Positions 1-64,000 of a stretch of DNA of 64,000 bases are shown here, one piece after another. The notes below the pieces were generated by a model, which had not been told where the DNA came from, searched no databases, and saw nothing but the letters and a program-made list of their open reading frames with translations. Source of the DNA: Thermoleptolyngbya sichuanensis A183 (GTDB lineage: Bacteria; Cyanobacteriota; Cyanobacteriia; Elainellales; Elainellaceae); assembly GCF_013177315.1 (NCBI RefSeq), contig NZ_CP053661.1, positions 5,084,001-5,148,000 of the forward strand, given 5' to 3'. The first letter of the stretch is position 1; each line of letters starts with the position of its first letter. The position numbers and the translations under genes are program-made.

Positions 1-61
1 TCACTGTGAACCGCAAATCACACAATCGGAAATCCAAAATCGCAAATCCAAAATCGAGAAA

Positions 62-553
62 TTAGCCCACCAATTCAAACTGAATGCCGTGGCTCTGGCG
101 AAAGTCGTGGGTCTGGTGGTCGATGAGGTTGGTATCGCTGAGTTCCAGGTTATAAAAATCCACCGTGTCCTGGTCGAAGTAGGGGCCAGCGTGCCAGGTG
201 CCCAGGTTCAGCTTGATAAAGCAGGTGCCCGGAATGTGGAAGGCGGCGATCGCCTCCAGTTCCGGCTGATCCAATTCCGACGGCGGCGCAACCGCAATCA
301 GCCAATCCTTGCCCTCCAGCGACCCCAGACATTGGGTACACTGCCGATGGCGCGTAATCCGAGAAAACTGCCGGCCTCGCTGGTGCAGCCGCATGATGTA
401 AAACCGAGGAATGCCCCGATCCAAACAAAGCTGAGCATCATCGGGGCCAAACCGCGCCCCATCAGGACTGGCAAAAATCACCTGCCCAAACGGCCGAAAC
501 GCCTCTACCGAAATGGGCTGCACCACAAGCTGACGAACGACTGACGTTGGCAT
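62..553 (-). CDS. allA: Ureidoglycolate lyase family protein (AllA-like cupin)
   Basis: The 163-residue protein has the compact cupin fold signature of the AllA family. The N-terminal V-x-P-I-S-V-E-A-F-R-P-F-G segment and the C-terminal half with G-T-C-F-I-K-L-N-L-G-T-W-H-A-G-P-Y and D-F-Y-N-L-E-L are typical; the W-H histidine is expected in the active site. The family splits ureidoglycolate into glyoxylate and urea, the last step of allantoin breakdown. No other purine-catabolic gene is visible nearby, so the true substrate is open. The ATG at 553 follows a strong GGAGGGTG ribosome site at normal spacing. The gene lies 30 nt behind gpsA and is probably the last gene of a three-gene operon. 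Family assignment is firm; physiological role is inferred. Confidence 0.8.
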   Translation of the reverse strand: MPTSVVRQLVVQPISVEAFRPFGQVIFASPDGARFGPDDAQLCLDRGIPRFYIMRLHQRGRQFSRITRHRQCTQCLGSLEGKDWLIAVAPPSELDQPELEAIAAFHIPGTCFIKLNLGTWHAGPYFDQDTVDFYNLELSDTNLIDHQTHDFRQSHGIQFELVG

Positions 554-583
554 GGGTCACCCTCCCTGTCTTTGCTCTTTGCA

Positions 584-1576
584 CTAATCTTCCGACTTTA
601 AATCCCGCTCCATGAGCGCTTCCACTGCCTGCTGCGGCGTGATTTGCTCATTTAACAGCAGATAGACTTGGTGAGCGATGGGCATGGGGATTTGCTCCCG
701 CTGGGCCACATCAAAGAGGACATTGGCCGTATTCACGCCTTCGGCCGTGCCTTCCAGGTCTGCCAGCACCCGCGACAGAGAAAGCCCCTGGGCAAGCTGA
801 TAGCCGACCTGATAGTTGCGGCTGAGGGGACTATTGCAGGTGGCCAGCAGGTCGCCCAGTCCCGACAGTCCAAAAAATGTATCGGTTTCGCCGCCCAGAT
901 AGGTGCCCACGCGAATGATTTCTGCCAGGGCGCGGGTAATCAGGGCAGATTTGGCATTCGTGCCCAGTTTCAGCCCGTCGCACACGCCCACGGCGATCGC
1001 AATCACGTTTTTTAGCGTGCCGCCCAGTTCAGTGCCCAGTGGATCGGTATTCGTATAGACCCGGAAGCGCTCGGAGGCAAACACCCGCTGCACAAACTGC
1101 GCCGCCGCCGCGTCGCTGCTGGACACCACCGTTGCCGCCGGGAGGTCTTGCATGATTTCCTTGGCCAGGTTGGGGCCCGAGAGGACGGCGATCGCCTGCT
1201 GCGGCAGGGCATCCCGCCAGAGTTGGGTAGGCGTGCGCCCGGTTTCTGGATCAAGCCCTTTGGTGGCGCTGACTAGGATAGTCGCCGGGTCTATTCCGAT
1301 TTGTCCCAAACGCGGTGCCAATTCCACCACGCCCTTAATCGACATCGCAGACACCAAAATTTCAGCCCCGATTAGGCTGTCTTCGATGGGCGCATGAAAC
1401 CGCCGCGACCAGCGCCGCACCCGATGCCCATTACGCTCTGCTAGCGTGGCCAGAGTGCCGCCCCAAGCTCCAGCCCCCAACACTGTCAGATTCACGGTCG
1501 GTCGAAGGGGTACTGGCTTGGGCAGGCTTGCAGCAGACACGCTTTCCGCAGAAAAATTCGCAGGCTGAGCCGTCAT
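584..1576 (-). CDS. gpsA: Glycerol-3-phosphate dehydrogenase [NAD(P)+]
   Basis: The 330-residue protein reduces dihydroxyacetone phosphate to sn-glycerol 3-phosphate, supplying the backbone for membrane lipids; it is a cytoplasmic soluble enzyme. The dinucleotide-binding G-A-G-A-W-G-G-T loop is near residue 35, preceded by a variable 25-residue N-terminal extension. Further family blocks are S-G-P-N-L-A-K-E, G-T-L-K-N-V-I-A-I-A with the catalytic lysine, and L-S-G-L-G-D-L-L-A-T-C. Length is normal for the family. Its ATG overlaps the stop codon of the upstream small membrane protein (ATGA, 1573-1576), indicating translational coupling. An AllA-like gene follows 30 nt downstream. Confidence 0.96.
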   Translation of the reverse strand: MTAQPANFSAESVSAASLPKPVPLRPTVNLTVLGAGAWGGTLATLAERNGHRVRRWSRRFHAPIEDSLIGAEILVSAMSIKGVVELAPRLGQIGIDPATILVSATKGLDPETGRTPTQLWRDALPQQAIAVLSGPNLAKEIMQDLPAATVVSSSDAAAAQFVQRVFASERFRVYTNTDPLGTELGGTLKNVIAIAVGVCDGLKLGTNAKSALITRALAEIIRVGTYLGGETDTFFGLSGLGDLLATCNSPLSRNYQVGYQLAQGLSLSRVLADLEGTAEGVNTANVLFDVAQREQIPMPIAHQVYLLLNEQITPQQAVEALMERDLKSED

Positions 1577-1782
1577 AGGAGCCGTCCACCCAACGAAGCC
1601 GTCCAGGAGATCATCCGCGCCACCCAGCCGCTGCTGTGGGCGAACGGTAGGGCTGAGAGATCGACGGGTGCAGGGATCATCTCGCCTCGCCAGTCGAGCA
1701 GTTGCACGATCAGCAGGTAGGCAATGCTCAGCAAAATGGCGATCGCCCCTGTAATCACCGCTACCACTTTAGATCGATCCAT
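1573..1782 (-). CDS. Small membrane protein upstream of gpsA
   Basis: A 69-residue protein with one clear N-terminal membrane segment (V-A-V-I-T-G-A-I-A-I-L-L-S-I-A-Y-L-L-I-V) after a short basic M-D-R-S-K start. The rest is a short amphipathic tail with no recognised domain. The ATG at 1782 is preferred over an in-frame GTG at 1797 because a GAGG sequence lies about nine bases before it. The stop overlaps the gpsA start by four bases, so the two are very likely translated together. Function is unknown; small one-helix proteins of this kind are common in cyanobacteria. Confidence 0.6.
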   Translation of the reverse strand: MDRSKVVAVITGAIAILLSIAYLLIVQLLDWRGEMIPAPVDLSALPFAHSSGWVARMISWTASLGGRLL

Positions 1783-1828
1783 TGCACCACGCCTCACACG
1801 CTATTAAAGGGGTTTGTTTAAGAAGTCT

Positions 1829-1927
1829 GGGCACCTCGATTAATTGCCTTATTGAGAATCTTAGGAGCCTGAAACCCTTGTTTTCTCGTAGCTATTCTCA
1901 AGAGGATCTGAATTTTTCGAGGTGCCC
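1829..1927. mobile_element. 99-bp MITE-like element, copy A
   Basis: Ends are perfect 11-bp inverted repeats, GGGCACCTCGA and TCGAGGTGCCC. The element is flanked by the direct repeat GTCT on both sides (1825-1828 and 1928-1931), which is a 4-bp target-site duplication. It has no coding capacity. A second copy, 91 of 99 positions identical by hand count and in the opposite orientation, is at 29335-29433. It lies in the intergenic space between the gpsA operon promoter side and the NYN gene. The mobilising transposase is not identifiable here; the inverted ends do not match those of the insertion sequence at 53514. Confidence 0.85.
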
Positions 1928-1944
1928 GTCTGTTCAATAGTTTT

Positions 1945-1980
1945 GTTCAAGAAGGCTGTTCAAGAAGGCTGTTCAAGATC
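1945..1980. repeat. 13-bp tandem repeat
   Basis: Two full copies and a partial third copy of GTTCAAGAAGGCT stand in direct tandem a few bases beyond the end of the MITE. It is non-coding and probably arose by slippage. Confidence 0.8.
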
Positions 1981-2078
1981 CCTGCCGGAGGGACTTGATC
2001 TGGAGGTTCCGTCGAGTCTGCGATCGCCCAGAACCCACAACCAGAGAAGGCTTCAACTGGTGCAATGGTCCACTTTGA

Positions 2079-2594
2079 TCAGCCATCCACTTTTTCGATT
2101 TGGTCGCGGATATCGTTGAGGTCAATGTATTTATCCGTCACATTTCGCAGTTCGCGGGCAATCATGCCCTCAGTAGACACAACTGTAATATGGGTGCTTT
2201 TAGAGCGTAGCAGTTCAATCGCCCGCTCAAAGTCGCCATCGCCGCTAAACAGGATCACCCGGTCATACTGATCGACCGTATTGAACATATCGATCACGAT
2301 TTCCACATCCAGGTTTGCTTTCTGGGAATAGCGCCCGGAGTTGTCGTCGTAATACTCCTTCAAAATTTTAGTTCGCACGGTGTATCCCAGGCTAATTAGC
2401 GCATCTCGAAACCCACGCTGATCCTGCGGATCTTTCAGCCCCGTGTACCAGAAAGCGTTGATCAACTCAACGTCGGGGTCGTTTGTGAAATAATCCAGGA
2501 CTCGTCGCGGGTCGAAGAACCAGCCATTTTTTTGTTGAGCGTAGAACATATTGTTCCCATCAACAAAAATCGAAAGGCGGCTAACAGATGACAT
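2079..2594 (-). CDS. NYN domain (LabA-like/DUF88) protein
   Basis: This 171-residue protein is a single NYN domain, a PIN-like nuclease fold. The first strand carries I-F-V-D-G-N-N-M with the leading acidic residue, a central acidic block reads K-A-N-L-D-V-E-I-V-I-D-M, and F-S-G-D-G-D-F-E-R supplies the third acidic cluster. These are the metal-binding acids expected for RNA cleavage. LabA, the best-known cyanobacterial relative, acts in circadian output; whether this protein does so cannot be told from sequence. It stands alone, with 420 bp of non-coding DNA upstream. Start ATG at 2594 gives the usual M-x-S-x-x-R-L-S-I-F-V-D-G start. Confidence 0.88.
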   Translation of the reverse strand: MSSVSRLSIFVDGNNMFYAQQKNGWFFDPRRVLDYFTNDPDVELINAFWYTGLKDPQDQRGFRDALISLGYTVRTKILKEYYDDNSGRYSQKANLDVEIVIDMFNTVDQYDRVILFSGDGDFERAIELLRSKSTHITVVSTEGMIARELRNVTDKYIDLNDIRDQIEKVDG

Positions 2595-3014
2595 AGAAGT
2601 TAGAACCTAAAAATTAGGGAGCTTAGAGAATTAGAGTCTATTGCTTAACGTAAGTCAGGCATCGCACAAAGCAGGCACAATCTACTCCGGCGGAGATTCC
2701 TGAGCGGCATAAATTTAGAAACTTTTGGAGAACTAGGGGCTGATAAATGCTCTCAGTATAGCAACTGCGCCCAGCGTCGCTGTTTTTCAACGCACAGGAA
2801 TGTCCTGTGCTGAATCAGCTTTACGGTTGCGGTCAGCCTCCAGAAAGGCTCATCCCACGGTCTTTTCAGCTATTTGGCAGAATCACTTGATTCCTCAAGC
2901 TTTGCGCCAAGATTCAGCCCTGAGACACAGAGACAAGCTCAAGCTGCACGGGGGATGCAACTGCTGGAGGCGATGACAGCGGAGCTACGGGGGCGATCGC
3001 CCGCTCTCCCGCTT
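2595..3014. other. Intergenic region, 420 bp, no gene seen
   Basis: Lies between the 3' end of the sulfurtransferase gene and the 5' end of the NYN gene. No convincing reading frame, RNA gene or strong hairpin was found. It should contain the NYN promoter and the end of the sulfurtransferase transcript. Confidence 0.6.
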
Positions 3015-3986
3015 CTACCCCGGTGGCGTTCCCGATTCATCAACTAAATACGAACACCAGTCACTCCAGCTTCCAGCATAAAGCTTGCTCTGGCTGCCCC
3101 GCCCTGCCATCTCCAGCGACAGCAGGTTGACACAAGCCGTCACGCCAGAGCCGCAGTAGACAATAATCTCCTCCACTTCATCAATCTCGTTGGTATCGGT
3201 ATTGGTATCAGCATTGGTATCGGCATTAGTCTTGGTCTTGGATAAATCCTGCCAGCGCTGACGCTGCACCTCAACGGAGAGTACCCTGCCCCGATCGTCT
3301 GTCACGCCCTGCCAGGGATAGTTGACCGCGCCAGGAATATGCCCCGCGATCGGATCGATGGGTTCGCGCTCTCCTCGATAGCGATCGCCCTCCCGCGAAT
3401 CCACCAGCACCACGCCTGCTCGATCTTTGCGCCGCTTCACCGTTTCAATATCCACTACCATCTCTGGGCGTAACGCAGGCACAAACTGCCCTGCCTGCCG
3501 TGGGGTGCTGGGCGCAGTCGCCGCTGTCACAGGATATCCTGCCGCCTGCCAGTGCGCGAAGCCACCGTCTAGCACCGCCACCCGATCATGCCCCAGATAC
3601 CGCAACAGCCACCAAAACCGAGACGCAAAGCCCAAACGGGAGTCATCATAGGCAATCACCCAGGTTTCGCCGCGGGTAATGCCCGCTGCCGCCAGGGTTT
3701 GCGCCAGAGCGTCTGGGTGGGGCAGGGGATGGCGGCCGCCGTGGCGCTGCACGGGCCCCGACAGGTCAGCATTCAGGTCAAAATACACCGCACCCGGAAT
3801 GTGGCCTTGGTAATACTGCTGCCGCCCCAAGTCTGGCTCCATCAGCGAGAACCGACAGTCGGCGATCGCCACGCTCGGATCATCCAGATGAGCCAGCAGC
3901 CAGTCTGCGGTCACGACAGCAGCAGGGCTAGGAACGGGGTCGGGTGAAATCTCTTGTGAAATCTTTCGTGAAATCTCTTCAGCCAT
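3015..3986 (-). CDS. Two-domain sulfurtransferase (rhodanese/MST family)
   Basis: The protein (323 residues) has two tandem rhodanese domains. The first, roughly residues 25-145, opens with V-T-A-D-W-L-L-A-H-L and contains G-H-I-P-G-A-V-Y-F-D but no active cysteine. The second, roughly 175-315, has G-H-I-P-G-A-V-N-Y-P-W and the active-site loop C-G-S-G-V-T-A with Cys278. A C-G-S-G-V-T-A loop is typical of 3-mercaptopyruvate sulfurtransferases, whereas thiosulfate enzymes usually have C-R-K-G-V-T. It moves sulfane sulfur to cyanide or thiols in the cytoplasm. A low-complexity Asn/Thr/Asp stretch (about residues 250-268) precedes the active-site strand and looks like slippage expansion. The start ATG is at 3986. 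Confidence 0.92.
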   Translation of the reverse strand: MAEEISRKISQEISPDPVPSPAAVVTADWLLAHLDDPSVAIADCRFSLMEPDLGRQQYYQGHIPGAVYFDLNADLSGPVQRHGGRHPLPHPDALAQTLAAAGITRGETWVIAYDDSRLGFASRFWWLLRYLGHDRVAVLDGGFAHWQAAGYPVTAATAPSTPRQAGQFVPALRPEMVVDIETVKRRKDRAGVVLVDSREGDRYRGEREPIDPIAGHIPGAVNYPWQGVTDDRGRVLSVEVQRQRWQDLSKTKTNADTNADTNTDTNEIDEVEEIIVYCGSGVTACVNLLSLEMAGRGSQSKLYAGSWSDWCSYLVDESGTPPG

Positions 3987-4796
3987 TCAAGGTATATTTT
4001 CTGGTTAAGGTAAATTCGGTTGGGCACGGACTAGGTGTGGGTACATTGGGCTGTAGGCAGGGCACAGGTAAAGCGAAACGGGCGTAGAGCATCGCCCCAG
4101 TTGCCGATGCCACCAGCATATCCGCCACAAATCCGCTACCACTGGTCACCGCTACAGATACTTGGAAGAAATCTCTAAAATACAAGTGGTTAATCTCTCA
4201 CTAACCTCTGGTCATCCTGAGGCATTAAAAACGATTCCAGCTAGAAAAGCGAATGAAGATTCGTGGTTTAGAAGTCATTCAAGACTGCGATACATTGATT
4301 TGCTATTCTTGCCGTTCTCGCCGCTTTCATTTGGTTTTTTAATCAGTTAGGACTTACGCAATTGGACGATTTCTCGCGGGCGCAGCCCGCGAGAAATCGT
4401 CCAAAACCCAGGAAACCTACCACAAGTGCGTAAATCCTGTCAGTTTTTTAATTAATTCCAGAGAGAGGGAGCGCCTCTCGGCTGTTTCCTGGTGTTGCAG
4501 TAAACCCCGAAAACCCTTTAATCCTCTGATTTGGGAAAATTCAGCGTTGTATAGACTACATTTAGGCTTGGTCTAACTCTCCAGTCTAAGACTATAAGTT
4601 CTGTTACCTCCCCGGCGGGATTGTTAAGCCTTAAATGCAGAAAATCTCCGTAAAAAGCCTGATCTCTGGTGTTCAGTCATTCAACATACTGAAGTAATTA
4701 TGAGCTATTCGAGCGCCCTCCTCAAGATCGACACATAGAAAATCTGCGCTCCAAAATCTTCCTAGCCCCTCCAGCGAGCGAAAGCGAGATCTTCCT
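3987..4796. other. Intergenic region with a MITE; no gene
   Basis: About 810 bp between divergent genes. Two short frames (one on each strand between 3979 and 4350) have no family resemblance and were not accepted. The only organised structure is the palindromic element at 4344-4443. The remainder should hold the promoters of the sulfurtransferase and the HD-GYP regulator. Confidence 0.6.
4344..4443. mobile_element. Palindromic MITE with ACTTACGCA-type ends
   Basis: The left end (GTTAGGACTTACGCA) and the right end (TGCGTAAATCCTGT) are imperfect inverted repeats. Inside is a perfect 20-bp stem, TTGGACGATTTCTCGCGGGC with its complement, around a 3-nt loop (4362-4404). The 9-bp direct repeat TTTTTTAAT flanks it at 4335-4343 and 4444-4452 and may be the target duplication. 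It has no coding capacity. TAGGACTTACGCA-ended elements are common in cyanobacterial genomes; only one copy is present in this window. Confidence 0.75.
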
Positions 4797-5774
4797 GTGA
4801 ACTACTCTGATTCTGAAAAGCCTAAAATCCTTGTCGTAGATGATCACCCATCAAGCCGCATGACAGCGGTTGCGCTTTTGTCAGTGGAAGGCTACGACGT
4901 GCTAGAGGCAGACAGCGGCACTGCCGCGCTGGACTGCGTGGCGCAGGCTAATCCAGACCTGATTCTGCTGGACGTGATGATGCCAGGAATGGACGGCTAC
5001 GAAGTTTGCCGCCAGCTCAAGCAGGATGAGCATACACGCCTGATTCCGGTCGTCTTTGTCACTGCACTAAACGATCGCCGCGCCCGCTTGCGAGGCATTG
5101 AGGCCGGTGGCGATGATTTTTTGTCGAAGCCGTTTGATCAGCTAGAACTCTCGGCCCGCGTGAATTCTTTGGTGCGCCAAAAGCGGCTGAATGAGGATCT
5201 GGATCATGCGGGGCAGGTGCTATTTTCGATTGCCCGCACGATTGAGAGTCGAGATCCCAACACGGGCGACCACTGCGAGCGGCTAGTGCAACTGGGCAAG
5301 GCGTTTGGCGAGTTTCTGGGCCTCTCGCGGACGGAAGTGCGCGACCTGATGTGGGGCGGCTATCTGCACGACATTGGCAAGGTCGGGATTCCGGATGCAG
5401 TGCTGCTTAAGGTGGGTCAGCTTTCTCCCGAAGAATGGATTATCATGCGCCAGCATGTGCTGATTGGTGAGCGCATCTGCCAACCGCTGCGAACGATGCA
5501 GGGAGTGGTTCCCATTATCCGCCATCATCATGAACGCTGGGACGGGTCGGGGTATCCAGACGGACTGAAGGGCAATGAGATTCCCTACCTGGCTCAGATT
5601 TTCCAGTTGATCGATATCTACGACGCGCTGACCAGCGAGCGTCCCTATAAATCAGCCTTTTCACCCGAAGAGGCGCTGAAGATCATGATGGAAGAAACGG
5701 CGAAAGGGTGGCGCAATCCTGACCTGATGGATAAGTTTTCCAGCTTTATTGGCGCAAGGGCGATTGCCGCTTAG
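4797..5774 (+). CDS. Response regulator with HD-GYP c-di-GMP phosphodiesterase-type domain
   Basis: The 325-residue protein has an N-terminal receiver domain (about 10-125) with the acidic pair D15-D16, the phospho-acceptor D59 in L-L-D-V-M-M-P-G and the conserved lysine in S-K-P-F. A linker helix leads to an HD-GYP domain (about 135-320) with H-D-I-G-K at residues 191-195, H-H-H-E-R-W-D-G-S-G-Y-P-D-G (GYP at about 252-254) and D-I-Y-D-A-L-T. HD-GYP domains hydrolyse cyclic di-GMP using a bound metal pair; all signature residues are present, so activity is likely. The start is GTG at 4797; no sensor kinase is adjacent. The stop region is duplicated downstream (5826-5856). Confidence 0.93.
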   Translation: MNYSDSEKPKILVVDDHPSSRMTAVALLSVEGYDVLEADSGTAALDCVAQANPDLILLDVMMPGMDGYEVCRQLKQDEHTRLIPVVFVTALNDRRARLRGIEAGGDDFLSKPFDQLELSARVNSLVRQKRLNEDLDHAGQVLFSIARTIESRDPNTGDHCERLVQLGKAFGEFLGLSRTEVRDLMWGGYLHDIGKVGIPDAVLLKVGQLSPEEWIIMRQHVLIGERICQPLRTMQGVVPIIRHHHERWDGSGYPDGLKGNEIPYLAQIFQLIDIYDALTSERPYKSAFSPEEALKIMMEETAKGWRNPDLMDKFSSFIGARAIAA

Positions 5775-5856
5775 CCCAGCAAGCTGCCTCAACTCCAGCA
5801 AGCTGCCTTAACTAACGAGTTGTTAGCAAGGGCGATCGCCGCTTAGCCCAGCAAGC
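5754..5856. repeat. 31-bp direct repeat over the stop codon of the HD-GYP gene
   Basis: Copy 1 (5754-5784) covers the last codons, the TAG stop and the first downstream bases of the HD-GYP gene. Copy 2 (5826-5856) repeats it with a single T-to-C change, which creates a HIP1 site GCGATCGC. Between them are two tandem copies of an 18-bp unit beginning CAGCAAGCTGCCT. The arrangement shows a local duplication with a 72-bp offset. Confidence 0.85.
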
Positions 5857-6037
5857 CATAGGATTCTGACGGTTTCCCAGTCGTGGCGGTGCGTGTGCAA
5901 AATGCGCGCGCAAAACCTGATAACTGCTCATGTCATAATCAAGCGGGATCAAGCGGGCCTGAGCGCTGCGGTATGACTGAACTTCGTCGCATCAGCGCCC
6001 AAGACGCTGCCGCTAGACAAGGCATGATAAGGCACGC

Positions 6038-7051
6038 ATGAAAAGACTGGTTTCGATTCTCGTCAGCGGCGTGATTCTGCTGCTGATTTACTGGAAGATT
6101 GACTTTTCTGGGCTGATCCGAGTGTTCCGCGAGTGCGATCGCCCGTGGATGGCCATCAGCCTGGGCATGGTGATTCCGCTGGCGATGCTAACGGCGGGAC
6201 GGCTGCAAATGCTGATGCCTGGGACGGGGGGTAGGGGTTATGAGCCAGAGCCTGAGTTGATCCCCGATCCCTGGGATTTGAAACCTGATCCCGCCCGCCT
6301 CAGCTTTTGGGAAGCAAACCAACTGATTCTGGCGGCAAGTTCACTGAACATGGTGCTGCCGTCGAAGATGGGGGATATTGCCAAGGCCTATTTCATGCGC
6401 GATCGCGGGCATTTGACAGGTTTCCTGGCGCTGTCGCTGGTAGTGTTTGAAAAAGCCTGCGATATGCTGTCGCTGCTGCTGTGGTGCGTGTTTGGGCTGC
6501 TGCTCTATCCCCAAAAGGACTGGCTGTTTTGGGTGATGACGGTGAGCGTGCTGAGTGGGCTGGTGCTGGGGCTGCTGCTGCTGGGCTGGCCGCGCTTTGC
6601 CCAGTTTTTCTTCCGACAGGCAGAGCGGATTGCGCCGAAAAAGATGGGCAAAAAGCTGGTGACGCTAAGCCATTCTTGGCAGGAGATGCACGATTATTTT
6701 TGGGGCGATCGCCCCCGGCTTGCAAAAATCTCGGCGATGTCAATTTTCATCTGGTTTTTGCACCTGCTGCAAATCTGGTTTTTCATTCTGGCGCTGAGGG
6801 CGTGGGTGCCGTTTGTCACGAACCTGGCGCTGTCGCCGCTGGCGATTTTGGCGGGGCTGCTGCCGCTGACGTTTGCGGGCGTGGGCACGCGGGATGCAGC
6901 GCTCATTTTGTTCTATGCACCCTATTTCAATGCGGCAACGGCGGCGGCGCTGGGGGTGCTGTGTACATCGCGTTACTTCATTCCGGCGATCGCCGGCCTA
7001 CCCTTCCTCGGACAATACCTCAGCGTTGCGCGGGAGATCCGCCGGGGCTGA
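6038..7051 (+). CDS. Flippase-like membrane protein (YbhN / lysylphosphatidylglycerol synthase TM domain family)
   Basis: The 337-residue integral membrane protein has about eight hydrophobic segments. Family marks are the N-terminal hydrophobic run, L-N-M-V-L-P-S-K-M-G-D near residues 104-114, the following F-x-x-L-S-L-V-V-F-E-K-A-x-D segment and the C-terminal L-P-L-T-F-A-G-V-G-T-R-D-A. This is the domain that in MprF moves aminoacylated lipids across the membrane; the stand-alone YbhN/AglD-type forms often sit in glycolipid and polyprenyl-sugar loci. A loop with several prolines and acidic residues (about 62-90) lies between the second and third segments. The 3' end overlaps the 3' end of the opposite-strand glycosyltransferase gene by 54 bp. 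A role in moving a lipid-linked substrate for the neighbouring glycosyltransferases is an inference from position. Confidence 0.82.
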   Translation: MKRLVSILVSGVILLLIYWKIDFSGLIRVFRECDRPWMAISLGMVIPLAMLTAGRLQMLMPGTGGRGYEPEPELIPDPWDLKPDPARLSFWEANQLILAASSLNMVLPSKMGDIAKAYFMRDRGHLTGFLALSLVVFEKACDMLSLLLWCVFGLLLYPQKDWLFWVMTVSVLSGLVLGLLLLGWPRFAQFFFRQAERIAPKKMGKKLVTLSHSWQEMHDYFWGDRPRLAKISAMSIFIWFLHLLQIWFFILALRAWVPFVTNLALSPLAILAGLLPLTFAGVGTRDAALILFYAPYFNAATAAALGVLCTSRYFIPAIAGLPFLGQYLSVAREIRRG

Positions 7052-8695
7052 GGCGGGTTTTTGCTGGAGGGGCTGCGCCTTGGCGGGTCGCTGAATGCGC
7101 CAGAGCCGGTCGGCCTCGGCATCGGGAGCATGGGGATCGCGGTAGACCATCTTGAGGCAATAGCCCTGGCGTTCCAGAACGGTTCGCAATTTTTCGGAGG
7201 GATTGAGCAAAAAGACGGGTTTATAGCCCCGTGCCACCTGAAAGCGAGCGCGATCGCCCACCAGTTGCAGCCGCACATGGGAATCGAGCCGACGGCTAAA
7301 GGCTAGGATGGCGCTGGGATGACGATCGGCAATCACCAGCGGCTTGGCCTCGCGGTTAATCATTTCTGCCACGGGAAGATAGTAGGCGCTGCGGGAAATG
7401 CTCTTATTCCACCACAGATCGGAGTTGGCGCTGTCGAGGGTGTTGCTGAGGGCGATCGCCACCATTGCACCCAGCACGCCGCGCCAGAGCCAGGGTTGCC
7501 AGCGATGCAACTGCCCGCTCGCCTGGGTAACGATCGCCCTAGTAAAGAGATACACCAGCGCCAGTTGCAGCCCAACGTAAGACGGGATCAGGTAGCGAAT
7601 GCGAACCGTGCGCCTGCCGCCCAACAGCACATCCGGCAGCGCCAACCCCAAAAACGGCACCGCCACCAGCAGCAGCACCAGCAGCCAGCAGCGCGGCACC
7701 GTCTGGCGACACAGCACCACCAGCGCCCACCCCACGAGCAGCACCAGCAGCAGATTCGCGGCGGCCAAGTCGATGCCGACCAAAGAGCGGCTGAGGCCCA
7801 AAAACCAACGGTTAATCAAATGGTCAAACGAGGTCACCTCGTTGAGAGAAGCCGTCGTGTCGCGAATGCGGTCGGCCCGCACCACCAGCAGCACCATCCA
7901 CGGCAATAGCGACAGCAGCGCCCCGCCTGCCGATAGCGCGTAGGCACGAGCAGTGTCCGTCAGCCGCCGCTTTTGCAGAACCTGCTCAACACCAAGGATG
8001 TAGAGCGCATGGGCGATCGCCACCAGGGCAAACAAAAGCTGTGTATACAACCCCAGCGCCACGCTCAGCCCGTAAATCGACCAGCTTTGCCAGCTTCGCA
8101 CCCGCATCGCCCGCAGCAGCGCCGCACTCGACAGCACAATGCACAGCGTCCACAGGCTATAGGGCCGCGCCTCCTGAGCATACAAAATATGCAGCGGCGT
8201 GATGGCAAATAGCCCCAAGCTAACCCACGCAGCCACCTGCGACTGAAACAACTCCAGCGCCAGCCAGAACACACACGGCAAGGCCAGCACGCCAAACACC
8301 GCCGACAGCCCCCGCACCGCCCCCGACCCGCTGCCGAACCACTGCATCCATCCGCGCACGCCCAAAAAGTACAGCGGCGTGTGTTCTGCATTGCCCATCA
8401 GCGCCGCCAGCGTGTGCCCCCAGCCGTTTTCTGGCTCCAGGCTTTGATAGCGCATCACCGTTTCGGGCGAAATTACTGCACCCGTAAACTGCTCCTCCAC
8501 AAACTCCACTTTGGTATGCCCCGACGATCGCAGCGAGGTCAGCGCTTCGTCTGTCCAATACACCTTCTGGCTGAGGTTGATGAAGCGGAAGAAAATGCCC
8601 GCGATGAGTAGCGCAATGACGGCATAGCGGAGCCAAGTCGGAACCTTTGGGCATAGGAGTTGACTGACAGAACCTGGCGTTTCGATAGTGTGCAT
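6998..8695 (-). CDS. ArnT/GT39-like membrane glycosyltransferase
   Basis: The 565-residue GT-C-type protein starts at ATG 8695; the open frame continues upstream but overlaps the next gene, so the internal ATG is chosen. The first loop has Y-W-T-D-E-A-L-T-S-L, the acidic D-E motif of GT39/ArnT enzymes, then A-E-H-T-P-L-Y-F-L-G-V-R-G-W and Y-A-Q-E-A-R-P-Y-S-L-W, both classic for the family. About eleven to twelve hydrophobic segments follow, with a soluble C-terminal part (about 455-565) that includes A-D-R-H-P-S-A-I. Such enzymes transfer a sugar from a polyprenyl phosphate donor on the outer face of the membrane. Its last 54 bp overlap the flippase-like gene on the other strand. It lies 35 nt downstream of another membrane gene on the same strand, likely one transcript. 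Confidence 0.85.
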   Translation of the reverse strand: MHTIETPGSVSQLLCPKVPTWLRYAVIALLIAGIFFRFINLSQKVYWTDEALTSLRSSGHTKVEFVEEQFTGAVISPETVMRYQSLEPENGWGHTLAALMGNAEHTPLYFLGVRGWMQWFGSGSGAVRGLSAVFGVLALPCVFWLALELFQSQVAAWVSLGLFAITPLHILYAQEARPYSLWTLCIVLSSAALLRAMRVRSWQSWSIYGLSVALGLYTQLLFALVAIAHALYILGVEQVLQKRRLTDTARAYALSAGGALLSLLPWMVLLVVRADRIRDTTASLNEVTSFDHLINRWFLGLSRSLVGIDLAAANLLLVLLVGWALVVLCRQTVPRCWLLVLLLVAVPFLGLALPDVLLGGRRTVRIRYLIPSYVGLQLALVYLFTRAIVTQASGQLHRWQPWLWRGVLGAMVAIALSNTLDSANSDLWWNKSISRSAYYLPVAEMINREAKPLVIADRHPSAILAFSRRLDSHVRLQLVGDRARFQVARGYKPVFLLNPSEKLRTVLERQGYCLKMVYRDPHAPDAEADRLWRIQRPAKAQPLQQKPASAPADLPRNAEVLSEEG

Positions 8696-8730
8696 AGAGA
8701 CCCTGATGGAGTGGCGATCAGCCGAAGATC

Positions 8731-10536
8731 CTACGGCGGCGGAACCTGAGCGCCTTGTTGGGCAGCCGCATTGGGTGCTGCATAGAGCGTGTAGTCTTCG
8801 TTTTGGTACAGGACGGGAAGATCGAGTTTGGGTGACCCTTTGGATAGAAAATAGGCGGCGCTGTAGGTCTGCATCAGAACGATCGCCTGCTCGGTGGTCA
8901 GGTTGCGATAGCCTTGTGTCATCCGCCGCTGAATGTCCAGACTGTTGTTGCGATCGCGCTGAATCCCCACCCACGGATCGACACTGCCACTCAAGCGAGT
9001 TAAACGGTCAATCCATTCGGCAATCCCGACTGAAGCGGGTGGCACGAGCTTAAATTTAGCAATCGTTGCCCGCTCTGCCAGCCAGTGAAAGTTGTCCAAC
9101 TCCACGGGCGGTGTCACGAAGATGGCATCGCGGGGCGTGTTTTGCTGAATCCATTCACACAATTCCTTGCCGGCCCGGTCGATGCGCTGGGCGCGACTGG
9201 GGAAGTCTTGCAGGGCGATCGCCTGCTGCACAAACACAACCGCCTGCGCTGCACAGACTGCCGCCACAATCCACAAACTCACGCGCCGCAGTCGTTTTGC
9301 TGCTTGCCCAGTTGCACTTGCACCACTATTGGGTAATTCACTGGGCAATCTATTGGGTAATTCACCGTGCAATTGACTGAACGATCCAACGGGCGATCGC
9401 CCGCTCATGGCCTGCTCCAGCGCACAGCACCCCAGCAGGCAGGCATTCAGCGGCAGCATAATATCGCCAAACCGAAACGGGTAGTATTGCAAGAACTTGC
9501 CTTCGGTGTCGAAGGGCGCGGCCAGCAGTCCAGCCACAAAGGGAATCAGGCTGCACAGCAGAAACGCAGTGAGGCCCATCCGCGCCTGGTAATGGGGGGT
9601 GTGCAACTGTCGCCGCTGTTTGGCGATGCGGTGCAGTAAAACGGCACTTCCGAGGGCGATCGCCAACAGCATCACTGGCTTCAGCCACCAGCCCCCGTCC
9701 CAGGACAGCGGGTTCAGGTGATGCGGCGTGCGGATAAACACGTAAACGAAGGATTCTGAAAAGCGTCCCTCCGGCGTTTGCGTGGTCAACTGTTGCAGCA
9801 CGGGGCGAATCGAAAACACCGCGCCCACCGCGTACAGAGCCAGCATTTTGAGGACATTGCCCAGATTGCGGAGCAGATCACGCCGCCACAGCCCCAGCCA
9901 GGCGATCGCCACCAGGAAGGCCCAGCCGCCCACCAGCGTATGAAACGAAGTCGCCACGCCCAGCAGCAGCCCCGCCAGCACGATGCGCCCCTCCAGCAGC
10001 AGCCCAAGGGCAAACAAAATGCAGGTGTAGGCCGGAATTTTCGGCTCGATGCCGCCAAATAGCCACTCGCGGGAAACCGTGCCCTGTGCCCCCGACGCGC
10101 CGCTCAGGCCCGTATTGACATAGAGGAACAGAATCATCGACAGCAGCAGCAGCGGCAGGCTCAGCCCAATGCGACGGCTGAGGAAGACCAGCCCTGCCGA
10201 TAACCCTGTGTAGCCCAGCAGTCTGCCAATGATCGAGGTAGGCAGGAACCCCCACGCATCCGCCATGCGTCCAAAGATCGCAATAAACGGAACGCGATAG
10301 CCAGGGGGCTGATTCAGATACCAGTCCTGGGGAAGCCAGTTTGGATTAGCCTGCTGGCGGGCAAAGGGGAGGATGTTCGTTTCATTCACCTGGCCCATGT
10401 TGCCAGCCAAGAGACACCGCAGGCTGACCAGCCCTACCAGCAGCAGCACAGGCAGCCAGAGCGATGCAACTGCTGCGAGGGGGGCTCGAATCTGCTTTCC
10501 AAACTTTCTCTGAAAATCCTTGCCGAGGGTACTCAT
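8731..10536 (-). CDS. Large GT-C-like membrane protein (possible DUF6798 type)
   Basis: A 601-residue protein with around ten hydrophobic segments and a soluble C-terminal region. The start is placed at ATG 10536; a TTG four codons upstream is also in frame. The first periplasmic loop after the first membrane segment is long and contains N-W-L-P-Q-D-W-Y-L-N-Q-P-P-G-Y-R. The tail contains L-C-E-W-I-Q-Q-N-T-P-R-D-A-I-F-V-T-P-P, a pattern recalled from DUF6798-type cyanobacterial proteins; this could not be checked. It precedes the GT39-like gene on the same strand and is divergent from the tandem GT-C pair with only 75 bp between. A role in sugar transfer or polymer assembly is inference. Gene is certain; family assignment is moderate. 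Confidence 0.72.
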   Translation of the reverse strand: MSTLGKDFQRKFGKQIRAPLAAVASLWLPVLLLVGLVSLRCLLAGNMGQVNETNILPFARQQANPNWLPQDWYLNQPPGYRVPFIAIFGRMADAWGFLPTSIIGRLLGYTGLSAGLVFLSRRIGLSLPLLLLSMILFLYVNTGLSGASGAQGTVSREWLFGGIEPKIPAYTCILFALGLLLEGRIVLAGLLLGVATSFHTLVGGWAFLVAIAWLGLWRRDLLRNLGNVLKMLALYAVGAVFSIRPVLQQLTTQTPEGRFSESFVYVFIRTPHHLNPLSWDGGWWLKPVMLLAIALGSAVLLHRIAKQRRQLHTPHYQARMGLTAFLLCSLIPFVAGLLAAPFDTEGKFLQYYPFRFGDIMLPLNACLLGCCALEQAMSGRSPVGSFSQLHGELPNRLPSELPNSGASATGQAAKRLRRVSLWIVAAVCAAQAVVFVQQAIALQDFPSRAQRIDRAGKELCEWIQQNTPRDAIFVTPPVELDNFHWLAERATIAKFKLVPPASVGIAEWIDRLTRLSGSVDPWVGIQRDRNNSLDIQRRMTQGYRNLTTEQAIVLMQTYSAAYFLSKGSPKLDLPVLYQNEDYTLYAAPNAAAQQGAQVPPP

Positions 10537-10611
10537 GGCGACCGTCAAAACCTAAGGTACTATTACACTACTCTGGGTCGCGTCCGCAAAGTTTTGTAAC
10601 CTCGCTCTGCC

Positions 10612-12501
10612 ATGTCACGTTCCCGCCCCTGGTTTTACCCATCTGCTCTAGCGACGGCAACTGATAAAATGCCGAAATTCGCGAAGCAATCCCTGTGGGA
10701 ACCACACGTTTGGTTTTGGCTAGGGCTAAGCCTGCTGGTGTCGCTGCTCTACTATCTGCCTGCGCTGATTCAGGTGTTGAGTCATGCCTACGTGGTGCAG
10801 GACGATGCGCGGCAGCATGTCACCTGGATGCTGCGCTTTGTCGATCCAGATCTGTTCCCCAACGATATTCACGCCGACTATTTCCAGGCGGTTGCGCCTA
10901 AGGGTTACACCACGCTCTACTGGGTCTTTGCCCAGCTTGGTGTTGATCCGCTGCTGCTGCACAAGCTGCTGCCGCCCGTGCTGGCGCTGGCGACGACGGC
11001 GCTGTGTTTCATCACTGTGCTAGAAATTTTGCCCGTGCCCTTTGCCGGGTTCCTGTCGGCGCTGCTGCTCAACCAGGGCTTTTGGATGCGGGATGATATT
11101 GTGTCGGCGACTCCTGTCGCCTTCGTTTACCCGTTTTTCTTTGCGTTCCTCTATTTCTTATTGCGGCAAAAATTGCTGCCCCTGCTAGGAATCATTGCGC
11201 TACAGGGATTGTTTTACCCACAAGTCTTGTTTGTCTATTGCGGCATTTTGCTGGTACGGCTGCTGCGGTTTGACGGCTGGCGACCGGGTCTGACCTATGA
11301 CCGTCAACACTATCGCAGGGCGATCGCCGGACTGATCGTTGCCTTCTTTGTCCTATTGCCCTACGTGCTGCGAAACCACGGCTTTGGCCCAACCGTTTCC
11401 GCCGCCGAGTCGCTGCAAATGCCCACCTTCTGGGAGCCGAACTGGTCAGAGTTTTATCTCTCTGACCCGTTTGAGTACTACCTCCGCTACTGGCTCTGCG
11501 GCAAACGAGCGGGAATGCTCCCCGGCGACTGGTGTTCGGTCGATTATGGCCCGCTGAACTGGCTCTATCCCGACAACGGCGACCCCACCCAGCCGCCTAT
11601 TCACCTCAGCCGGGTGCGGTTTGGGCTACCACAGGTGATTTTTGCGCTGCTGCTGCCCCTGCTGCTGCGGCTGCCCCGACGGTTTCCGCTGGCCCGTTGG
11701 GTCAATGGCAACGCCCATGTATTTGGACAGGCGATCGCCGCTTCAGTAGCGCTCTACGTCCTGGCCTACCTGGTTCGCTTCAAGCTGCACCTGCCCAACC
11801 GCTATACCGAGCATACCTTTCGCGTGGTGGCGATTCTGGCGGCGGGAATTGGGCTGGCGCTAATTTTCGATGCGCTGCTGCGGTGGGTGCAATCGGCGCG
11901 GGTGCGGCTGGCTCCGCTGGGGCTGGCGGGTCTGCTGACGGCGCTGCTGCTGGGCTATCCGCTGTTTTTGCGAATCAACGAAAATGCTTACCCCATCACG
12001 GATTACGTAATCGGCACAGCGCAACCGGAACTGTATGAATTTTTGGCGGCGCAGCCCAAGGACACGCGCATTGCCTCGATTGCGCCAGAGATGAACAATT
12101 TGCCCAGCTTTACACGGCGATCGCTCGTGGCGGGCGGCAGGGGCTACGCCATTCCTTACCACCTGGGCTACTACAACGAAGTCGTGGGGCGATCGCTCGC
12201 GCTGATCCAGGCGCAATACACCCCCAGCCTGGACACACTCCAGCAGTTCATCCAGCAGCAGGAGGTAGATTTCTGGCTACTCCAGCGCAACGCCTTTCGT
12301 CCCGGATATTTCCGGATCAATCCGTCGCTGGTGGAATACGCCGACCGCATTGGCGACTTGCTCGCCCAGATTGAAAGTGGTATCGTTCCGGCGCTCTCGC
12401 GCATTCCCCGACGCTGCATTGGCTACGAAGATCAGACCTATCAAATAATCGACGCTAACTGTGTGCTGACGCTGAACCGCCTGCGGAGGAACCCGGCGTG
12501 A
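10612..12501 (+). CDS. GT-C-like multi-spanning membrane protein, paralogue 1
   Basis: The protein has 629 residues. The first membrane segment (about 34-55) is followed by Y-V-V-Q-D-D-A-R-Q-H with the paired acidic residues expected in the first loop of GT-C glycosyltransferases, then D-P-D-L-F-P-N-D and A-D-Y-F-Q-A-V-A-P. About ten further segments follow, and the C-terminal 150 residues form a soluble domain (Q-P-K-D-T-R-I-A-S-I onwards). It is clearly homologous end to end with the next gene, so the two arose by tandem duplication. The start is ATG 10612; ATG 10669 is an alternative. The stop overlaps the GTG start of the next gene by four bases. Substrate unknown. Confidence 0.78.
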   Translation: MSRSRPWFYPSALATATDKMPKFAKQSLWEPHVWFWLGLSLLVSLLYYLPALIQVLSHAYVVQDDARQHVTWMLRFVDPDLFPNDIHADYFQAVAPKGYTTLYWVFAQLGVDPLLLHKLLPPVLALATTALCFITVLEILPVPFAGFLSALLLNQGFWMRDDIVSATPVAFVYPFFFAFLYFLLRQKLLPLLGIIALQGLFYPQVLFVYCGILLVRLLRFDGWRPGLTYDRQHYRRAIAGLIVAFFVLLPYVLRNHGFGPTVSAAESLQMPTFWEPNWSEFYLSDPFEYYLRYWLCGKRAGMLPGDWCSVDYGPLNWLYPDNGDPTQPPIHLSRVRFGLPQVIFALLLPLLLRLPRRFPLARWVNGNAHVFGQAIAASVALYVLAYLVRFKLHLPNRYTEHTFRVVAILAAGIGLALIFDALLRWVQSARVRLAPLGLAGLLTALLLGYPLFLRINENAYPITDYVIGTAQPELYEFLAAQPKDTRIASIAPEMNNLPSFTRRSLVAGGRGYAIPYHLGYYNEVVGRSLALIQAQYTPSLDTLQQFIQQQEVDFWLLQRNAFRPGYFRINPSLVEYADRIGDLLAQIESGIVPALSRIPRRCIGYEDQTYQIIDANCVLTLNRLRRNPA

Positions 12502-14192
12502 CGCACCAATCCAATGCTCACCCGCTTCTGGCAAACACGCGCCGCAGTCGATGGTTTTGGCTGGGCGCAAGCTTGCTGGTGGCGATCGCCTACAGCAGCC
12601 TAGTGCTGCAACGGGCCTTTCGCGCCGAATACGTGGTGCAGGATGATGCGCGGCAGCACTTGTTTTGGATGCAGCGGTTTTTAGACCCCGACTTGTTTGC
12701 TAATGACCTGATTGCCGACTATTTTCAGTCCGTTGCGCCCTGGGGGTTTACCACTTTCTATCGGCTATTTGCCGCCTTGGGCATTGACCCGCTGCTGCTC
12801 AGCAAACTGCTGCCGCCCGTGCTGGCGCTGGTGGCGACGGGTTTTGGCTTTGGCGTGGCAATGCAATTCCTCCCGGTGCCCATCGGCGGCTTCTTTGCGG
12901 CGGTGCTGCTAAACCTGGTGTTTTGGTCCCACGATGATCTGGCTTCGGCCACGCCCCGCGCCTTTATGATTCCGCTGTTTCTGGCGTTTCTGTACACGCT
13001 GCTGCGGCGACACTGGGGCTGCTGGCTGGCGATCGCCCTCATGGGCCTGTTCTACCCGCAATACGCGCTGGTGTGCGGCGGCGTGCTGGCGTTCTCGCTG
13101 GTGCAGTGGCAAAAGGGACAGATGGATCTGACGCACCGCCGCGCCGATTGGGTGTTTTTGGGCATCGGACTGGGGATCACAGTGGCGACGCTGCTGCCCT
13201 ACCTGCTGGCGGCCAATCCCTACGGCCCGGCGCTGACCGCAGCCGACGTGCTGGATGACCCGGAATTTCTGGGCGACGGGCGCGGCCGCTTCTTTCTAGA
13301 CGATGCCACTATGTTCTGGCTGTCGGGACATCGCAGCGGTCTGTTTCCCACCTTCAAGCCGCCGCTCATGGGGCTGGGCGTGTTTTTGCCGCTGCTGCTG
13401 TGGAAGCTGCCCACGCCACTGGTGCGCCAGGTCAAGCATCTGGGGCTGCTGCTGCGGATTGTGGCGGCCGCACTGGTGCTGTTTGTTGCGGCCCATGCGC
13501 TGCTGTTTCGGCTGCACCTGCCCAGTCGCTATACGGGCTACACGCTGCGGTTTGTGCTGTGCTTTGCGGCGGCGATCGCCCTGACGCTGTTCCTGGATGC
13601 GGGGCTACGCTGGCTGCATAGGGCACAAGTTCGGTGGCTGCCTGCGGTGGTGCTGCTTGGGGGAATCGGGGCGATCGCCGCCAGCGTTTGGTTCTATCCG
13701 CGCTACATTACGCCCTTTCCCGCCGACGAGTTTCGGGTGGGTCGTGCCCCCGCCCTGTATGAGTTCTTTGCCCAGCAGCCTAAAGATATTGTGATTGCTT
13801 CTCTAGAAGACGAAGCCGACTTTATTCCGGTCTTTTCCAGTCGCTCGATCCTGTTTGGACGGGAGTACGCCATTCCCTACCACAAAGCCTACGGACAGCA
13901 GATGCGCCAGCGGGCGATCGACCTGATTCGCGCCCAATACACCCTCGATCCGGCGCTGCTGCGAGCCACGATCGACCGCTACAGCATCGACTTCTGGCTG
14001 ATCTCCCGCGCCACGTTTCGTCTCGGCACGCTGCAAGCGCTCAAGTTTCGCCAATATCCGGAGGCACTGACCGAAGCCCAGGCTAATCTGCAAACCGCAA
14101 AACCCATCCTGGCGAGACGCATCAACCGCTGCCAGGTTTTGCAAGTTGAGGAATGGACAGTGTTAGATGCCGCCTGTCTGCGCGGCAGATGA
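12498..14192 (+). CDS. GT-C-like multi-spanning membrane protein, paralogue 2
   Basis: A 564-residue paralogue of the preceding protein. It shares Y-V-V-Q-D-D-A-R-Q-H near residue 45, the D-P-D-L-F-x-N-D and A-D-Y-F-Q-S-V-A-P motifs, the L-F-Y-P-Q segment, L-H-L-P-S-R-Y-T and the C-terminal Q-P-K-D-x-x-I-A-S / Y-A-I-P-Y-H / R-A-Q-Y-T block. GTG 12498 overlaps the upstream stop (GTGA) and is preceded by GGAGGA at 12485-12490, so coupled translation is very likely. Compared with paralogue 1 it lacks about 65 residues, mostly the loop that carries a Cys-rich stretch (residues about 297-310) there. Function unknown; lipid-linked sugar transfer is the best guess from the acidic loop motif. Confidence 0.78.
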   Translation: MTHQSNAHPLLANTRRSRWFWLGASLLVAIAYSSLVLQRAFRAEYVVQDDARQHLFWMQRFLDPDLFANDLIADYFQSVAPWGFTTFYRLFAALGIDPLLLSKLLPPVLALVATGFGFGVAMQFLPVPIGGFFAAVLLNLVFWSHDDLASATPRAFMIPLFLAFLYTLLRRHWGCWLAIALMGLFYPQYALVCGGVLAFSLVQWQKGQMDLTHRRADWVFLGIGLGITVATLLPYLLAANPYGPALTAADVLDDPEFLGDGRGRFFLDDATMFWLSGHRSGLFPTFKPPLMGLGVFLPLLLWKLPTPLVRQVKHLGLLLRIVAAALVLFVAAHALLFRLHLPSRYTGYTLRFVLCFAAAIALTLFLDAGLRWLHRAQVRWLPAVVLLGGIGAIAASVWFYPRYITPFPADEFRVGRAPALYEFFAQQPKDIVIASLEDEADFIPVFSSRSILFGREYAIPYHKAYGQQMRQRAIDLIRAQYTLDPALLRATIDRYSIDFWLISRATFRLGTLQALKFRQYPEALTEAQANLQTAKPILARRINRCQVLQVEEWTVLDAACLRGR

Positions 14193-14801
14193 ATCCATCA
14201 AGATAGACCAAAGCTGTAGGTTTAAGTGGAATCTATTCTGCTAAAACATTCGTCCCCTCTATACAGAACTTGCCGACTTGGGTTACAGTTCAACTTGAAA
14301 ACTTGACAAAAGCTTTAAAAAATACAGATTATTACGGAACCTTGCTCTAAAACTTGATACACAAACATCGACAGGAGAATTCAGTATTCGAGGGCTGGTG
14401 TTTTTGCATAACCCCCACGCAAAGCGTAGATATAAGACGCATGGGGTTCCTTGACAGATGTCAGGATCTCGCCAATGAAGTTCATCAAAGCTTTAAGCTT
14501 GGCGTGACTTCAGTCACACCGAAGGCGTAAAAGCCTCTGATAGCATTTAATGCAATCGGGTAAATACATGCAAAGGTTAAGCAGCAAGTTACGCAGAGAT
14601 CGACGGCAAGGCTCAACGCCAGGAATGTGTTGCTTTCGGTATTGCTCTCAGCGCAGCTCTCAATTTGCACTTCGGGTTTCACATTTGAGTTCTAGCCGCT
14701 GAGTCGCTGCTTGATCACTGGGGTTTGTCTACTATCACAGTTCGCTTTAGCGGGTTCGGAAGCTGAGTTTGAGGCTTGGTTTGACAAGGGAGCATTAGGT
14801 T
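14193..14801. other. Intergenic region, about 610 bp
   Basis: No gene was accepted. The stretch from about 14405 to 14540 is rich in small hairpins (separate entry). A 65-codon frame on the minus strand (14485-14682) has no recognisable family. Confidence 0.6.
14405..14540. mobile_element. Possible remnant end of an IS200/IS605-like element
   Basis: Three small perfect hairpins cluster here: ACGC-aaa-GCGT (14417-14427), the outer AACCCC/GGGGTT pair (14410-14448) and GTGACT-tc-AGTCAC (14504-14517). Subterminal hairpins without inverted ends and close to GC-poor DNA are what IS200/IS605 ends look like. No tnpA or tnpB coding sequence is present, so this is only a weak suggestion. Confidence 0.25.
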
Positions 14802-16109
14802 GTGGTAACCACGCAAGTTGATCACTATTATCGGCAAATTAGTCTGGAAGAGCAGACGATCTACGACCATCTCCTGCACTGGATTGAGCATGAAACGCCA
14901 GAGCAGATGGTCGATCGCTTTCATGCGCTGTTTATTGATGGCTCTCGCTATAGTGATCCCGATATCGTGGCGGCGCTTGATAAGGTCACAGCCTCTCGCC
15001 TTGCGTCCGAAGAATTTCGCTATGTCTTAAACCGCTGTTGCCACATCTTGATTAACCGCTGGCAGGCGCGATCGCAGTCTCAGTTGGCCATCCCCAAGCT
15101 AATTGAACTGTTTGAAAACAATGCTGCCCAAGCCCAGAGCCAGATCAGCATCCACCGCTCGCGATCGCTCCGCCGCCTCCGGGAGTTGACTCGCCAATTC
15201 ACCGAAACCGAGCAATATTTGACGCTGCGTCGCCTGGCCCAAGTGTTGAGCGAGGCCGCCGAGGCGCAGCAGGGCAACGGACAACGCCCCCTGGGCACTT
15301 TGATTCCGCGCTATCCCTACCTATACGAGCATTGCCTGATCAGCGAAGACTGCACCCGTGAGCAGCAGAACACGGTTCGCCAAGTACGGGCATCGCGGCA
15401 GCACAAGTTTGAGGTTGACCTGTCGCAATATCTGACCTATCAGGTGCGTCAAGATCGGGCGGCCGAAAATGCCTTTGTGGGGGCGATCGCCACGCCTTCG
15501 ACTCCTCGACTGATTCACCCAGTCTCTAACCCCACCCTCTTAGAAGATCAAGACTTGAATCGCGTGGTGCGCCACTACACCGGCAAAATCGAAGGAAGCC
15601 GCAGCTACAAAGATTTGGCTCAAAATTTTCTGGCCCAGAGCAACTACACGCACTGTTTCGCCGATTTTAAGAACGACCTGTACGAATACATCACGTCGTC
15701 CGTCGATCCGGAGTATGGGCGCAGACAGTTCAACAACCAACTCTACGGCTATCTAAAGGACATCATGCCCGACAGCGACGACCAGCGCCTTAACGACTTC
15801 TTGCTCGTTCGCACCTGTAGTCATCTGCTGAATTTCCTGGTGGTAGACAGCGCTCAGCACCCTAAGCATTTTGTCTTCGTAGATCTATTGACGAATCTTG
15901 GCCCGATGCTGACGACAGGACTACTGCTCAAGATTGTGCTGCTGTGTCGCAAGGTCAAGCCCGCCCTGGAACGGCGCTTCTCAATTTTATTCAGCCATTA
16001 CGAATCTTGTTCTCGTGATGCAGTGAGCTGGCTCATTGAGGCGCTGGAAAATCTAAACGTAGCGCTCAGCGTTAATTTTGGCTCCGTCGATTTGTCCTTC
16101 TTAACTTAA
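14802..16109 (+). CDS. Conserved hypothetical protein, 435 aa
   Basis: The protein is soluble, rich in Arg, Gln and Leu, and predicted largely helical, with no membrane segment or signal peptide. The N-terminal third is compact (Y-D-H-L-L-H-W-I-E-H, R-C-C-H-I-L-I-N-R-W); a central helical region (R-S-L-R-R-L-R-E-L-T) is followed by a tyrosine-rich stretch (Y-P-Y-L-Y-E-H-C). No catalytic motif was recognised. The overall texture resembles a long protein conserved across cyanobacteria, but no family name could be assigned. The start is GTG 14802, since no ATG lies near it in frame. It is a single gene, followed by a GC-rich hairpin. Confidence 0.75.
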   Translation: MVTTQVDHYYRQISLEEQTIYDHLLHWIEHETPEQMVDRFHALFIDGSRYSDPDIVAALDKVTASRLASEEFRYVLNRCCHILINRWQARSQSQLAIPKLIELFENNAAQAQSQISIHRSRSLRRLRELTRQFTETEQYLTLRRLAQVLSEAAEAQQGNGQRPLGTLIPRYPYLYEHCLISEDCTREQQNTVRQVRASRQHKFEVDLSQYLTYQVRQDRAAENAFVGAIATPSTPRLIHPVSNPTLLEDQDLNRVVRHYTGKIEGSRSYKDLAQNFLAQSNYTHCFADFKNDLYEYITSSVDPEYGRRQFNNQLYGYLKDIMPDSDDQRLNDFLLVRTCSHLLNFLVVDSAQHPKHFVFVDLLTNLGPMLTTGLLLKIVLLCRKVKPALERRFSILFSHYESCSRDAVSWLIEALENLNVALSVNFGSVDLSFLT

Positions 16110-16164
16110 TTTCTAGACCTCAACCCACTTAACTTCAAATCACTTGCCCTCAAATCACAACGCT

Positions 16165-16186
16165 GCCGGGTTTCCGGCTTTGTTCA
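16165..16186 (+). terminator. Possible rho-independent terminator
   Basis: GCCGG-gttt-CCGGC followed by TTTGTT, 55 bp after the stop of the 435-residue hypothetical gene. The stem is short and the T run imperfect. Confidence 0.35.
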
Positions 16187-16316
16187 GTTCTTCATAAGCG
16201 CCTTCCCATGCTAACCTTTCAAACTGCGCGGTAAGGGTAGCATAGGATGGATAAAACGCGGTATTCTTAGAAAAGTGACTAAACCATTTTCTGCAATCAG
16301 TTAAGGAGTGTTTTGC

Positions 16317-16496
16317 ATGACCCAGGTGGTCTTAGGAGAAAACGAAGGGATTGAGTCGGCACTGCGACGGTTCAAGCGTCAGGTTTCCAAGGCGGGAATC
16401 TTGGCCGATGTGAAGAGCCACCGTCACTTCGAGACTCCTCTGGAAAAGCGCAAGCGCAAGGCGATTATGGCTCGTCGGAAGCGCCGTTTCCGTTAG
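16317..16496 (+). CDS. rpsU: 30S ribosomal protein S21
   Basis: This 59-residue basic protein of the small ribosomal subunit begins [19 protein letters not shown] and ends with the Lys/Arg tail [13 protein letters not shown]. It helps base pairing between mRNA and the 3' end of 16S rRNA during initiation. The ATG at 16317 is preferred to an upstream in-frame TTG because AAGGAG stands at 16303-16308 with eight bases of spacing. It is monocistronic, with a strong terminator 150 bp downstream. Confidence 0.96.
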
Positions 16497-16647
16497 GTTT
16501 GGTGATCAGCTACGAGTTTAGTGTTAAGCCTCGATATGTCTTTGCAGCAAGTCTTTGCATCGCAGGTTTAAGGCGAAGGCTCAGTTTAATACTTCATGTG
16601 TACGTGTGATGTATGCATGGCACATAAGTTTTGGCAAATAAATTTTA

Positions 16648-16693
16648 AGCAGTGGGGTGAGAAAGCCAGTTTCTTTCCCCACTGCTGTTTTTT
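16648..16693 (+). terminator. Rho-independent terminator after rpsU
   Basis: The outer stem AGCAGTGGGG pairs with CCCCACTGCT, the inner GAGAAA pairs with TTTCTT, and a run of six T follows (16688-16693). This is the clearest intrinsic terminator of the window. Confidence 0.9.
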
Positions 16694-16754
16694 GCCTGTT
16701 TTTTCGCTGAGTTAGCGATAGCTGAACCTCGATTGGCCCCGAAAGACAGGAGTT

Positions 16755-17096
16755 CTAAAACCGGATGCGCTCCTCGGTGAAGAGCTTGAAACCAGCGGCG
16801 ATCGCCCCAAAAGACACCACAAAGTGCCACAGGCTGGTGGGCAGCAAGTATGCACCCCCACTCAAAAAGACCAGCAAAATGCCCACAGCCAGCAGACCCC
16901 AGCCCAAACTCCCGGTTTGCCGAGGGAAAAAAATCAGCGAGACCACGCCGCCCATCAGACAGAGCAGCGAACCCGTCGCCGGAAGATTGCGCCAATAAAA
17001 GGCCAGGCTAGTTGCAAAAAACACGTTCTTGCCCAGGAAGTAGATTCCGCCTACTAAAAGCGCCAGCCCGATCAGCTTTACGATTAATCTGTCCAT
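16755..17096 (-). CDS. Small multi-spanning membrane protein, 113 aa
   Basis: About four hydrophobic segments: L-I-G-L-A-L-L-V-G-G-I-Y-F-L-G near the N-terminus, L-L-C-L-M-G-G-V-V-S-L-I-F-F in the middle, L-L-A-V-G-I-L-L-V-F-L-S-G-G, and W-H-F-V-V-S-F-G-A-I-A-A-G at the end. No catalytic or ligand motif was seen. The protein is convergent with rpsU and probably an inner-membrane or thylakoid protein of unknown role. The ATG at 17096 starts M-D-R-L-I-V-K-L. Confidence 0.7.
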   Translation of the reverse strand: MDRLIVKLIGLALLVGGIYFLGKNVFFATSLAFYWRNLPATGSLLCLMGGVVSLIFFPRQTGSLGWGLLAVGILLVFLSGGAYLLPTSLWHFVVSFGAIAAGFKLFTEERIRF

Positions 17097-17235
17097 TTTC
17101 TGCCTGTCTGCCTCAGCGACTCGATATAGAGAGAAACAAATGCGAACCGCAGAAATCCGGATAGCTATTAGGCTAAAGAGTTTACTTTATACATGCACTA
17201 TACATACCCTGAGGACTCAGCTTGGTTACTTTGGC

Positions 17236-17685
17236 TTACCTCAGCGTGACTGTGAACCAGACACCAGCAAGATTGCGAATCTCCTGCTGTTGGGCGTAGT
17301 CGTGGATGAGTTGGCGAAACGTATCGATGTAGGAAAATGCAGCGATGAGCTGGGGCCAACTAGGATTTTTAGGAAAATGGATGCCCAGCGCTTTGGCCGC
17401 GCTGCGACAGCCGTTATACGAACCGTAGCGTTGCAGCAGTTCCGCTTGAGTGAGTTGGGTTGGCACAGCCGCAGGCAAGGCAGGCGCTGGAGTCGCAGGG
17501 GCGATTCCCGCAGGGATCGCTTCGCGAATCGCCCGTTCTGGCTTGGGTAAACCAGTGGTGGCGATCGCCTCCAGTTCATCCACTGCAATCTGTGCCACAG
17601 AGTAAATCGCGGCGGCGTTGCGGAGTTCGGCCTGCTGGTTTTCCTTGAGCTGGTTCAGCAGTTGGTTGATGCGCTTCTTGCCCAT
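17236..17685 (-). CDS. Hypothetical protein, 149 aa
   Basis: The N-terminal 55 residues look helical (K-K-R-I-N-Q-L-L-N-Q-L-K-E-N). An Ala/Pro-rich linker (about residues 58-77) leads to a C-terminal region with Y-G-S-Y-N-G-C-R-S-A-A-K-A-L-G-I, which could be a small helix-turn-helix-like fold, though this is weak. It lies 5 nt downstream of the coiled-coil gene and is almost certainly cotranscribed with it. No family recognised. Confidence 0.65.
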   Translation of the reverse strand: MGKKRINQLLNQLKENQQAELRNAAAIYSVAQIAVDELEAIATTGLPKPERAIREAIPAGIAPATPAPALPAAVPTQLTQAELLQRYGSYNGCRSAAKALGIHFPKNPSWPQLIAAFSYIDTFRQLIHDYAQQQEIRNLAGVWFTVTLR

Positions 17686-17690
17686 GAGAG

Positions 17691-18335
17691 TTATCGATCA
17701 AGGAGCGATCGCCCTACAGAAGCTTGGTCTGTGTACATTTGCGAATCATCCTTCCGCTTCTGCGCCTCCTCTTCTGGGGTCAGCTTTGGCTCCGCAGAAG
17801 GCAGCACAGGCTGTGGCGGCGTAGGTTCGATGCCCTGCTCCTCGCGCCACCAGTTCACAATACCGCGAACCGCATTCAGGAAATTCAAAAACCGCTGCGG
17901 CAGCGTCAAAAAGCTCCACTGCATCCGGTCTGCCGTTTCCACATCCGCCACCGCATCGAAAGCCGATGACAGCGTTTCTAGGCGACTGCCCATCGCCATC
18001 AGTTCTTGCTCCATTCCTCGCAGCAGCTCTTGGCTCGAAGCAGCAAGCTGCTGTTTTTCCTGCGCTAGCTTCTGGATAGACACTTGCAGCTTGGCAACAT
18101 CTGCTCTGAGTTGCAGCGACGTTTGCTTATGCTCCTCGTTGCGGCGAAGCAGTTGCCCCCGGCTGCGATTAGTAAAAACTAGGCACTCTCGCATTTCCAG
18201 GTAGGTGCGCTCTAGCTCTGCCCGCTGAAGTTGGGACACGTCTCTGGGGAAATCGGTCGCCGGGCGAAAGCGGTCGGGCGTGCGGCTGGCGGTCTGCTCG
18301 GACGAAATTTGGTGAGAAGGGTCAGAAAAAGCCAT
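17691..18335 (-). CDS. Coiled-coil hypothetical protein, 214 aa
   Basis: A central coiled coil of about 100 residues (roughly 35-135; R-A-D-V-A-K-L-Q-V-S-I-Q-K-L-A-Q-E-K) with many Gln, Glu and Leu is followed by an amphipathic or membrane-associating stretch with two tryptophans (G-I-V-N-W-W-R-E-E) and a disordered Pro/Glu/Lys tail. It has no signal peptide. ATG 18335 is chosen; GTG 18350 is in frame. It sits 5 nt upstream of the 149-residue gene. A structural or scaffolding role is possible, but nothing specific was recognised. Confidence 0.68.
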   Translation of the reverse strand: MAFSDPSHQISSEQTASRTPDRFRPATDFPRDVSQLQRAELERTYLEMRECLVFTNRSRGQLLRRNEEHKQTSLQLRADVAKLQVSIQKLAQEKQQLAASSQELLRGMEQELMAMGSRLETLSSAFDAVADVETADRMQWSFLTLPQRFLNFLNAVRGIVNWWREEQGIEPTPPQPVLPSAEPKLTPEEEAQKRKDDSQMYTDQASVGRSLLDR

Positions 18336-18350
18336 AGCTCGGAGGTTCAC

Positions 18351-18675
18351 TATCTATCCTGATCTTGGCTCAGAATGCCCAGAACAGGGGACAACTGCAC
18401 TGGTTTTACATAAAAGCTTCATGAAATAGGCTGTCTCTGCCTAAATTTCATCCCATTTGGGGCATTTGAGGACGATCTGAGGAATGTTTGGGTGAGGAAT
18501 GTTTTGAGAGAGAAATTCTCCGGTTCTGACAAAAACCCAGAGTTCTCTCTAAGGTTGACCCAAAATCTAATACTGATTCGCCTTGAAAAAATTGGTGTGT
18601 GCAAGTCGAAAAGTTTAGTAAAATAACTTTACAAGACCAATAGGTATTTATTCTCATTACATTCGCTTCATCGCC
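18351..18675. other. Divergent promoter region, 325 bp
   Basis: AT-rich, lies between the coiled-coil gene and ndhD and must hold both promoters. No other structure was accepted. Confidence 0.5.
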
Positions 18676-20370
18676 ATGACCGACTTTCCCTGGTTAACCT
18701 CCATCGTTCTGCTGCCCCTGGCGGCTGCGCTCCTAATTCCCTTGCTGCCGGACAAAGACGGCAGAATTGTCCGTTGGTACGCCCTCGCTGTGGGGTTGGC
18801 GGACTTTGTGCTGATGTGTTTCGCCTTCTGGACTCACTATGACCCCACTGTCGCAGACTTTCAGATGGTGGAAACCTTCCGGTGGATGTCGCAGCTTGGG
18901 CTAAGCTGGACGGTTTCGGTGGATGGCTTGTCGGTGCCGCTGGTGCTGCTGGCTGGCTTTGTGACCACGCTGTCGATGTTTGCCGCTTGGGGTGTCGATC
19001 GGCGACCGCGCCTGTTCTACGCGCTGATGCTGGTGCTATACGCGGCGCAGGTGGGCGTGTTTGTTGCTCAGGATCTCCTGCTGTTTTTCATCATGTGGGA
19101 AGTGGAGCTAATTCCCGTGTACCTGCTGGTGTGCATCTGGGGCGGGCAAAACCGTCGCTACGCGGCGATGAAGTTTCTAATGTACACGGCGATCGCCTCT
19201 ATCTTTATTCTAGTGGCCGGTCTGGCGATGGCTTTCTCCGGCGACACTACTACGTTTGACATTGCCGCCCTCCGCCTCAAGGACTTCTCCCTGCCAATGG
19301 AACTGCTGCTCTACGCAGGGCTGCTAATCTCCTTCGGCGTTAAGCTGGCCATCTTCCCGATGCACACCTGGCTCCCCGATGCTCACGGCGAAGCTTCCTC
19401 CCCAGTATCGATGATCCTGGCAGGTGTGCTGCTGAAAATGGGTGGCTATGGGCTAATCCGTTTGAATATGGAGCTTCTGCCCAACGCTCACGTCTATTTC
19501 GCTCCGGTTCTGGCTATCCTTGGTGCAGTCAACATCGTCTACGGTGCGCTCAATTCCTTCGGGCAGACGAACATGAAACGTCGCCTCGCCTACTCCTCCA
19601 TTTCCCACATGGGCTTTGTGTTGCTAGGCATTGCTTCCTTCACCGATATCGGCGTGAGCGGCGCAATGCTGCAAATGATTTCCCACGGGCTGATTGCTTC
19701 GATGCTGTTCTTCCTGGCCGGCGTAACCTACGACCGCACCCACACCATGATGATGGACAAGATGGGCGGCATCGGACAGGTGATGCCTCGCGTGTTTGCC
19801 CTATTCACGGCTGGCGCAATGGCTTCGCTGGCGCTGCCCGGAATGAGCGGATTTGCTGGAGAAATCGCCGTGTTCATGGGCATGACGACGAGCGATGTCT
19901 ACGGTTCTACCTTCCGCACGGTAACGGTGTTTCTCTCCGCAGTCGGCCTAATCCTTACGCCAATCTATTTACTGTCAATGCTACGTCAGGTCTTTTTTGG
20001 CACGAGCGCCGAGCTAATGTGCGACGTAGTTCCGTCCTGTGACCTGGGCGATTTTGAAATGAAGCGTCAGGGCAATGAGGAAGCTGCCTGCTTTGGCACC
20101 AACTGCGTGTTGCCAGCAGATGCGAAATTTGAGGATGCTAAACCACGAGAATTATTTATCGCCGTTTGCTTCTTAGCGCTGATTGTGGCGATCGGGCTAT
20201 ATCCCAAGCCTGCCATGCAGATGTATGATGCCAAGACTGTTGCCGTGAATGCTCAAATGCAAACGTCTTATCAGCAATTTGCACTCACGCATTCCTCAAC
20301 CTATGCGGGTGGATTGCTTGATGGAGTTGTTTCCAGCGCCAAAGCACCGGTCTTGGGTGTGGTGGAATAG
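18676..20370 (+). CDS. ndhD: NAD(P)H-quinone oxidoreductase subunit 4 (NdhD, D1-like)
   Basis: The 564-residue proton-pumping subunit of the thylakoid NDH-1 complex has about fourteen membrane segments. Antiporter-fold marks are the early W-E-V-E-L-I-P with the buried glutamate (near residue 140), the F[19 protein letters not shown] loop with its lysine (near 225), [10 protein letters not shown] and G-M-S-G-F-A-G-E. It couples electron flow from ferredoxin to plastoquinone with proton translocation in respiration and cyclic flow. Near residues 450-490 there is a cysteine-containing insert. A D1 type is suggested by overall pattern, but ndhF is not adjacent. The start is ATG 18676. Confidence 0.94.
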
Positions 20371-20536
20371 CCGGATGGTGGACGGCAGGAGCTTTGGACG
20401 ACAGTTAGCTTGTTCAGTTAGCTTGGTCAAAGCTTCCAGAATTTTTGATAGTTCTGACTGCTGCCAGTCTGTTACGAATCTCTGAGTGCTGCGCTGCAAA
20501 CCTCAAAATTTTTAGAACTAAAAAGTTTTGAGAATT

Positions 20537-20574
20537 AAGAAACCGTCGCCTGGCAACCCAAGCGGCGGTTTCTT
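20537..20574. terminator. Bidirectional terminator between ndhD and gnd
   Basis: AAGAAACCG-t-CGC pairs with GCG-g-CGGTTTCTT around a 14-nt loop. The A-rich left arm and T-rich right arm fit transcript termination from both convergent genes. Confidence 0.7.
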
Positions 20575-20596
20575 GCAGGAAAAGCGCTTCTAACCC

Positions 20597-22033
20597 TTAG
20601 CTGACACTAGCCAGTGCGGGTGCTTCGGGGGCCCATTCAGTGTGGAACGTGCCTGCTTTGTCGATGCGCTGGTAGGTGTGCGCCCCAAAGTAGTCGCGCT
20701 GAGCCTGGGTGAGGTTTTGCGGCAGGGTGGCGCGGCGGTAGCTGTCGAAATAGTCCAACGAGGCGCTGAAGGCGGGCACCGGAATGCCAACCTTAGCAGC
20801 GGTCATAATAACTTCACGCCAGGCCGCCTGACGATCCAGAATGGTCTGCTTGAACTCTGGAGCCAGCAGCAGGTTAGGGAGAGCAGGGTTCTCGTCGTAG
20901 GCTTTCTTGATTTTGTTCAAGAAGCCCGCACGGATAATGCAGCCACCCTTCCAGATGCGGGCCATTTCGCCCAGGTTAAGGTTGTAGTTAAACTCTTGCG
21001 AAGCCTTGGCCAGCAGCGCCATGCCTTGGGCGTAGGAGCAAATCTTGGAACAGTAGAGCGCATCCCGCACCATGTTAATAAAAGTTTGCTGGTCGCCTTC
21101 ATAGAGTCCGCTGGGCCCCGTCAGTTCCTTGGATGCTGCAACCCGCTCTTCTTTGATGGAGGAGATGATTCGAGCATTCACCGCTGCGATGATAGTGGGA
21201 ATGCTGACACCCAGTTCTAGGGCGCTCATTACCGTCCAGCGACCCGTGCCTTTTTGCCCAGCCGCATCCAGGATGAAATCCACCAGGTGCTTGCCTGTGT
21301 CGGGGTCAATCTTCTGGAAGATGTCGGCGGTAATTTCGATCAGGAACGAGTTGAGTTCGTCGGTGGTGTTCCACTCGGCGAAGGCGGCGTGGAGTTGCTC
21401 GTTGGTCAGTCCGCCTGCATTTTTCAGCAGGTCGTAGGCTTCGGCAATGAGCTGCATGTCACCGTACTCAATGCCGTTATGAACCATCTTGACGTAGTGC
21501 CCGGAGCCGCCGGGGCCAATGTAGGTGACGCAGGGGCCGTCGTCTACTTGGGCGGCAATTTTGGTGACAATGGGTTCGATTTCGCGATAGGCGGCTTCGG
21601 TGCCACCGGGCATGAGGCTGGGCCCGTTCAGCGCGCCTTCTTCGCCACCGCTCACGCCCATGCCAATAAAGCGTAATCCGGTGGATTCTAAATCCTTGAC
21701 GCGACGCTCGGTGTCTTCGTAGAGGGAGTTGCCGCCGTCGATGATCATGTCGCCGGGTTCAAGCAGGGGCTTAAGCTGTTCGATTACAGCATCAACAGGG
21801 GCACCAGCCTTGACCATGATCAGGATTTTGCGAGGGCGCTCTAGGGATTGCACAAACTCAGGCAGGGTGTAGGAGGCGACGAAGTTTTTCCCTGCGGCCC
21901 GCGTTCTCATAAATTCTTCTGTAACCGAACCAGTGCGGTTGTAGACCGCCATTGAATAGCCGTTGCGCTCGATGTTGAGTGCGAGGTTTTCGCCCATCAC
22001 GGCCAAACCAATGAGACCAAAGCTCTGTGCCAT
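20597..22033 (-). CDS. gnd: 6-phosphogluconate dehydrogenase (decarboxylating)
   Basis: This 478-residue enzyme of the oxidative pentose phosphate pathway converts 6-phosphogluconate to ribulose 5-phosphate with NADP+ reduction, supplying NADPH in the dark. The Rossmann start [13 protein letters not shown] is at residues 8-20, followed by Y-N-R-T. The substrate loop [13 protein letters not shown], the catalytic [12 protein letters not shown] and the C-terminal substrate-clamp tail (Y-F-G-A-H-T-Y-Q-R) are all present. Full length; ATG 22033. Confidence 0.98.
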
Positions 22034-22212
22034 AGATTCTGCCTACTTGCTTACTGCTGGACAACGCCGAACCAAATTCCAAAGTGCTTCACAGAGGACG
22101 AATGCAGGCAAAGCCCACACGACCCCAAGGCTTTATATAGATTTTTGGGACTGTCTGTTCCTTATCAGAGTAGACAAGTTTTTCAGAAAGGGCAGTTCAT
22201 CAAAGATTTTCT

Positions 22213-24123
22213 TTATGCCTTAAACCGTTTGGTTGTCTGGGATACAGGAATTTGAATGATGAATTCGGTGTGGTGTCCTGGGGCAGAATTACAACGGAGG
22301 ATGCCGTGGTGGGTTTCGACGATGATTTGGTAGCACATGGCGAGTCCGAGGCCTGTGCCCTGGCCGACGGGCTTGGTGGTGAAGAAGGGATCGAACAGGC
22401 GGGATTGGAGATCTTCGGGGATTGGGGGGCCGTTGTTGGCGATGCGGATTTGGATGTGTCCATCAGTGCTTCCCTCCTTACCCGCTTTGCCTCCTTTGCC
22501 CTCCCTGTCCTCCAGATATCGAGTCTGAATATGGATCAGGGGAGGGGAGGAATCTGATAGGAATCCGCTGGGAATTCGCGGAGTCTGAAGAGCATCAATG
22601 GCATTGTTGAGGATGTTCAGAACCACCTGGTTGATTTGGCTGGGGTAGCACTCTACAAGAGGCAAATCGCTGTAGTCAGTTGTAACTTGAATAGCAGAAC
22701 CGCTGGCAGACGTTTGAAGCCGATGCTGCAAGACTAGCAGTGTGCTGTCGATGCCGTTATGAATTTCGACTCGCTTCAGTCCTGCCTCATCCATGTGGGA
22801 AAAGGTGCGGAGTGAGAGGACGATAGTACGGATGCGCTCGGCTCCGACCCGCATGGAGTTGAGCAGTTTGGGCAGATCGGCAGTGATGAACGGTAGATCT
22901 ATGCTGGCTTGCGCCTCTTGCACGGGTTGTGGGGGATGGGGAATGTGCTGCTGATAAAGAGCGATTAGGTCGAGCAGAGCATGGGCATATTGGCGAGCGT
23001 GGGTGATGTTGCCGTAGATGAAGCCGATGGGGTTGTTGATTTCGTGGGCGATGCCTGCGACGAGTTGCCCTAAGCCGGACATTTTTTCGCTGTGGAGCAG
23101 TTGGGCCTGGGTTTTGCGAAGTTCCTGGAGGGTGCGTTCGAGTTCTTCAGCTTTTTCGCGGTAGCGCAGTTCTGACTGACGCAGGGCGGCTTCTTGCTGG
23201 AGGGCTTGCTGGATGCGATCGCGCTCTCGCAGGTATCGGAGCGATCGCTCTAGCAGCCGCCAGATAATCAGCCCCGACACGGCTCCTGCGCCCATCAGCG
23301 ACAACCCCAAATAGCGCAGACCCAGCAACATCTGCTGATAGACAGGTCGGGGCGCATCGATCCGCAGCAACATGACGGGCCGGCGGTGCAGGTCATAGAT
23401 AAGGCGGTAAGCGGCGATCGCCTGCGCTGTAAGCGGAATGACTATCTCCGATTGCCCTGTTTTTAGCTGAGTTAGGGCTTGCTGATGGGTGGGGCCTGTG
23501 AGTGGATGCAGCGATAGCGACAGTTGGGTCGATTCGGAGAGCTTAGCAAGCTTATCGGCATCTAGCGTTTGTCCAAAAATAAAGCTGCCGACAGCGGGGC
23601 CACTGCCGTTACTTCTCAGAATAGGGCGACTAACGAGCAGCGTTAGCTGTCCAGAAATCAGCACGATGCCCTGAGGATTTGACGGTTCTCGCCCTACCTG
23701 AAACAGCTTGGGCAGCGCCATCAGCGCATCCTGAAAGACTTCATCAGCAGGGCTGTTGATTTGTCCACTGGAATAGTCGTAGGCGGCGCTATAGAGTAGG
23801 GTTTGGGGGTCGCGGGCGATCGCCATCCAGTCTGCCTGAGTCGATGTGAAGGTAACGTCGCCAATCGAATTGCTGATGTAGTCTGGCTTTTGACCCTGGG
23901 CATAGGCGTAGGTCTCGTCCCAAATGGCATAGTCTGTAGCGGCATTGCCCAGAATGTCGATTTGATTTTGAAGTGCTCGCTCAACCTGATCCAAGTTTCT
24001 CGTCAGGGTCAGCCTTTCGACCTGACGGGCGCTGTTGAGCAGAATCGTTGATGAGCCAGCAAACAGCAGGGTTGTGATTCCTCCAAGAATCAAGAAGATG
24101 CTAACTGGAAGCGGAACTCGCAT
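22213..24123 (-). CDS. CHASE4-domain sensor histidine kinase
   Basis: The protein (636 residues) begins at ATG 24123, just before the first membrane segment (V-S-I-F-L-I-L-G-G-I-T-T-L-L-F-A). An extracytoplasmic CHASE4 sensor follows with the hallmark D-Y-A-I-W-D-E-T-Y near residue 70. A second membrane segment (about 268-290) leads to a coiled-coil linker and the dimerisation box G-I-A-H-E-I-N-N-P with the phospho-acceptor H360. The ATP domain has L-N-I-L-N-N-A-I-D-A-L and G-Q-G-T-G-L-G-L-A-M. A Gly/Lys/Glu-rich low-complexity insert lies between the N and G boxes. No receiver domain and no neighbouring regulator are present, so its partner is elsewhere. The open frame runs to a TTG at 24207, judged less likely. 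Confidence 0.92.
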   Translation of the reverse strand: MRVPLPVSIFLILGGITTLLFAGSSTILLNSARQVERLTLTRNLDQVERALQNQIDILGNAATDYAIWDETYAYAQGQKPDYISNSIGDVTFTSTQADWMAIARDPQTLLYSAAYDYSSGQINSPADEVFQDALMALPKLFQVGREPSNPQGIVLISGQLTLLVSRPILRSNGSGPAVGSFIFGQTLDADKLAKLSESTQLSLSLHPLTGPTHQQALTQLKTGQSEIVIPLTAQAIAAYRLIYDLHRRPVMLLRIDAPRPVYQQMLLGLRYLGLSLMGAGAVSGLIIWRLLERSLRYLRERDRIQQALQQEAALRQSELRYREKAEELERTLQELRKTQAQLLHSEKMSGLGQLVAGIAHEINNPIGFIYGNITHARQYAHALLDLIALYQQHIPHPPQPVQEAQASIDLPFITADLPKLLNSMRVGAERIRTIVLSLRTFSHMDEAGLKRVEIHNGIDSTLLVLQHRLQTSASGSAIQVTTDYSDLPLVECYPSQINQVVLNILNNAIDALQTPRIPSGFLSDSSPPLIHIQTRYLEDREGKGGKAGKEGSTDGHIQIRIANNGPPIPEDLQSRLFDPFFTTKPVGQGTGLGLAMCYQIIVETHHGILRCNSAPGHHTEFIIQIPVSQTTKRFKA

Positions 24124-24306
24124 GTAAACGTGCGGTTTGAAAAACAGCGGTGCAAGGTTTCTAAATACTCTGGGAACCTGAATTGAGAAGACTCGGACGC
24201 AGGGCAAAACAAAGTTAGAGGCTGGACTACTTAGAGACTGGAATATAGCACCGCTCCAAGGCCCTGCGTTGGCTATCTCCTGAATTCTCTAAGCTCAGAG
24301 TGCCCA

Positions 24307-24323
24307 GCCTCCTGAGAGGAGGC
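24307..24323 (+). promoter_or_regulatory. Hairpin covering a Shine-Dalgarno sequence
   Basis: GCCTCCT-gag-AGGAGGC is a perfect 7-bp stem. Its right arm contains AGGAGG, nine bases before the TTG start of the next gene, so folding would hide the ribosome site. Confidence 0.45.
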
Positions 24324-24331
24324 GACATCGA

Positions 24332-24700
24332 TTGATAAAATGCTCCCAGATGACCAAAACTACACGCTTTTCTATGGCTAGCCCGGAAATGTCTAATTCA
24401 GAAACACCAACAGAAATGCCTAATTATGGAGGGGCTGACGCAGTGGACGAGGCGATCGCCCGTGGCATTGATTTTGACGGGTCGCCCATTCCCCAAGCCA
24501 AATTAGACCTCTACAGTCGAGTGATGGGGCTGGAGGCGGGTCGGCAGCGCAGCGGCGTAAGCAACACCATGCGATCGCGCATCGTCCGCATCGGCGCAAA
24601 GCACATTCCTCAGGACGAGCTAAATCAGATGTTGATTGCGGCCGACTTTGCCCCGCTGAAGGATAAAGAAATCGCTTTCTTTTACGGTGGTAAATCGTAA
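24332..24700 (+). CDS. Small conserved hypothetical protein, about 116-122 aa
   Basis: The N-terminal 35 residues are Ser/Thr/Glu-rich and probably disordered. The remainder is a well-ordered block: G-I-D-F-D-G-S-P-I-P, L-D-L-Y-S-R-V-M-G-L-E-A-G-R-Q-R-S-G, then I-P-Q-D-E-L-N-Q and I-A-F-F-Y-G-G-K. No membrane segment or signal is present. Such strict local patterning suggests a conserved cyanobacterial protein, but the name was not recalled. The TTG at 24332 has AGGAGG at good spacing; ATG 24350 or 24374 are alternatives. Confidence 0.72.
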   Translation: MIKCSQMTKTTRFSMASPEMSNSETPTEMPNYGGADAVDEAIARGIDFDGSPIPQAKLDLYSRVMGLEAGRQRSGVSNTMRSRIVRIGAKHIPQDELNQMLIAADFAPLKDKEIAFFYGGKS

Positions 24701-24847
24701 TAAACAAGCGTTACAGAGCGCAGGGATTTGTCACCAAACGCTGTAATACTGTTAAGCAGGCAGTAAGCAGTTGGAGATCGAGCTGGGGAGCGTGCGATCG
24801 CCAGTTGCTTATTGCTCGCCAAAGTTTTTTAGACATGAACTTCTCCA

Positions 24848-25162
24848 ATGGTGCCTACTCCCAGCGCAATTGCGGCGATCGCCTATGGCTTACTGGCGCT
24901 GGTCGGCGGCATCATTGGCTATCGGCAGGCGAGCAGCCGGGCCTCGCTCATCTCCGGCGGCATCAGCGGCGCGCTGCTCCTTTTGTCAGGGATCTTGCAA
25001 GCAGCGGGCATACCCTGGGCGCGGGGGCTGGCCGCGCTGATCACTGGGACACTGGTGGTCGTTTTTATTATGCGCTGGATTAAAACCCGAAAGCCAATGC
25101 CAGCCCTGCTGATGATCGTGGCAGGACTGGCATCGCTGTTTGTGACGGGCTTTATCTTGTGA
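24848..25162 (+). CDS. TMEM14 family small membrane protein
   Basis: The 104-residue protein has four membrane helices and the TMEM14 pattern: A-Y-G-L-L-A-L-V-G-G-I-I-G-Y near the start, S-R-A-S-L-I-S-G-G-I-S-G-A-L-L-L in the second helix and R-W-I-K-T-R-K-P-M-P-A between helices three and four. In plants and animals the family has been linked to transport of fatty acids or porphyrin precursors; its bacterial role is unproven. The ATG at 24848 is the natural start for this frame; two other frames overlapping this DNA are shadows. Confidence 0.88.
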   Translation: MVPTPSAIAAIAYGLLALVGGIIGYRQASSRASLISGGISGALLLLSGILQAAGIPWARGLAALITGTLVVVFIMRWIKTRKPMPALLMIVAGLASLFVTGFIL

Positions 25163-25203
25163 TGGGCTTTATCGCGTCGTGAAACCGGCTGAATCGGGGT
25201 AAC

Positions 25204-25575
25204 CTACACCGCACCCGCAGGCAGCAGACCCGTTGCCGACAGGATATAGTTCAAAATCGAGCTAACGAAGGCTAGGGCGATCGCCCCCAAAATGGCGCTG
25301 CCGATGCCCCAGCGCAGGCGGAAGCCCTGAGTCAGCAGGGCCGCCAGACCAAACACAATGACCGAACCCAGCAGCGGCACAATGCCCAGGGTAAACAGCC
25401 AGGAGGCCGTGCGAATAAACTGCGGAAAGGCGTACCAAATGCCATTCAGCACCCCAATAATGGCACCCGCAAACAGGGCCGCACCGGGATTGTCAATGTC
25501 AATTCCCAGAGGGAGTTTAGAGATAATCAGCAGGCTAATTGCCAACACCAAAATCGAAATTAAAAGTCCAATCAT
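25204..25575 (-). CDS. Phage-holin-family (Phage_holin_4_2-like) membrane protein
   Basis: The 123-residue protein has four hydrophobic segments. The L-P-L-G-I-D-I-D-N-P-G-A-A-L-F-A-G-A-I-I-G-V-L-N segment near residue 25 is the mark of the family, which is widespread in bacteria outside phages and has no proven lytic role there. ATG 25575 is preferred to GTG 25581 because GGAGGA lies at the correct distance before it. Convergent with the TMEM14 gene, about 40 bp apart. No prophage genes are nearby, so a chromosomal role is likely. Confidence 0.85.
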   Translation of the reverse strand: MIGLLISILVLAISLLIISKLPLGIDIDNPGAALFAGAIIGVLNGIWYAFPQFIRTASWLFTLGIVPLLGSVIVFGLAALLTQGFRLRWGIGSAILGAIALAFVSSILNYILSATGLLPAGAV

Positions 25576-25802
25576 AGCCACTCCTCCAAAGTTAACTACT
25601 TAAAAACCAATCAGCGAGATCAAACAACAGGTTAGGACGATTCATGCAATCAACGTTAAAACGATCTGGCTCGGTAAAAGGGAGCAGTCTTTCTATTCTT
25701 AAGTCCCTATAGCACTGCGAAAGAAGCCGTTCTTTCTAGTTGAAACCGTCAGACCTTTGCACTGATGATTAGCACCAAAATTAATGGTGAACCAAGGCTA
25801 GA

Positions 25803-26333
25803 CTAGGGTGTTAAGGCATCTTCAAGCTTGCGGAGAACCGAGGCTTCGGCTTGGCTGATCTTCTCGCCGCCAATCCCCAGAAAGCCGCCTTCTTTCACGG
25901 CTTCGGCGACCTTGGTGGCGATCGCCAATAGCCAGCCCCTGTACTCATTGGCTTGCACCCCCGTTACCTTCGCCGCCAGCACCGATTTGACTTTATCAAA
26001 ATGGGCGATCGCCGCATTTCGTCCTTCAGATGCGTTTTTCAAATCACGAATATAGCGGAGAATTTGAAACTCCTTCTTAAGCAAAAGTGAATCAGCCGGA
26101 GTACTATCCGCCAGGTCAACTTCATTCAGCGCTGAGACTACCGAACTCACCAACCCATCGGGCGGAAGATCTTGACGCTGCTGCTCAACAGCCAGGATTT
26201 TGACACCCGCCTGCACTTCTTTCATAAAAGAGACAGGATCGGTCTTATCAGCCAGCGTCAGCGCAATAATTGCCTGCATAGGCGCTTGCGTTAAAACTGC
26301 CCACTCCTCTTCTGAGAAATATTGTTGCACCAT
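25803..26333 (-). CDS. Conserved hypothetical protein, 176 aa
   Basis: The protein is helical and soluble. It begins M-V-Q-Q-Y-F-S-E-E-E-W-A-V-L-T-Q-A-P and ends with E-G-G-F-L-G-I-G-G-E-K-I-S-Q-A-E-A. The middle repeats Ala/Leu/Val heptad-like spacing. No catalytic motif or membrane segment was found. The F-L-G-I-G-G-E-x-I-S-x-x-E signature near the C-terminus is distinctive and should identify relatives by search. The gene is monocistronic. Confidence 0.7.
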   Translation of the reverse strand: MVQQYFSEEEWAVLTQAPMQAIIALTLADKTDPVSFMKEVQAGVKILAVEQQRQDLPPDGLVSSVVSALNEVDLADSTPADSLLLKKEFQILRYIRDLKNASEGRNAAIAHFDKVKSVLAAKVTGVQANEYRGWLLAIATKVAEAVKEGGFLGIGGEKISQAEASVLRKLEDALTP

Positions 26334-26565
26334 AACTGTTTCCTCAATCGTTTCTTCGAGTTGCGCCCCAGAAAACAGCTTTGTAAAACAACCCGTTTTC
26401 TGAGAACCGATCCAACCACGCCGGAAGGAGCTTTCAAAAAATCTCAGTAATTTCCGTATGCATTACAGCAGGATACTGGAAAACAACGCTTTTTGTGTAG
26501 GTTTCCTGCGTACATTCGCGGTTGCAATTTCTTAGGCGGTGCAAAGCCGCCTGCAAGGCTTCCGT

Positions 26566-29292
26566 CTAGGGGATGATCGGGGCGTTGCAGCCCGCTGCAT
26601 CAGGGAACCCTAGCAGTTGCCCAACGGCAAAGCAGCGAAACGGATTTTGGGGCACAGGCGGATCGCCTGCCGCAATCCACACCTTGAGCCGCATCGGGTC
26701 ATAAATTGCCTGTCGCAACGCGCCATTGCCGCCGGGACTAGCATCGTCGTCAAACACATCAAACGGGCTGGCTTCCAGCGTGATGGGATGAGTGCGATCG
26801 CGCAAAATGTCTGCTACCACCGTCGGGTCGATTTCGCCATAGCGAGAACTGATACCATCTGGCTCCAAAAGCTGCCCCAAGCGCTGAAACCGGAGATCAC
26901 TCGAAAGGTCAATTGGCAGCGGCTGGCGCTCAAACATCTCCGGCAGGACGAAATGATTGGTCGCGTAAAGCACGCCGTTGTCTTGGAGGGGACGCACGCC
27001 CAAGTGCCGCCCCGTAAACTCGAATACGCCTGCTTCCCGCGACTTGCCATCAGTAATCATAATGATGTTGCCCCGCACGCGAGGCTGCGTTTCCATGAGG
27101 CTGCGGGCTTCGGCAAAGCTAGTGGCCGTTTTCAAGATTTGCCCCATAAGTTGCACATTGCTGCGCCCTTCCCGCGACAGTTCGGTGATATCCGCCGCGT
27201 GGGCCGTATCCAGGCCCAGCGAAATGCCTGCCACATTCACCCCAGAGTTTGGCCAGATTACACCGGGATAGGTGACAAACACATGGGGCAGGCCGTCAAG
27301 CGGCTGCCGGATAAACAGGATGGGGTTGTAGACGACGTAATCGACGGGTTTTTCGTTGTTATCGACGCTGCTGCCGTGGTAGAGATAGCCGTCTCTGGTT
27401 GCGGCGTTGGTTGCCACAAACTGGTTACAGCCTTCCCAAAACAGCTCTCGCGGCAGCGTGTAGCCGAGGATTTCTTGGAACACGTCCGCGTAGGACATCA
27501 TCATGCAAACGTCCATATCAATGCCGATATCGCTGGTCGCATCGGCCAATCCCCGGCATTCTTCTAGTAGCTCTGGGAAGGCTCGGTTTTTGGCCAGTCG
27601 CCCTAGCCCCAGCCCTACACCTGCCAGCCGAGCGATCCGCAGCGGCCGTTCGCCAATGCTGGCGATTTCATCATGCAGTAGGGTACCGTGCTGATAGCCC
27701 ATGTCGTAGGGGGTTCCTGCTAGCCAGACGATTTTGATTAAGCCGCGCTCTTCTCGGTGGGCGGGGACGGGCTGCCAATTGGCGGGCAGGAATTCAGCGA
27801 CTTTTTCGGGGGCGATCGCCACTTTAGGCGCGGGTGATCCTGGGGTTGCTATATTGCAATCGCAGACGGTTTCGGCGGCGGAGGCTTGCAGGTTTAGCAG
27901 CCACGATTCAAAGGCGATCGCCCCGTCGGCCGTTGAAGGTGCGCGATTGACCAACTGCCCCAAGCGAATTAGCCGCGACCCGTCTAGCACAATCTGTGAA
28001 GTCGGATAGCGTTGCAACAGTTCCAGCAGGGTGAACTGCCCGTCGCCCGCCGCAGACAGCACCAGCGTAGACCGCAGCGCCTGGATATTTGCCCGATTGG
28101 ATGGGGTTTGAATCACCTCGCCAATCTTAAATAGCGCGTATTCTCCCAATATGGAATTCAGATCTTCATCTAAGTTAACTGCGTTGGCTCTAATGGAGTC
28201 GTTCAAAGCCTCCCGAAACTGATCAGGCGCAATTTTGGCAATCCGTAGCATCGATCGCCATCCGGGTGAAAGGTAGCCCGTTTCGGCAAAGGTGGTCAGT
28301 TCGCCAATGCTGATAGACGGGCGCAGCGGGCCCAAGGCAATCACCAGTCGCCGATTGGCAAAGTCTGGCAGCGGGGGCACAGCCTGAGCGCTGGCGGTCT
28401 GTTTTGGGCTGGCGGTCTGTTTTGGGCTGGCGCTGGGGTCGGCAAGAATGCCTGTGTTTGCGATCAGGCGGTTTTTTGCGCTGGCGATCGCCCCCGTGAG
28501 AGCAGTGGTTTGAACAGACGACTCGATGGGGGGCGAGTGTATGGCAGGGGCGATCGCCGCAGCGGCTTCAGTCCACCCAGCCGCGGCCGTTTGAGCTTGG
28601 TCACCAGGCTGGACGTTGAGACGAGTGGCTTCAAGCGTTGCAGCGCAGTCGCACACCAACTCCGGCAGCAGCGTCTGCACCGTCCGCAGCACGGGCAGCA
28701 GCCGATTCACCACCAGTTCCACATCCGTATAGGCTTGCTCCAGTCGTCCCACTTCCAGCCGCACGGCAGGTTGGGGATACTGTTGCAGCAGTTCCAGCAC
28801 AGAAAACGTGCCGTCATCTCGGAGGGCGCGGCGAAGGGCCGTTTCCACCTCGTCGAGCCGCTCACTGCCGAGGGGATCGCCCACGGTTTTATTGATCTGG
28901 AGAAGGATAAATTGGCGCTCTGGCAGTGCGTCCAAATTGGGCAGGGCGATCGCCTGCGTCAGCCAGTGGTGCATTGCGTCTGGCTCAATCTCTGCGGCAA
29001 TCAACAATGCCTGGGTTGGTTCTGAAAGGGTTTTCTGCGCTGCAAAGGTCGCCAATTCGGCATAGGGAACTGAGAGCCGCTGATCCCGAAACTGAAGAAT
29101 CACCGTTTGGGCAGCGCTGACGCGATGAGCCATCAGCAGGTTGAGCAGCAGGCTCAGCAGCAGCCCCAAACCCAGTCCTACGCCTAGTTTTACAGACGGA
29201 CGATAAGGACGATGAAACATCTGCCGCAGTCGCAAGAACCGGGCGATCGCCCAATTTCGCAATCCTCGAACATCCCAAACGCCATGCCTCAT
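26566..29292 (-). CDS. DUF1400-DUF1400-C45 peptidase fusion protein
   Basis: The 908-residue protein starts at ATG 29292; the open frame extends to GTG 29340, which lies inside a transposable repeat and is unlikely. An N-terminal membrane anchor (L-G-V-G-L-G-L-G-L-L-L-S-L-L-L-N-L-L) is followed by two similar all-helical modules of DUF1400 type (about 60-200 and 315-450), each of the form L-x-x-x-A-x-x-G-x-x-S-x, separated by a Pro/Ala/Ser/Lys linker with a duplicated S-P-K-Q-T-A. The C-terminal half (about 530-890) is a C45 acyl-CoA:6-APA acyltransferase-type hydrolase: Y-D-M-G-Y-Q-H-G-T, then the nucleophile Cys622 in E-G-C-N-Q-F and A-T-R-D-G-Y-L-Y-H-G-S-S-V-D-N-N. The family self-cleaves before that cysteine and attacks amide bonds. 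An exported, membrane-tethered hydrolase is inferred; substrate unknown. Confidence 0.85.
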   Translation of the reverse strand: MRHGVWDVRGLRNWAIARFLRLRQMFHRPYRPSVKLGVGLGLGLLLSLLLNLLMAHRVSAAQTVILQFRDQRLSVPYAELATFAAQKTLSEPTQALLIAAEIEPDAMHHWLTQAIALPNLDALPERQFILLQINKTVGDPLGSERLDEVETALRRALRDDGTFSVLELLQQYPQPAVRLEVGRLEQAYTDVELVVNRLLPVLRTVQTLLPELVCDCAATLEATRLNVQPGDQAQTAAAGWTEAAAAIAPAIHSPPIESSVQTTALTGAIASAKNRLIANTGILADPSASPKQTASPKQTASAQAVPPLPDFANRRLVIALGPLRPSISIGELTTFAETGYLSPGWRSMLRIAKIAPDQFREALNDSIRANAVNLDEDLNSILGEYALFKIGEVIQTPSNRANIQALRSTLVLSAAGDGQFTLLELLQRYPTSQIVLDGSRLIRLGQLVNRAPSTADGAIAFESWLLNLQASAAETVCDCNIATPGSPAPKVAIAPEKVAEFLPANWQPVPAHREERGLIKIVWLAGTPYDMGYQHGTLLHDEIASIGERPLRIARLAGVGLGLGRLAKNRAFPELLEECRGLADATSDIGIDMDVCMMMSYADVFQEILGYTLPRELFWEGCNQFVATNAATRDGYLYHGSSVDNNEKPVDYVVYNPILFIRQPLDGLPHVFVTYPGVIWPNSGVNVAGISLGLDTAHAADITELSREGRSNVQLMGQILKTATSFAEARSLMETQPRVRGNIIMITDGKSREAGVFEFTGRHLGVRPLQDNGVLYATNHFVLPEMFERQPLPIDLSSDLRFQRLGQLLEPDGISSRYGEIDPTVVADILRDRTHPITLEASPFDVFDDDASPGGNGALRQAIYDPMRLKVWIAAGDPPVPQNPFRCFAVGQLLGFPDAAGCNAPIIP

Positions 29293-29334
29293 AGGTTTCT
29301 CAATCAACTCTGTTAAAAAAATCAACTCTGTTAA

Positions 29335-29433
29335 GGGCACCTCGAAAAATTCAGATCTTCTTGATAATAGCTACGAGAAAACGAGAGTTTCAGGCTCCCA
29401 AAATTCTCAATAAGGCAATTAATCGAGGCACCC
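29335..29433. mobile_element. 99-bp MITE-like element, copy B (inverted relative to copy A)
   Basis: The left end GGGCACCTCGA is intact; the right end reads TCGAGGCACCC with two changes. It is flanked by TTAA on both sides (29331-29334 and 29434-29437), a 4-bp target duplication. It matches copy A at 1829-1927 when reverse-complemented. It sits immediately upstream of the DUF1400-C45 gene and so forms part of that gene's promoter or leader region. Confidence 0.85.
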
Positions 29434-29934
29434 TTAAGAAATTCAAACACAAGCCTTTGAATTTGGAATTTGCAACCTGGAGCTAGTCAATTTTCAAGAA
29501 ATTCCTGGACTAAAAACTTCTAGCCTAAATTTCCAAACCGAAGACTCAAAACGGTCTAGCTCTACGAGAAAATACCCTTAGCGTCACTTCAAGCACACCC
29601 GTAGTGTAAATGAGATCGACAGTAAAGTATCGGGTATATCTAGCAAAGACACGTATCACCTTGTAAAATCCTACAAAATAGCGACATTAGCAAGCACTTA
29701 CCGAAAAAAGGCGCAGGACGGCTGATCGCCATCCATTTTTAAGCAGGGTTGAGTCATTCCTTCCGGTATCTCTTGACCCTGGCAGTATTTCATAGGCAAT
29801 ACATTGACGTGGTTATTACCGTTATTACCACTGAGTTTCCAATGGTTTACATGCTGGTGCGCCTTTATTTTGGTAGTGCTGCGATCGCATCTGGTGTTGA
29901 GGAAATTTGAGGAAATCTTTTGAGGAGTGAGTCC
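29434..29934. other. Divergent intergenic region, about 500 bp
   Basis: AT-rich leader between the C45 fusion gene and the duplicated barrel gene. No gene was accepted; a minus-strand frame at 29698-29964 overlaps the next start and has no family. Confidence 0.55.
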
Positions 29935-31374
29935 ATGAAATCCGATTTGCAATCTACCCGCCAATGGCAGTGCCTCTTGCTGTCGGGCAGCGTGTTGGTG
30001 TCTACGGTCATTGTCGGGGGACAGGCGGCCGTTGCTTCAGAAGCAATCGTTGCAGAAGCAGCGGCCGCAGAATCGATTGCCGCAGAATCAACGACCAAAT
30101 CTGGCTCAGTTCGCAGCACGATTCCCCCGCTTTCACCGATTCGCTCACTGAGTGTCGAACCTTTGCTTGTCGAACCACTGGAATCTGTCGAGGTGGCTCC
30201 CGAAGCAGCCGTTGCTCCCGAACCCGTCGTGGTTGTTCCAGACGCAGAGCCGGACTCTGAAAGCACCACAGGGCTAACTACAACACCCAGCATCGAGAGC
30301 GCTGAGGTTGGGTCAGATGAAGTCGAAGCCGCTGAAATCGAGATTCCGATGGGCACGGCCGCAGATCTAGAGCCAATGCCAACCAATCCGGCGATCGCCA
30401 ATACTGATACAGAGCTTGATCCAGACCTATCCGATCCCAGCTTCTCAGTTCCCGCCCCCATCGAAATTGCTCAAACAGGCCCTCGCGAAGTCCGCTATGT
30501 CTTCAGCTACATCGGCGTGGGGGTCAACTTGGGCATTGCGGGCGATGCCGCCATCGGCGACACCAGCTTTGCTGTCCTCAGCAAAATTGCCCTCAATCCC
30601 TACCTCTCCCTGCGTCCCAGCCTGCTGATCGAAGACGATGTGAGCATTCTCGTTCCTGTGACCTACGACTTTGGCATTGCCGGGCCAGGCACGGGCATTG
30701 CGCCATTTGCCGGCCTGGGCCTCACGTTTTCCACAGGCAATGACAACAACGTAGACTTCTTGCTGACAGGCGGGCTAGATTTTCCGATCAACAGTTCACT
30801 AGTGGCCACAGCATCAGCCAACCTTGCGCCCTTTGGCCGTGAAGTAGACTTTGGCATTCTGCTGGGTCTGGGCTACACCTTTAGCGCTCGTCGGGCGGTG
30901 GTGCGTCGTCCCACGATCGCCGATGTGCAGGATGCGGTCGGCGGCACGGCTGATACGCTTGGCCGCAGATCCCGCATCAACCCCAGCTTTATTGGCGCTG
31001 GGGCGAACCTGGGCATCGGCGGCGACTCTGCGCTGGGCAACACCAGCTTCGCCATCCTGAGCAAGTTTGCCCTGAACCGCACGCTGTCGATTCGCCCAGG
31101 TCTGCTGATCGAGGACGACGTAGAAGTGCTACTGCCTGTCACCTTTGACCTGGAGCCAATTCGGACGGGATACACAACGCTGGCTCCCTACGTTGGGGCA
31201 GGAATTGCCTTCTCCTTTGGCGATGACAGCGGGTTAGACCTGCTGCTGACGGGCGGTCTTGATATCCCCCTCACGGCTTTTCTGGCACTGACGACGGGCA
31301 TCAACGTCGGGCTGTTTGATAGCTTCGATGTGGGCGCAACGCTGGGTTTGGTTTATACATTCTCGCCTTACTAA
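29935..31374 (+). CDS. Outer-membrane-type protein with two tandem beta-barrel-like domains
   Basis: The protein (479 residues) has a signal peptide (L-L-L-S-G-S-V-L-V-S-T-V-I-V-G-G with a likely cut after A-V-A-S near residue 35). An acidic, Pro/Ser/Val-rich disordered region reaches to about 180. Two homologous blocks of roughly 130 residues follow, each beginning G-V/A-G-V/A-N-L-G-I-x-G-D, containing N-T/D-T-S-F-A-x-L-S-K and L-I-E-D-D-V, and ending in alternating hydrophobic strands with a final aromatic (G-L-G-Y-T-F and L-G-L-V-Y-T-F-S). Alternating strands with aromatic ends are the pattern of outer-membrane barrels. GAGGAG before ATG 29935 supports this start over a TTG at 29920. Function unknown; the internal duplication is clear. 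Confidence 0.8.
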   Translation: MKSDLQSTRQWQCLLLSGSVLVSTVIVGGQAAVASEAIVAEAAAAESIAAESTTKSGSVRSTIPPLSPIRSLSVEPLLVEPLESVEVAPEAAVAPEPVVVVPDAEPDSESTTGLTTTPSIESAEVGSDEVEAAEIEIPMGTAADLEPMPTNPAIANTDTELDPDLSDPSFSVPAPIEIAQTGPREVRYVFSYIGVGVNLGIAGDAAIGDTSFAVLSKIALNPYLSLRPSLLIEDDVSILVPVTYDFGIAGPGTGIAPFAGLGLTFSTGNDNNVDFLLTGGLDFPINSSLVATASANLAPFGREVDFGILLGLGYTFSARRAVVRRPTIADVQDAVGGTADTLGRRSRINPSFIGAGANLGIGGDSALGNTSFAILSKFALNRTLSIRPGLLIEDDVEVLLPVTFDLEPIRTGYTTLAPYVGAGIAFSFGDDSGLDLLLTGGLDIPLTAFLALTTGINVGLFDSFDVGATLGLVYTFSPY

Positions 31375-31454
31375 TTACTAAAAAGCGATTAAGAAGCGCT
31401 GTCATTAAAACTTCTGGCAATATCGAACGTTTACCAAACAGCGTTTACTGATAC

Positions 31455-31498
31455 CCAAAAAGCGCTGCGCGAGGAGTCGTTATCGCGCAGCGCTTTGG
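31455..31498. terminator. Strong hairpin after the barrel gene
   Basis: AAAGCGCTGCGCGA pairs perfectly with TCGCGCAGCGCTTT around a 10-nt loop, and flanking CC/GG extend it. No clean T run follows, but the stem is 14 bp or more and lies between convergent genes, so termination in both directions is likely. Confidence 0.6.
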
Positions 31499-31636
31499 TA
31501 AAGTCCCCAACTATTGCTACAAGCGGGGGTACAGCATTTTTATGCGAGGTGAGGCATGCGCTAGATAGGAAAGGCGAGGGCTTGTGTCTTAGTCTTATGC
31601 CTCACTAGCTTCAAAAACGCTTTGCTATAGGTCGGA

Positions 31637-33766
31637 TCAGGCAAAGTAGGTAGCAACGGGCAGTGCGCCCAGGGTGGCGTGGCCCTCTGCGAGGGTTGCG
31701 GTCGTGAGGTTGACTACAAGGTCATCCTTGGCATTGAAGCTGGCAGTGCCGTTGTTGGCGGAGAGGTATAGCTCTTGCTTCCAGCGAAACATGACTGCTT
31801 CGTTTGCCTTGAGCGCCTGACGGCCGCCTCGCTTCTGATTTTTGTCGGCGTAGGCCAGCTTGACGGCATCTTCTAGGGTTTTTGCCCTAATGTTGCCTGC
31901 GTTGAACAGCGCTTTGGGGCGGTTCAGCGTGGTCAGGTTGTTGTCAAAGTCGAACACGAGGCGATCGCCCTCCAGCACATTCAAATCTAAAATGCGATCG
32001 GGCGCAGTGACCAGCGATTGCCTGAGCGCCTTGCCCTGCCGACCCGCGCTATAGACAAACCAGTCTGCTCCCGCGCCGCCGACCAGCGTATCGCCGCCTG
32101 CCCTACCCAGCAGGATGTCATTGCCGCCTTCGCCCCGCAACACGTCCGCACCCGCAGTGCCCAGCAGGATGTCGTCTGCCGCCGTGCCCGTGATTTCGGT
32201 GGGCGGGTTGACCACTGTGCCCGTTGCGCCAAACTCCACTGCGCCAATGTCGATTTTGCTGTCGCGGGTGCGGCCTAGCTTGTCTGTCGTGGGTGCGCCG
32301 GAGCTAACGCCTGCGTTAATCGCAGCGCTGCCCTCCAGAAGCGGATGAAACAGCAGAAAACCGTCACTCATCTGCTGCAAACCGCCCAGTTTCGGATCGG
32401 CAATGCGAATGCCAGAAAACACCAGATTGCTGCTGTTTGCACCGCCCGCAAAGGTGGAAAATTGCAGGTTGCCGCCGCCATTGGCAAACGTGCCGCTGCT
32501 CTGCTGCTGGATATTCCAGGTGTTGCCGCCGTTGGCTGCGGTGTTGTTGAAAAAGACAGTGTTTCGTAGCGTCGCAGTGCTGCCACCTGCCACCGAAACG
32601 CCGCCGCCGACCCAGCCTGCGGTATTGAGGGCAATCGTGGTGTTGACAATCGTGGCGTTGTTGTAGAGCGCCATGCCGCCGCCCACATTGCTCGGTCCGC
32701 GGCCAGTGACCGAGTTTCCAGAAAAGGTGCTGTTGGTAATCGTGGCAGGAGCCTTCATCGTCCAGATGCCGCCGCCCTGACCTGTGGCGCTGTTGCCGAC
32801 AAACGCCGTGTTGCTAATGGTCAGCCCCCGGTTCAGGTCGTTGCTCATGACCACGATCGCCCCGCCGTTGCCCCCGTTGCCCTGGGGCAGTGCCGTCACC
32901 GCGTTGTCTTTGAACAGGCTGCCCGTAATAGTGACGCTATCTTGCTTGCCTGTATAGAGGTAGGCCGCGCCGCCTTCGCCCTTGCCCTTGTTGCCCTCAA
33001 ACACGCTGTTGACAATGCGGATAAAGCCGGACGCTTCGCTGGTGGAACTGGCGCGGTCGGTGTAGATTGCGCCGCCAAAGCCCCGCAAAAACGGGTTGGG
33101 CTTGCCTGTGTCGTAAAAAGCAGCCGTCGTGCTGTTGTTGAGAAACTTGGAATTTTCGATGGTGAGCTTGCCGTTGAGGCTGTTGATCGCGCCACCGTTG
33201 ATGCCCTGGTTGTTGACAAACTCGCTGTTTCTTACCGTCAGCGGGCCGGGGCCCCAAAAGGCGATCGCCCCTGCCCCCCGTTCGTCATTGCCCGCCGTGG
33301 CCCGGTTGCCTGTGAACTTGCTGCCCGTCACCGTCAGGGAGCCTTCAAAGGCGCTGAACACCGCGCCGCCGCCCTTGTTGGCGACATTGTTGGTGAAAAC
33401 AACGTTTTCCAGCGTTAGCTTGCCCTGGTGTTCCGTGGCGATCGCCCCGCCGCGCTCGGTGGTGAAGCCGTTGATCAGCGTCAGATTTTTCACCGACAGG
33501 CTGGTGGGCTGCACCGAGGTCGATTGCAGGTTAAAAATGCGCGACTTGTTGTTGCCGCTAATTTTTAGCCCCGGCGCAGTGCTGCCGTCGATAGTTAGAT
33601 TTTTGCCTGCGGGAATATTGATCTGGCCGCTGGTGAGGGTAATGGTTTGCCCGGCCAGGCTGCTGGCAAAGCGAATCGTGCTGCCGCTGGTGGCTTGGGC
33701 GATCGCCGCCCGCAATGATCCAGCACCGCTGTCGGCGGTCGTCGTCACCGTAATGATTGTGGACAT
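31637..33766 (-). CDS. Parallel beta-helix / RTX exoprotein, paralogue 1
   Basis: The protein has 709 residues. It begins M-S-T-I-I-T-V-T-T-T-A-D-S-G-A-G-S-L-R-A with no signal peptide. A long right-handed beta-helix of the polymorphic outer membrane protein type follows, with repeats such as G-G-A-I, F-x-x-N and N-x-x-x-G-x-G-G-A (about 95-420). It ends in the choice-of-anchor-Q-like K-I-D-I-G-A-V-E-F (near 510), then three or four G-G-x-G-x-D-x-L calcium-binding RTX nonapeptides (about 530-570) and a tail ending in T-L-A-E-G-H-A-T. RTX repeats without a signal peptide point to type I secretion. The function is probably surface or extracellular adhesion; no catalytic motif was seen. Confidence 0.85.
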   Translation of the reverse strand: MSTIITVTTTADSGAGSLRAAIAQATSGSTIRFASSLAGQTITLTSGQINIPAGKNLTIDGSTAPGLKISGNNKSRIFNLQSTSVQPTSLSVKNLTLINGFTTERGGAIATEHQGKLTLENVVFTNNVANKGGGAVFSAFEGSLTVTGSKFTGNRATAGNDERGAGAIAFWGPGPLTVRNSEFVNNQGINGGAINSLNGKLTIENSKFLNNSTTAAFYDTGKPNPFLRGFGGAIYTDRASSTSEASGFIRIVNSVFEGNKGKGEGGAAYLYTGKQDSVTITGSLFKDNAVTALPQGNGGNGGAIVVMSNDLNRGLTISNTAFVGNSATGQGGGIWTMKAPATITNSTFSGNSVTGRGPSNVGGGMALYNNATIVNTTIALNTAGWVGGGVSVAGGSTATLRNTVFFNNTAANGGNTWNIQQQSSGTFANGGGNLQFSTFAGGANSSNLVFSGIRIADPKLGGLQQMSDGFLLFHPLLEGSAAINAGVSSGAPTTDKLGRTRDSKIDIGAVEFGATGTVVNPPTEITGTAADDILLGTAGADVLRGEGGNDILLGRAGGDTLVGGAGADWFVYSAGRQGKALRQSLVTAPDRILDLNVLEGDRLVFDFDNNLTTLNRPKALFNAGNIRAKTLEDAVKLAYADKNQKRGGRQALKANEAVMFRWKQELYLSANNGTASFNAKDDLVVNLTTATLAEGHATLGALPVATYFA

Positions 33767-34047
33767 GAGTGTTCCCTATCTGATGGTTAGCTGTAGGAAA
33801 TGCAGGAGAAATATACAGGAAATGCACAAGAAATGCACAGGAAATAAAGCAACTATCAACACGTTAGAAATCAAGCCACAGAACGTGAGATTAAACGCTT
33901 TCCGGAGAGATTAGTAGATGCACACGGAACCAAAGCAACCGAGTCGAGGAAACACAAAACCGAACGAAGTCGCATGACCCTGATCGACTTTCCGGGAACG
34001 CCAAAATTCCTTCAGGAAACATTCCAACGGGTTCATGATTTTTTCAC

Positions 34048-36126
34048 CTAAGTGAAAACTGTCTGCACAGGCAGCACGCCCGCCCGCTGCTGGCGCGGCG
34101 ACAGCGCAATCCCCGTCACGTCGATCACGCCATCCTGGGCCGCACTAAAGCCAGCACCCTCTGCGTTGATCGAGAGCAGCGTGCGACTGCCCCAGGAAAA
34201 CAGCACCGCTTCACCAATCGCTAGGACTTGCTTGCCTGCCTGCTGCTGGTTTTTGTCGGCGTAGGCAGCGGCGATCGCCCCCCTCAGGGTGCTGCCCTGC
34301 ACGGTTCCCGCATGGAACAAACCCTTGGGCAACACTGATTCGCCGTTGACTTCGATCAGGAGGCGATCGCCCTGAGCAGGGTTGAAATCCGTGATGCGAT
34401 CCAGGCTCGACAGCCGCGAGTGAGCCAGAGCCGATTTCAGCGTTGCGCCAACGTAGACAAACGTATCCGCCCCCGCGCCGCCCGTCAGCGTGTCGCTGCC
34501 TGCGCCGCCCCACAGCAGATCGTTGCCGCCACTGCCCAACAGCGTGTCGCCACCCGTGCTGCCCACCAGCCAGTCATCCCCGGCGCTGCCTTCCCACCGC
34601 AGCCCCCGCCCAAACTCGACCGCGCCGACATCAGGCTGAGCATCCCGGCTCAGCCCCCGCTGGTCTATCGGAGGTGCGCCTGCGCCCGTTCCTGTGTTGA
34701 TGGCGGGGCTGCCGGCTAGCAGCGCATGGGTCTGCCCCAATCCGCCGTTTGCCTGGAGTGGATCGAGCTTGGGGTCGATGATGCGAGAGTTAGCCACAAC
34801 GCGCGGATCATCTTTACTTTGCAGCCCTGGAAATTCGATATTGCCGCCACCGTCAATGAGCGGTCTGCGCGTTTGAACGCGAGTCTTCCAGGGATTGCTA
34901 GCAGTATTGAACGCAACGATGGAGTTTTTGAGCGTAATTGACTGGTCGCCCATCCAAAACGCGCCGCCCTGGAATCCGGCGTGATTGTAGGCAACGGTGA
35001 CATTGGTCAGCGTTGCAGCAGACGTGGTACGGTTGCCAAAGGTGATTGCGCCGCCCAGCCCGCCGCCGTTGCCATCGTCGGCCCGGTTGCCCGAAAACGT
35101 TGTGTTCACGATAGTAGTCGGCGACGATTCGCCAATCCACAATCCGCCGCCCTGCCCCTGAGCCGTGTTGTTGGCCAGCGTGCTGTTCCGCAGGGTCAGT
35201 TCGGCATTGCCGTGGCGCAGCCCGCCGCCCAGCGCCTCACCGTCAGCGCCGCGAATCACAGTATTGCCGACGATCGCACAGTTTTCAATCAGCACCTTGT
35301 CGGGCGGATAGGCAAAGAGAAACAGCCCGCCGCCCTGGGCCGCACCGCGATTGTTTTCAAAGCGGCTGTTGCGGAGGGTGATTTGGCCGCCAATGGGGCC
35401 ATAGCTGCTGTTGGGGCCCGATGCATTGGCTCCGTCGGTGTAGATTGCGCCGCCGTAGCCGCTCACCCCCCGTTGAGACGCGCCTGGCGTGGAGTCGTTG
35501 CCACGAAAGATCGAATTCTCAACCGTTAGCTCACCCAGCAGGCTATTGATTGCGCCGCCGTTGATGCCGCGATTGCGGAGGAATCGGCTATTGCGGACGG
35601 TCAGCACGCCGCCGCTCTTGGTGCCGATCGCTCCTCCGCCTCGTTCGTTTTGGGCAAGCGTGCCGTCATTGGCGATGAACGTGCTGCCCTGCACGAGCGT
35701 CCGCCCGCGAAATCCGGTGTAGATTGCCCCACCAAACCCAGCCGCGTTTTCCTGGAAACGGCACCGGATCACCGTCAGCTCGCTGCTGTTTCCGGTCAAG
35801 ATTGCGCCGCCGCCGCCCGACTGTTCGGTGTTGCCCGTGACCCGCCCGTGTCTCAGGGTCAGCTCCCGTAGGGTCACTTTGGCATTGTCCCCAACTTGCA
35901 GAATGCGGCTGCTGCGGTTGCCGCTGAGGGTGATGCCGGGGGCGGTCGAGCCGTCTATCGTAATTGAGCGGTTGAGGGTGAGTTGGCCACTGGTCAGGGT
36001 GATGGTCTTTCCCTGGAGGCTGGCGGCAAAGCGGATGGTGGCTCCGTTGGTGGCTTGGGCGATCGCCGCCCGCAAAGATCCTGCACCGCTGTCAGCGGTC
36101 GTTGTCACCGTGATGATTGTAGACAT
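34048..36126 (-). CDS. Parallel beta-helix / RTX exoprotein, paralogue 2
   Basis: This 692-residue paralogue of the neighbouring protein has the same first 26 residues. ATG 36126 is preferred to the longer frame because it matches the paralogue start and follows AAAGGAAA. It shares the beta-helix repeats (G-G-A-I, R-N-S-x-F, N-N-x-x), the D-V-G-A-V-E-F motif and RTX nonapeptides (L-L-G-S-G-G-N-D-L-L, G-G-A-G-S-D-T-L-T-G), plus a similar tail with A-Y-A-D-K-N-Q. The two genes are separated by about 280 bp and arose by tandem duplication, after which the helix region diverged much more than the ends. Type I secretion is inferred from RTX repeats without a signal peptide. Confidence 0.85.
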   Translation of the reverse strand: MSTIITVTTTADSGAGSLRAAIAQATNGATIRFAASLQGKTITLTSGQLTLNRSITIDGSTAPGITLSGNRSSRILQVGDNAKVTLRELTLRHGRVTGNTEQSGGGGAILTGNSSELTVIRCRFQENAAGFGGAIYTGFRGRTLVQGSTFIANDGTLAQNERGGGAIGTKSGGVLTVRNSRFLRNRGINGGAINSLLGELTVENSIFRGNDSTPGASQRGVSGYGGAIYTDGANASGPNSSYGPIGGQITLRNSRFENNRGAAQGGGLFLFAYPPDKVLIENCAIVGNTVIRGADGEALGGGLRHGNAELTLRNSTLANNTAQGQGGGLWIGESSPTTIVNTTFSGNRADDGNGGGLGGAITFGNRTTSAATLTNVTVAYNHAGFQGGAFWMGDQSITLKNSIVAFNTASNPWKTRVQTRRPLIDGGGNIEFPGLQSKDDPRVVANSRIIDPKLDPLQANGGLGQTHALLAGSPAINTGTGAGAPPIDQRGLSRDAQPDVGAVEFGRGLRWEGSAGDDWLVGSTGGDTLLGSGGNDLLWGGAGSDTLTGGAGADTFVYVGATLKSALAHSRLSSLDRITDFNPAQGDRLLIEVNGESVLPKGLFHAGTVQGSTLRGAIAAAYADKNQQQAGKQVLAIGEAVLFSWGSRTLLSINAEGAGFSAAQDGVIDVTGIALSPRQQRAGVLPVQTVFT

Positions 36127-37460
36127 GAATGTTTCCTTTCTGATGGTTAGCTGGAAAGGGTGCAACCAGAGGTTGACACGCTAGAAATCGTCCTGAGGAA
36201 CGCTAAAGCAAACGCTCAGCAGATGAATTCATAAGTGTTTATGGAAGCTAATCAGCCGAAACGGAATACGCGAAAAGGGCAAAAAAGGGGGGCAAAACGG
36301 ACGCAATGATGCAGGCTGTAATTCACCTTACTAGAACGTCAATGCTCATCTAGAAGACGGTCAATTTACTTGCTTTATATTCTCTCCAATGAAGGAAGAC
36401 TTGCATTAACGCCGAACCTTTTTACCCCTGACACAGGGATGGCAAAATCATCGCTTTTGCAAACAAAAAAAGAAACATTTCTCATTCCAGATTAGGTTCT
36501 TTCGATTGCAGGAAATCAAGTTGCATCAAGTCAGGTTTTAGAACGTAATTGGGTTAATTGAGTAGACGCAAAGTGCAGGATTTTGTTCACGATAAAACGA
36601 GATGGCGAGGGCGCATCCTAGTTCTGCAAGTTTGCCCTCATCCCCCAGCCCCTTCTCCCAAAAAGGGAGAAGGAGAGCCGGATTGGCAGTCCCTTCCCCA
36701 AAGCGGGAGAGGGATTTAGGGTGAGGGTTCCAAAAGTGGGATGCACTCGATGGCGATCGCCCCGTCCAACTCAATCAAGATCCTGCAAAAATTACCGTGA
36801 AAATACTGAGACGGGAATTCTGGATGAAGCCATAGACGCAGAGTAATGGTTCAAGAACTCACGATTAAACGGTAATTCTTGACTGCTCGAAATATGAAAT
36901 AGGATACGAACTTCGTCTTGTTTTACGATGCAAGAAGTATTCAAGAAACGAGTCAAAAAGCACCCAAAAGTCTGGACTAGGGGATAAGGAAGACGAGTAG
37001 ACTGCGTAAATAACACCCCAAGAAATATCTAAGAAATGCAGTCTAGAGCGGACAGCAGAGAAGTCCAGTGAGCGATCTTTCAGAAACCCTGATTAAAAGA
37101 ATGGGTGGAAGATCCTGACAGAGAAAATGGCTACGAACATGACCAGATCTGCTAGAACGAGGCACCCGATCTGATTCCACGCTTTCATTAATAGCCCACA
37201 CCATGCATAAAACATTCCGTGAAACCGCTGAAAATGTTTATTTTTCAGCATTGTTAATTGCCACCTGCACTTCTGCGACCACTGTTGTCAGCCACTTCGT
37301 CAATTACTCCGGATGTGGCACACACCGCAGCACATCTTGACGCTGGAGCGGTTACTGATAAGCAGCAACCTCCAAAGTTAACGTTTTCTATCGACCTGAG
37401 TAAATTAGGCCCGTCGCGCTGAAAGGTAAGTTATCCCCCTTCGCATGAGGAGCCGTTTCT
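36127..37460. other. Long non-coding region, about 1.3 kb
   Basis: No gene accepted. Short minus-strand frames (36538-36774 and 36792-37016) have no family resemblance; the first is made mainly of a known type of palindromic repeat (36635-36740). The rest is AT-rich with no strong hairpin. It holds the promoter of the beta-helix gene and that of the zinc-ribbon gene at 37461. Confidence 0.6.
36635..36740. repeat. Cyanobacterial palindromic repeat (CTTCTCCC/GGGAGAAG type)
   Basis: CCCTCATCCCCCAGCC is followed by the perfect hairpin CTTCTCCC-aaaaa-GGGAGAAG, a second half with CCCCAAAGCGGGAGAGGG, and ends near GGTGAGGG. This layout is a common repeat in cyanobacterial intergenic DNA. Confidence 0.75.
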
Positions 37461-37688
37461 ATGTCTACGTCTGCTGAATCATCTGGGTTGAAAGTTTGTC
37501 CTGCCTGCGGGGTCAAGATTGCCCCCGGCGGCATCACGGGCGATCGCGTCCTGTTTTCTGCTGGCCCACCGGGCACTCGCGCCACCCTCTGGACTCGCGT
37601 CTGTCAGTATGCCAAGCGCCCTGGCTGCATCAACAAGGATCAAGGGCAAAGCAGCGGGGAACCAAGTGACAGCCGGTTGGAATCGTAG
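37461..37688 (+). CDS. Small zinc-ribbon-like conserved protein
   Basis: The 75-residue protein has C-P-A-C-G-V-K-I-A-P-G-G at residues 13-24, a two-cysteine knuckle, and C-Q-Y-A-K-R-P-G-C-I-N-K near residue 48-59, a second cysteine pair, which together could bind one zinc. The block F-S-A-G-P-P-G-T-R-A-T-L-W between them is strikingly ordered for such a short protein. GAGGAG precedes ATG 37461 at good spacing. Function unknown; a stand-alone gene convergent with the methyltransferase. Confidence 0.75.
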   Translation: MSTSAESSGLKVCPACGVKIAPGGITGDRVLFSAGPPGTRATLWTRVCQYAKRPGCINKDQGQSSGEPSDSRLES

Positions 37689-37713
37689 AACCCGTTTCTC
37701 CGACTCCCTAACT

Positions 37714-38601
37714 TTATTCCCTAACTTCACCACTCCCCCGCCCAATCGCCCACTTCATCTGGCTCAGCACGCCCCGCAGCATCGCCACCTCTGGCTCTGA
37801 AAGCTGGGCCCGCAGGAACAGGCGGCGAAATTTTTCCATGCGGCTGGCGGCGGTGTGCGGGTAGAGGTAGCCAATGTCGAGCAGCAATGCTTCGAGCTGG
37901 TTAAAGTAGGCTTCTAGGGTGTCGAGGGAGGCGATAGGAGTAGCGGAGGAGTGGGGGTTGCGCCTGCTTACCTCTGCTTTGTCGATTTTGTCGATGGCTT
38001 GATCGATAGCTTGATCGGTGACTTGATCGATGACTTGATCGGTTCCGTGGTCACAGCCTGCCTGCGGGCGGCGGGCGGCGGACTGTTGACCTGCGGCCAG
38101 TTCATAACAGCAGACGGCGACGGCCTGGGCCAGGTTCATGGAGGCATAGGCTTCGCTGGTGGGAATTTGCACGAAGCGCTGGGCCAGGTTAAGTTCGGCG
38201 TTGGTGAGTCCAGAGTCTTCGCGGCCGAAGATGAGGGCGGCGGCGGGCAAAGTGCCGTCAGCTAGGGGCGATCGCAGCCAGGGCAGGCAGTCTTGGGGAG
38301 ATTCCAGGCGAATGGGCAGCGTGGTGCGATCGCGCCCGGTCGTGGCAACTGCTCGCTGGCAGCCCGTCAGCGCTTCCGATAGCGTTGCAACCTGTTGGGC
38401 GGCTTCCAGCACGTCGGCCGCGTGGACAGCCAGCAACCGCGCTTCGGCGCTGAGTGGGTCGCACTGGGGGTTGACCAGCACCAACTGCCGCAGCCCAAAG
38501 TTTTTCATGACGCGGGCGATCGCCCCCACATTCAGCGGCCCGGCGGGTTCCACCAGCACAATGCGAATCTGCTCCAGCCCAGTATTCACAACGTTTTCCA
38601 C
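37714..38601 (-). CDS. RNA 2'-O-methyltransferase, TrmJ/TrmH (SpoU) family
   Basis: This 295-residue SPOUT enzyme methylates a ribose 2'-OH of tRNA or rRNA using S-adenosylmethionine bound in a deep knot. Motif 1 is P-x-N-V-G-A-I-A-R-V-M-K-N-F-G near residues 22-36, motif 2 is A-L-I-F-G-R-E-D-S-G-L-T and motif 3 is Y-A-S-M-N-L-A-Q-A-V-A-V-C-C-Y-E-L. The layout matches TrmJ, which acts on position 32 of tRNAs. An acidic insert after motif 3 is a run of Asp-Gln-Val/Ala-Ile units made by an in-frame 12-bp DNA repeat (about 37986-38043). The start is GTG 38601. It lies 19 nt behind the CBS-domain gene on the same strand, so they may be cotranscribed. Confidence 0.88.
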   Translation of the reverse strand: MENVVNTGLEQIRIVLVEPAGPLNVGAIARVMKNFGLRQLVLVNPQCDPLSAEARLLAVHAADVLEAAQQVATLSEALTGCQRAVATTGRDRTTLPIRLESPQDCLPWLRSPLADGTLPAAALIFGREDSGLTNAELNLAQRFVQIPTSEAYASMNLAQAVAVCCYELAAGQQSAARRPQAGCDHGTDQVIDQVTDQAIDQAIDKIDKAEVSRRNPHSSATPIASLDTLEAYFNQLEALLLDIGYLYPHTAASRMEKFRRLFLRAQLSEPEVAMLRGVLSQMKWAIGRGSGEVRE

Positions 38602-38620
38602 GGCAACAGCAGTCGGCGCA

Positions 38621-39667
38621 TCAGTCTAGCAGGCTCGGATTTTCATTCAAAATGCGGGCGCGGCGGCGACGGGCCACATCTTGCATGTCGATGATGTAAT
38701 CGGTTTCATCCACGATTTCACCCGTAATGACTTCCAGCACATCTTCCAGCGTAATCACGCCCGCCACGCCCCCATATTCATCGACCACCACGGCCAGATG
38801 TTCGCGGCTGGTTTGAAATGACCGCAGCAGGCGATCGGCCCGCAGGCTCGTCGGCACAAACCAGGCTTTGCGGACAAAGGAAGAAATGGGGCGATCGCCC
38901 CGCCCCTCAATCAGCGCCGTCAGCAGTTCATGCCGCAGCGCAATCCCCAGCACATCGTCAATCGTCTCCCCAATCACCAGCAGACGGTTGTGCTGCGAGT
39001 CAATAATATCGGGCTTACAGGCTTCGAGCGTCTGCTCTCCTTCCAGATACGTAATCGCCACGCGGGGGGTCATCAGCTTGCCCGCCGTGGCATCATTGAG
39101 CGCAAACACACGGCGAATCATCTCGGCTTCGTCGTCTTCGATCACGCCTTCGTCGCGGCCAATGGTGGTCAAAAGCTGAATTTCCGCTTCATTGGTTGTG
39201 GGGCGATGGTTGCCACTGACAAACGGAGCCGTCACCTTCTCCAGCAGCAGCACCACGGGCGTAAACACGCGCGTCAGCAAGGTGAGCGGAATGGCAACCA
39301 GCAGGGAAATGCTTTCGGCGTTGCGCTCGCCGATGGTTTTCGGCAAGATTTCCCCAAAAATGATGATCAGAAACGTTAAAACGCCAGAAAAAACGCCAAT
39401 CATTGCGCTGTTCAGCACAGACGCAGCCAGTGAGCCGATGACGATGCTTCCCAGAATGTTGAACAGGTTGTTGAAAATCACCAGCGTGGCGATCGGCCGA
39501 TTCATCTTCTCTCGAATCGCCAGCAGCGCCTTGGCAGAAGCCCGGTTAGAAGACTGCGCCAGTTGCCGCACTTTGAGGATCGGCATCGACAGCAGGGCTG
39601 CCTCGGTGCAAGAACAAAGCGCAGAACCACAAATGACAAACAGCGTGACAGTCAGCAGCGGCAACAT
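38621..39667 (-). CDS. CNNM/HlyC-CorC family membrane protein with CBS pair
   Basis: The protein (348 residues) has an N-terminal DUF21/CNNM membrane domain (about 1-165) with four hydrophobic segments and the conserved I-F-G-E-I-L-P-K-T-I-G-E-R motif near residue 104-116. A CBS-domain pair follows (about 185-325), with L-M-T-P-R-V at its entry and V-V-V-D-E-Y-G-G-V-A-G-V-I-T-L-E-D at the end. The family is tied to divalent-cation (Mg or Co) handling. The usual C-terminal CorC_HlyC domain is absent: the protein stops soon after the second CBS motif. It lies directly before the methyltransferase gene, with 19 nt between. ATG 39667. Confidence 0.88.
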   Translation of the reverse strand: MLPLLTVTLFVICGSALCSCTEAALLSMPILKVRQLAQSSNRASAKALLAIREKMNRPIATLVIFNNLFNILGSIVIGSLAASVLNSAMIGVFSGVLTFLIIIFGEILPKTIGERNAESISLLVAIPLTLLTRVFTPVVLLLEKVTAPFVSGNHRPTTNEAEIQLLTTIGRDEGVIEDDEAEMIRRVFALNDATAGKLMTPRVAITYLEGEQTLEACKPDIIDSQHNRLLVIGETIDDVLGIALRHELLTALIEGRGDRPISSFVRKAWFVPTSLRADRLLRSFQTSREHLAVVVDEYGGVAGVITLEDVLEVITGEIVDETDYIIDMQDVARRRRARILNENPSLLD

Positions 39668-40117
39668 GGCAAGGAGGTTGACCCAGATGGAAGGTGCCCA
39701 GGCTTGCGACCTAGCCTAGCGCATTCCTTCTATTGTCTTCGATGGGCAGCTATCTCCGATTAGCGGCAAGCCTGGGATGCGTGTTCATAGAGGCGGCGAG
39801 GGATTCATGCGCTGCTTGGGGCATCTCTTTGAAGCGGCTCCCTCAAAAAATATTTGGCAAAAGGTTCAAACTTTCTCAGGCTGTGTATTCTGGAAACTGT
39901 CACATCCGGTATGTAGACACTTTTCGTAACGTAGATTAGACAGGTCTCAATGGCATGTTTAACAGGCGCGATTCTAAAGCGGCTTCCTGAGCCTTTTCTT
40001 AGGCCTGTTTTCTAAGCCTGTTTTGCTAAAGTTGCTGAGCGTGTATTCGAGTGCACGTCTTGGTGCGATCGCCCCTGCCTCTGTCTCAAGCCTCTCAACA
40101 CTCCCCTGGAGATGGTT
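39668..40117. other. Divergent intergenic region, 450 bp
   Basis: Between the CNNM gene and the GntR regulator. Only out-of-frame scraps are open. No organised repeat or strong hairpin was noted; the promoters of both genes are expected here. Confidence 0.5.
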
Positions 40118-41104
40118 ATGGTCGAGTTTCATATCCAGCCCGACGGCGAAATCCCCGCCTCTACCCAGCTTTACAACCAGATCCGCTTTGCGATCGCCTC
40201 CCGCCAGTTTCCCCCCGGACAGCGGCTCCCCAGCACCCGCGCCCTGGCCATGCAGACCGGGCTACACCGCAACACCATCAGCAAGGTCTACCGGATGCTG
40301 GAGGACGACGGCATTGTAGATGCCAAGGCGGGTGCGGGCATCTTTGTTAAATCCCAAGGCGACGAAGGCCACACCAAAGGCAACCAATCGCCCGTGCTAG
40401 CCAAACATCCCCAGGCCTACAAGCTGGTGCAAAAAAGCCTGGATGAACTGCTCAACCAGGGCTGTTCCCTCAGTCAGGCGCGGGAGCTATTTCTGGCAGA
40501 AATCGACTGGCGGCTGCGGTGCAGTGCGCGGGTGCTGGTCACGGCTCCGGGCTACGACATCGGCGCGGGGGAACTCATGGTGCGCGAACTCCAGCAGGCG
40601 CTGCAAATCCCTGTCCAACTGGTGCCGATGGAGGAGTTGGCAAGTGTGCTGGATCAGGCGCGGGGCGGCACAGTGGTCACCAGTCGCTATTTCATTGGCG
40701 AAGCAGAGGCGATCGCCTCTCCCAAATCCGTCCGCGTCATCCCGGTCGATATCTACGACTACGGCAAAGAGCTAAAGCTGATGAAAGGACTCCCAAAAGA
40801 CACCTGCATCGGCTTCGTCAGCCTTAGTTCCGGCATTCTGCGAGCAGCCGAAGTCATCATTCACAGCCTGCGGGGCGAAGAACTGCTGATCATGACCGCC
40901 AAGGCAGACGATGCTTACAAGCTGGGCGCAATGGTTCGCAGCGCCCAGGTCATCATCTGCGACCAGGCCAGCCTGCCCAGCGTCAAAGCCGCCATCCAGC
41001 TTTCCCGCGACCACATCATTCGTCCACCCAAAATCGAATGCTGTGAAAACTACATTGGTGAAAAATCCATCAGTTTGCTCAAGCGAGAATTAGGACTAGA
41101 ATAG
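40118..41104 (+). CDS. GntR-family transcriptional regulator
   Basis: The 328-residue protein has an N-terminal winged helix of the GntR type (about 10-75): Q-L-Y-N-Q-I-R-F-A-I-A-S, P-G-Q-R-L-P-S-T-R-A-L-A-M-Q-T-G-L-H-R-N-T-I-S-K-V-Y-R and the wing with G-I-V-D-A-K-A-G-A-G-I-F-V. The C-terminal 230 residues form an unassigned effector or dimerisation domain with A-P-G-Y-D-I-G-A-G-E and L-S-R-D-H-I-I-R-P-P. It is not an aminotransferase (MocR) domain: the pyridoxal lysine is not evident. ATG 40118 has GGAG at six bases; ATG 40112 is also in frame. A strong terminator follows. Targets are unknown. Confidence 0.85.
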   Translation: MVEFHIQPDGEIPASTQLYNQIRFAIASRQFPPGQRLPSTRALAMQTGLHRNTISKVYRMLEDDGIVDAKAGAGIFVKSQGDEGHTKGNQSPVLAKHPQAYKLVQKSLDELLNQGCSLSQARELFLAEIDWRLRCSARVLVTAPGYDIGAGELMVRELQQALQIPVQLVPMEELASVLDQARGGTVVTSRYFIGEAEAIASPKSVRVIPVDIYDYGKELKLMKGLPKDTCIGFVSLSSGILRAAEVIIHSLRGEELLIMTAKADDAYKLGAMVRSAQVIICDQASLPSVKAAIQLSRDHIIRPPKIECCENYIGEKSISLLKRELGLE

Positions 41105-41144
41105 CTCGAACACCTCGTCTCTCAATACTTAATCTGAATCACTC

Positions 41145-41179
41145 ATCCCTCGTTTCACTCAAGCGAGGGATTTCTTTTT
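41145..41179 (+). terminator. Rho-independent terminator after the GntR gene
   Basis: ATCCCTCG pairs with CGAGGGAT around a 10-nt loop, followed by TTCTTTTTG. Confidence 0.85.
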
Positions 41180-41320
41180 GTAAAAATTCGCACAACCTGC
41201 GTAATTCCCCGCACCCACTCCGATAACTCCTCAGAGGTTAAACAGGGGGCTTCACCCCACAGCCAAACCTCCCATACCAAAGACGCCCGGATATTGCGTC
41301 CTCAAAAGGAGAATTTCAAC

Positions 41321-43312
41321 ATGGCCACTATCATCGGCTCTCAATTCAATGACAACGACACCGTCAACGGGATTCCTCTAATTTTCAGACGGCGTTTAGT
41401 CGGCACCCTACTTAACGATTCCATCTTTGGATTAGCAGGCAACGATATCTTAGAAGGACTTGCAGGTAACGATCTACTCGACGGCGGCACAGGCAACGAC
41501 ACCATGCGCGGCGGTATTGGAAATGATACCTACATCGTCGATGCGCCCGGCGATGTTGTGATTGAATTAGCCGGACAAGGCATTGATGAAGTCCGCTCCT
41601 CTATTAGCTACACCCTCCCCCTAAACGTCGAAAACCTGATGCTGCTGGGCACTGCCAACATCAACGGCACAGGCAACGCCCTGAACAACGTCATCAACGG
41701 CAACAGCGGCAACAACTTCCTGTTTGGCCTAGCAGGCAACGACACACTCAACGGCGGCGATGGGAATGACTACCTCGATGGCGGGACAGGTAATGACACG
41801 ATGAATGGTGGTTTTGGAGATGACACCTACATCGTAGACTCGGCAGGCGACGTGGCGGGTGAAGTGGCGGGCGGTATCGACCTAGTGATTGCCTCCGTCA
41901 GCCATACGCTCTCCCTCAACCTGGAAAACCTGAACCTGAGTGGTGTTGCGAATATCAACGGCACAGGCAACGCCAAAGATAACATCATCAACGGCAACGC
42001 AGGCAACAACTTCCTGTTTGGTCTGGCAGGCAATGACACCATCAACGGCGGCGCTGGCAACGACTATCTCGATGGCGGCGCGGGCATCGACACCTTGCGC
42101 GGCGGCGCTGGCAACGACACCTACATTGTCGATTCTGCCTCAGACGTGGTGGTTGAACTCGCCGGGCAAGGGATTGATGAAGTCCGCTCCTTCGTCAGCC
42201 ATACCCTCTCTGCCAACGTTGAAAACCTGACGCTGCTGGGTGCTGCCAATATCAACGGCACGGGCAACACACTGAATAACATCATCAACGGCAACGCAGG
42301 AAACAACTTCCTGTTTGGTCTGGCAGGCAACGACATCATCAACGGCGGCGCTGGCAACGACTATCTCGATGGCGGTGTGGGCATCGACACCTTGCGCGGC
42401 GGCGCTGGCAACGACACCTACATCGTCGATTCTGCCTCAGACGTGGTGGTTGAACTGGCCGGGCAAGGGATTGATGAAGTCCGCTCCTTCGTCAGCCATA
42501 CCCTGTCTGCCAACGTCGAAAACCTAACGCTGCTGGGTGCTGCCAATATCAACGGCACGGGCAATGATCTGAACAACGTGATCAACGGCAACGCTGGCAA
42601 CAACTTCCTGTTTGGTCTGGCAGGTAACGACACGCTCAACGGTGGGGATGGTAACGACTTGCTGAGTGGTGGTCTGGGGAATGACACCATGAACGGCGGC
42701 TTTGGCGACGACACCTACATCGTCGATTCACTGGGCGACGTGGCGGCTGAGGTGGCAGGCGGTATCGACCTAGTGATTGCCTCCGTCAGCCACACGCTCT
42801 CTGCCAACCTTGAGAACCTGAACCTGAGTGGTGTTGCCAATATCAACGGCACAGGCAATTTCCGAGACAACGTGATCAACGGCAACAGCGGCAATAACGT
42901 GCTGAGCGGTCTGGGCGGCAACGATACCCTAGTAGGCGGATCTGGGTCGGATACGCTGCTGGGCGGCGACGGCAACGATCGACTGCGCGGCGGTACGACG
43001 GCTAACAATGCAGGTGAACGGGACATCATGACCGGTGGATTGGGGGCAGACACGTTTGAACTGGGCAACAGCGCGGGTTCCTACTATCTGAACACGGTGG
43101 GCAACTCCTACGCCAGCATCACCGACTTCAGCGCGTTCCAGTTGGACAAGTTCCAGGTCAAGGGTGCGCTGAGCCAGTATCGACTGGACAAGACCCGCAG
43201 CCTGGAAGGTGGGGCAGCCCTAGACACGCTGATCTATCGTGGCAACGACCTGATTGCGGTGGTACGCGATACGACCAATGTGCTGCTAGGACGCGATTTC
43301 GTGGTGGTGTGA
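41321..43312 (+). CDS. RTX (haemolysin-type calcium-binding) repeat protein
   Basis: The 663-residue protein has no signal peptide. It begins [22 protein letters not shown] upstream supports ATG 41321 over a TTG 27 bases earlier. Most of it is repeat units of 98-99 residues, each with RTX nonapeptides (L-x-G-x-x-G-N-D-x-L-x-G-G), then T-Y-I-V-D-S-x-x-D-V and S-H-T-L-S-x-N-L/V-E-N-L and ending N-I-N-G-T-G-N. Unit starts at the DNA level are at 41711, 42005, 42302, 42599 and 42893, with offsets of 294, 297, 297 and 294 bp. Two consecutive units are almost identical, implying very recent duplication. The C-terminal 90 residues are unique and probably carry the type I secretion signal. Binds calcium after export; role unknown. 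Confidence 0.9.
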
Positions 43313-43613
43313 GCGTTTGATGTAACGACCTAAGCTGCGATGGCGGGGGTCACAGCAGTTTAGGCAGGTTACGCAATAGAACACAGTAGCGAGCTTGGGG
43401 GTAGGGAGAACCGTGCCACAGGCTCGCTTTATTGATTATGATGACCGCTTGTGATTACCGCTATAGCTATTTACAGCAGCTATTTACAGCGTTTTAAGGC
43501 GTGGTTTTAGGCGTGGTTTTAGGCGTTATCCTAAGCCCAATTGACAGCACAGGGCCACGTATCCGACCTTTAGGCATACTGGGAAGGGAAATTCTGAATT
43601 CAAATGCCTGACC
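43313..43613. other. Intergenic region, 301 bp, with tandem repeats
   Basis: Separates the RTX gene from the aldolase-like gene. It contains the tandem repeats at 43465-43527 and no other clear structure. Confidence 0.5.
43465..43527. repeat. Two adjacent short tandem repeats
   Basis: Two exact copies of AGCTATTTACAGC (43465-43490) are followed by GTTTTAAGGC and two exact copies of GTGGTTTTAGGC (43501-43524). Located in the leader of the aldolase-like gene. Confidence 0.8.
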
Positions 43614-44375
43614 ATGATCCAACCCAACCTGCCGCAGCCGCCTACATTCGAGCGTGTTGAGGACGAACGCCTACACCGCAAGCAGCGCCTCGCGGCCGCC
43701 TTTCGTCTGTTTGCCCGCTACGGCTTCGATGAGGGCGTGGCAGGACACATTACTGCCCGCGATCCGGAGCATCCCGATCACTTCTGGGTGAATCCATTTG
43801 GGATGTATTTCGGGCACATTCGCGTATCGGATCTGCTGCTGGTGAACCATAAGGGCGAGGTGGTAGAGGGAAGCCGCCCTGTCAACGCGGCCGCCTTTGC
43901 GATTCACTCGCAGGTTCATCAGGCACGTCCTGATGTGGTGGCTGCTGCCCATGCCCATTCGCTCTATGGCAAGGCCTGGGCCTCCCTTGGCCGCCTGCTC
44001 GACCCGCTGACGCAGGATGCCTGCTCGTTTTATGACGACCATGCGCTGTTTGATGACTATACGGGCGTGGTGCTGGACTTGTCGGAAGGGCAGCGGATTG
44101 GGCGAGTGCTGGGCGATCGCAAAGCGGTGATTCTCCGCAACCACGGGCTGCTGACCGTTGGGCACTCGGTCGATGAAGCGGCGTGGTGGTTCATCACGAT
44201 GGATCGCACCTGTCAGGCGCAACTGATGGCCGAAGCCGTCGGCAAACCTGTCGCTATTCCCCACGAAGTCGCCAGCCTCACCTACAGCCAGGTCGGGACG
44301 CATTTTATGGGCTGGTTTTGCTTCCAGTCGCTCTATGACAAAATCGTGTGGGAAGAGCCAGATTTGCTGGAGTAA
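43614..44375 (+). CDS. Class II aldolase/adducin domain protein
   Basis: The 253-residue protein has the class II aldolase fold. The start is R-L-A-A-A-F-R-L-F-A-R-Y-G-F-D-E-G-V-A-G-H-I-T-A-R-D with the early metal-site histidine region; the pair H-A-H-S near residue 112 and the later R-N-H-G-L-L-T-V-G near residue 178 supply zinc-binding histidines. The E-G-S-R-P-V-N motif for substrate phosphate or carboxylate is present. Members cleave or epimerise sugars, or act on small 2-hydroxy-acids; the true substrate is unknown. It is convergent with the S8 peptidase gene, eight bases apart. Confidence 0.88.
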   Translation: MIQPNLPQPPTFERVEDERLHRKQRLAAAFRLFARYGFDEGVAGHITARDPEHPDHFWVNPFGMYFGHIRVSDLLLVNHKGEVVEGSRPVNAAAFAIHSQVHQARPDVVAAAHAHSLYGKAWASLGRLLDPLTQDACSFYDDHALFDDYTGVVLDLSEGQRIGRVLGDRKAVILRNHGLLTVGHSVDEAAWWFITMDRTCQAQLMAEAVGKPVAIPHEVASLTYSQVGTHFMGWFCFQSLYDKIVWEEPDLLE

Positions 44376-44383
44376 GTCGGGCT

Positions 44384-46021
44384 TTAAACGACTTCAATTC
44401 CTGACGCATCAGCCGTTTCCGCTAGAATTGCCGCTACTGATGCGGGAGTCAGGCTGGGGTTGGCGCTGAGCATGAGTGCCGCTACGCCCGCGACATAGGG
44501 AGCCGCCATTGATGTGCCGGATTTGTAGACATACCCGCCTCTCAGCCCGGTGGAGTAGATATTTGCACCGGGAGCGACCAAAAACGGATAAGGGCGATCG
44601 CCCGCTGGGTTCGAGAAGGTGGCCATGCGGCGATCGCCCGCCAGCGCCCCCACGGCGATCGCCAGTCCCTCTCTGGCATACAGCGCGGGTTCGATCGGCA
44701 GCACAGCACCCAGGGTTTCGCGCTCATTGCCCGCCGCCGCAATCACGACCACGCCCTGCTGAGCAGCAAACCGCAGCGCCGCAACCGTTTTGCTCATGAC
44801 AGGATCACCAATGTAATTGCCCAGGCTGAGGTTGATCACTCGTGCGCCGTGGTTGACGGCATAGATGATGCTGGCGGCAATGGAGTCGTCAAACTGGGGA
44901 CTGCCCGTGTTGGTGTGGCTGGCGATCGCCCGCAGCGCCATAATTTTTGCAGCCGGGGCAACACCAGAAATAGCACCCCCATCTCCCTTGGCGGCGATAA
45001 TTCCGGCGACGTGGGTGCCGTGTTCGCTATGGTCCAATCCAGGGGGTTCGCCACTATAGCGGGCAAACTGGCTGTTGCCCTCCACAAAGCTCCAGCCAGA
45101 GACATCATCAACTAGCCCGTTGCCGTCGTCGTCGATGCCGTTGTCGGCAATTTCGCCCGGATTTGCCCAGCGATTGTCTGCCAGTGCCGGGTGAGACAAA
45201 TCCACCCCGTCGTCAATCACGGCAACCGTGATGCCCTGTCCCAGAATGTTTTGGTTGCCTGCGGTGGGACTGTAGCTGGGGGTGAGCCAGGGGCGATCGC
45301 CCTCCCGCTTCACCGCCCCTGGCAACGCCCCCAAGACCCGCGCGACCGCCACCGCTGCGTTCACCCGGCCATAGCCATAGTAGAAGTTGAATCCGTCCGC
45401 AGACGGCGTGCGGCTGGTCACTGTGCTGATCAGCGTATAGCCACCCACTGCCCCACCAGACGCGCTGCTTACGCGCACCCGGTAGCGATCGCCCGCCTTC
45501 GGGGTAAACACCATACGAGCATTGGTGTTGCGCGTACTCAGGTCGTCGCCAAATAGAAGAGGCTGGCCCGTGCGATCGCTGATTAGCTCCAGGTAAGCAT
45601 CAAACGCCTGGGATCGCAGCCGAATCTCCACGCGCCGCTCGGTCTTGCCACCCACAATCACAAAGTCCTTGGCAAAGCGACCGCCTCGCAGCAGATTTCG
45701 CCAATCTTGCAGGGTGAGGTGGCCTCGTACCGTGTCGTTGAGCTTTAGGGGCGGCGCGGGGGGTTGGTTCAGCTGCGATCGCCTCGGCAGGCGCACATCG
45801 GGACTGATGACCCCAGGACTCCCCCCGCCGGGGTTGACCATCCCCAACGATGCTCGGAGTTTGATTGGACGATCCCGGATAGAACGGCCCTGAGACAATG
45901 GCTGAGACGAGGGCGATCGCCCTAAAGCACTTCCTGCCAGGAAAGCTGACCCTCCAGCAGGAAGTCCAACCGTGGACGGGCGCTTGCCCAATAGCGAAGA
46001 GGTCGGGAAAAAGCCGTCCAT
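44384..46021 (-). CDS. Subtilisin-like S8 peptidase with N-terminal PPC-type domain
   Basis: The protein (545 residues) starts at ATG 46021; the frame is open further upstream but enters the ileS leader. Its first 45 residues lack a classical signal peptide. A PPC-type beta domain (about 100-200; L-N-D-T-V-R-G-H-L-T, R-V-R-V-S-S-A-S-G-G-A-V-G-G-Y-T-L) comes before the protease. The catalytic triad is D270 in V-I-D-D-G-V, H334 in S-E-H-G-T-H-V-A-G and S504 in S-G-T-S-M-A-A-P. It opens divergently from ileS across 197 bp. All active residues are present, so an active secreted or envelope protease is likely; the route of export is unclear. Confidence 0.9.
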   Translation of the reverse strand: MDGFFPTSSLLGKRPSTVGLPAGGSAFLAGSALGRSPSSQPLSQGRSIRDRPIKLRASLGMVNPGGGSPGVISPDVRLPRRSQLNQPPAPPLKLNDTVRGHLTLQDWRNLLRGGRFAKDFVIVGGKTERRVEIRLRSQAFDAYLELISDRTGQPLLFGDDLSTRNTNARMVFTPKAGDRYRVRVSSASGGAVGGYTLISTVTSRTPSADGFNFYYGYGRVNAAVAVARVLGALPGAVKREGDRPWLTPSYSPTAGNQNILGQGITVAVIDDGVDLSHPALADNRWANPGEIADNGIDDDGNGLVDDVSGWSFVEGNSQFARYSGEPPGLDHSEHGTHVAGIIAAKGDGGAISGVAPAAKIMALRAIASHTNTGSPQFDDSIAASIIYAVNHGARVINLSLGNYIGDPVMSKTVAALRFAAQQGVVVIAAAGNERETLGAVLPIEPALYAREGLAIAVGALAGDRRMATFSNPAGDRPYPFLVAPGANIYSTGLRGGYVYKSGTSMAAPYVAGVAALMLSANPSLTPASVAAILAETADASGIEVV

Positions 46022-46218
46022 AGGGGCGATCGCAGATGCAAGCCTGAGGATATGCCTTGTAAGATAGCCCAATCCCGTGAAATTTACCGAGAAGCACTCT
46101 ATCGCCCTCCATCCCTCCTTACCCGGCCAGGGGAGATTTGCAAAAATGCCCCCCAGTTGCTCAACCCTGGTTGATAATAGTTTCGATAAACCACAGTTCT
46201 TTTCACCCTGCAACCGCC

Positions 46219-49119
46219 GTGACAGCGACAGAACCCGGAAGCTACAAAGATACGGTCAGCCTACCCAAAACCCAATTCGACATGCGGGCCAACGCCACCA
46301 AGCGTGAGCCAGAAATTCAGAAATTTTGGGCCGACAACCGAATTTACGAAAAGCTGTCGCAATCCAACCCCGGCGAACCCTTTGTGCTGCATGATGGCCC
46401 GCCTTACTCCAACGGGGCGCTGCACATCGGGCACGCCATGAACAAAATTTTGAAGGACACCATCAACAAGTTCCAGCTCCTGAACGGGCGAAAAGTTCGC
46501 TATATCCCTGGTTGGGACTGTCACGGGCTGCCCATTGAGGTCAAAGTCTTGCAAGCAATGAAGCCCGAAGAGCGGCGCAGCTTGACCCCGATTGAACTGC
46601 GTCGCCGCGCCAAAGCCTGGGCCCTAGAACAACAGCAGCAGCAATGCGCCAGCTTTATGCGCTACGGCGTATGGGGTGACTGGGAGCATCCCTATCTGAC
46701 CCTCACCCCCGACTACGAAGCCGCGCAGATCGGCGTGTTTGGGCAGATGGTGCTGAAAGGCTATATCTATCGCGGCTTCAAGCCTGTCCACTGGAGTCCC
46801 AGTTCCCGCACTGCGCTGGCCGAAGCCGAGTTGGAATATCCCGAAGGCCACGTTTCTCGCAGCATCTATGCCGCCTTTCCGGTGATCAGCTTGGGCGATG
46901 GGGCAACGGCACTGCAACCTTATTTGAGCGACCTGGGTGTTGCGGTGTGGACGACCACGCCCTGGACAATTCCCGCAAATCTGGCCGTAGCCGTTAACCC
47001 CGAACTGACCTACGCTGTCGTCAAAGATGAGGGCAGCAAGCTCAAGGGTGAACTGGGAACCCCCTTTGCACACCTCATCGTGGCCAAGGATCTGGTGGAG
47101 CGACTGACGCAAGTGCTGGGCACATCGCTGAGCGTGCAGGCAGAAATTTCGGGCAAGGCGCTGGAGGTTTCCACCTATCGCCATCCGCTGTTTGATCGGG
47201 AGAGTCCGATTGTCATTGGCGGCGATTACGTCACTACAGAATCCGGCACGGGGCTGGTGCATACGGCTCCGGGGCACGGTCAGGATGACTTTATCGTGGG
47301 ACAGCGCTATGGGCTGCCCGTGCTGTCACCTGTGGACGACGAGGGCAACTTTACGGCGGAGGCGGGGCCCTTTGCTGGGTTGAACGTGCTGGGCGATGCC
47401 AATGCTGCCGTGATCAAGGCGCTGCGGGAGGCTGGGGCCCTGCTGAAGGAAGAGGATTACGGCCACCGCTATCCCTACGATTGGCGCACCAAGAAGCCGA
47501 CAATCTTCCGGGCAACGGAGCAGTGGTTTGCGTCGGTCGAAGGCTTCCGCGAAGAGGCGCTGCGGGCTATCAAAGAAGTGGAGTGGATTCCTGCACAGGG
47601 CGAAAACCGGATTACGGCGATGGTGGGCGATCGCTCGGATTGGTGCATCTCGCGCCAGCGCAGTTGGGGCGTGCCAATCCCCGTTTTCTATGACGAGGAA
47701 ACCAACGAGCCGCTGCTGAATGCCGACACCATCAGCCATGTGCAGAAAATCTTTGCTGAACACGGTTCCGATGCCTGGTGGGAGATGTCGGTCGAAGAGT
47801 TGCTGCCTGAACCCTATCGCAGCAACGGGCGCAGCTACCGCAAGGGCTTCGACACGATGGACGTGTGGTTTGACTCTGGCTCGTCTTGGGCAGCAGTGGC
47901 CCAGCAGCGAGAGGGTTTGCACTATCCCGTGGAAATGTACCTAGAAGGCTCAGACCAGCACCGGGGCTGGTTTCAGTCCAGCCTTTTGACCAGCGTTGCT
48001 GTGAATGGTCACGCGCCCTACAAGACCGTGCTGACCCACGGCTTTGCGCTAGACGAACAGGGGCGCAAGATGAGCAAATCTCTAGGAAACGTGGTCGATC
48101 CGGCCATCGTCATTGAAGGCGGCAAAAACCAGAAGGAGGAGCCAGCCTATGGCGCGGATGTGCTGCGGCTGTGGGTGTCGTCGGTAGACTATACCTCGGA
48201 TGTGCCGCTGGGCAAAAACATCCTGAAGCAGATGGCAGACGTGTATCGCAAGATCCGCAACACGGCCCGATTCCTGTTGGGCAACCTGCATGACTTTGAC
48301 CCAGCGACTCATGCCGTGCCCTATGACGAGCTTCCCGAACTCGATCGCTATATGCTGCACCGAATGACGGAAGTGTTTGCCGACATCACGGATGCCTTCA
48401 AGACCTACGAGTTTTTCCGCTTTTTCCAGACGGTGCAGAACTTCTGCGTAGTGGACTTGTCGAATTTTTACCTCGACATTGCCAAGGATCGGCTCTACAT
48501 CAGCGCCGCCGATGCGCCCCGCCGCTGCAGTTGCCAGACCGTGCTGGCCGTCGCAATCGAAAATCTGGCACGGGCGATCGCCCCCGTCCTCTCTCACCTA
48601 GCGGAGGACATCTGGCAATTTCTGCCCTACAAAACCCCCTACCTGTCCGTCTTTGAGTCCGGCTGGGTCAAGCTGGAAGCATCTTGGGAAAATCCCGAAC
48701 TGGCGATGAAGTGGGAAAAATTGCGTGATTTGAGAACCGAAGTGAACAAGGTGCTGGAGCAAGCCCGGAACGACAAGGCAATCGGCTCGTCGCTGGAGGC
48801 CAAGGTGCTGCTCTACGCAGCAGATGTCGATTTTCGGCAACAGCTTGAGGCGCTCAACCCCACCAGCAGCCTCAGCGGCAACGGCGTAGACGAGTTGCGT
48901 TATCTTTTCCTGGCTTCTCAGGTGGACTTGCTCGATTCCCCTGGCATCTTGGCCGATCTGAAATATAGCGCCGAAGCAGGCAGCCTCAGCATTGGCGTAG
49001 TCGATGCCGAAGGCAAAAAGTGCGATCGCTGCTGGAATTATTCCACTCACGTTGGCGAGTCTGCTGAGCATCCGCTGCTCTGCGAACGCTGCATTCCCGC
49101 CCTAGAGGGAGAGTTTTAA
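46219..49119 (+). CDS. ileS: Isoleucine--tRNA ligase
   Basis: This 966-residue class I synthetase charges tRNA-Ile. The HIGH signature is H-I-G-H at 69-72 and K-M-S-K-S at 617-621. The large CP1 editing domain (about 185-390) carries the T-T-P-W-T-I-P and G-T-G-L-V-H-T-A-P-G-H motifs that remove mischarged valine. The C-terminal zinc finger C-D-R-C-W ... C-E-R-C is complete. The start is GTG 46219 (M-T-A-T-E-P-G-S-Y), giving normal length for cyanobacteria; the longer open frame begins inside the S8 peptidase leader and is unlikely. A CAU-anticodon tRNA lies 211 bp downstream. Confidence 0.97.
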   Translation: MTATEPGSYKDTVSLPKTQFDMRANATKREPEIQKFWADNRIYEKLSQSNPGEPFVLHDGPPYSNGALHIGHAMNKILKDTINKFQLLNGRKVRYIPGWDCHGLPIEVKVLQAMKPEERRSLTPIELRRRAKAWALEQQQQQCASFMRYGVWGDWEHPYLTLTPDYEAAQIGVFGQMVLKGYIYRGFKPVHWSPSSRTALAEAELEYPEGHVSRSIYAAFPVISLGDGATALQPYLSDLGVAVWTTTPWTIPANLAVAVNPELTYAVVKDEGSKLKGELGTPFAHLIVAKDLVERLTQVLGTSLSVQAEISGKALEVSTYRHPLFDRESPIVIGGDYVTTESGTGLVHTAPGHGQDDFIVGQRYGLPVLSPVDDEGNFTAEAGPFAGLNVLGDANAAVIKALREAGALLKEEDYGHRYPYDWRTKKPTIFRATEQWFASVEGFREEALRAIKEVEWIPAQGENRITAMVGDRSDWCISRQRSWGVPIPVFYDEETNEPLLNADTISHVQKIFAEHGSDAWWEMSVEELLPEPYRSNGRSYRKGFDTMDVWFDSGSSWAAVAQQREGLHYPVEMYLEGSDQHRGWFQSSLLTSVAVNGHAPYKTVLTHGFALDEQGRKMSKSLGNVVDPAIVIEGGKNQKEEPAYGADVLRLWVSSVDYTSDVPLGKNILKQMADVYRKIRNTARFLLGNLHDFDPATHAVPYDELPELDRYMLHRMTEVFADITDAFKTYEFFRFFQTVQNFCVVDLSNFYLDIAKDRLYISAADAPRRCSCQTVLAVAIENLARAIAPVLSHLAEDIWQFLPYKTPYLSVFESGWVKLEASWENPELAMKWEKLRDLRTEVNKVLEQARNDKAIGSSLEAKVLLYAADVDFRQQLEALNPTSSLSGNGVDELRYLFLASQVDLLDSPGILADLKYSAEAGSLSIGVVDAEGKKCDRCWNYSTHVGESAEHPLLCERCIPALEGEF

Positions 49120-49330
49120 GCGGCGCAGGATGGGCGATCGCCCCAGTTCTGCTGTGGGTTCCGAGCAAATTGCAGAAATTTTCTAGCGGGCGATCGCCCT
49201 AATCCACCAGTCAGATATGCTATCTTAATAAAGGCTAAAATTTAGAACGCTATCAGTCTGGTAAAACCAAGCAGGTAGAATCAAGCTTGCTAGTTAAAAC
49301 TGGCTCAAGGCGTTCAGTTGCAGCTTTGCT

Positions 49331-49403
49331 GGCTCAGTAGCTCAGTGGTTAGAGCAGGGGACTCATAAGCCCAAGGTCGCAGGTTCAAATCCCGCCTGAG
49401 CCA
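49331..49403 (+). tRNA. tRNA with CAU anticodon (Met or lysidine-type Ile2)
   Basis: 73-nt cloverleaf with a perfect 7-bp acceptor stem (GGCTCAG / CTGAGCC), a D-arm GCTC...GAGC, CAT anticodon at 49364-49366 and the T-loop TTCAAAT. CAU serves elongator tRNA-Met and also tRNA-Ile2, where C34 becomes lysidine; overall shape is close to the E. coli Ile2 tRNA. Three stem mismatches are seen: A31-G39 and G27-A43 in the anticodon stem, A51-C63 in the T stem. The CCA end is not encoded. It lies between ileS and ylxR. Confidence 0.8.
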
Positions 49404-49419
49404 TTTTCTGAAAACGGTC

Positions 49420-49710
49420 ATGTCACCGCCTAACTATCGTCGCTGTCTCAGTTGCCGAAGACTTGCACCCAAGACAGAGTTCTGGCGAATCGTGCGGGTA
49501 TATCCGTCTCAGACGATACAATTAGATTATGGGATGGGTCGATCGGCTTACCTGTGCCCGACGGCTAGCTGCTTGCAGGCAGCCCAAAGGAAAGATAGGC
49601 TAGGGAAGTCATTAAAAGTGTCTGTACCTGAAGCCGTTTATCAAACGCTGCGGCAGCGTATCGCTGTGGACTCCACTCAGGAGCTAGACTCGCTGGGGCA
49701 AACCCAATGA
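49420..49710 (+). CDS. ylxR: YlxR/RnpM family protein (DUF448)
   Basis: The 96-residue protein has the family start R-R-C-L-S-C-R-R-L-A-P-K, the R-I-V-R-V and G-M-G-R-S-A-Y-L-C-P region and a C-terminal R-K-D-R-L-G-K-S-L-K-V. The fold binds nucleic acid; in Bacillus the protein modulates RNase P. It normally lies between nusA and infB; here infB follows after 545 bp, but nusA is not upstream, where a tRNA and ileS stand instead. ATG 49420 begins 17 bp behind the tRNA. Confidence 0.9.
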   Translation: MSPPNYRRCLSCRRLAPKTEFWRIVRVYPSQTIQLDYGMGRSAYLCPTASCLQAAQRKDRLGKSLKVSVPEAVYQTLRQRIAVDSTQELDSLGQTQ

Positions 49711-50255
49711 TTGTCCTGGGAACTTTCTGAGAGTTGTTACTCTAGGGGAGTGGTCTGTCGCAATCCCATTGTCAGACGCTCAAGTTAGGTATGGGCCAGG
49801 TAAAAGCCACAGAGATTCAATGACCGACACGGAGACACTTACAACTGATCAAATCGGCTGGATGCCAGACTTTAGGTGCCAGACTCTACGTTGTGTTGAC
49901 TTTAAGGGAGAACGAGCCTTCAACCACTAAGCATTTTGGGCAGCCTCGGCCAGATAAGGGCGTGCCTTCAACCCAGGAGAGCTTTGTTTTAGTTTTGTGT
50001 TCTGCTCTAGTTCGGGGTTTCATTGCAGATGCGGCAAGAGACATTTGTAGAACCTCAACCTGATGGGCAGTGAATTCTCGAAGCCTTAGTGCTAGAACAA
50101 GGACTAGAAACAAAAGTCAACGCAGCAAGCCTAAAGCTGTTTTTGTCTGGGCTTTAACTGTCGAGCATTGTAAACGTCGTCTTGTCACGTCGTCTCGTTA
50201 GGAAAGCGAAGCAACATTATGTGAAAATCTCAGTTGGCTAAGAAGGGGAGAGTGG
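49711..50255. other. Long infB leader, 545 bp
   Basis: No gene accepted; short frames have no family. The length suggests that infB has its own promoter here rather than relying on read-through from ylxR. AAGGGGAG precedes the infB ATG. Confidence 0.5.
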
Positions 50256-53200
50256 ATGAACGGTAAGGTGAGAATTTACGAGTTGTCAAAGGAATTGAAT
50301 CTGGATAATAGAGAGATTTTGGACGTTTGCGAACAATTGAATATTCCGGTCAAGAGCCACAGCAGCACTATTTCCGAAGCTGAGGCAGCCCGCATCCGCT
50401 CAGCGGCCGAGCGGCTTGCCCATAGCCCTTCTGCATCCCATACCCCTCCTGTTCACCGGCCTACTTCAACGCCTTCTTCTATGCCTCAACGAAAACAGAG
50501 CGCCGTGCAGCCGCCTGTTAAAAAGCAGCAAATTCTTGAAGTCCGTCGCCATCGCCCTGCGGTAGAGCCACCTAAGCGGCCAGAAGCTCAGCCTGCTCCA
50601 GCCCCGCAGCCCACCTCATCTGCGCCGGTGCGTCCGGATCGTCCAGCAGCAGAGCCTGCTGAGGTACGGACAGTTGAGCCTCGGCCAATTGCCACTCCTC
50701 CTGCTGTGCAAAAGCCTGCGACTCCCGTTTCGGAAGCACCCAAGTCGCAAGCACCTAAAGAAGTAGAGTCTCCTCCAGTTGACGCGCCCCAGCCGCCTCC
50801 TGTGCGCCCTGAAGTGGCTGAGTCTGCACCATTGCCCGAAGAACAGCCCTCTTTAATGGGGCCGCCTTCTAAGCCTGTGCAGACAGAGTCTGTGAGTTCC
50901 GTGAGCCGCCCAGTTCTGAAGAAGGCGAGCGATCGCAGTGATCAGGTGGTCATGCGAGTGGGAGGCGATGACCAAGGGCTTCGGCGATCGCCCACCGCTG
51001 CTCGCCCAGAGTCCCGCTCTGGAGAAGCCAGTGAGTCTGCCCCCCGCCGCATTGGTATTACAGAAACTTCTGAACCACCTGTACTGCGCGCCAAGCCAGT
51101 GCTGGAGCTACGTCGCAAGCCCGTTCGTCCGATGGCTCCGAGCGCATCCGAAGAGTCTGGCGCAGCCGACACCCGCAGCGCAGGCGGTATGCCTATCCTG
51201 GCAGAGCCACCCACGCTCAAGCCAAAGCCCACGCCACCAACCAAGGTGGCAAAGCGCGGCAAGGATTGGGAGGAGGAAGACGAGGAAAATCCCAACAAGG
51301 TGGCTAAGGCCGGTGTGAAGTCCAAGCGGCGATCGCCCAACGTTTTGGACGACGACGAAGACATCGATCTGGATGAGGTGCTGGATGGAGCCGACGGAGA
51401 TGATTCGGCCCCGACCGCCCTCAGTATTTCGCTGATGCGCCCGCCCAAGCCCAAGAGCCAAAAAGCTCCAGCAAAGCCCGTGGCGGTGGCTGCACCGACG
51501 CAGCGGCGGCGCGGGGGTTCTAGCAACGAGCGCTTTAGTCGGCGCGATCGCCGCGAACAGCAGGAAACTCGCCAGCGCCCCGAAATCATTACCCTCACGG
51601 GCAGCCTGACGGTGGCAGAACTCGCTGATATGCTGGTTGTTCCCGAAACCGAAGTCATCCGCGCCCTGTTTATGAAGGGCATCATGACCACGGTAAACCA
51701 GGTTCTCGACATCCCCACCGCGACAATGGTGGCGGAAGAGATGGGCATTCTGGTGGATACCGAAGCGCCTGAAGCAGAGGCGAAGAAAGTCACAGAAATG
51801 CTGGATGCGGGAGATCTAGAAAATCTCCAGCGCCGTCCGCCTGTGGTGACCATCATGGGTCACGTAGACCACGGCAAGACGACCCTACTCGACTCGATCC
51901 GCAAGACCAAGGTGGCTCAGGGCGAGGCAGGGGGCATCACGCAGCACATCGGCGCGTATCACGTTGATGTGGAACATAACGGCGAGACGCAGCAGGTCGT
52001 TTTCCTGGATACGCCGGGTCACGAAGCCTTTACCGCCATGCGGGCACGGGGTGCGCGGGTGACGGATATCGCTATTTTGGTGGTGGCGGCGGATGACGGG
52101 GTGCGTCCCCAAACCATCGAGGCAATTAGCCACGCCAAGGCGGCTGAAGTTCCCATCGTGGTCGCCATTAACAAAGTAGACAAGGAAGAAGCCCAGCCCG
52201 ATCGCGTGAAGCAAGAGCTAACTGAATATGGGCTGGTGGCTGAAGAGTGGGGCGGCGACACCATTATGGTGCCCGTTAGCGCTCTGACAGGAGAGAACCT
52301 GGACACCCTGCTGGAAATGATCCTGCTGGTGTCTGAGGTGGAAGACCTCTACGCCAACCCCGATCGCCCTGCCAAGGGTACAGTGATCGAAGCACATCTG
52401 GACAAGGCGAAAGGCCCGGTGGCGACGCTGCTTATTCAGAACGGCACGCTGCGTGTTGGCGATATCCTGGTGGCCGGCTCGGTCTTCGGCAAAGTCCGCG
52501 CAATGGTGGACGATCGCGGCAAGCGGGTGGAAGAGGGTAAGCCATCCTTTGCGGTCGAGGTGCTGGGTCTGAGCGATGTGCCCGCTGCGGGTGACGAGTT
52601 CGATGTCTATCTGGATGAGAAAGAAGCGCGGGCGATCGCCAGCAACCGCACTGATCAGCAGCGTCTCTCTCGCTTGCAGCAGGCCATGTCCTCTCGTCGC
52701 GTCAGCCTGAATACGATTTCCAGCCAGGCCCAAGAGGGCGACCTGAAGGAGCTGAACCTGATTCTGAAGGCAGACGTACAGGGTTCGGTCGAAGCTATTC
52801 TGGCAGCGCTGCAACAGCTTCCCCAAAAAGAAGTGCAGGTGCGGGTGCTGCTGGCGGCTCCGGGCGAGATCACCGAAACTGACGTAGACCTAGCGGCCGC
52901 CAGCAGCGCCGTAATCATCGGGTTCAACACAACCTTTGCAAGTGGGGCGCGTCAGGCAGCCGACCAGGCCGATGTAGATGTGCGCGACTATACCGTGATT
53001 TATGCTTTGCTGGATGACATCCAAGGCGCAATGGAAGGTCTGCTGGAACCTGAACTGGTGGAAGAGCCGCTGGGCCAGGTAGAAGTCCGCGCTGTGTTTA
53101 CCGTGGGCAAGGGAGCCGTTGCAGGCTGCTATGTCAAGGAAGGCAAGGTCATCCGCAACAGCAAACTGCGCGTGCGTCGCGGCGGCGAGGTCATCTTCGA

Positions 53201-53360
53201 GGGCAACCTCGACTCGCTGAAGCGGATGAAGGAAGACGCGAAGGAAGTCAGCGCAGGCTACGAATGCGGCATCGGCGTAGACAACTTCAAGGATTGGCAG
53301 GAAGGTGACATCATTGAAGTCTATCGCCTGATCACCAAGCGTCGGACGCTCTCTGCGTAG
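50256..53360 (+). CDS. infB: Translation initiation factor IF-2
   Basis: The 1034-residue GTPase places fMet-tRNA in the ribosomal P site and promotes subunit joining. The IF2_N start [13 protein letters not shown] is followed by a very long Pro/Ala/Glu/Ser-rich linker (about 60-440) typical of cyanobacterial IF-2, then a second IF2_N domain, G1 G-H-V-D-H-G-K-T at 535-542, the switch and N-K-V-D and S-A-L-T-G motifs, and domains II-IV with the fMet-tRNA binding C2 fold. AAGGGGAG precedes ATG 50256. A large opposite-strand frame inside the linker is a shadow. Confidence 0.98.
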
Positions 53361-53419
53361 CAAGCCTGCTGACTCCCAGGCTCATCAAATTAAAGCACTG
53401 GTGGATTCCATTTTGATCT

Positions 53420-53486
53420 CCCCAGTCTGCTTAATGAAGACATCTGAAAAAATTTTTTCTTATTGTCTTAATTAGGAAGGCTGGGG
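53420..53486 (+). terminator. Large imperfect hairpin after infB
   Basis: CCCCAG pairs with CTGGGG, and AAGACA with TGTCTT further in, around an inner AAAAAATTTTTT core. It lies 60 bp after the infB stop and 27 bp before the insertion sequence. It may terminate infB; no T run follows the outer stem. Confidence 0.5.
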
Positions 53487-53513
53487 AAGTTATTTCTGGA
53501 AGAATTCCTCGAA

Positions 53514-55032
53514 ACTTTAGTTTGGACTAATGGTGAAGAGGAAGGCAGTCAATGAGAAGCACCGACTGCCGTAAGGTCAATGAAGTACAACCAACATTGA
53601 CCCCATGATTTTCAACGAACTTCAGCAATTTCGCCAAACGTTGTATGCCAGCTTGGGAAACGCCAGAGATGCCCTGTTTGATCTGATGGATGCCGTGTTA
53701 GTGAGTGCGTGCATCGTGTCGTTTGTGAGGCTATCGCAGAGTCCTGTCTTTCGTCGCCAGTGGTCGAGCACCTATGAAGCGTTGCGCGATAGCCGCCTAC
53801 CCCGATCAAAGGTGCTGAAGCTGTTGGTGCAGCAGATACCGACTCAGCAGCAACCGTTGTTGGCAGGTGATGCGAGTCGGTGGAACCGTCCTGCTGCCAG
53901 GCGTTTGAAAGACCGCACCTTATCAGGCAGAACAGGACATGCCCCGATAGCCGGACAAAACTACAGTACCTTAGCCTGGATTGCTGAAGACAGGGGCAGT
54001 TGGGCATTACCATTGCGGCATGAGCGCATCACCAGCTTTGAAACACCCGCCAGTAAAGCGGCATTCCAACTCAAACAAGTGACTCGGCAGTTAGCGGTGC
54101 GTCCGTTGGCGATCTACGACCGAGGGTACGGCAATGCCAGTTTTGTCAACCAAACGGCAGGGATTGAGGCAGACTTGCTGCTGCGGGTTACATCCAATCG
54201 ATGTGTCTATGGCGCGCCCCCAGCGTATCGAGGGCGAGGCGCACCTGCCAAGCATGGACATAAGATGAAACTCAATGACCCTGACACTTGGAGTGTCCCG
54301 GTCGAAACCGTTGAAGTCGATGATCCCAACTGGGGACGAGTGCGGGTCAGTCGTTGGAGTGCATACCATTTCCGCAAATCCCCCAAACGGGCAATGGAAG
54401 TGTTGCGCGTGGAGGTGCTGGAGACACAGAGCAGCACGCGACGCTTGGCTCCTTTGTGGTTAGTTTGGCTGGGTGAGCAGATGCCTCCGTTAGAAACCCT
54501 GTGGTTGCACTACCTCCGTCGCTTTGCCATTGAACACTGGTATCGCTTTGCCAAGCAGAGGCTATATTGGACACATCCCCAGTTCAGTTCTGTATCGGCA
54601 ACCGAACAGTGGAGCAGCCTGATGCCGTTGCTCAGTTGGCAGTTGTGGTTAGCGCGAAAGGACTGTACTGACCACCCCTTGCCCTGGCAGGCACCGCAAG
54701 AAACGTTGACTCCGGGTCGGGTCGCACAAGCGTTTGCAGGCATTTTGGCAGCGATTGGCACCCCTGCTCCTGCGCCTAAACCTCGTGGTAAATCGCCAGG
54801 ACGAGGCAAGGGGCACAAGCCAACTCCTCGTCCCTGCTATCCGATGGTCAAAAAACGAGCCTCGAAACGCAAGACATCCGAACAATCCCTGAACAGTCCG
54901 GTTGCAACAGCAGCTTAACTGCGAGCAGGATTGTATCCAATTCCTTAAGTTCAACTGTTATGAACGGTTGAGCAGATTCTTTATGGCATCCTGTTGAGCA
55001 TTATTGTGATGCCAGTTAGTCCAAACTAAAGT
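53514..55032 (+). mobile_element. Complete insertion sequence, 1519 bp
   Basis: Ends are perfect 17-bp inverted repeats, ACTTTAGTTTGGACTAA at 53514 and its complement ending at 55032. Direct repeats CGAA at 53510-53513 and 55033-55036 are a 4-bp target-site duplication. A single transposase gene fills most of it. It sits between infB and recN and disrupts no gene. Full-length ends, intact duplication and an unbroken frame suggest recent insertion. Confidence 0.93.
53605..54918 (+). CDS. DDE transposase (IS4/IS701-like)
   Basis: The 437-residue RNase H-fold transposase cuts and joins the ends of the surrounding element. Catalytic acids are D89 in A-G-D-A-S-R-W, D172 in Y-D-R-G-Y-G-N and E310 in A-I-E-H-W-Y-R-F-A-K-Q, where the E-x-x-Y-R-x-x-K pattern is that of IS4-type enzymes. 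The last 55 residues are very basic with Pro-Lys-Arg repeats (P-K-P-R-G-K-S-P-G-R-G-K) and may bind DNA. ATG 53605 lies 91 bp inside the left end. Intact frame; the 4-bp target duplication fits IS701-like relatives, but the subfamily is unverified. Confidence 0.93.
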   Translation: MIFNELQQFRQTLYASLGNARDALFDLMDAVLVSACIVSFVRLSQSPVFRRQWSSTYEALRDSRLPRSKVLKLLVQQIPTQQQPLLAGDASRWNRPAARRLKDRTLSGRTGHAPIAGQNYSTLAWIAEDRGSWALPLRHERITSFETPASKAAFQLKQVTRQLAVRPLAIYDRGYGNASFVNQTAGIEADLLLRVTSNRCVYGAPPAYRGRGAPAKHGHKMKLNDPDTWSVPVETVEVDDPNWGRVRVSRWSAYHFRKSPKRAMEVLRVEVLETQSSTRRLAPLWLVWLGEQMPPLETLWLHYLRRFAIEHWYRFAKQRLYWTHPQFSSVSATEQWSSLMPLLSWQLWLARKDCTDHPLPWQAPQETLTPGRVAQAFAGILAAIGTPAPAPKPRGKSPGRGKGHKPTPRPCYPMVKKRASKRKTSEQSLNSPVATAA

Positions 55033-55057
55033 CGAAAGAGGATAGGGCTGCTCAGGG

Positions 55058-55100
55058 CAGTTGTCATTCTTGCAAGCTCATGACAGTTGTCATTCTTGCA
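55058..55100. repeat. 17-bp direct repeat beside the IS right end
   Basis: CAGTTGTCATTCTTGCA occurs at 55058-55074 and again at 55084-55100, a 26-bp period, in the 100 bp between the insertion sequence and the 3' end of recN. Confidence 0.85.
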
Positions 55101-55131
55101 GGTAGCCCAAAGATACAGTTTTTGCAAGCCT

Positions 55132-56973
55132 TCAACCCCGATTTCGCCTAGGCTTGGCTACAGTTTTAGTTCCAGAGTCCTGCTGACGGGATGCGGCCTG
55201 AGTCAGCAGCGAATCGGCAAAGGCGATCGCCTCTTCATTCCCACCCACGAGCTGAGCCAGCTCATGGCGGCGCTGCTCATCGCTCAGTTGGGATACGCGC
55301 ACCACCGTTCGCACGTCTTCAGATCCCTCCAGCAAATCTGTATCTACTGGCTCAGGATCTACTGGCTCAGGGGTTGCTTTAGCCTTCCTGCGGTCATTTT
55401 TGCTGGTGGATTCTGCGGCTGGGTCAATCACCTGCTTATCGACCCGAAAGTGGGTATGGGCCATGGCGGCAACGAGCGGCTGGTGCGTCACGCAGAGTAC
55501 CTGATGGCGGCTGCCAAGCTGGTGCAGCTTATCGGCAATCGCCTGGGCCACGCGCCCCGACACCCCCACGTCAATTTCGTCAAAGACCATTGTGCCGATC
55601 GGATCGACCTGCGAAAAGCACACCTTCAGCGCCAGCAAAAAGCGGCTCATTTCCCCACCAGAGGCGATCGCCGTCAGCGGTTGCAGCGGTTCGCCAGGAT
55701 TGGGGCTAAACAGAAACGTGATGCGATCGCCCCCGGCCGCTGTTGGATTCACCGGCATAATCTCCACCTGAAACTGCACCTTTTCCATTGCCAGTGGCTT
55801 CAGTTCCTCAATTATTCGAGCTTCCAGCGTGTGGGCGGCAGCGCGACGCAGTTCCGTAAGCTGGGCACAGGCGGCGGCGAGTTCTTGCTGACGCTGGGCA
55901 TACTGGGCTTCCAGCGCTTCTAGCGATTGTCCGCCATCGCTGAGCGCGTCCACATCCGCCTGCACCCGCTGCGCGTAGGCGATCGCCTCGGCAAGAGTCG
56001 GGCCATACTTCTTGCAAATCTGCTTAAGCTGAATAATTCGCTGCTCCACGGCTTCCAGGCGCTCCGGGTCCGTTTCCAACCCCTCACCGTAGGTGTTGAT
56101 TTGCCGACCCGCCTCCTGTACCCGCGCCAACGCTTCCGCCACCATATCCAACACTGGCTCCAGATCTCGGTCATAGCGCACCATATCCGTCAACCAATTT
56201 TCCGCTTTGCCCAACAGATCTGCCGCTGCATTGCCGCCCGTGTCGTTCTGGTAAAGCGCCTGATACACCTGATAGCTCTGTTGCTGTAGCTCCACCGTAT
56301 GGCTGAGGCGCTGGCGTTCCTGCTCCAACTGCTCCAACTCTTGCGGATCGCTGAGATTTGCCGCCGACAGTTCCTTTGCCTGATATTCAAACAAATCAAG
56401 CTGCTGCTGGCGTTGTTGCTCCATCTGGCGGCGTTTTTCTAGCGCTTGTGCCGCCTGCTGAAACGCGGCATAGGCGGCTGCGACGACTTCTCGCTGCTGC
56501 ATTAGGGCAGCGCCACCAAAGCTATCGAGCCAGTCGCGCTGGAGGCTGGGCTGCCCTAGTTGCACGGTTTGCCCCTGGGCGGTAATTTCCACGAGGCGAT
56601 CGCGCAGGTCTTCCATCTGCTGCTTGTTCACCACCACCCCATTCACCCGCGAACGGCTGCGGACGCTGCCCTGCCCCAGCGTCATCTCGCGGCTACACAC
56701 TAGCGTTTCATCCTCTAGCGGCTCAAGATCCTGCGCCGCCAGCCAGTCTTGCAGCACAGGCTCCATCGCAAAAGTCGCCTCGATTCGCGCCGAATCCGCC
56801 CCTGTTCGCACCGCCCGCCCCGATACCTTGCCGCCCAGTGCCGCATCCAGCGCGTCGAGAATAATCGATTTACCCGCGCCCGTTTCCCCCGTCAGCACAT
56901 TCAAGCCTTGGCCAAACCGAATCTCTAGGCGATCGACCAGGGCAAAGTTCTCAATGTTGAGAGAAATTAACAT
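55132..56973 (-). CDS. recN: DNA repair protein RecN
   Basis: The 613-residue SMC-like ATPase acts early in double-strand-break repair. Walker A is G-E-T-G-A-G-K-S at residues 29-36. A long coiled coil (about 155-355, rich in Gln, Glu, Leu) links to the C-terminal half with the signature S-G-G-E-M-S-R-F, Walker B M-V-F-D-E-I-D-V-G-V-S-G and the histidine switch V-T-H-Q-P. The last 70 residues have an acidic/basic insert (D-P-E-P-V-D repeated) before the usual C-terminus. Start ATG 56973; the DNA just upstream holds short repeats. The 3' end lies 100 bp from an insertion sequence, but the gene is intact. Confidence 0.96.
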   Translation of the reverse strand: MLISLNIENFALVDRLEIRFGQGLNVLTGETGAGKSIILDALDAALGGKVSGRAVRTGADSARIEATFAMEPVLQDWLAAQDLEPLEDETLVCSREMTLGQGSVRSRSRVNGVVVNKQQMEDLRDRLVEITAQGQTVQLGQPSLQRDWLDSFGGAALMQQREVVAAAYAAFQQAAQALEKRRQMEQQRQQQLDLFEYQAKELSAANLSDPQELEQLEQERQRLSHTVELQQQSYQVYQALYQNDTGGNAAADLLGKAENWLTDMVRYDRDLEPVLDMVAEALARVQEAGRQINTYGEGLETDPERLEAVEQRIIQLKQICKKYGPTLAEAIAYAQRVQADVDALSDGGQSLEALEAQYAQRQQELAAACAQLTELRRAAAHTLEARIIEELKPLAMEKVQFQVEIMPVNPTAAGGDRITFLFSPNPGEPLQPLTAIASGGEMSRFLLALKVCFSQVDPIGTMVFDEIDVGVSGRVAQAIADKLHQLGSRHQVLCVTHQPLVAAMAHTHFRVDKQVIDPAAESTSKNDRRKAKATPEPVDPEPVDTDLLEGSEDVRTVVRVSQLSDEQRRHELAQLVGGNEEAIAFADSLLTQAASRQQDSGTKTVAKPRRNRG

Positions 56974-56995
56974 AGGAGGGGCAAAGAGAACACCT

Positions 56996-57043
56996 GGATC
57001 AAGATATGGAGATCAAAATATATGGGGATCAAAGTATGGATCA
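56996..57043. repeat. Degenerate 14-bp tandem repeats (GATCAAxATATGG)
   Basis: Three to four imperfect copies of GGATCAAAATATATGG-like units begin 23 bp upstream of the recN start. Confidence 0.75.
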
Positions 57044-57174
57044 CCCTGATGGCTCAACTATCAGGGGCTAGAATCTTAGAGTAGAACATTTGAATTGCTA
57101 CTCGGCCACACATTTCAGTGTATAGCAGGCAAATGGCGCATCAAGATCTTTGGGACATCTTCGAGTCTGTAAAT

Positions 57175-57240
57175 AGTCTCAAAATTTCATATCTCAAAGT
57201 CTCATGTTTCAAAATCTCGTATCTCAAAGTCTCAAAATTT
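57175..57240. repeat. Degenerate tandem repeats (ATCTCAAAGTCTC)
   Basis: Short related units (AGTCTCAAAATTTCAT, ATCTCAAAGTCTCATG, TTTCAAAATCTCGT) recur over 66 bp in the leader of the Uma2 gene. Slippage origin is likely. Confidence 0.75.
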
Positions 57241-57334
57241 TCTAGCGTTCAGCCCTGAACTCTACTCCTTGACCTCCAATCCTTGCCATAGAGCCTATTC
57301 TAGAGTTAACGTCGGCGCAAGGAGCCACCGTCCA

Positions 57335-57925
57335 ATGACCCACTTCACTATTGATCTGAGTGCCATTACTGTGCTGACTGAAGCTCAGTTTGACGCGCTC
57401 TGTGCCAACAATCCCGACATCAAGTTTGAGCGCACCCCCAACGGAGAACTCGTCATCATGGCTCCCAGCGGCGGAGAAACTGGAAAAGATAATGCAAAAT
57501 TGACTGCTCGCTTCGTTATCTGGAATGAAAGTACAGATCTAGGCGTTGTGTTCGATTCGTCTACCTGTTTTCGGTTGCCGGGTGGGGGCGATCGCTCTCC
57601 TGACGTAGCCTGGGTTGAAAAGGCTCGCTGGGAAGCCCTGCCGCCCGATTTCCGTCGCAAGTTTCCGCCCATTTGCCCCGACTTTGTGCTGGAGCTTCTC
57701 TCCCCCAGCGACAATCCCCAAACCATTCGCGCCAAGATGCAGGAATACCTTTCCTGTGGCGTAAAGCTCGGTTGGATGCTGAATCCAGAGGAACAGCAAG
57801 CCGAAATTTATCGACCCGACCAGCCCGTAGAAGTGCTAGACGCGCCCGCCAGCCTGTCCGGTGAACCCGTTCTGCCAGGGCTGGTTTTGCAATTGGGCTG
57901 GCTATGGGAAGGCGCGGTGAAGTAA
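57335..57925 (+). CDS. Uma2 family (DUF820) putative endonuclease
   Basis: This 196-residue protein has the PD-(D/E)xK-like core of the cyanobacteria-rich Uma2 family. The L-T-E-A-Q-F-D-A-L start and G-E-L-V-I-M-A-P-S-G-G lead to the catalytic S-P-D-V-A-W-V with its Asp near residue 89 and P-D-F-V-L-E-L-L-S-P-S-D with its Glu near 115, then L-G-W-M-L-N-P-E-E. The biological target is unknown; many cyanobacteria carry dozens of copies. ATG 57335 is chosen, with AAGGAG about ten bases before it, over a TTG at 57269. It ends 5 bp from the convergent aroH stop. Confidence 0.9.
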   Translation: MTHFTIDLSAITVLTEAQFDALCANNPDIKFERTPNGELVIMAPSGGETGKDNAKLTARFVIWNESTDLGVVFDSSTCFRLPGGGDRSPDVAWVEKARWEALPPDFRRKFPPICPDFVLELLSPSDNPQTIRAKMQEYLSCGVKLGWMLNPEEQQAEIYRPDQPVEVLDAPASLSGEPVLPGLVLQLGWLWEGAVK

Positions 57926-57930
57926 TGCTC

Positions 57931-58323
57931 CTACTGGAGCGTCATCGGCGCATACTGCCAATCCGGACGCAGCTCTGCCGCCTCTCGCAGGTAGGCATGG
58001 CGGACGCGCACCTCAGCGGGTAAGTTGATTTGCAGCAGCAGGCGGATGCAGCGCGGTAGGCTCCCTTTCACTGCCATTTGCTGCAAATCCAGCAGCGGCA
58101 CATCGTTCCAACCAGGGCGCTGGCGGGCAATTTTGGCCGGAAAGACAGCATCCAGGTCTGGCGTAACGGAGAAAATCAGGTTCACGATTTCGTCCGGGTC
58201 GAGGACTCCGGGGTTGAGCCGTTCTAATTCTTCCAATAACTCGATTACCGCTTCGGCGATCGCCCCTTCTGTATTCTCTGCAACCGTCGTTGCGCCCCGA
58301 ATTGCCCGAACTCGCCAACCCAC
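57931..58323 (-). CDS. aroH: Chorismate mutase, AroH class
   Basis: The 130-residue monofunctional enzyme converts chorismate to prephenate for Phe and Tyr synthesis. The start V-R-A-I-R-G-A-T-T-V is the AroH hallmark with its substrate arginine. The T-P-D-L-D-A-V-F-P-A and V-P-L-L-D-L-Q-Q-M region follows, then P-R-C-I-R-L with the key arginine (B. subtilis R90), and H-A-Y-L-R-E-A with the conserved Tyr. The residues matching B. subtilis C75 and E78 are Asp and Gln here. The start is GTG 58323. The gene is convergent with the Uma2 gene and stands 110 bp downstream of sppA on the same strand. Confidence 0.92.
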   Translation of the reverse strand: MGWRVRAIRGATTVAENTEGAIAEAVIELLEELERLNPGVLDPDEIVNLIFSVTPDLDAVFPAKIARQRPGWNDVPLLDLQQMAVKGSLPRCIRLLLQINLPAEVRVRHAYLREAAELRPDWQYAPMTLQ

Positions 58324-58433
58324 AGATTTGTCCTCCCGTTTTGAGTATTTGGGGAATGGAGCGTAGAAGGATTGGGATTGGGAGAAGGGTTACTGCCCCG
58401 CCATGCCATCACTTCGTGACTCCATCACACCGC

Positions 58434-59279
58434 CTATGGCCGATACATCCACAGCGGCACGCCGCTCGTCGCCAGTTCAAACTCGATCCAGTCTGTAGCC
58501 GAAGATAGCCTGTGGGCAAGCAAACTGCCAAGGCGATCGCCCTGCATTTCACTCCCCGTTCGCAATCGACGGAGCAAGCTCTTTTTCTCCTCGATGTTAA
58601 ACGTGCGAGTCTTTTCTGGATCGAGGCCAGCCAGTTCGCAGGTCCAGCGACGGGCATCTTCCTCAGTCCCCAGGCGATCCACCACACCCAGTTCCAGCGC
58701 TTGTTGCCCAGTGAAAATCCGTCCATCGGCAAAGCCCCGGACGGTTTCAACCGCTAGGTTCCTAGCTTCAGCCACCGTTTGCACAAACTGACCGTAGCTC
58801 GTGTCAATCAGCTCTTGCAGAATATGTTGCTCTGGCTCTGTCAGTTCTCGGTCAAAGGCCAGAATGTCTTTATACGGGCCAGATTTAATCACCTTGAAGG
58901 ACACGCCAATTCGCTCCAGCAGGCGCTCCAGATTATTGCCCCGCAGAATGACACCAATACTGCCCGTCACCGTGCCAGGGTTTGCCACAATATGCTGTGC
59001 GCCCATGCCAATATAAACACCGCCAGAGGCTGAGATATTGCCAAAGCTGGCGACGATTTTGATTTTTTCACCCAGCCGCTTTAGCGCTTGATAGATTTCC
59101 TGAGAATCGCCCACCGTTCCACCAGGGCTGTCGATTCGTAGCAACAGTGCAGGAAACTTCCGCTCCTCGACTTGCTTGAGGGCTTCCAGAACGCGCTTAC
59201 GAGTGTCACTGGCGATCGCCCCCGCCACCTCAATCCGGGCAATCTGCTTGCGAAACGACGGCTTAAAGAGCCTCACCAT
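58434..59279 (-). CDS. sppA: Signal peptide peptidase SppA (S49), short form
   Basis: A 281-residue single-domain S49 protease that degrades leftover signal peptides. The Ser-Lys dyad is S85 in I-S-A-S-G-G-V-Y and K137 in K-S-G-P-Y-K-D. Other family marks are R-I-D-S-P-G-G-T-V, A-N-P-G-T-V-T-G-S-I-G-V and A-D-G-R-I-F-T-G-Q-Q-A-L. No N-terminal membrane anchor is apparent, as in other short cyanobacterial forms. ATG 59279 is preferred to a longer start at 59297. Confidence 0.94.
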   Translation of the reverse strand: MVRLFKPSFRKQIARIEVAGAIASDTRKRVLEALKQVEERKFPALLLRIDSPGGTVGDSQEIYQALKRLGEKIKIVASFGNISASGGVYIGMGAQHIVANPGTVTGSIGVILRGNNLERLLERIGVSFKVIKSGPYKDILAFDRELTEPEQHILQELIDTSYGQFVQTVAEARNLAVETVRGFADGRIFTGQQALELGVVDRLGTEEDARRWTCELAGLDPEKTRTFNIEEKKSLLRRLRTGSEMQGDRLGSLLAHRLSSATDWIEFELATSGVPLWMYRP

Positions 59280-59360
59280 AGGTTTTCTAACTAACAAAAA
59301 TTACGCTCAATTCTACGATTCTAAAGCGGAATCGCAGGTGTCCTCAAATTCGTAGCCAGG

Positions 59361-60047
59361 ATGCAACTGCTGAGCAGCCCTAATCCTGCAACCATCCTCT
59401 ATGATCGAAAATCTATACCCCTTTTGCGCCTCGCGGCCCCTGGAGGAACCCTGGTCTACACTCGTCCCCTCGCCCGCCTTATTGAACAGTTACAACGGCT
59501 TCCTGGCGTTGGGCCCAAATCGGCTCAGCGGCTGGCGCTGCACATTCTTAAGCGGCCAGAAGAAGAAGTGAAAGCCTTAGCACAGGCGCTGCTAGAGGCA
59601 AAACAGCAAGTCGGACTGTGTTCCGTTTGTTTTCACCTGTCGGCCGAACCCGTCTGCGACATTTGCAAAAATCCCAGCCGCGATCCGCAGCTCATCTGCG
59701 TGGTGGCCGATTCTCGCGATGTCATCGCCCTAGAAAAAACTCGCGAATACAAGGGCAAATACCACGTTTTGGGCGGCTTGATTTCTCCGATGGAAGGCAT
59801 CGGCCCCGACCATCTCCATATTTCGCCCCTGGTTAAGCGCGTAGCCCAGCAGGGCGTTGAGGAAGTCATCATGGCCATCAGCCCAAGTGTAGAAGGCGAC
59901 ACCACCACGCTTTATGTTGGGCAACTGCTAAAGCCGTTTACCAAGGTCACCCGCATTGCTTTTGGGCTGCCGATGGGGGGCGACCTGGAATACGCCGACG
60001 AGGTGACGCTGGCGCGAGCGCTAGAGGGCAGGCGAGAGCTAGAGTAG
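59361..60047 (+). CDS. recR: Recombination protein RecR
   Basis: RecR loads or stabilises RecA on single-stranded gaps with RecO/RecF. Marks are the helix-hairpin-helix [13 protein letters not shown], a zinc finger C-S-V-C ... C-D-I-C and the Toprim motif V-V-A-D-S-R-D-V. The first ATG in this frame (59361) gives 228 residues, about 30 more than usual. The family start would be at the [11 protein letters not shown] segment, where the codon is CTG 59451, preceded by GGAGGA at 59442-59447. TTG 59424 is another option. Boundaries at the 5' side are therefore uncertain. Confidence 0.95.
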
Positions 60048-60136
60048 CGAGAGTAAACGGAAAGGCCGAACGTAAAGGTAAACAATCAGCAGTAAACAGT
60101 CAACAAGGATGCCAGCGTTTACTTTAGGCATTTACT

Positions 60137-60544
60137 TTAGACTTTATCTCCACCTTTCCAGACCGACTCAAAATCGGGGCAATGCTCCCCTTCCCAGCCA
60201 AACGGGTGCATTCCGCAGACCAGCATCGTGCCGCCGTAGACCTGGCCGTGGTAGTTGCGGCAGCCGACGCAGGCGGGATGACGGTTGAGAATGGGGTCAA
60301 CGGTTTGGTTAAAGGGCTGTACGGTTTCCTGGATGGTGCTTTCTACGCCCGTCACCGCATTGATAAAGGGAGCCAGCCATTCTTCCATCTGGCGATCAAT
60401 CTGATCGAGATCAGGGGCGATCGCCTCATTCAGCCGCTCTGCTACTTCGTCCGACCATTCAAAAATTGCATCCACCGCCTCATTCACATCGCGGTTAATC
60501 TCTTCCAGGAACTGTTCTACTTGCTGGGCGATCGTCTCAAACAT
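60137..60544 (-). CDS. Hypothetical protein with cysteine-rich C-terminus, 135 aa
   Basis: A helical N-terminal half (about 1-85) with amphipathic repeats (Q-Q-V-E-Q-F-L-E-E-I-N-R-D-V-N-E-A-V) is followed by a short C-terminal unit with C-V-G-C-R-N-Y-H-G, L-V-C-G-M-H-P-F-G and H-C-P-D-F. Four cysteines and histidines could bind zinc or an iron-sulfur cluster. ATG 60544 is chosen over a longer frame. Function unknown. It lies between recR and a coiled-coil gene. Confidence 0.7.
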   Translation of the reverse strand: MFETIAQQVEQFLEEINRDVNEAVDAIFEWSDEVAERLNEAIAPDLDQIDRQMEEWLAPFINAVTGVESTIQETVQPFNQTVDPILNRHPACVGCRNYHGQVYGGTMLVCGMHPFGWEGEHCPDFESVWKGGDKV

Positions 60545-60703
60545 AGGTCTCAGGGGTTGGGGATCAAGTTTTAAAGGTCGGGGTCGAGCAGCAATACCAA
60601 GGGCAAAGGTTGGGATCAATACGGAACCTAGAATCAGCGCGATCGCAGCCCTGTCAAGCAGACACTCTACCGCTCCTCATCCCCAATTCCGAATCCCCAG
60701 TCC

Positions 60704-61114
60704 CTAATCCCGTTTCAGCCGTCTCAGTTCCTCTTGCAGCTTGGCAACTTGCTGACGCAGATCATCTGCCGTTGGCTGGCTAGGCGACTGGCTCGATGTT
60801 GCAGAGCTTTCGGCGGTCGGCTGGCCAGCAGATTGCGTCGGCTCTTCCTCATCCGTCAGAATTTCGATGCGACGCGGCTCTGCGGGTTTTTCAGGTTCAC
60901 CCCCCGCAGGCTGCTGAGCGCGGTTCATCATCTCTTCCACCATGCGGCGGGCTTCTTCGGCGCTGATTTCGCCACGAGCAACCATTTCATCTGCCAGCTT
61001 TTGCACCTGCACCCGCAAATCTGCCAGCGTGCTGCCCGCTTTTTCACCCGCGTAGGATGCTAGTCCAACTCCCAGATAAAATGCCTTTTGAACCAGATCT
61101 CCAAAGCCTGCCAT
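60704..61114 (-). CDS. Small coiled-coil protein, phasin-like
   Basis: The 136-residue protein starts M-A-G-F-G-D-L-V-Q-K-A-F-Y-L-G-V-G-L-A-S-Y. Then R-V-Q-V-Q-K-L-A-D-E-M-V-A-R-G-E-I-S-A-E-E resembles the core of phasin-type proteins that coat polyhydroxyalkanoate granules. A disordered Ser/Thr/Pro/Gln stretch (about 85-115) precedes a second short helix (L-R-Q-Q-V-A-K-L-Q-E-E-L-R-R-L). No polyhydroxyalkanoate genes are in the window, so granule binding is only suggested. ATG 61114 is chosen over a frame extension to 61168. Confidence 0.7.
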   Translation of the reverse strand: MAGFGDLVQKAFYLGVGLASYAGEKAGSTLADLRVQVQKLADEMVARGEISAEEARRMVEEMMNRAQQPAGGEPEKPAEPRRIEILTDEEEPTQSAGQPTAESSATSSQSPSQPTADDLRQQVAKLQEELRRLKRD

Positions 61115-61514
61115 AGCGATGTGGCTCCTCTGCCAAGGGTCTAGATGTTGCAAATGTTGCAATATCACGAAGTTTCAACATTGCAATATTGCGTTAGAAG
61201 TTAACCAGACAAACGCACAAAAGTACGTGAAATCTTTCCGAGTATTGCCGAAAGACTACGCAGCCGTCTGGCGTTTTTCCAGTGGTCAATACTATTCAGC
61301 ATAGCGGTTTAGCGAGGTGGTTAACCGGGTGGGATTTCTAGACACCCAGGTACGGAAATTTGTGGGGGACATTTATGATGGACATTTGTAATGGAATGGC
61401 CCAGCGATCCTGCCCTCATCCTCCACACCCCAACCCTCCGATTACTGCCAGCAAGAGCAAGTGTGCCGCAGCAAGTCCAGGGCGGCTCTTATCCTCCACG
61501 CCCCAACCCTCCGA
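61115..61514. other. Intergenic region, 400 bp
   Basis: Contains a TTGCAAT-rich patch near 61148-61195 and the direct repeat at 61418-61520. Short open frames here have no family. No gene accepted. Confidence 0.55.
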
Positions 61515-61520
61515 TTACTG
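61418..61520. repeat. 30-bp direct repeat over the stop codon of the M20 gene
   Basis: Copy 1 (61418-61447) and copy 2 (61491-61520) differ by one base. Copy 2 covers the last bases of the M20 amidohydrolase gene (stop at 61515), so copy 1 is a downstream duplicate with a 73-bp offset. Confidence 0.85.
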
Positions 61521-62690
61521 CTGCCAATATTTATACGCTGCGTAGGCCATCGTCACCACACCCGTCACGATCGCCGTTTCGTCTACATGAAACTGGGGAT
61601 GGTGCAGCGGATAGTTGGGCTTGTCAGCAAAGGCTACACCCAGGCGAAACATAGTGCCAGGAGCATGTTGCAGATACAGTGAGAAGTCCTCAGCACCGAG
61701 GGAGGGTTCTAAAAGAATTTGGACGCGATCGCCCCCCCAAGCTTCCGATGCCGCCGACTCCATAATCTGCGTCAACGCTGGGTCATTTTGTACCGAAGGC
61801 ACACCCCGGCGATAGTTCATCGTGTACTTTGCCCCATAGCTCTGACAGACATTCGCCACGATTTGCTCGATCCAGACCGGCAGACTGGCGCTGGTTTCAG
61901 GATGGAGCGATCGCACAGTCCCCAGCATCCGCACCTGATCCGCAATCACATTCGGTGCCCGCCCGCCCTGGATTTGCCCAATCGTTAGCACCACTGGCCG
62001 CAGCGGGTTTTGCGTCCTACTAATCGCCTGTTGCAGCGTCGTCACCACCTGCGATGCAATCCAGATCGCGTCGATCGCCTCATGCGGTCGCGCCCCATGC
62101 CCCGATTCGCCCATAATCACCAGTTCCAAATCGTCCGCCGCCGCCGTCAGCGCCCCATAGCGAATCCCCACCGATCCCCCCGGAATCGTCGGAAACGTGT
62201 GAACCCCAAAGATAGCCGTCACGCCCTCCATCACCCCATCACGAATCATCCAGCCTGCGCCCTGCGCCGTTTCCTCCGCAGGCTGAAACAAGAACCGAAT
62301 CGTGCCTGGAAACTGAATCCCCAACTGCGCCAGCACCATCGCTGTCCCCAGCCCCACAGTGGTATGCACATCATGACCGCAGGCGTGCATAATTCCCGGC
62401 TGCCGCGAAGCAAATTCCAGGCCTGTACGCTCCTGAATTGGCAGCGCATCCATATCCGTGCGAATTGCCAACATTCGGGAGTCTCTGTCTGTGCCGCGCA
62501 GTTCTGCCACTACGCCTGTCTTGCCGACTAGTTCCTGCACATGCAGTCCACAAGACGACACCACACCTGAAACATAAGCAGCCGTCTGGTATTCCTGTCC
62601 GCTCAGTTCAGGATGGCTATGCAGATGGCGGCGAATTTCAACCAGTCGGGGGGCAAGGCTCGCAGCAAGATCTTTAATTTGGCTCAGCAT
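61515..62690 (-). CDS. M20 family amidohydrolase (IAA-amino acid hydrolase-like)
   Basis: The 391-residue metallo-amidohydrolase has L-H-S-H-P-E-L-S at the N-terminus, A-I-R-T-D-M-D-A-L-P-I-Q with a metal Asp, H-A-C-G-H-D-V-H-T with the metal ligands near 95-105, Q-P-A-E-E-T-A-Q-G-A-G with the catalytic Glu pair, and L-G-A-E-D-F-S near the C-terminus. This is the layout of the amidohydrolase group that cleaves N-acyl or aminoacyl bonds; the substrate is unknown. It binds two zinc or similar ions. ATG 62690 is preferred to TTG 62702. The 3' end overlaps a duplicated 30-bp sequence. Confidence 0.92.
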   Translation of the reverse strand: MLSQIKDLAASLAPRLVEIRRHLHSHPELSGQEYQTAAYVSGVVSSCGLHVQELVGKTGVVAELRGTDRDSRMLAIRTDMDALPIQERTGLEFASRQPGIMHACGHDVHTTVGLGTAMVLAQLGIQFPGTIRFLFQPAEETAQGAGWMIRDGVMEGVTAIFGVHTFPTIPGGSVGIRYGALTAAADDLELVIMGESGHGARPHEAIDAIWIASQVVTTLQQAISRTQNPLRPVVLTIGQIQGGRAPNVIADQVRMLGTVRSLHPETSASLPVWIEQIVANVCQSYGAKYTMNYRRGVPSVQNDPALTQIMESAASEAWGGDRVQILLEPSLGAEDFSLYLQHAPGTMFRLGVAFADKPNYPLHHPQFHVDETAIVTGVVTMAYAAYKYWQQ

Positions 62691-62895
62691 GGAGACAGAC
62701 AATGGTAGAGGTTAACCTCATAATAAAGAGTTGTTAAGAAAAGGTTCTACTGGCCGCCTCCATCACCTCATCACCCTATCACGGTTCATCCGTACCAAAT
62801 CCCGCCACAAAGGATACATTAGAGGAACAGTCTCTTCTCTATAGTCTTTCTCCCTACTCTCTTCTCTCTAACGCTGCTTTGGAGAATCGCACCCT

Positions 62896-63738
62896 ATGGA
62901 GTCCATCGTTGCTGCCCTTGCTCTCCTAATTGTGGGTTACACTGTCGGCTCCGTCAGAATCATCAATCAGGGCACCGAGGCGCTAGTAGAGCGACTCGGG
63001 AAGTTTCACCGCAAGCTCACGGCAGGGCTGAATTTTGTGGTGCCGTTCCTCGACACGATTGTTCTAGAAGAATCCACCCGGGAGCGCGTGCTGGATATCG
63101 ACAAGCAAAAGGCGATTACCGGGGACAACGTATCGGCTGACGTAGACGCGGTAGTCTACTGGCGAATTTTGCAGCTAGAGCGCACGTTCTATGCCGTGGA
63201 AAATATTGAGGAAGCGCTGGAGAGCCTAGTGACGACGACGCTCCGTTCCGAAATTGGGCGAATGAGTCTGGCTCAGACTTTTTCCTCTAGAAACGAGATC
63301 AACCAGGCCTTGCTGCACCAGCTTGACGAAGCAACTGCAACCTGGGGCGTGAAGGTGACGCGGGTGGAGGTGCAGAGCATTGAGCCTGCCCCAGATGTGC
63401 TGCGGGCAATGGAGCTAGAACGTGCTGCCGAAAGTAAAAAGAAGGCGGCTATTTCTGAAGCGCAGGGCAAAAAACAGGCGGCAATTGAAGAAGCCGAGGG
63501 TGCAGTGCAGTCCATGAAGATGATTGCGGATGCGCTAAAGTCTCAGCCCAATAGCCGGGAGATTATGAAATATCTGGTCGCACAACGATACGTCGATGCC
63601 AGCTATCGACTCGGCGACAGCCCAAACTCCAAAATTGTGTTCATGGACCCGAAGGCACTGACCGAAGCCCTGAGCGAATTAATCGATCCTAATGCTCCAC
63701 CACCCAGTCAGCATCCCCTAAATCCGCCCAAAGAGTAA
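62896..63738 (+). CDS. Stomatin/prohibitin-like SPFH (band 7) protein
   Basis: The 280-residue protein has one N-terminal membrane segment (I-V-A-A-L-A-L-L-I-V-G-Y-T-V). The SPFH domain follows (about 20-190): V-E-R-L-G-K-F-H-R-K-L-T-A-G-L-N-F-V-V-P-F, V-Y-W-R-I and T-L-R-S-E-I-G. A long helix rich in Ala, Glu and Lys (about 190-230) mediates oligomerisation. It should form membrane-associated ring or scaffold assemblies. No NfeD partner gene is adjacent. A hairpin lies just beyond, shared with prfA. Confidence 0.92.
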   Translation: MESIVAALALLIVGYTVGSVRIINQGTEALVERLGKFHRKLTAGLNFVVPFLDTIVLEESTRERVLDIDKQKAITGDNVSADVDAVVYWRILQLERTFYAVENIEEALESLVTTTLRSEIGRMSLAQTFSSRNEINQALLHQLDEATATWGVKVTRVEVQSIEPAPDVLRAMELERAAESKKKAAISEAQGKKQAAIEEAEGAVQSMKMIADALKSQPNSREIMKYLVAQRYVDASYRLGDSPNSKIVFMDPKALTEALSELIDPNAPPPSQHPLNPPKE

Positions 63739-63804
63739 TAGGCCTCTCTTGACTCTAGTGTCCTGCTAAAACGGACGGAGTAGAGGTATCGAGCTTCACG
63801 AAGA

Positions 63805-63846
63805 CTTGATGCAGGCTTGACATGCATCGGCCGGGCTTGCATCAAG
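63805..63846. terminator. Possible hairpin between the SPFH gene and prfA
   Basis: CTTGATGCA pairs with TGCATCAAG around a 24-nt loop. The right arm covers the prfA stop codon, so termination would also involve the gene end. No T run. Confidence 0.4.
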
Positions 63847-64000
63847 AAGACGCAGCCATTTCCTCCAGTCGCTCTTGCTGGTCTTTGGAAATGCAAGATT
63901 GAATCAGGTCTTCTAAATCGCCTTCAAGGACGGCGTTGAGACTAAAGTTTTGGTTTAAGCGATGGTCGGTGACACGATTGTCCTTGTAGTTGTAAGTCCG
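63842..64000 (-). CDS. prfA: Peptide chain release factor 1, C-terminal part
   Basis: Only the last 52 residues are inside the window; the frame runs off the right edge. They read [15 protein letters not shown], then [16 protein letters not shown], and end [13 protein letters not shown] before the TGA. This is the conserved C-terminus of bacterial RF1, which follows the GGQ domain. RF1 recognises UAA and UAG stop codons. The 5' part with the GGQ and PxT motifs is beyond 64000. Confidence 0.93.

Follow-up and report, generated by a model that had tools for sequence, protein, structure and literature searches.

A C45-family Ntn-hydrolase fused to two distinct DUF1400 modules in a cyanobacterium

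Introduction

The C45-family Ntn-hydrolase isopenicillin N acyltransferase (IAT, PDB 2x1c/2x1d) carries its nucleophilic Cys directly after a Gly, and in its mature form keeps both the alpha and the beta piece. NAAA and acid ceramidase, Ntn amidases that act on lipid amides, have the same fold, and their mature chain likewise starts at the nucleophile. In cyanobacteria, a different set of exported enzymes combines an export signal, a single DUF1400 module and an alpha/beta hydrolase, in that order; DUF1400 also occurs as two stand-alone tandem genes, here called A and B, with no attached hydrolase. The Pfam description labels DUF1400 itself as an alpha/beta hydrolase.

Here we describe a gene that brings these systems together, found in a 64,000-nucleotide stretch of the Thermoleptolyngbya sichuanensis A183 genome (the window). 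Its product shares the Ntn fold and the Cys after Gly with IAT, but, unlike IAT, it starts with an export signal followed by two DUF1400 modules, and its identity to IAT is only about 21%. The order of its parts is that of the DUF1400-alpha/beta hydrolases, although these have an unrelated catalytic fold and one DUF1400 module, and in contrast to the two stand-alone A and B genes, it carries the pair joined. The accessible text of the literature that names DUF1400 does not describe a DUF1400-C45 pairing, and no title on this C45 clade was found in the literature on C45 or IAT in cyanobacteria.

Results

The fused gene lies at 26566-29292 (-) of the window as a single ORF of 908 codons with an ATG start at 29292. 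The same frame is open over 26566-29340 (-), where an in-frame GTG start at 29340 gives an alternative product of 924 aa; residue numbers used here are those of the 908-aa form, whose Cys622 is residue 638 of the 924-aa form. Profiles and the sequence give a domain order of export signal, DUF1400-A, DUF1400-B and C45 Ntn-hydrolase, with the following features:

29113..29292 (-), N-terminal region with a candidate export signal, residues 1-60 (hydropathy scan and sequence)
28645..29112 (-), DUF1400 module 1 (A type), residues 61-216, with C214-D-C216 at its end (Pfam, tree, helix and strand content)
28366..28644 (-), inter-module linker, residues 217-309 (model, mostly of low confidence)
27856..28365 (-), DUF1400 module 2 (B type), residues 310-479, with C477-D-C479 at its end (Pfam, tree, model)
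27772..27855 (-), linker, residues 480-507, at the position of the C45 signal peptide in split relatives (comparison with these relatives)
27430..27771 (-), predicted C45 alpha segment, residues 508-621, with a conserved GTPYxMGxQ motif (alignment, model)
27427..27429 (-), codon of the nucleophile Cys622, with predicted autocleavage between Gly621 and Cys622 (alignment, mature Ntn chains)
26569..27429 (-), predicted C45 beta segment, residues 622-908 (alignment)

In the candidate export signal, a hydrophobic stretch (residues 36-50) is followed by AHRVSA and then AQ, an A-x-A-type site seen in the hydropathy scan and the sequence. The full-length model has a pLDDT of 83.7 and a pTM of 0.78, with a pLDDT below 50 for linker residues 232-303, and module 2 modelled alone reached a pLDDT of 90.9.

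The original prediction, that two DUF1400 modules are fused to a C45 enzyme, held up in a domain search. PF07176 (DUF1400) aligned to the whole protein in two stretches (E 1e-41; 142.7 bits, cut-off 23.4), and the modules scored singly reached 107.3 and 46.3 bits, each above that cut-off, which removes the concern that they might not match DUF1400. Both enzyme profiles passed their curated cut-offs: NF040521 (C45_proenzyme, NCBIfam) reached 123 bits where 85 are required, over residues 542-886 in the 924-aa numbering, and AAT (PF03417; E 7.5e-7) reached 29.5 bits where 23.2 are required. The C45 part of the predicted model has the Ntn-hydrolase fold, superposing on IAT 2x1c with Z 37.5 and an rmsd of 2.4 over 329 residues, and IAT is also a sequence-profile match to this part (E 4.5e-15). 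The acid ceramidase and NAAA precursors align to the modelled C45 part with Z about 30, but give no confident profile match to it (E 0.29 or worse).

Cys622, proposed from the outset as the C45 nucleophile, is invariant together with D644 in all 27 C45 homologues aligned, as are G621, C622 and D644 in 18/18 cyanobacterial members. In structural alignment, mature Ntn chains of other families (the NAAA beta chain, bile salt hydrolase and penicillin V acylase) begin at model residue 622, so that Cys622 is the predicted nucleophile. Within the beta segment, D644, N779, H780 and R831 are invariant in the alignment, with Asp644 at the position of Asp121 of IAT. Judged from sequence and model, the gene most likely specifies an N-acyl amidohydrolase or acyltransferase that is exported and belongs to the isopenicillin N acyltransferase-like C45 family.

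A cut before Cys622 had been expected to release the N-terminal half, and a DUF1400 fragment freed in this way could act independently. Such a release would agree with the cleavage site predicted after Gly621 and with the existence of DUF1400 proteins on their own; however, mature IAT 2x1d aligns to model residues 519-897, which places residues ~510-621 within the Ntn fold, aligned together with the beta part, and both pieces stay in mature IAT. The alpha piece should thus stay bound, and we regard release of the N-terminal half as very doubtful.

On a tree, the cyanobacterial C45s as a whole form one clade (100/100), which is marked by extra cysteines: C887 is present in 17/18 and C902 in 18/18 of the members aligned, and neither occurs in any of the nine aligned outgroup sequences. 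These outgroup enzymes, non-cyanobacterial and mostly from Myxococcota, carry a lipobox-like Cys shortly after their hydrophobic stretch (4/8 in the strict pattern), and the flanks fetched around the non-cyanobacterial C45 relatives showed no DUF1400. The cyanobacterial proteins have A-x-A-type ends and DUF1400 instead, which hints that the task of holding the enzyme may have passed to DUF1400.

The two modules are of different kinds. In a tree of 71 DUF1400 modules, built on domains of 135-177 residues, module 1 groups with stand-alone gene A (99/95) and module 2 with stand-alone gene B (97/91), so the partner of the C45 enzyme is a joined A-B pair; this grouping rules out a simple or recent internal duplication of one DUF1400. 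The hydrolase-linked DUF1400s form a separate clade (98/99) without the C-x-C tail. Among the C45-linked modules, all those read at sequence level end in such a tail (the double DUF1400 labelled L182 was scored by profile, and its tails lie outside this set), as do most stand-alone A and B proteins, with C-E-P in its place in three related ones. The view that the protein carries two copies of a module usually found ahead of alpha/beta hydrolases was therefore right about the number but not about the kind: A and B are distinct paralogues, neither of the hydrolase-linked type. Stand-alone DUF1400 is moreover nearly as common as hydrolase-sized fusions, since the 138 DUF1400 matches in 39 genomes sampled from the cyanobacterial class include 58 in frames of at most 360 aa and 66 in frames of hydrolase size (481-760 aa). 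DUF1400 was present in 38 of these 39 genomes.

The modelled DUF1400 module (177 residues) is mostly helical with few short strands, and no solved structure resembles it (best Foldseek E 0.77, best VIA-align Z 2.2, best profile-search E 0.57), a missing match that does not make DUF1400 a new fold. DUF1400 itself lacks the catalytic domain with a central eight-stranded sheet that defines an alpha/beta hydrolase, as its model is helical and it precedes three unrelated enzyme folds. DUF1400 was also removed in PMC11878206, as a domain ahead of the actual hydrolase.

That DUF1400 is a general partner of hydrolases, as the original prediction had it, found support in a survey of its fusion partners, which are PAF-AH/PETase-like alpha/beta hydrolases, GDSL acylhydrolases and C45 enzymes. 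The window's genome encodes five alpha/beta hydrolases preceded by DUF1400, of which two carry SBP_bac_3 at the C-terminus, and in two other genomes DUF1400 and a following GDSL acylhydrolase form a single protein (L168:2161-3282 (+) and L170:2129-3268 (+)). This wider use, together with the helical model without a solved match, fits an accessory, non-catalytic module, and suggests that DUF1400 serves several unrelated secreted hydrolases rather than being a hydrolase itself.

A scan of GTDB contigs for the C45 domain with two peptide patterns, together with whole-genome searches, yielded 22 C45 genes of the cyanobacterial type from 19 genomes, window included; both figures are subject to the draft state of genomes and to the recall of the pattern search. 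Eight genomes carry the fusion to two DUF1400 modules: the window and those labelled L086, L087, L088, L089, L090, L091 and L178, where the L090 gene is cut by a contig that begins inside module 2, and L178 belongs to a different genus within the family of the window's organism. L174 adds a ninth case, in which a draft genome has the same fusion split over two frames. In eight further genomes a separate C45 gene adjoins a DUF1400 gene, which is double in seven of them; the neighbour lies upstream in L076 (26 bp gap), divergently in L092 and downstream in L093, L094, L095, L096, L097 and L100. The neighbour in L096 carries module 1 only, and a search of that genome found no double DUF1400.

Unlinked C45 genes are accompanied by an unlinked double DUF1400 in the same genome in four cases (C45/DUF1400: L098/L172, L109/L173, L180/L175 and L181/L182), L180 and L181 being second C45 copies. 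For L099, no double DUF1400 was found in the draft genome, and the contig ends 258 bases past the C45 gene. Altogether, a double-DUF1400 counterpart exists for 20/22 C45 genes, a single module for one, and none was found for one. Conversely, among the top matches listed for 386 genomes, a double DUF1400 in a single frame is confined to G000 and G366, which are also the two cyanobacterial genomes of that sample with this C45 clade. Outside this sample, G403 encodes a divergent DUF1400-like protein of two modules that lacks C-x-C tails (L179:1810-2958 (-)), with no C45 gene in the stretch fetched.

A sequencing or assembly error that joined two genes could be imagined from the separate neighbours in relatives, as in G366 with its 26 bp gap. 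Fused orthologues in independent genomes rule this out: the same fusion is present in eight genomes, and its junction lacks the C45 signal peptide of the split relatives, so that more than a stop codon was lost. The chance of such an artefact is therefore negligible. The fused C45 domains form one clade (100/100) comprising the seven on the tree; L178 is not among them and, like L174, L180 and L181, was assigned by profile score outside the tree. Among these seven fused genes, the fusion seems, from the sequences, to have arisen once.

Hydrophobic N-termini with A-x-A-like end sites are found on split partners of both kinds, C45 and DUF1400, which are thus predicted to reach the same compartment. 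No third gene is conserved around the pair across loci; the neighbours in the window (a CHASE4 histidine kinase, DUF4090, Tmemb_14, a holin-like protein and RTX/beta-helix proteins) are not common to the other loci. This lack of further conserved neighbours, like the apparent single origin of the fusion, would be expected if fusion and adjacency were passive genome architecture with no functional meaning. However, both partners stay together in four arrangements (fused, upstream, divergent and downstream), and some genomes encode an unlinked double DUF1400 as well as an unlinked C45 copy, which makes a purely passive association improbable.

Discussion

We propose, with a probability of roughly 55%, that the gene encodes an exported C45 amidase or acyltransferase joined to a dedicated, non-catalytic DUF1400 A-B partner, that the chain cuts itself before Cys622 with the pieces staying together, and that the A-B pair tethers the enzyme to the envelope or presents its substrate. 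The computed part of this proposal is the domain order, the Ntn fold, the nucleophile, the A/B identity of the modules, the single origin of the fusion (seven on the tree) and the recurrent linkage of the partners when they are separate. Following export of the chain, self-cleavage before Cys622 would take place, and the alpha piece would keep the DUF1400 pair attached to the catalytic beta piece, as the two pieces remain together in mature IAT. The A-B pair might then hold the enzyme at the cell envelope, a plausible role for DUF1400, or present an acylated envelope or secreted substrate; the same adaptor role would be possible for DUF1400 on alpha/beta and GDSL acylhydrolases. That no double DUF1400 was found for L096 and L099 speaks against this proposal.

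The main rival is that DUF1400 acts as an intramolecular or steric chaperone, or as an inhibitory pro-region, for exported hydrolases, which would assist folding or hold the enzyme inactive up to its arrival, with no need for envelope binding. In the alpha/beta, GDSL and C45 fusions, DUF1400 comes directly after the signal, which is the usual place of pro-regions, and separately encoded DUF1400 partners would fit a stand-alone foldase. Yet stand-alone A-B pairs and single DUF1400 proteins commonly occur with no hydrolase linked to them, and it is hard to see what the conserved C-x-C tails would do in a pro-region that is discarded. The DUF1400 model, lacking a solved-fold match, does not favour tethering over chaperoning. 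We consider the chaperone or pro-region account possible, though not probable.

A tentative extension of the tethering or presenting role is that DUF1400 is a general cyanobacterial docking module, through which alpha/beta, GDSL and Ntn acyl hydrolases might reach the same envelope site or substrate; stand-alone A-B proteins could then form a shared scaffold, with the C-x-C tails and C887/C902 as the joint. With three unrelated acyl-hydrolase folds that carry DUF1400, and an A-B pair matched to one C45 clade, an uncharacterised domain becomes a testable partner; this domain, near-universal in the cyanobacterial class sampled, is described in Pfam as an alpha/beta hydrolase.

Several minor observations were made alongside. 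DUF1400, an alpha/beta hydrolase and SBP_bac_3 are combined in one protein at L010:2316-5111 (-), L012:2703-5216 (-), L166:771-3407 (-) and L167:2989-5532 (+). A 1291-aa AsmA/TamB-like protein with a C-terminal DUF1400 (L095:8677-12552 (-)) is convergent with a C45/double-DUF1400 pair; it is a single example from a draft genome and may be a chimera. In the window, the divergent neighbour of the fused gene (29920-31374 (+)) encodes two similar halves of beta-barrel appearance without a Pfam match, and is followed by two adjoining RTX calcium-binding proteins (31637-33766 (-) and 34048-36165 (-)) with beta-helix or PMP-type repeats.
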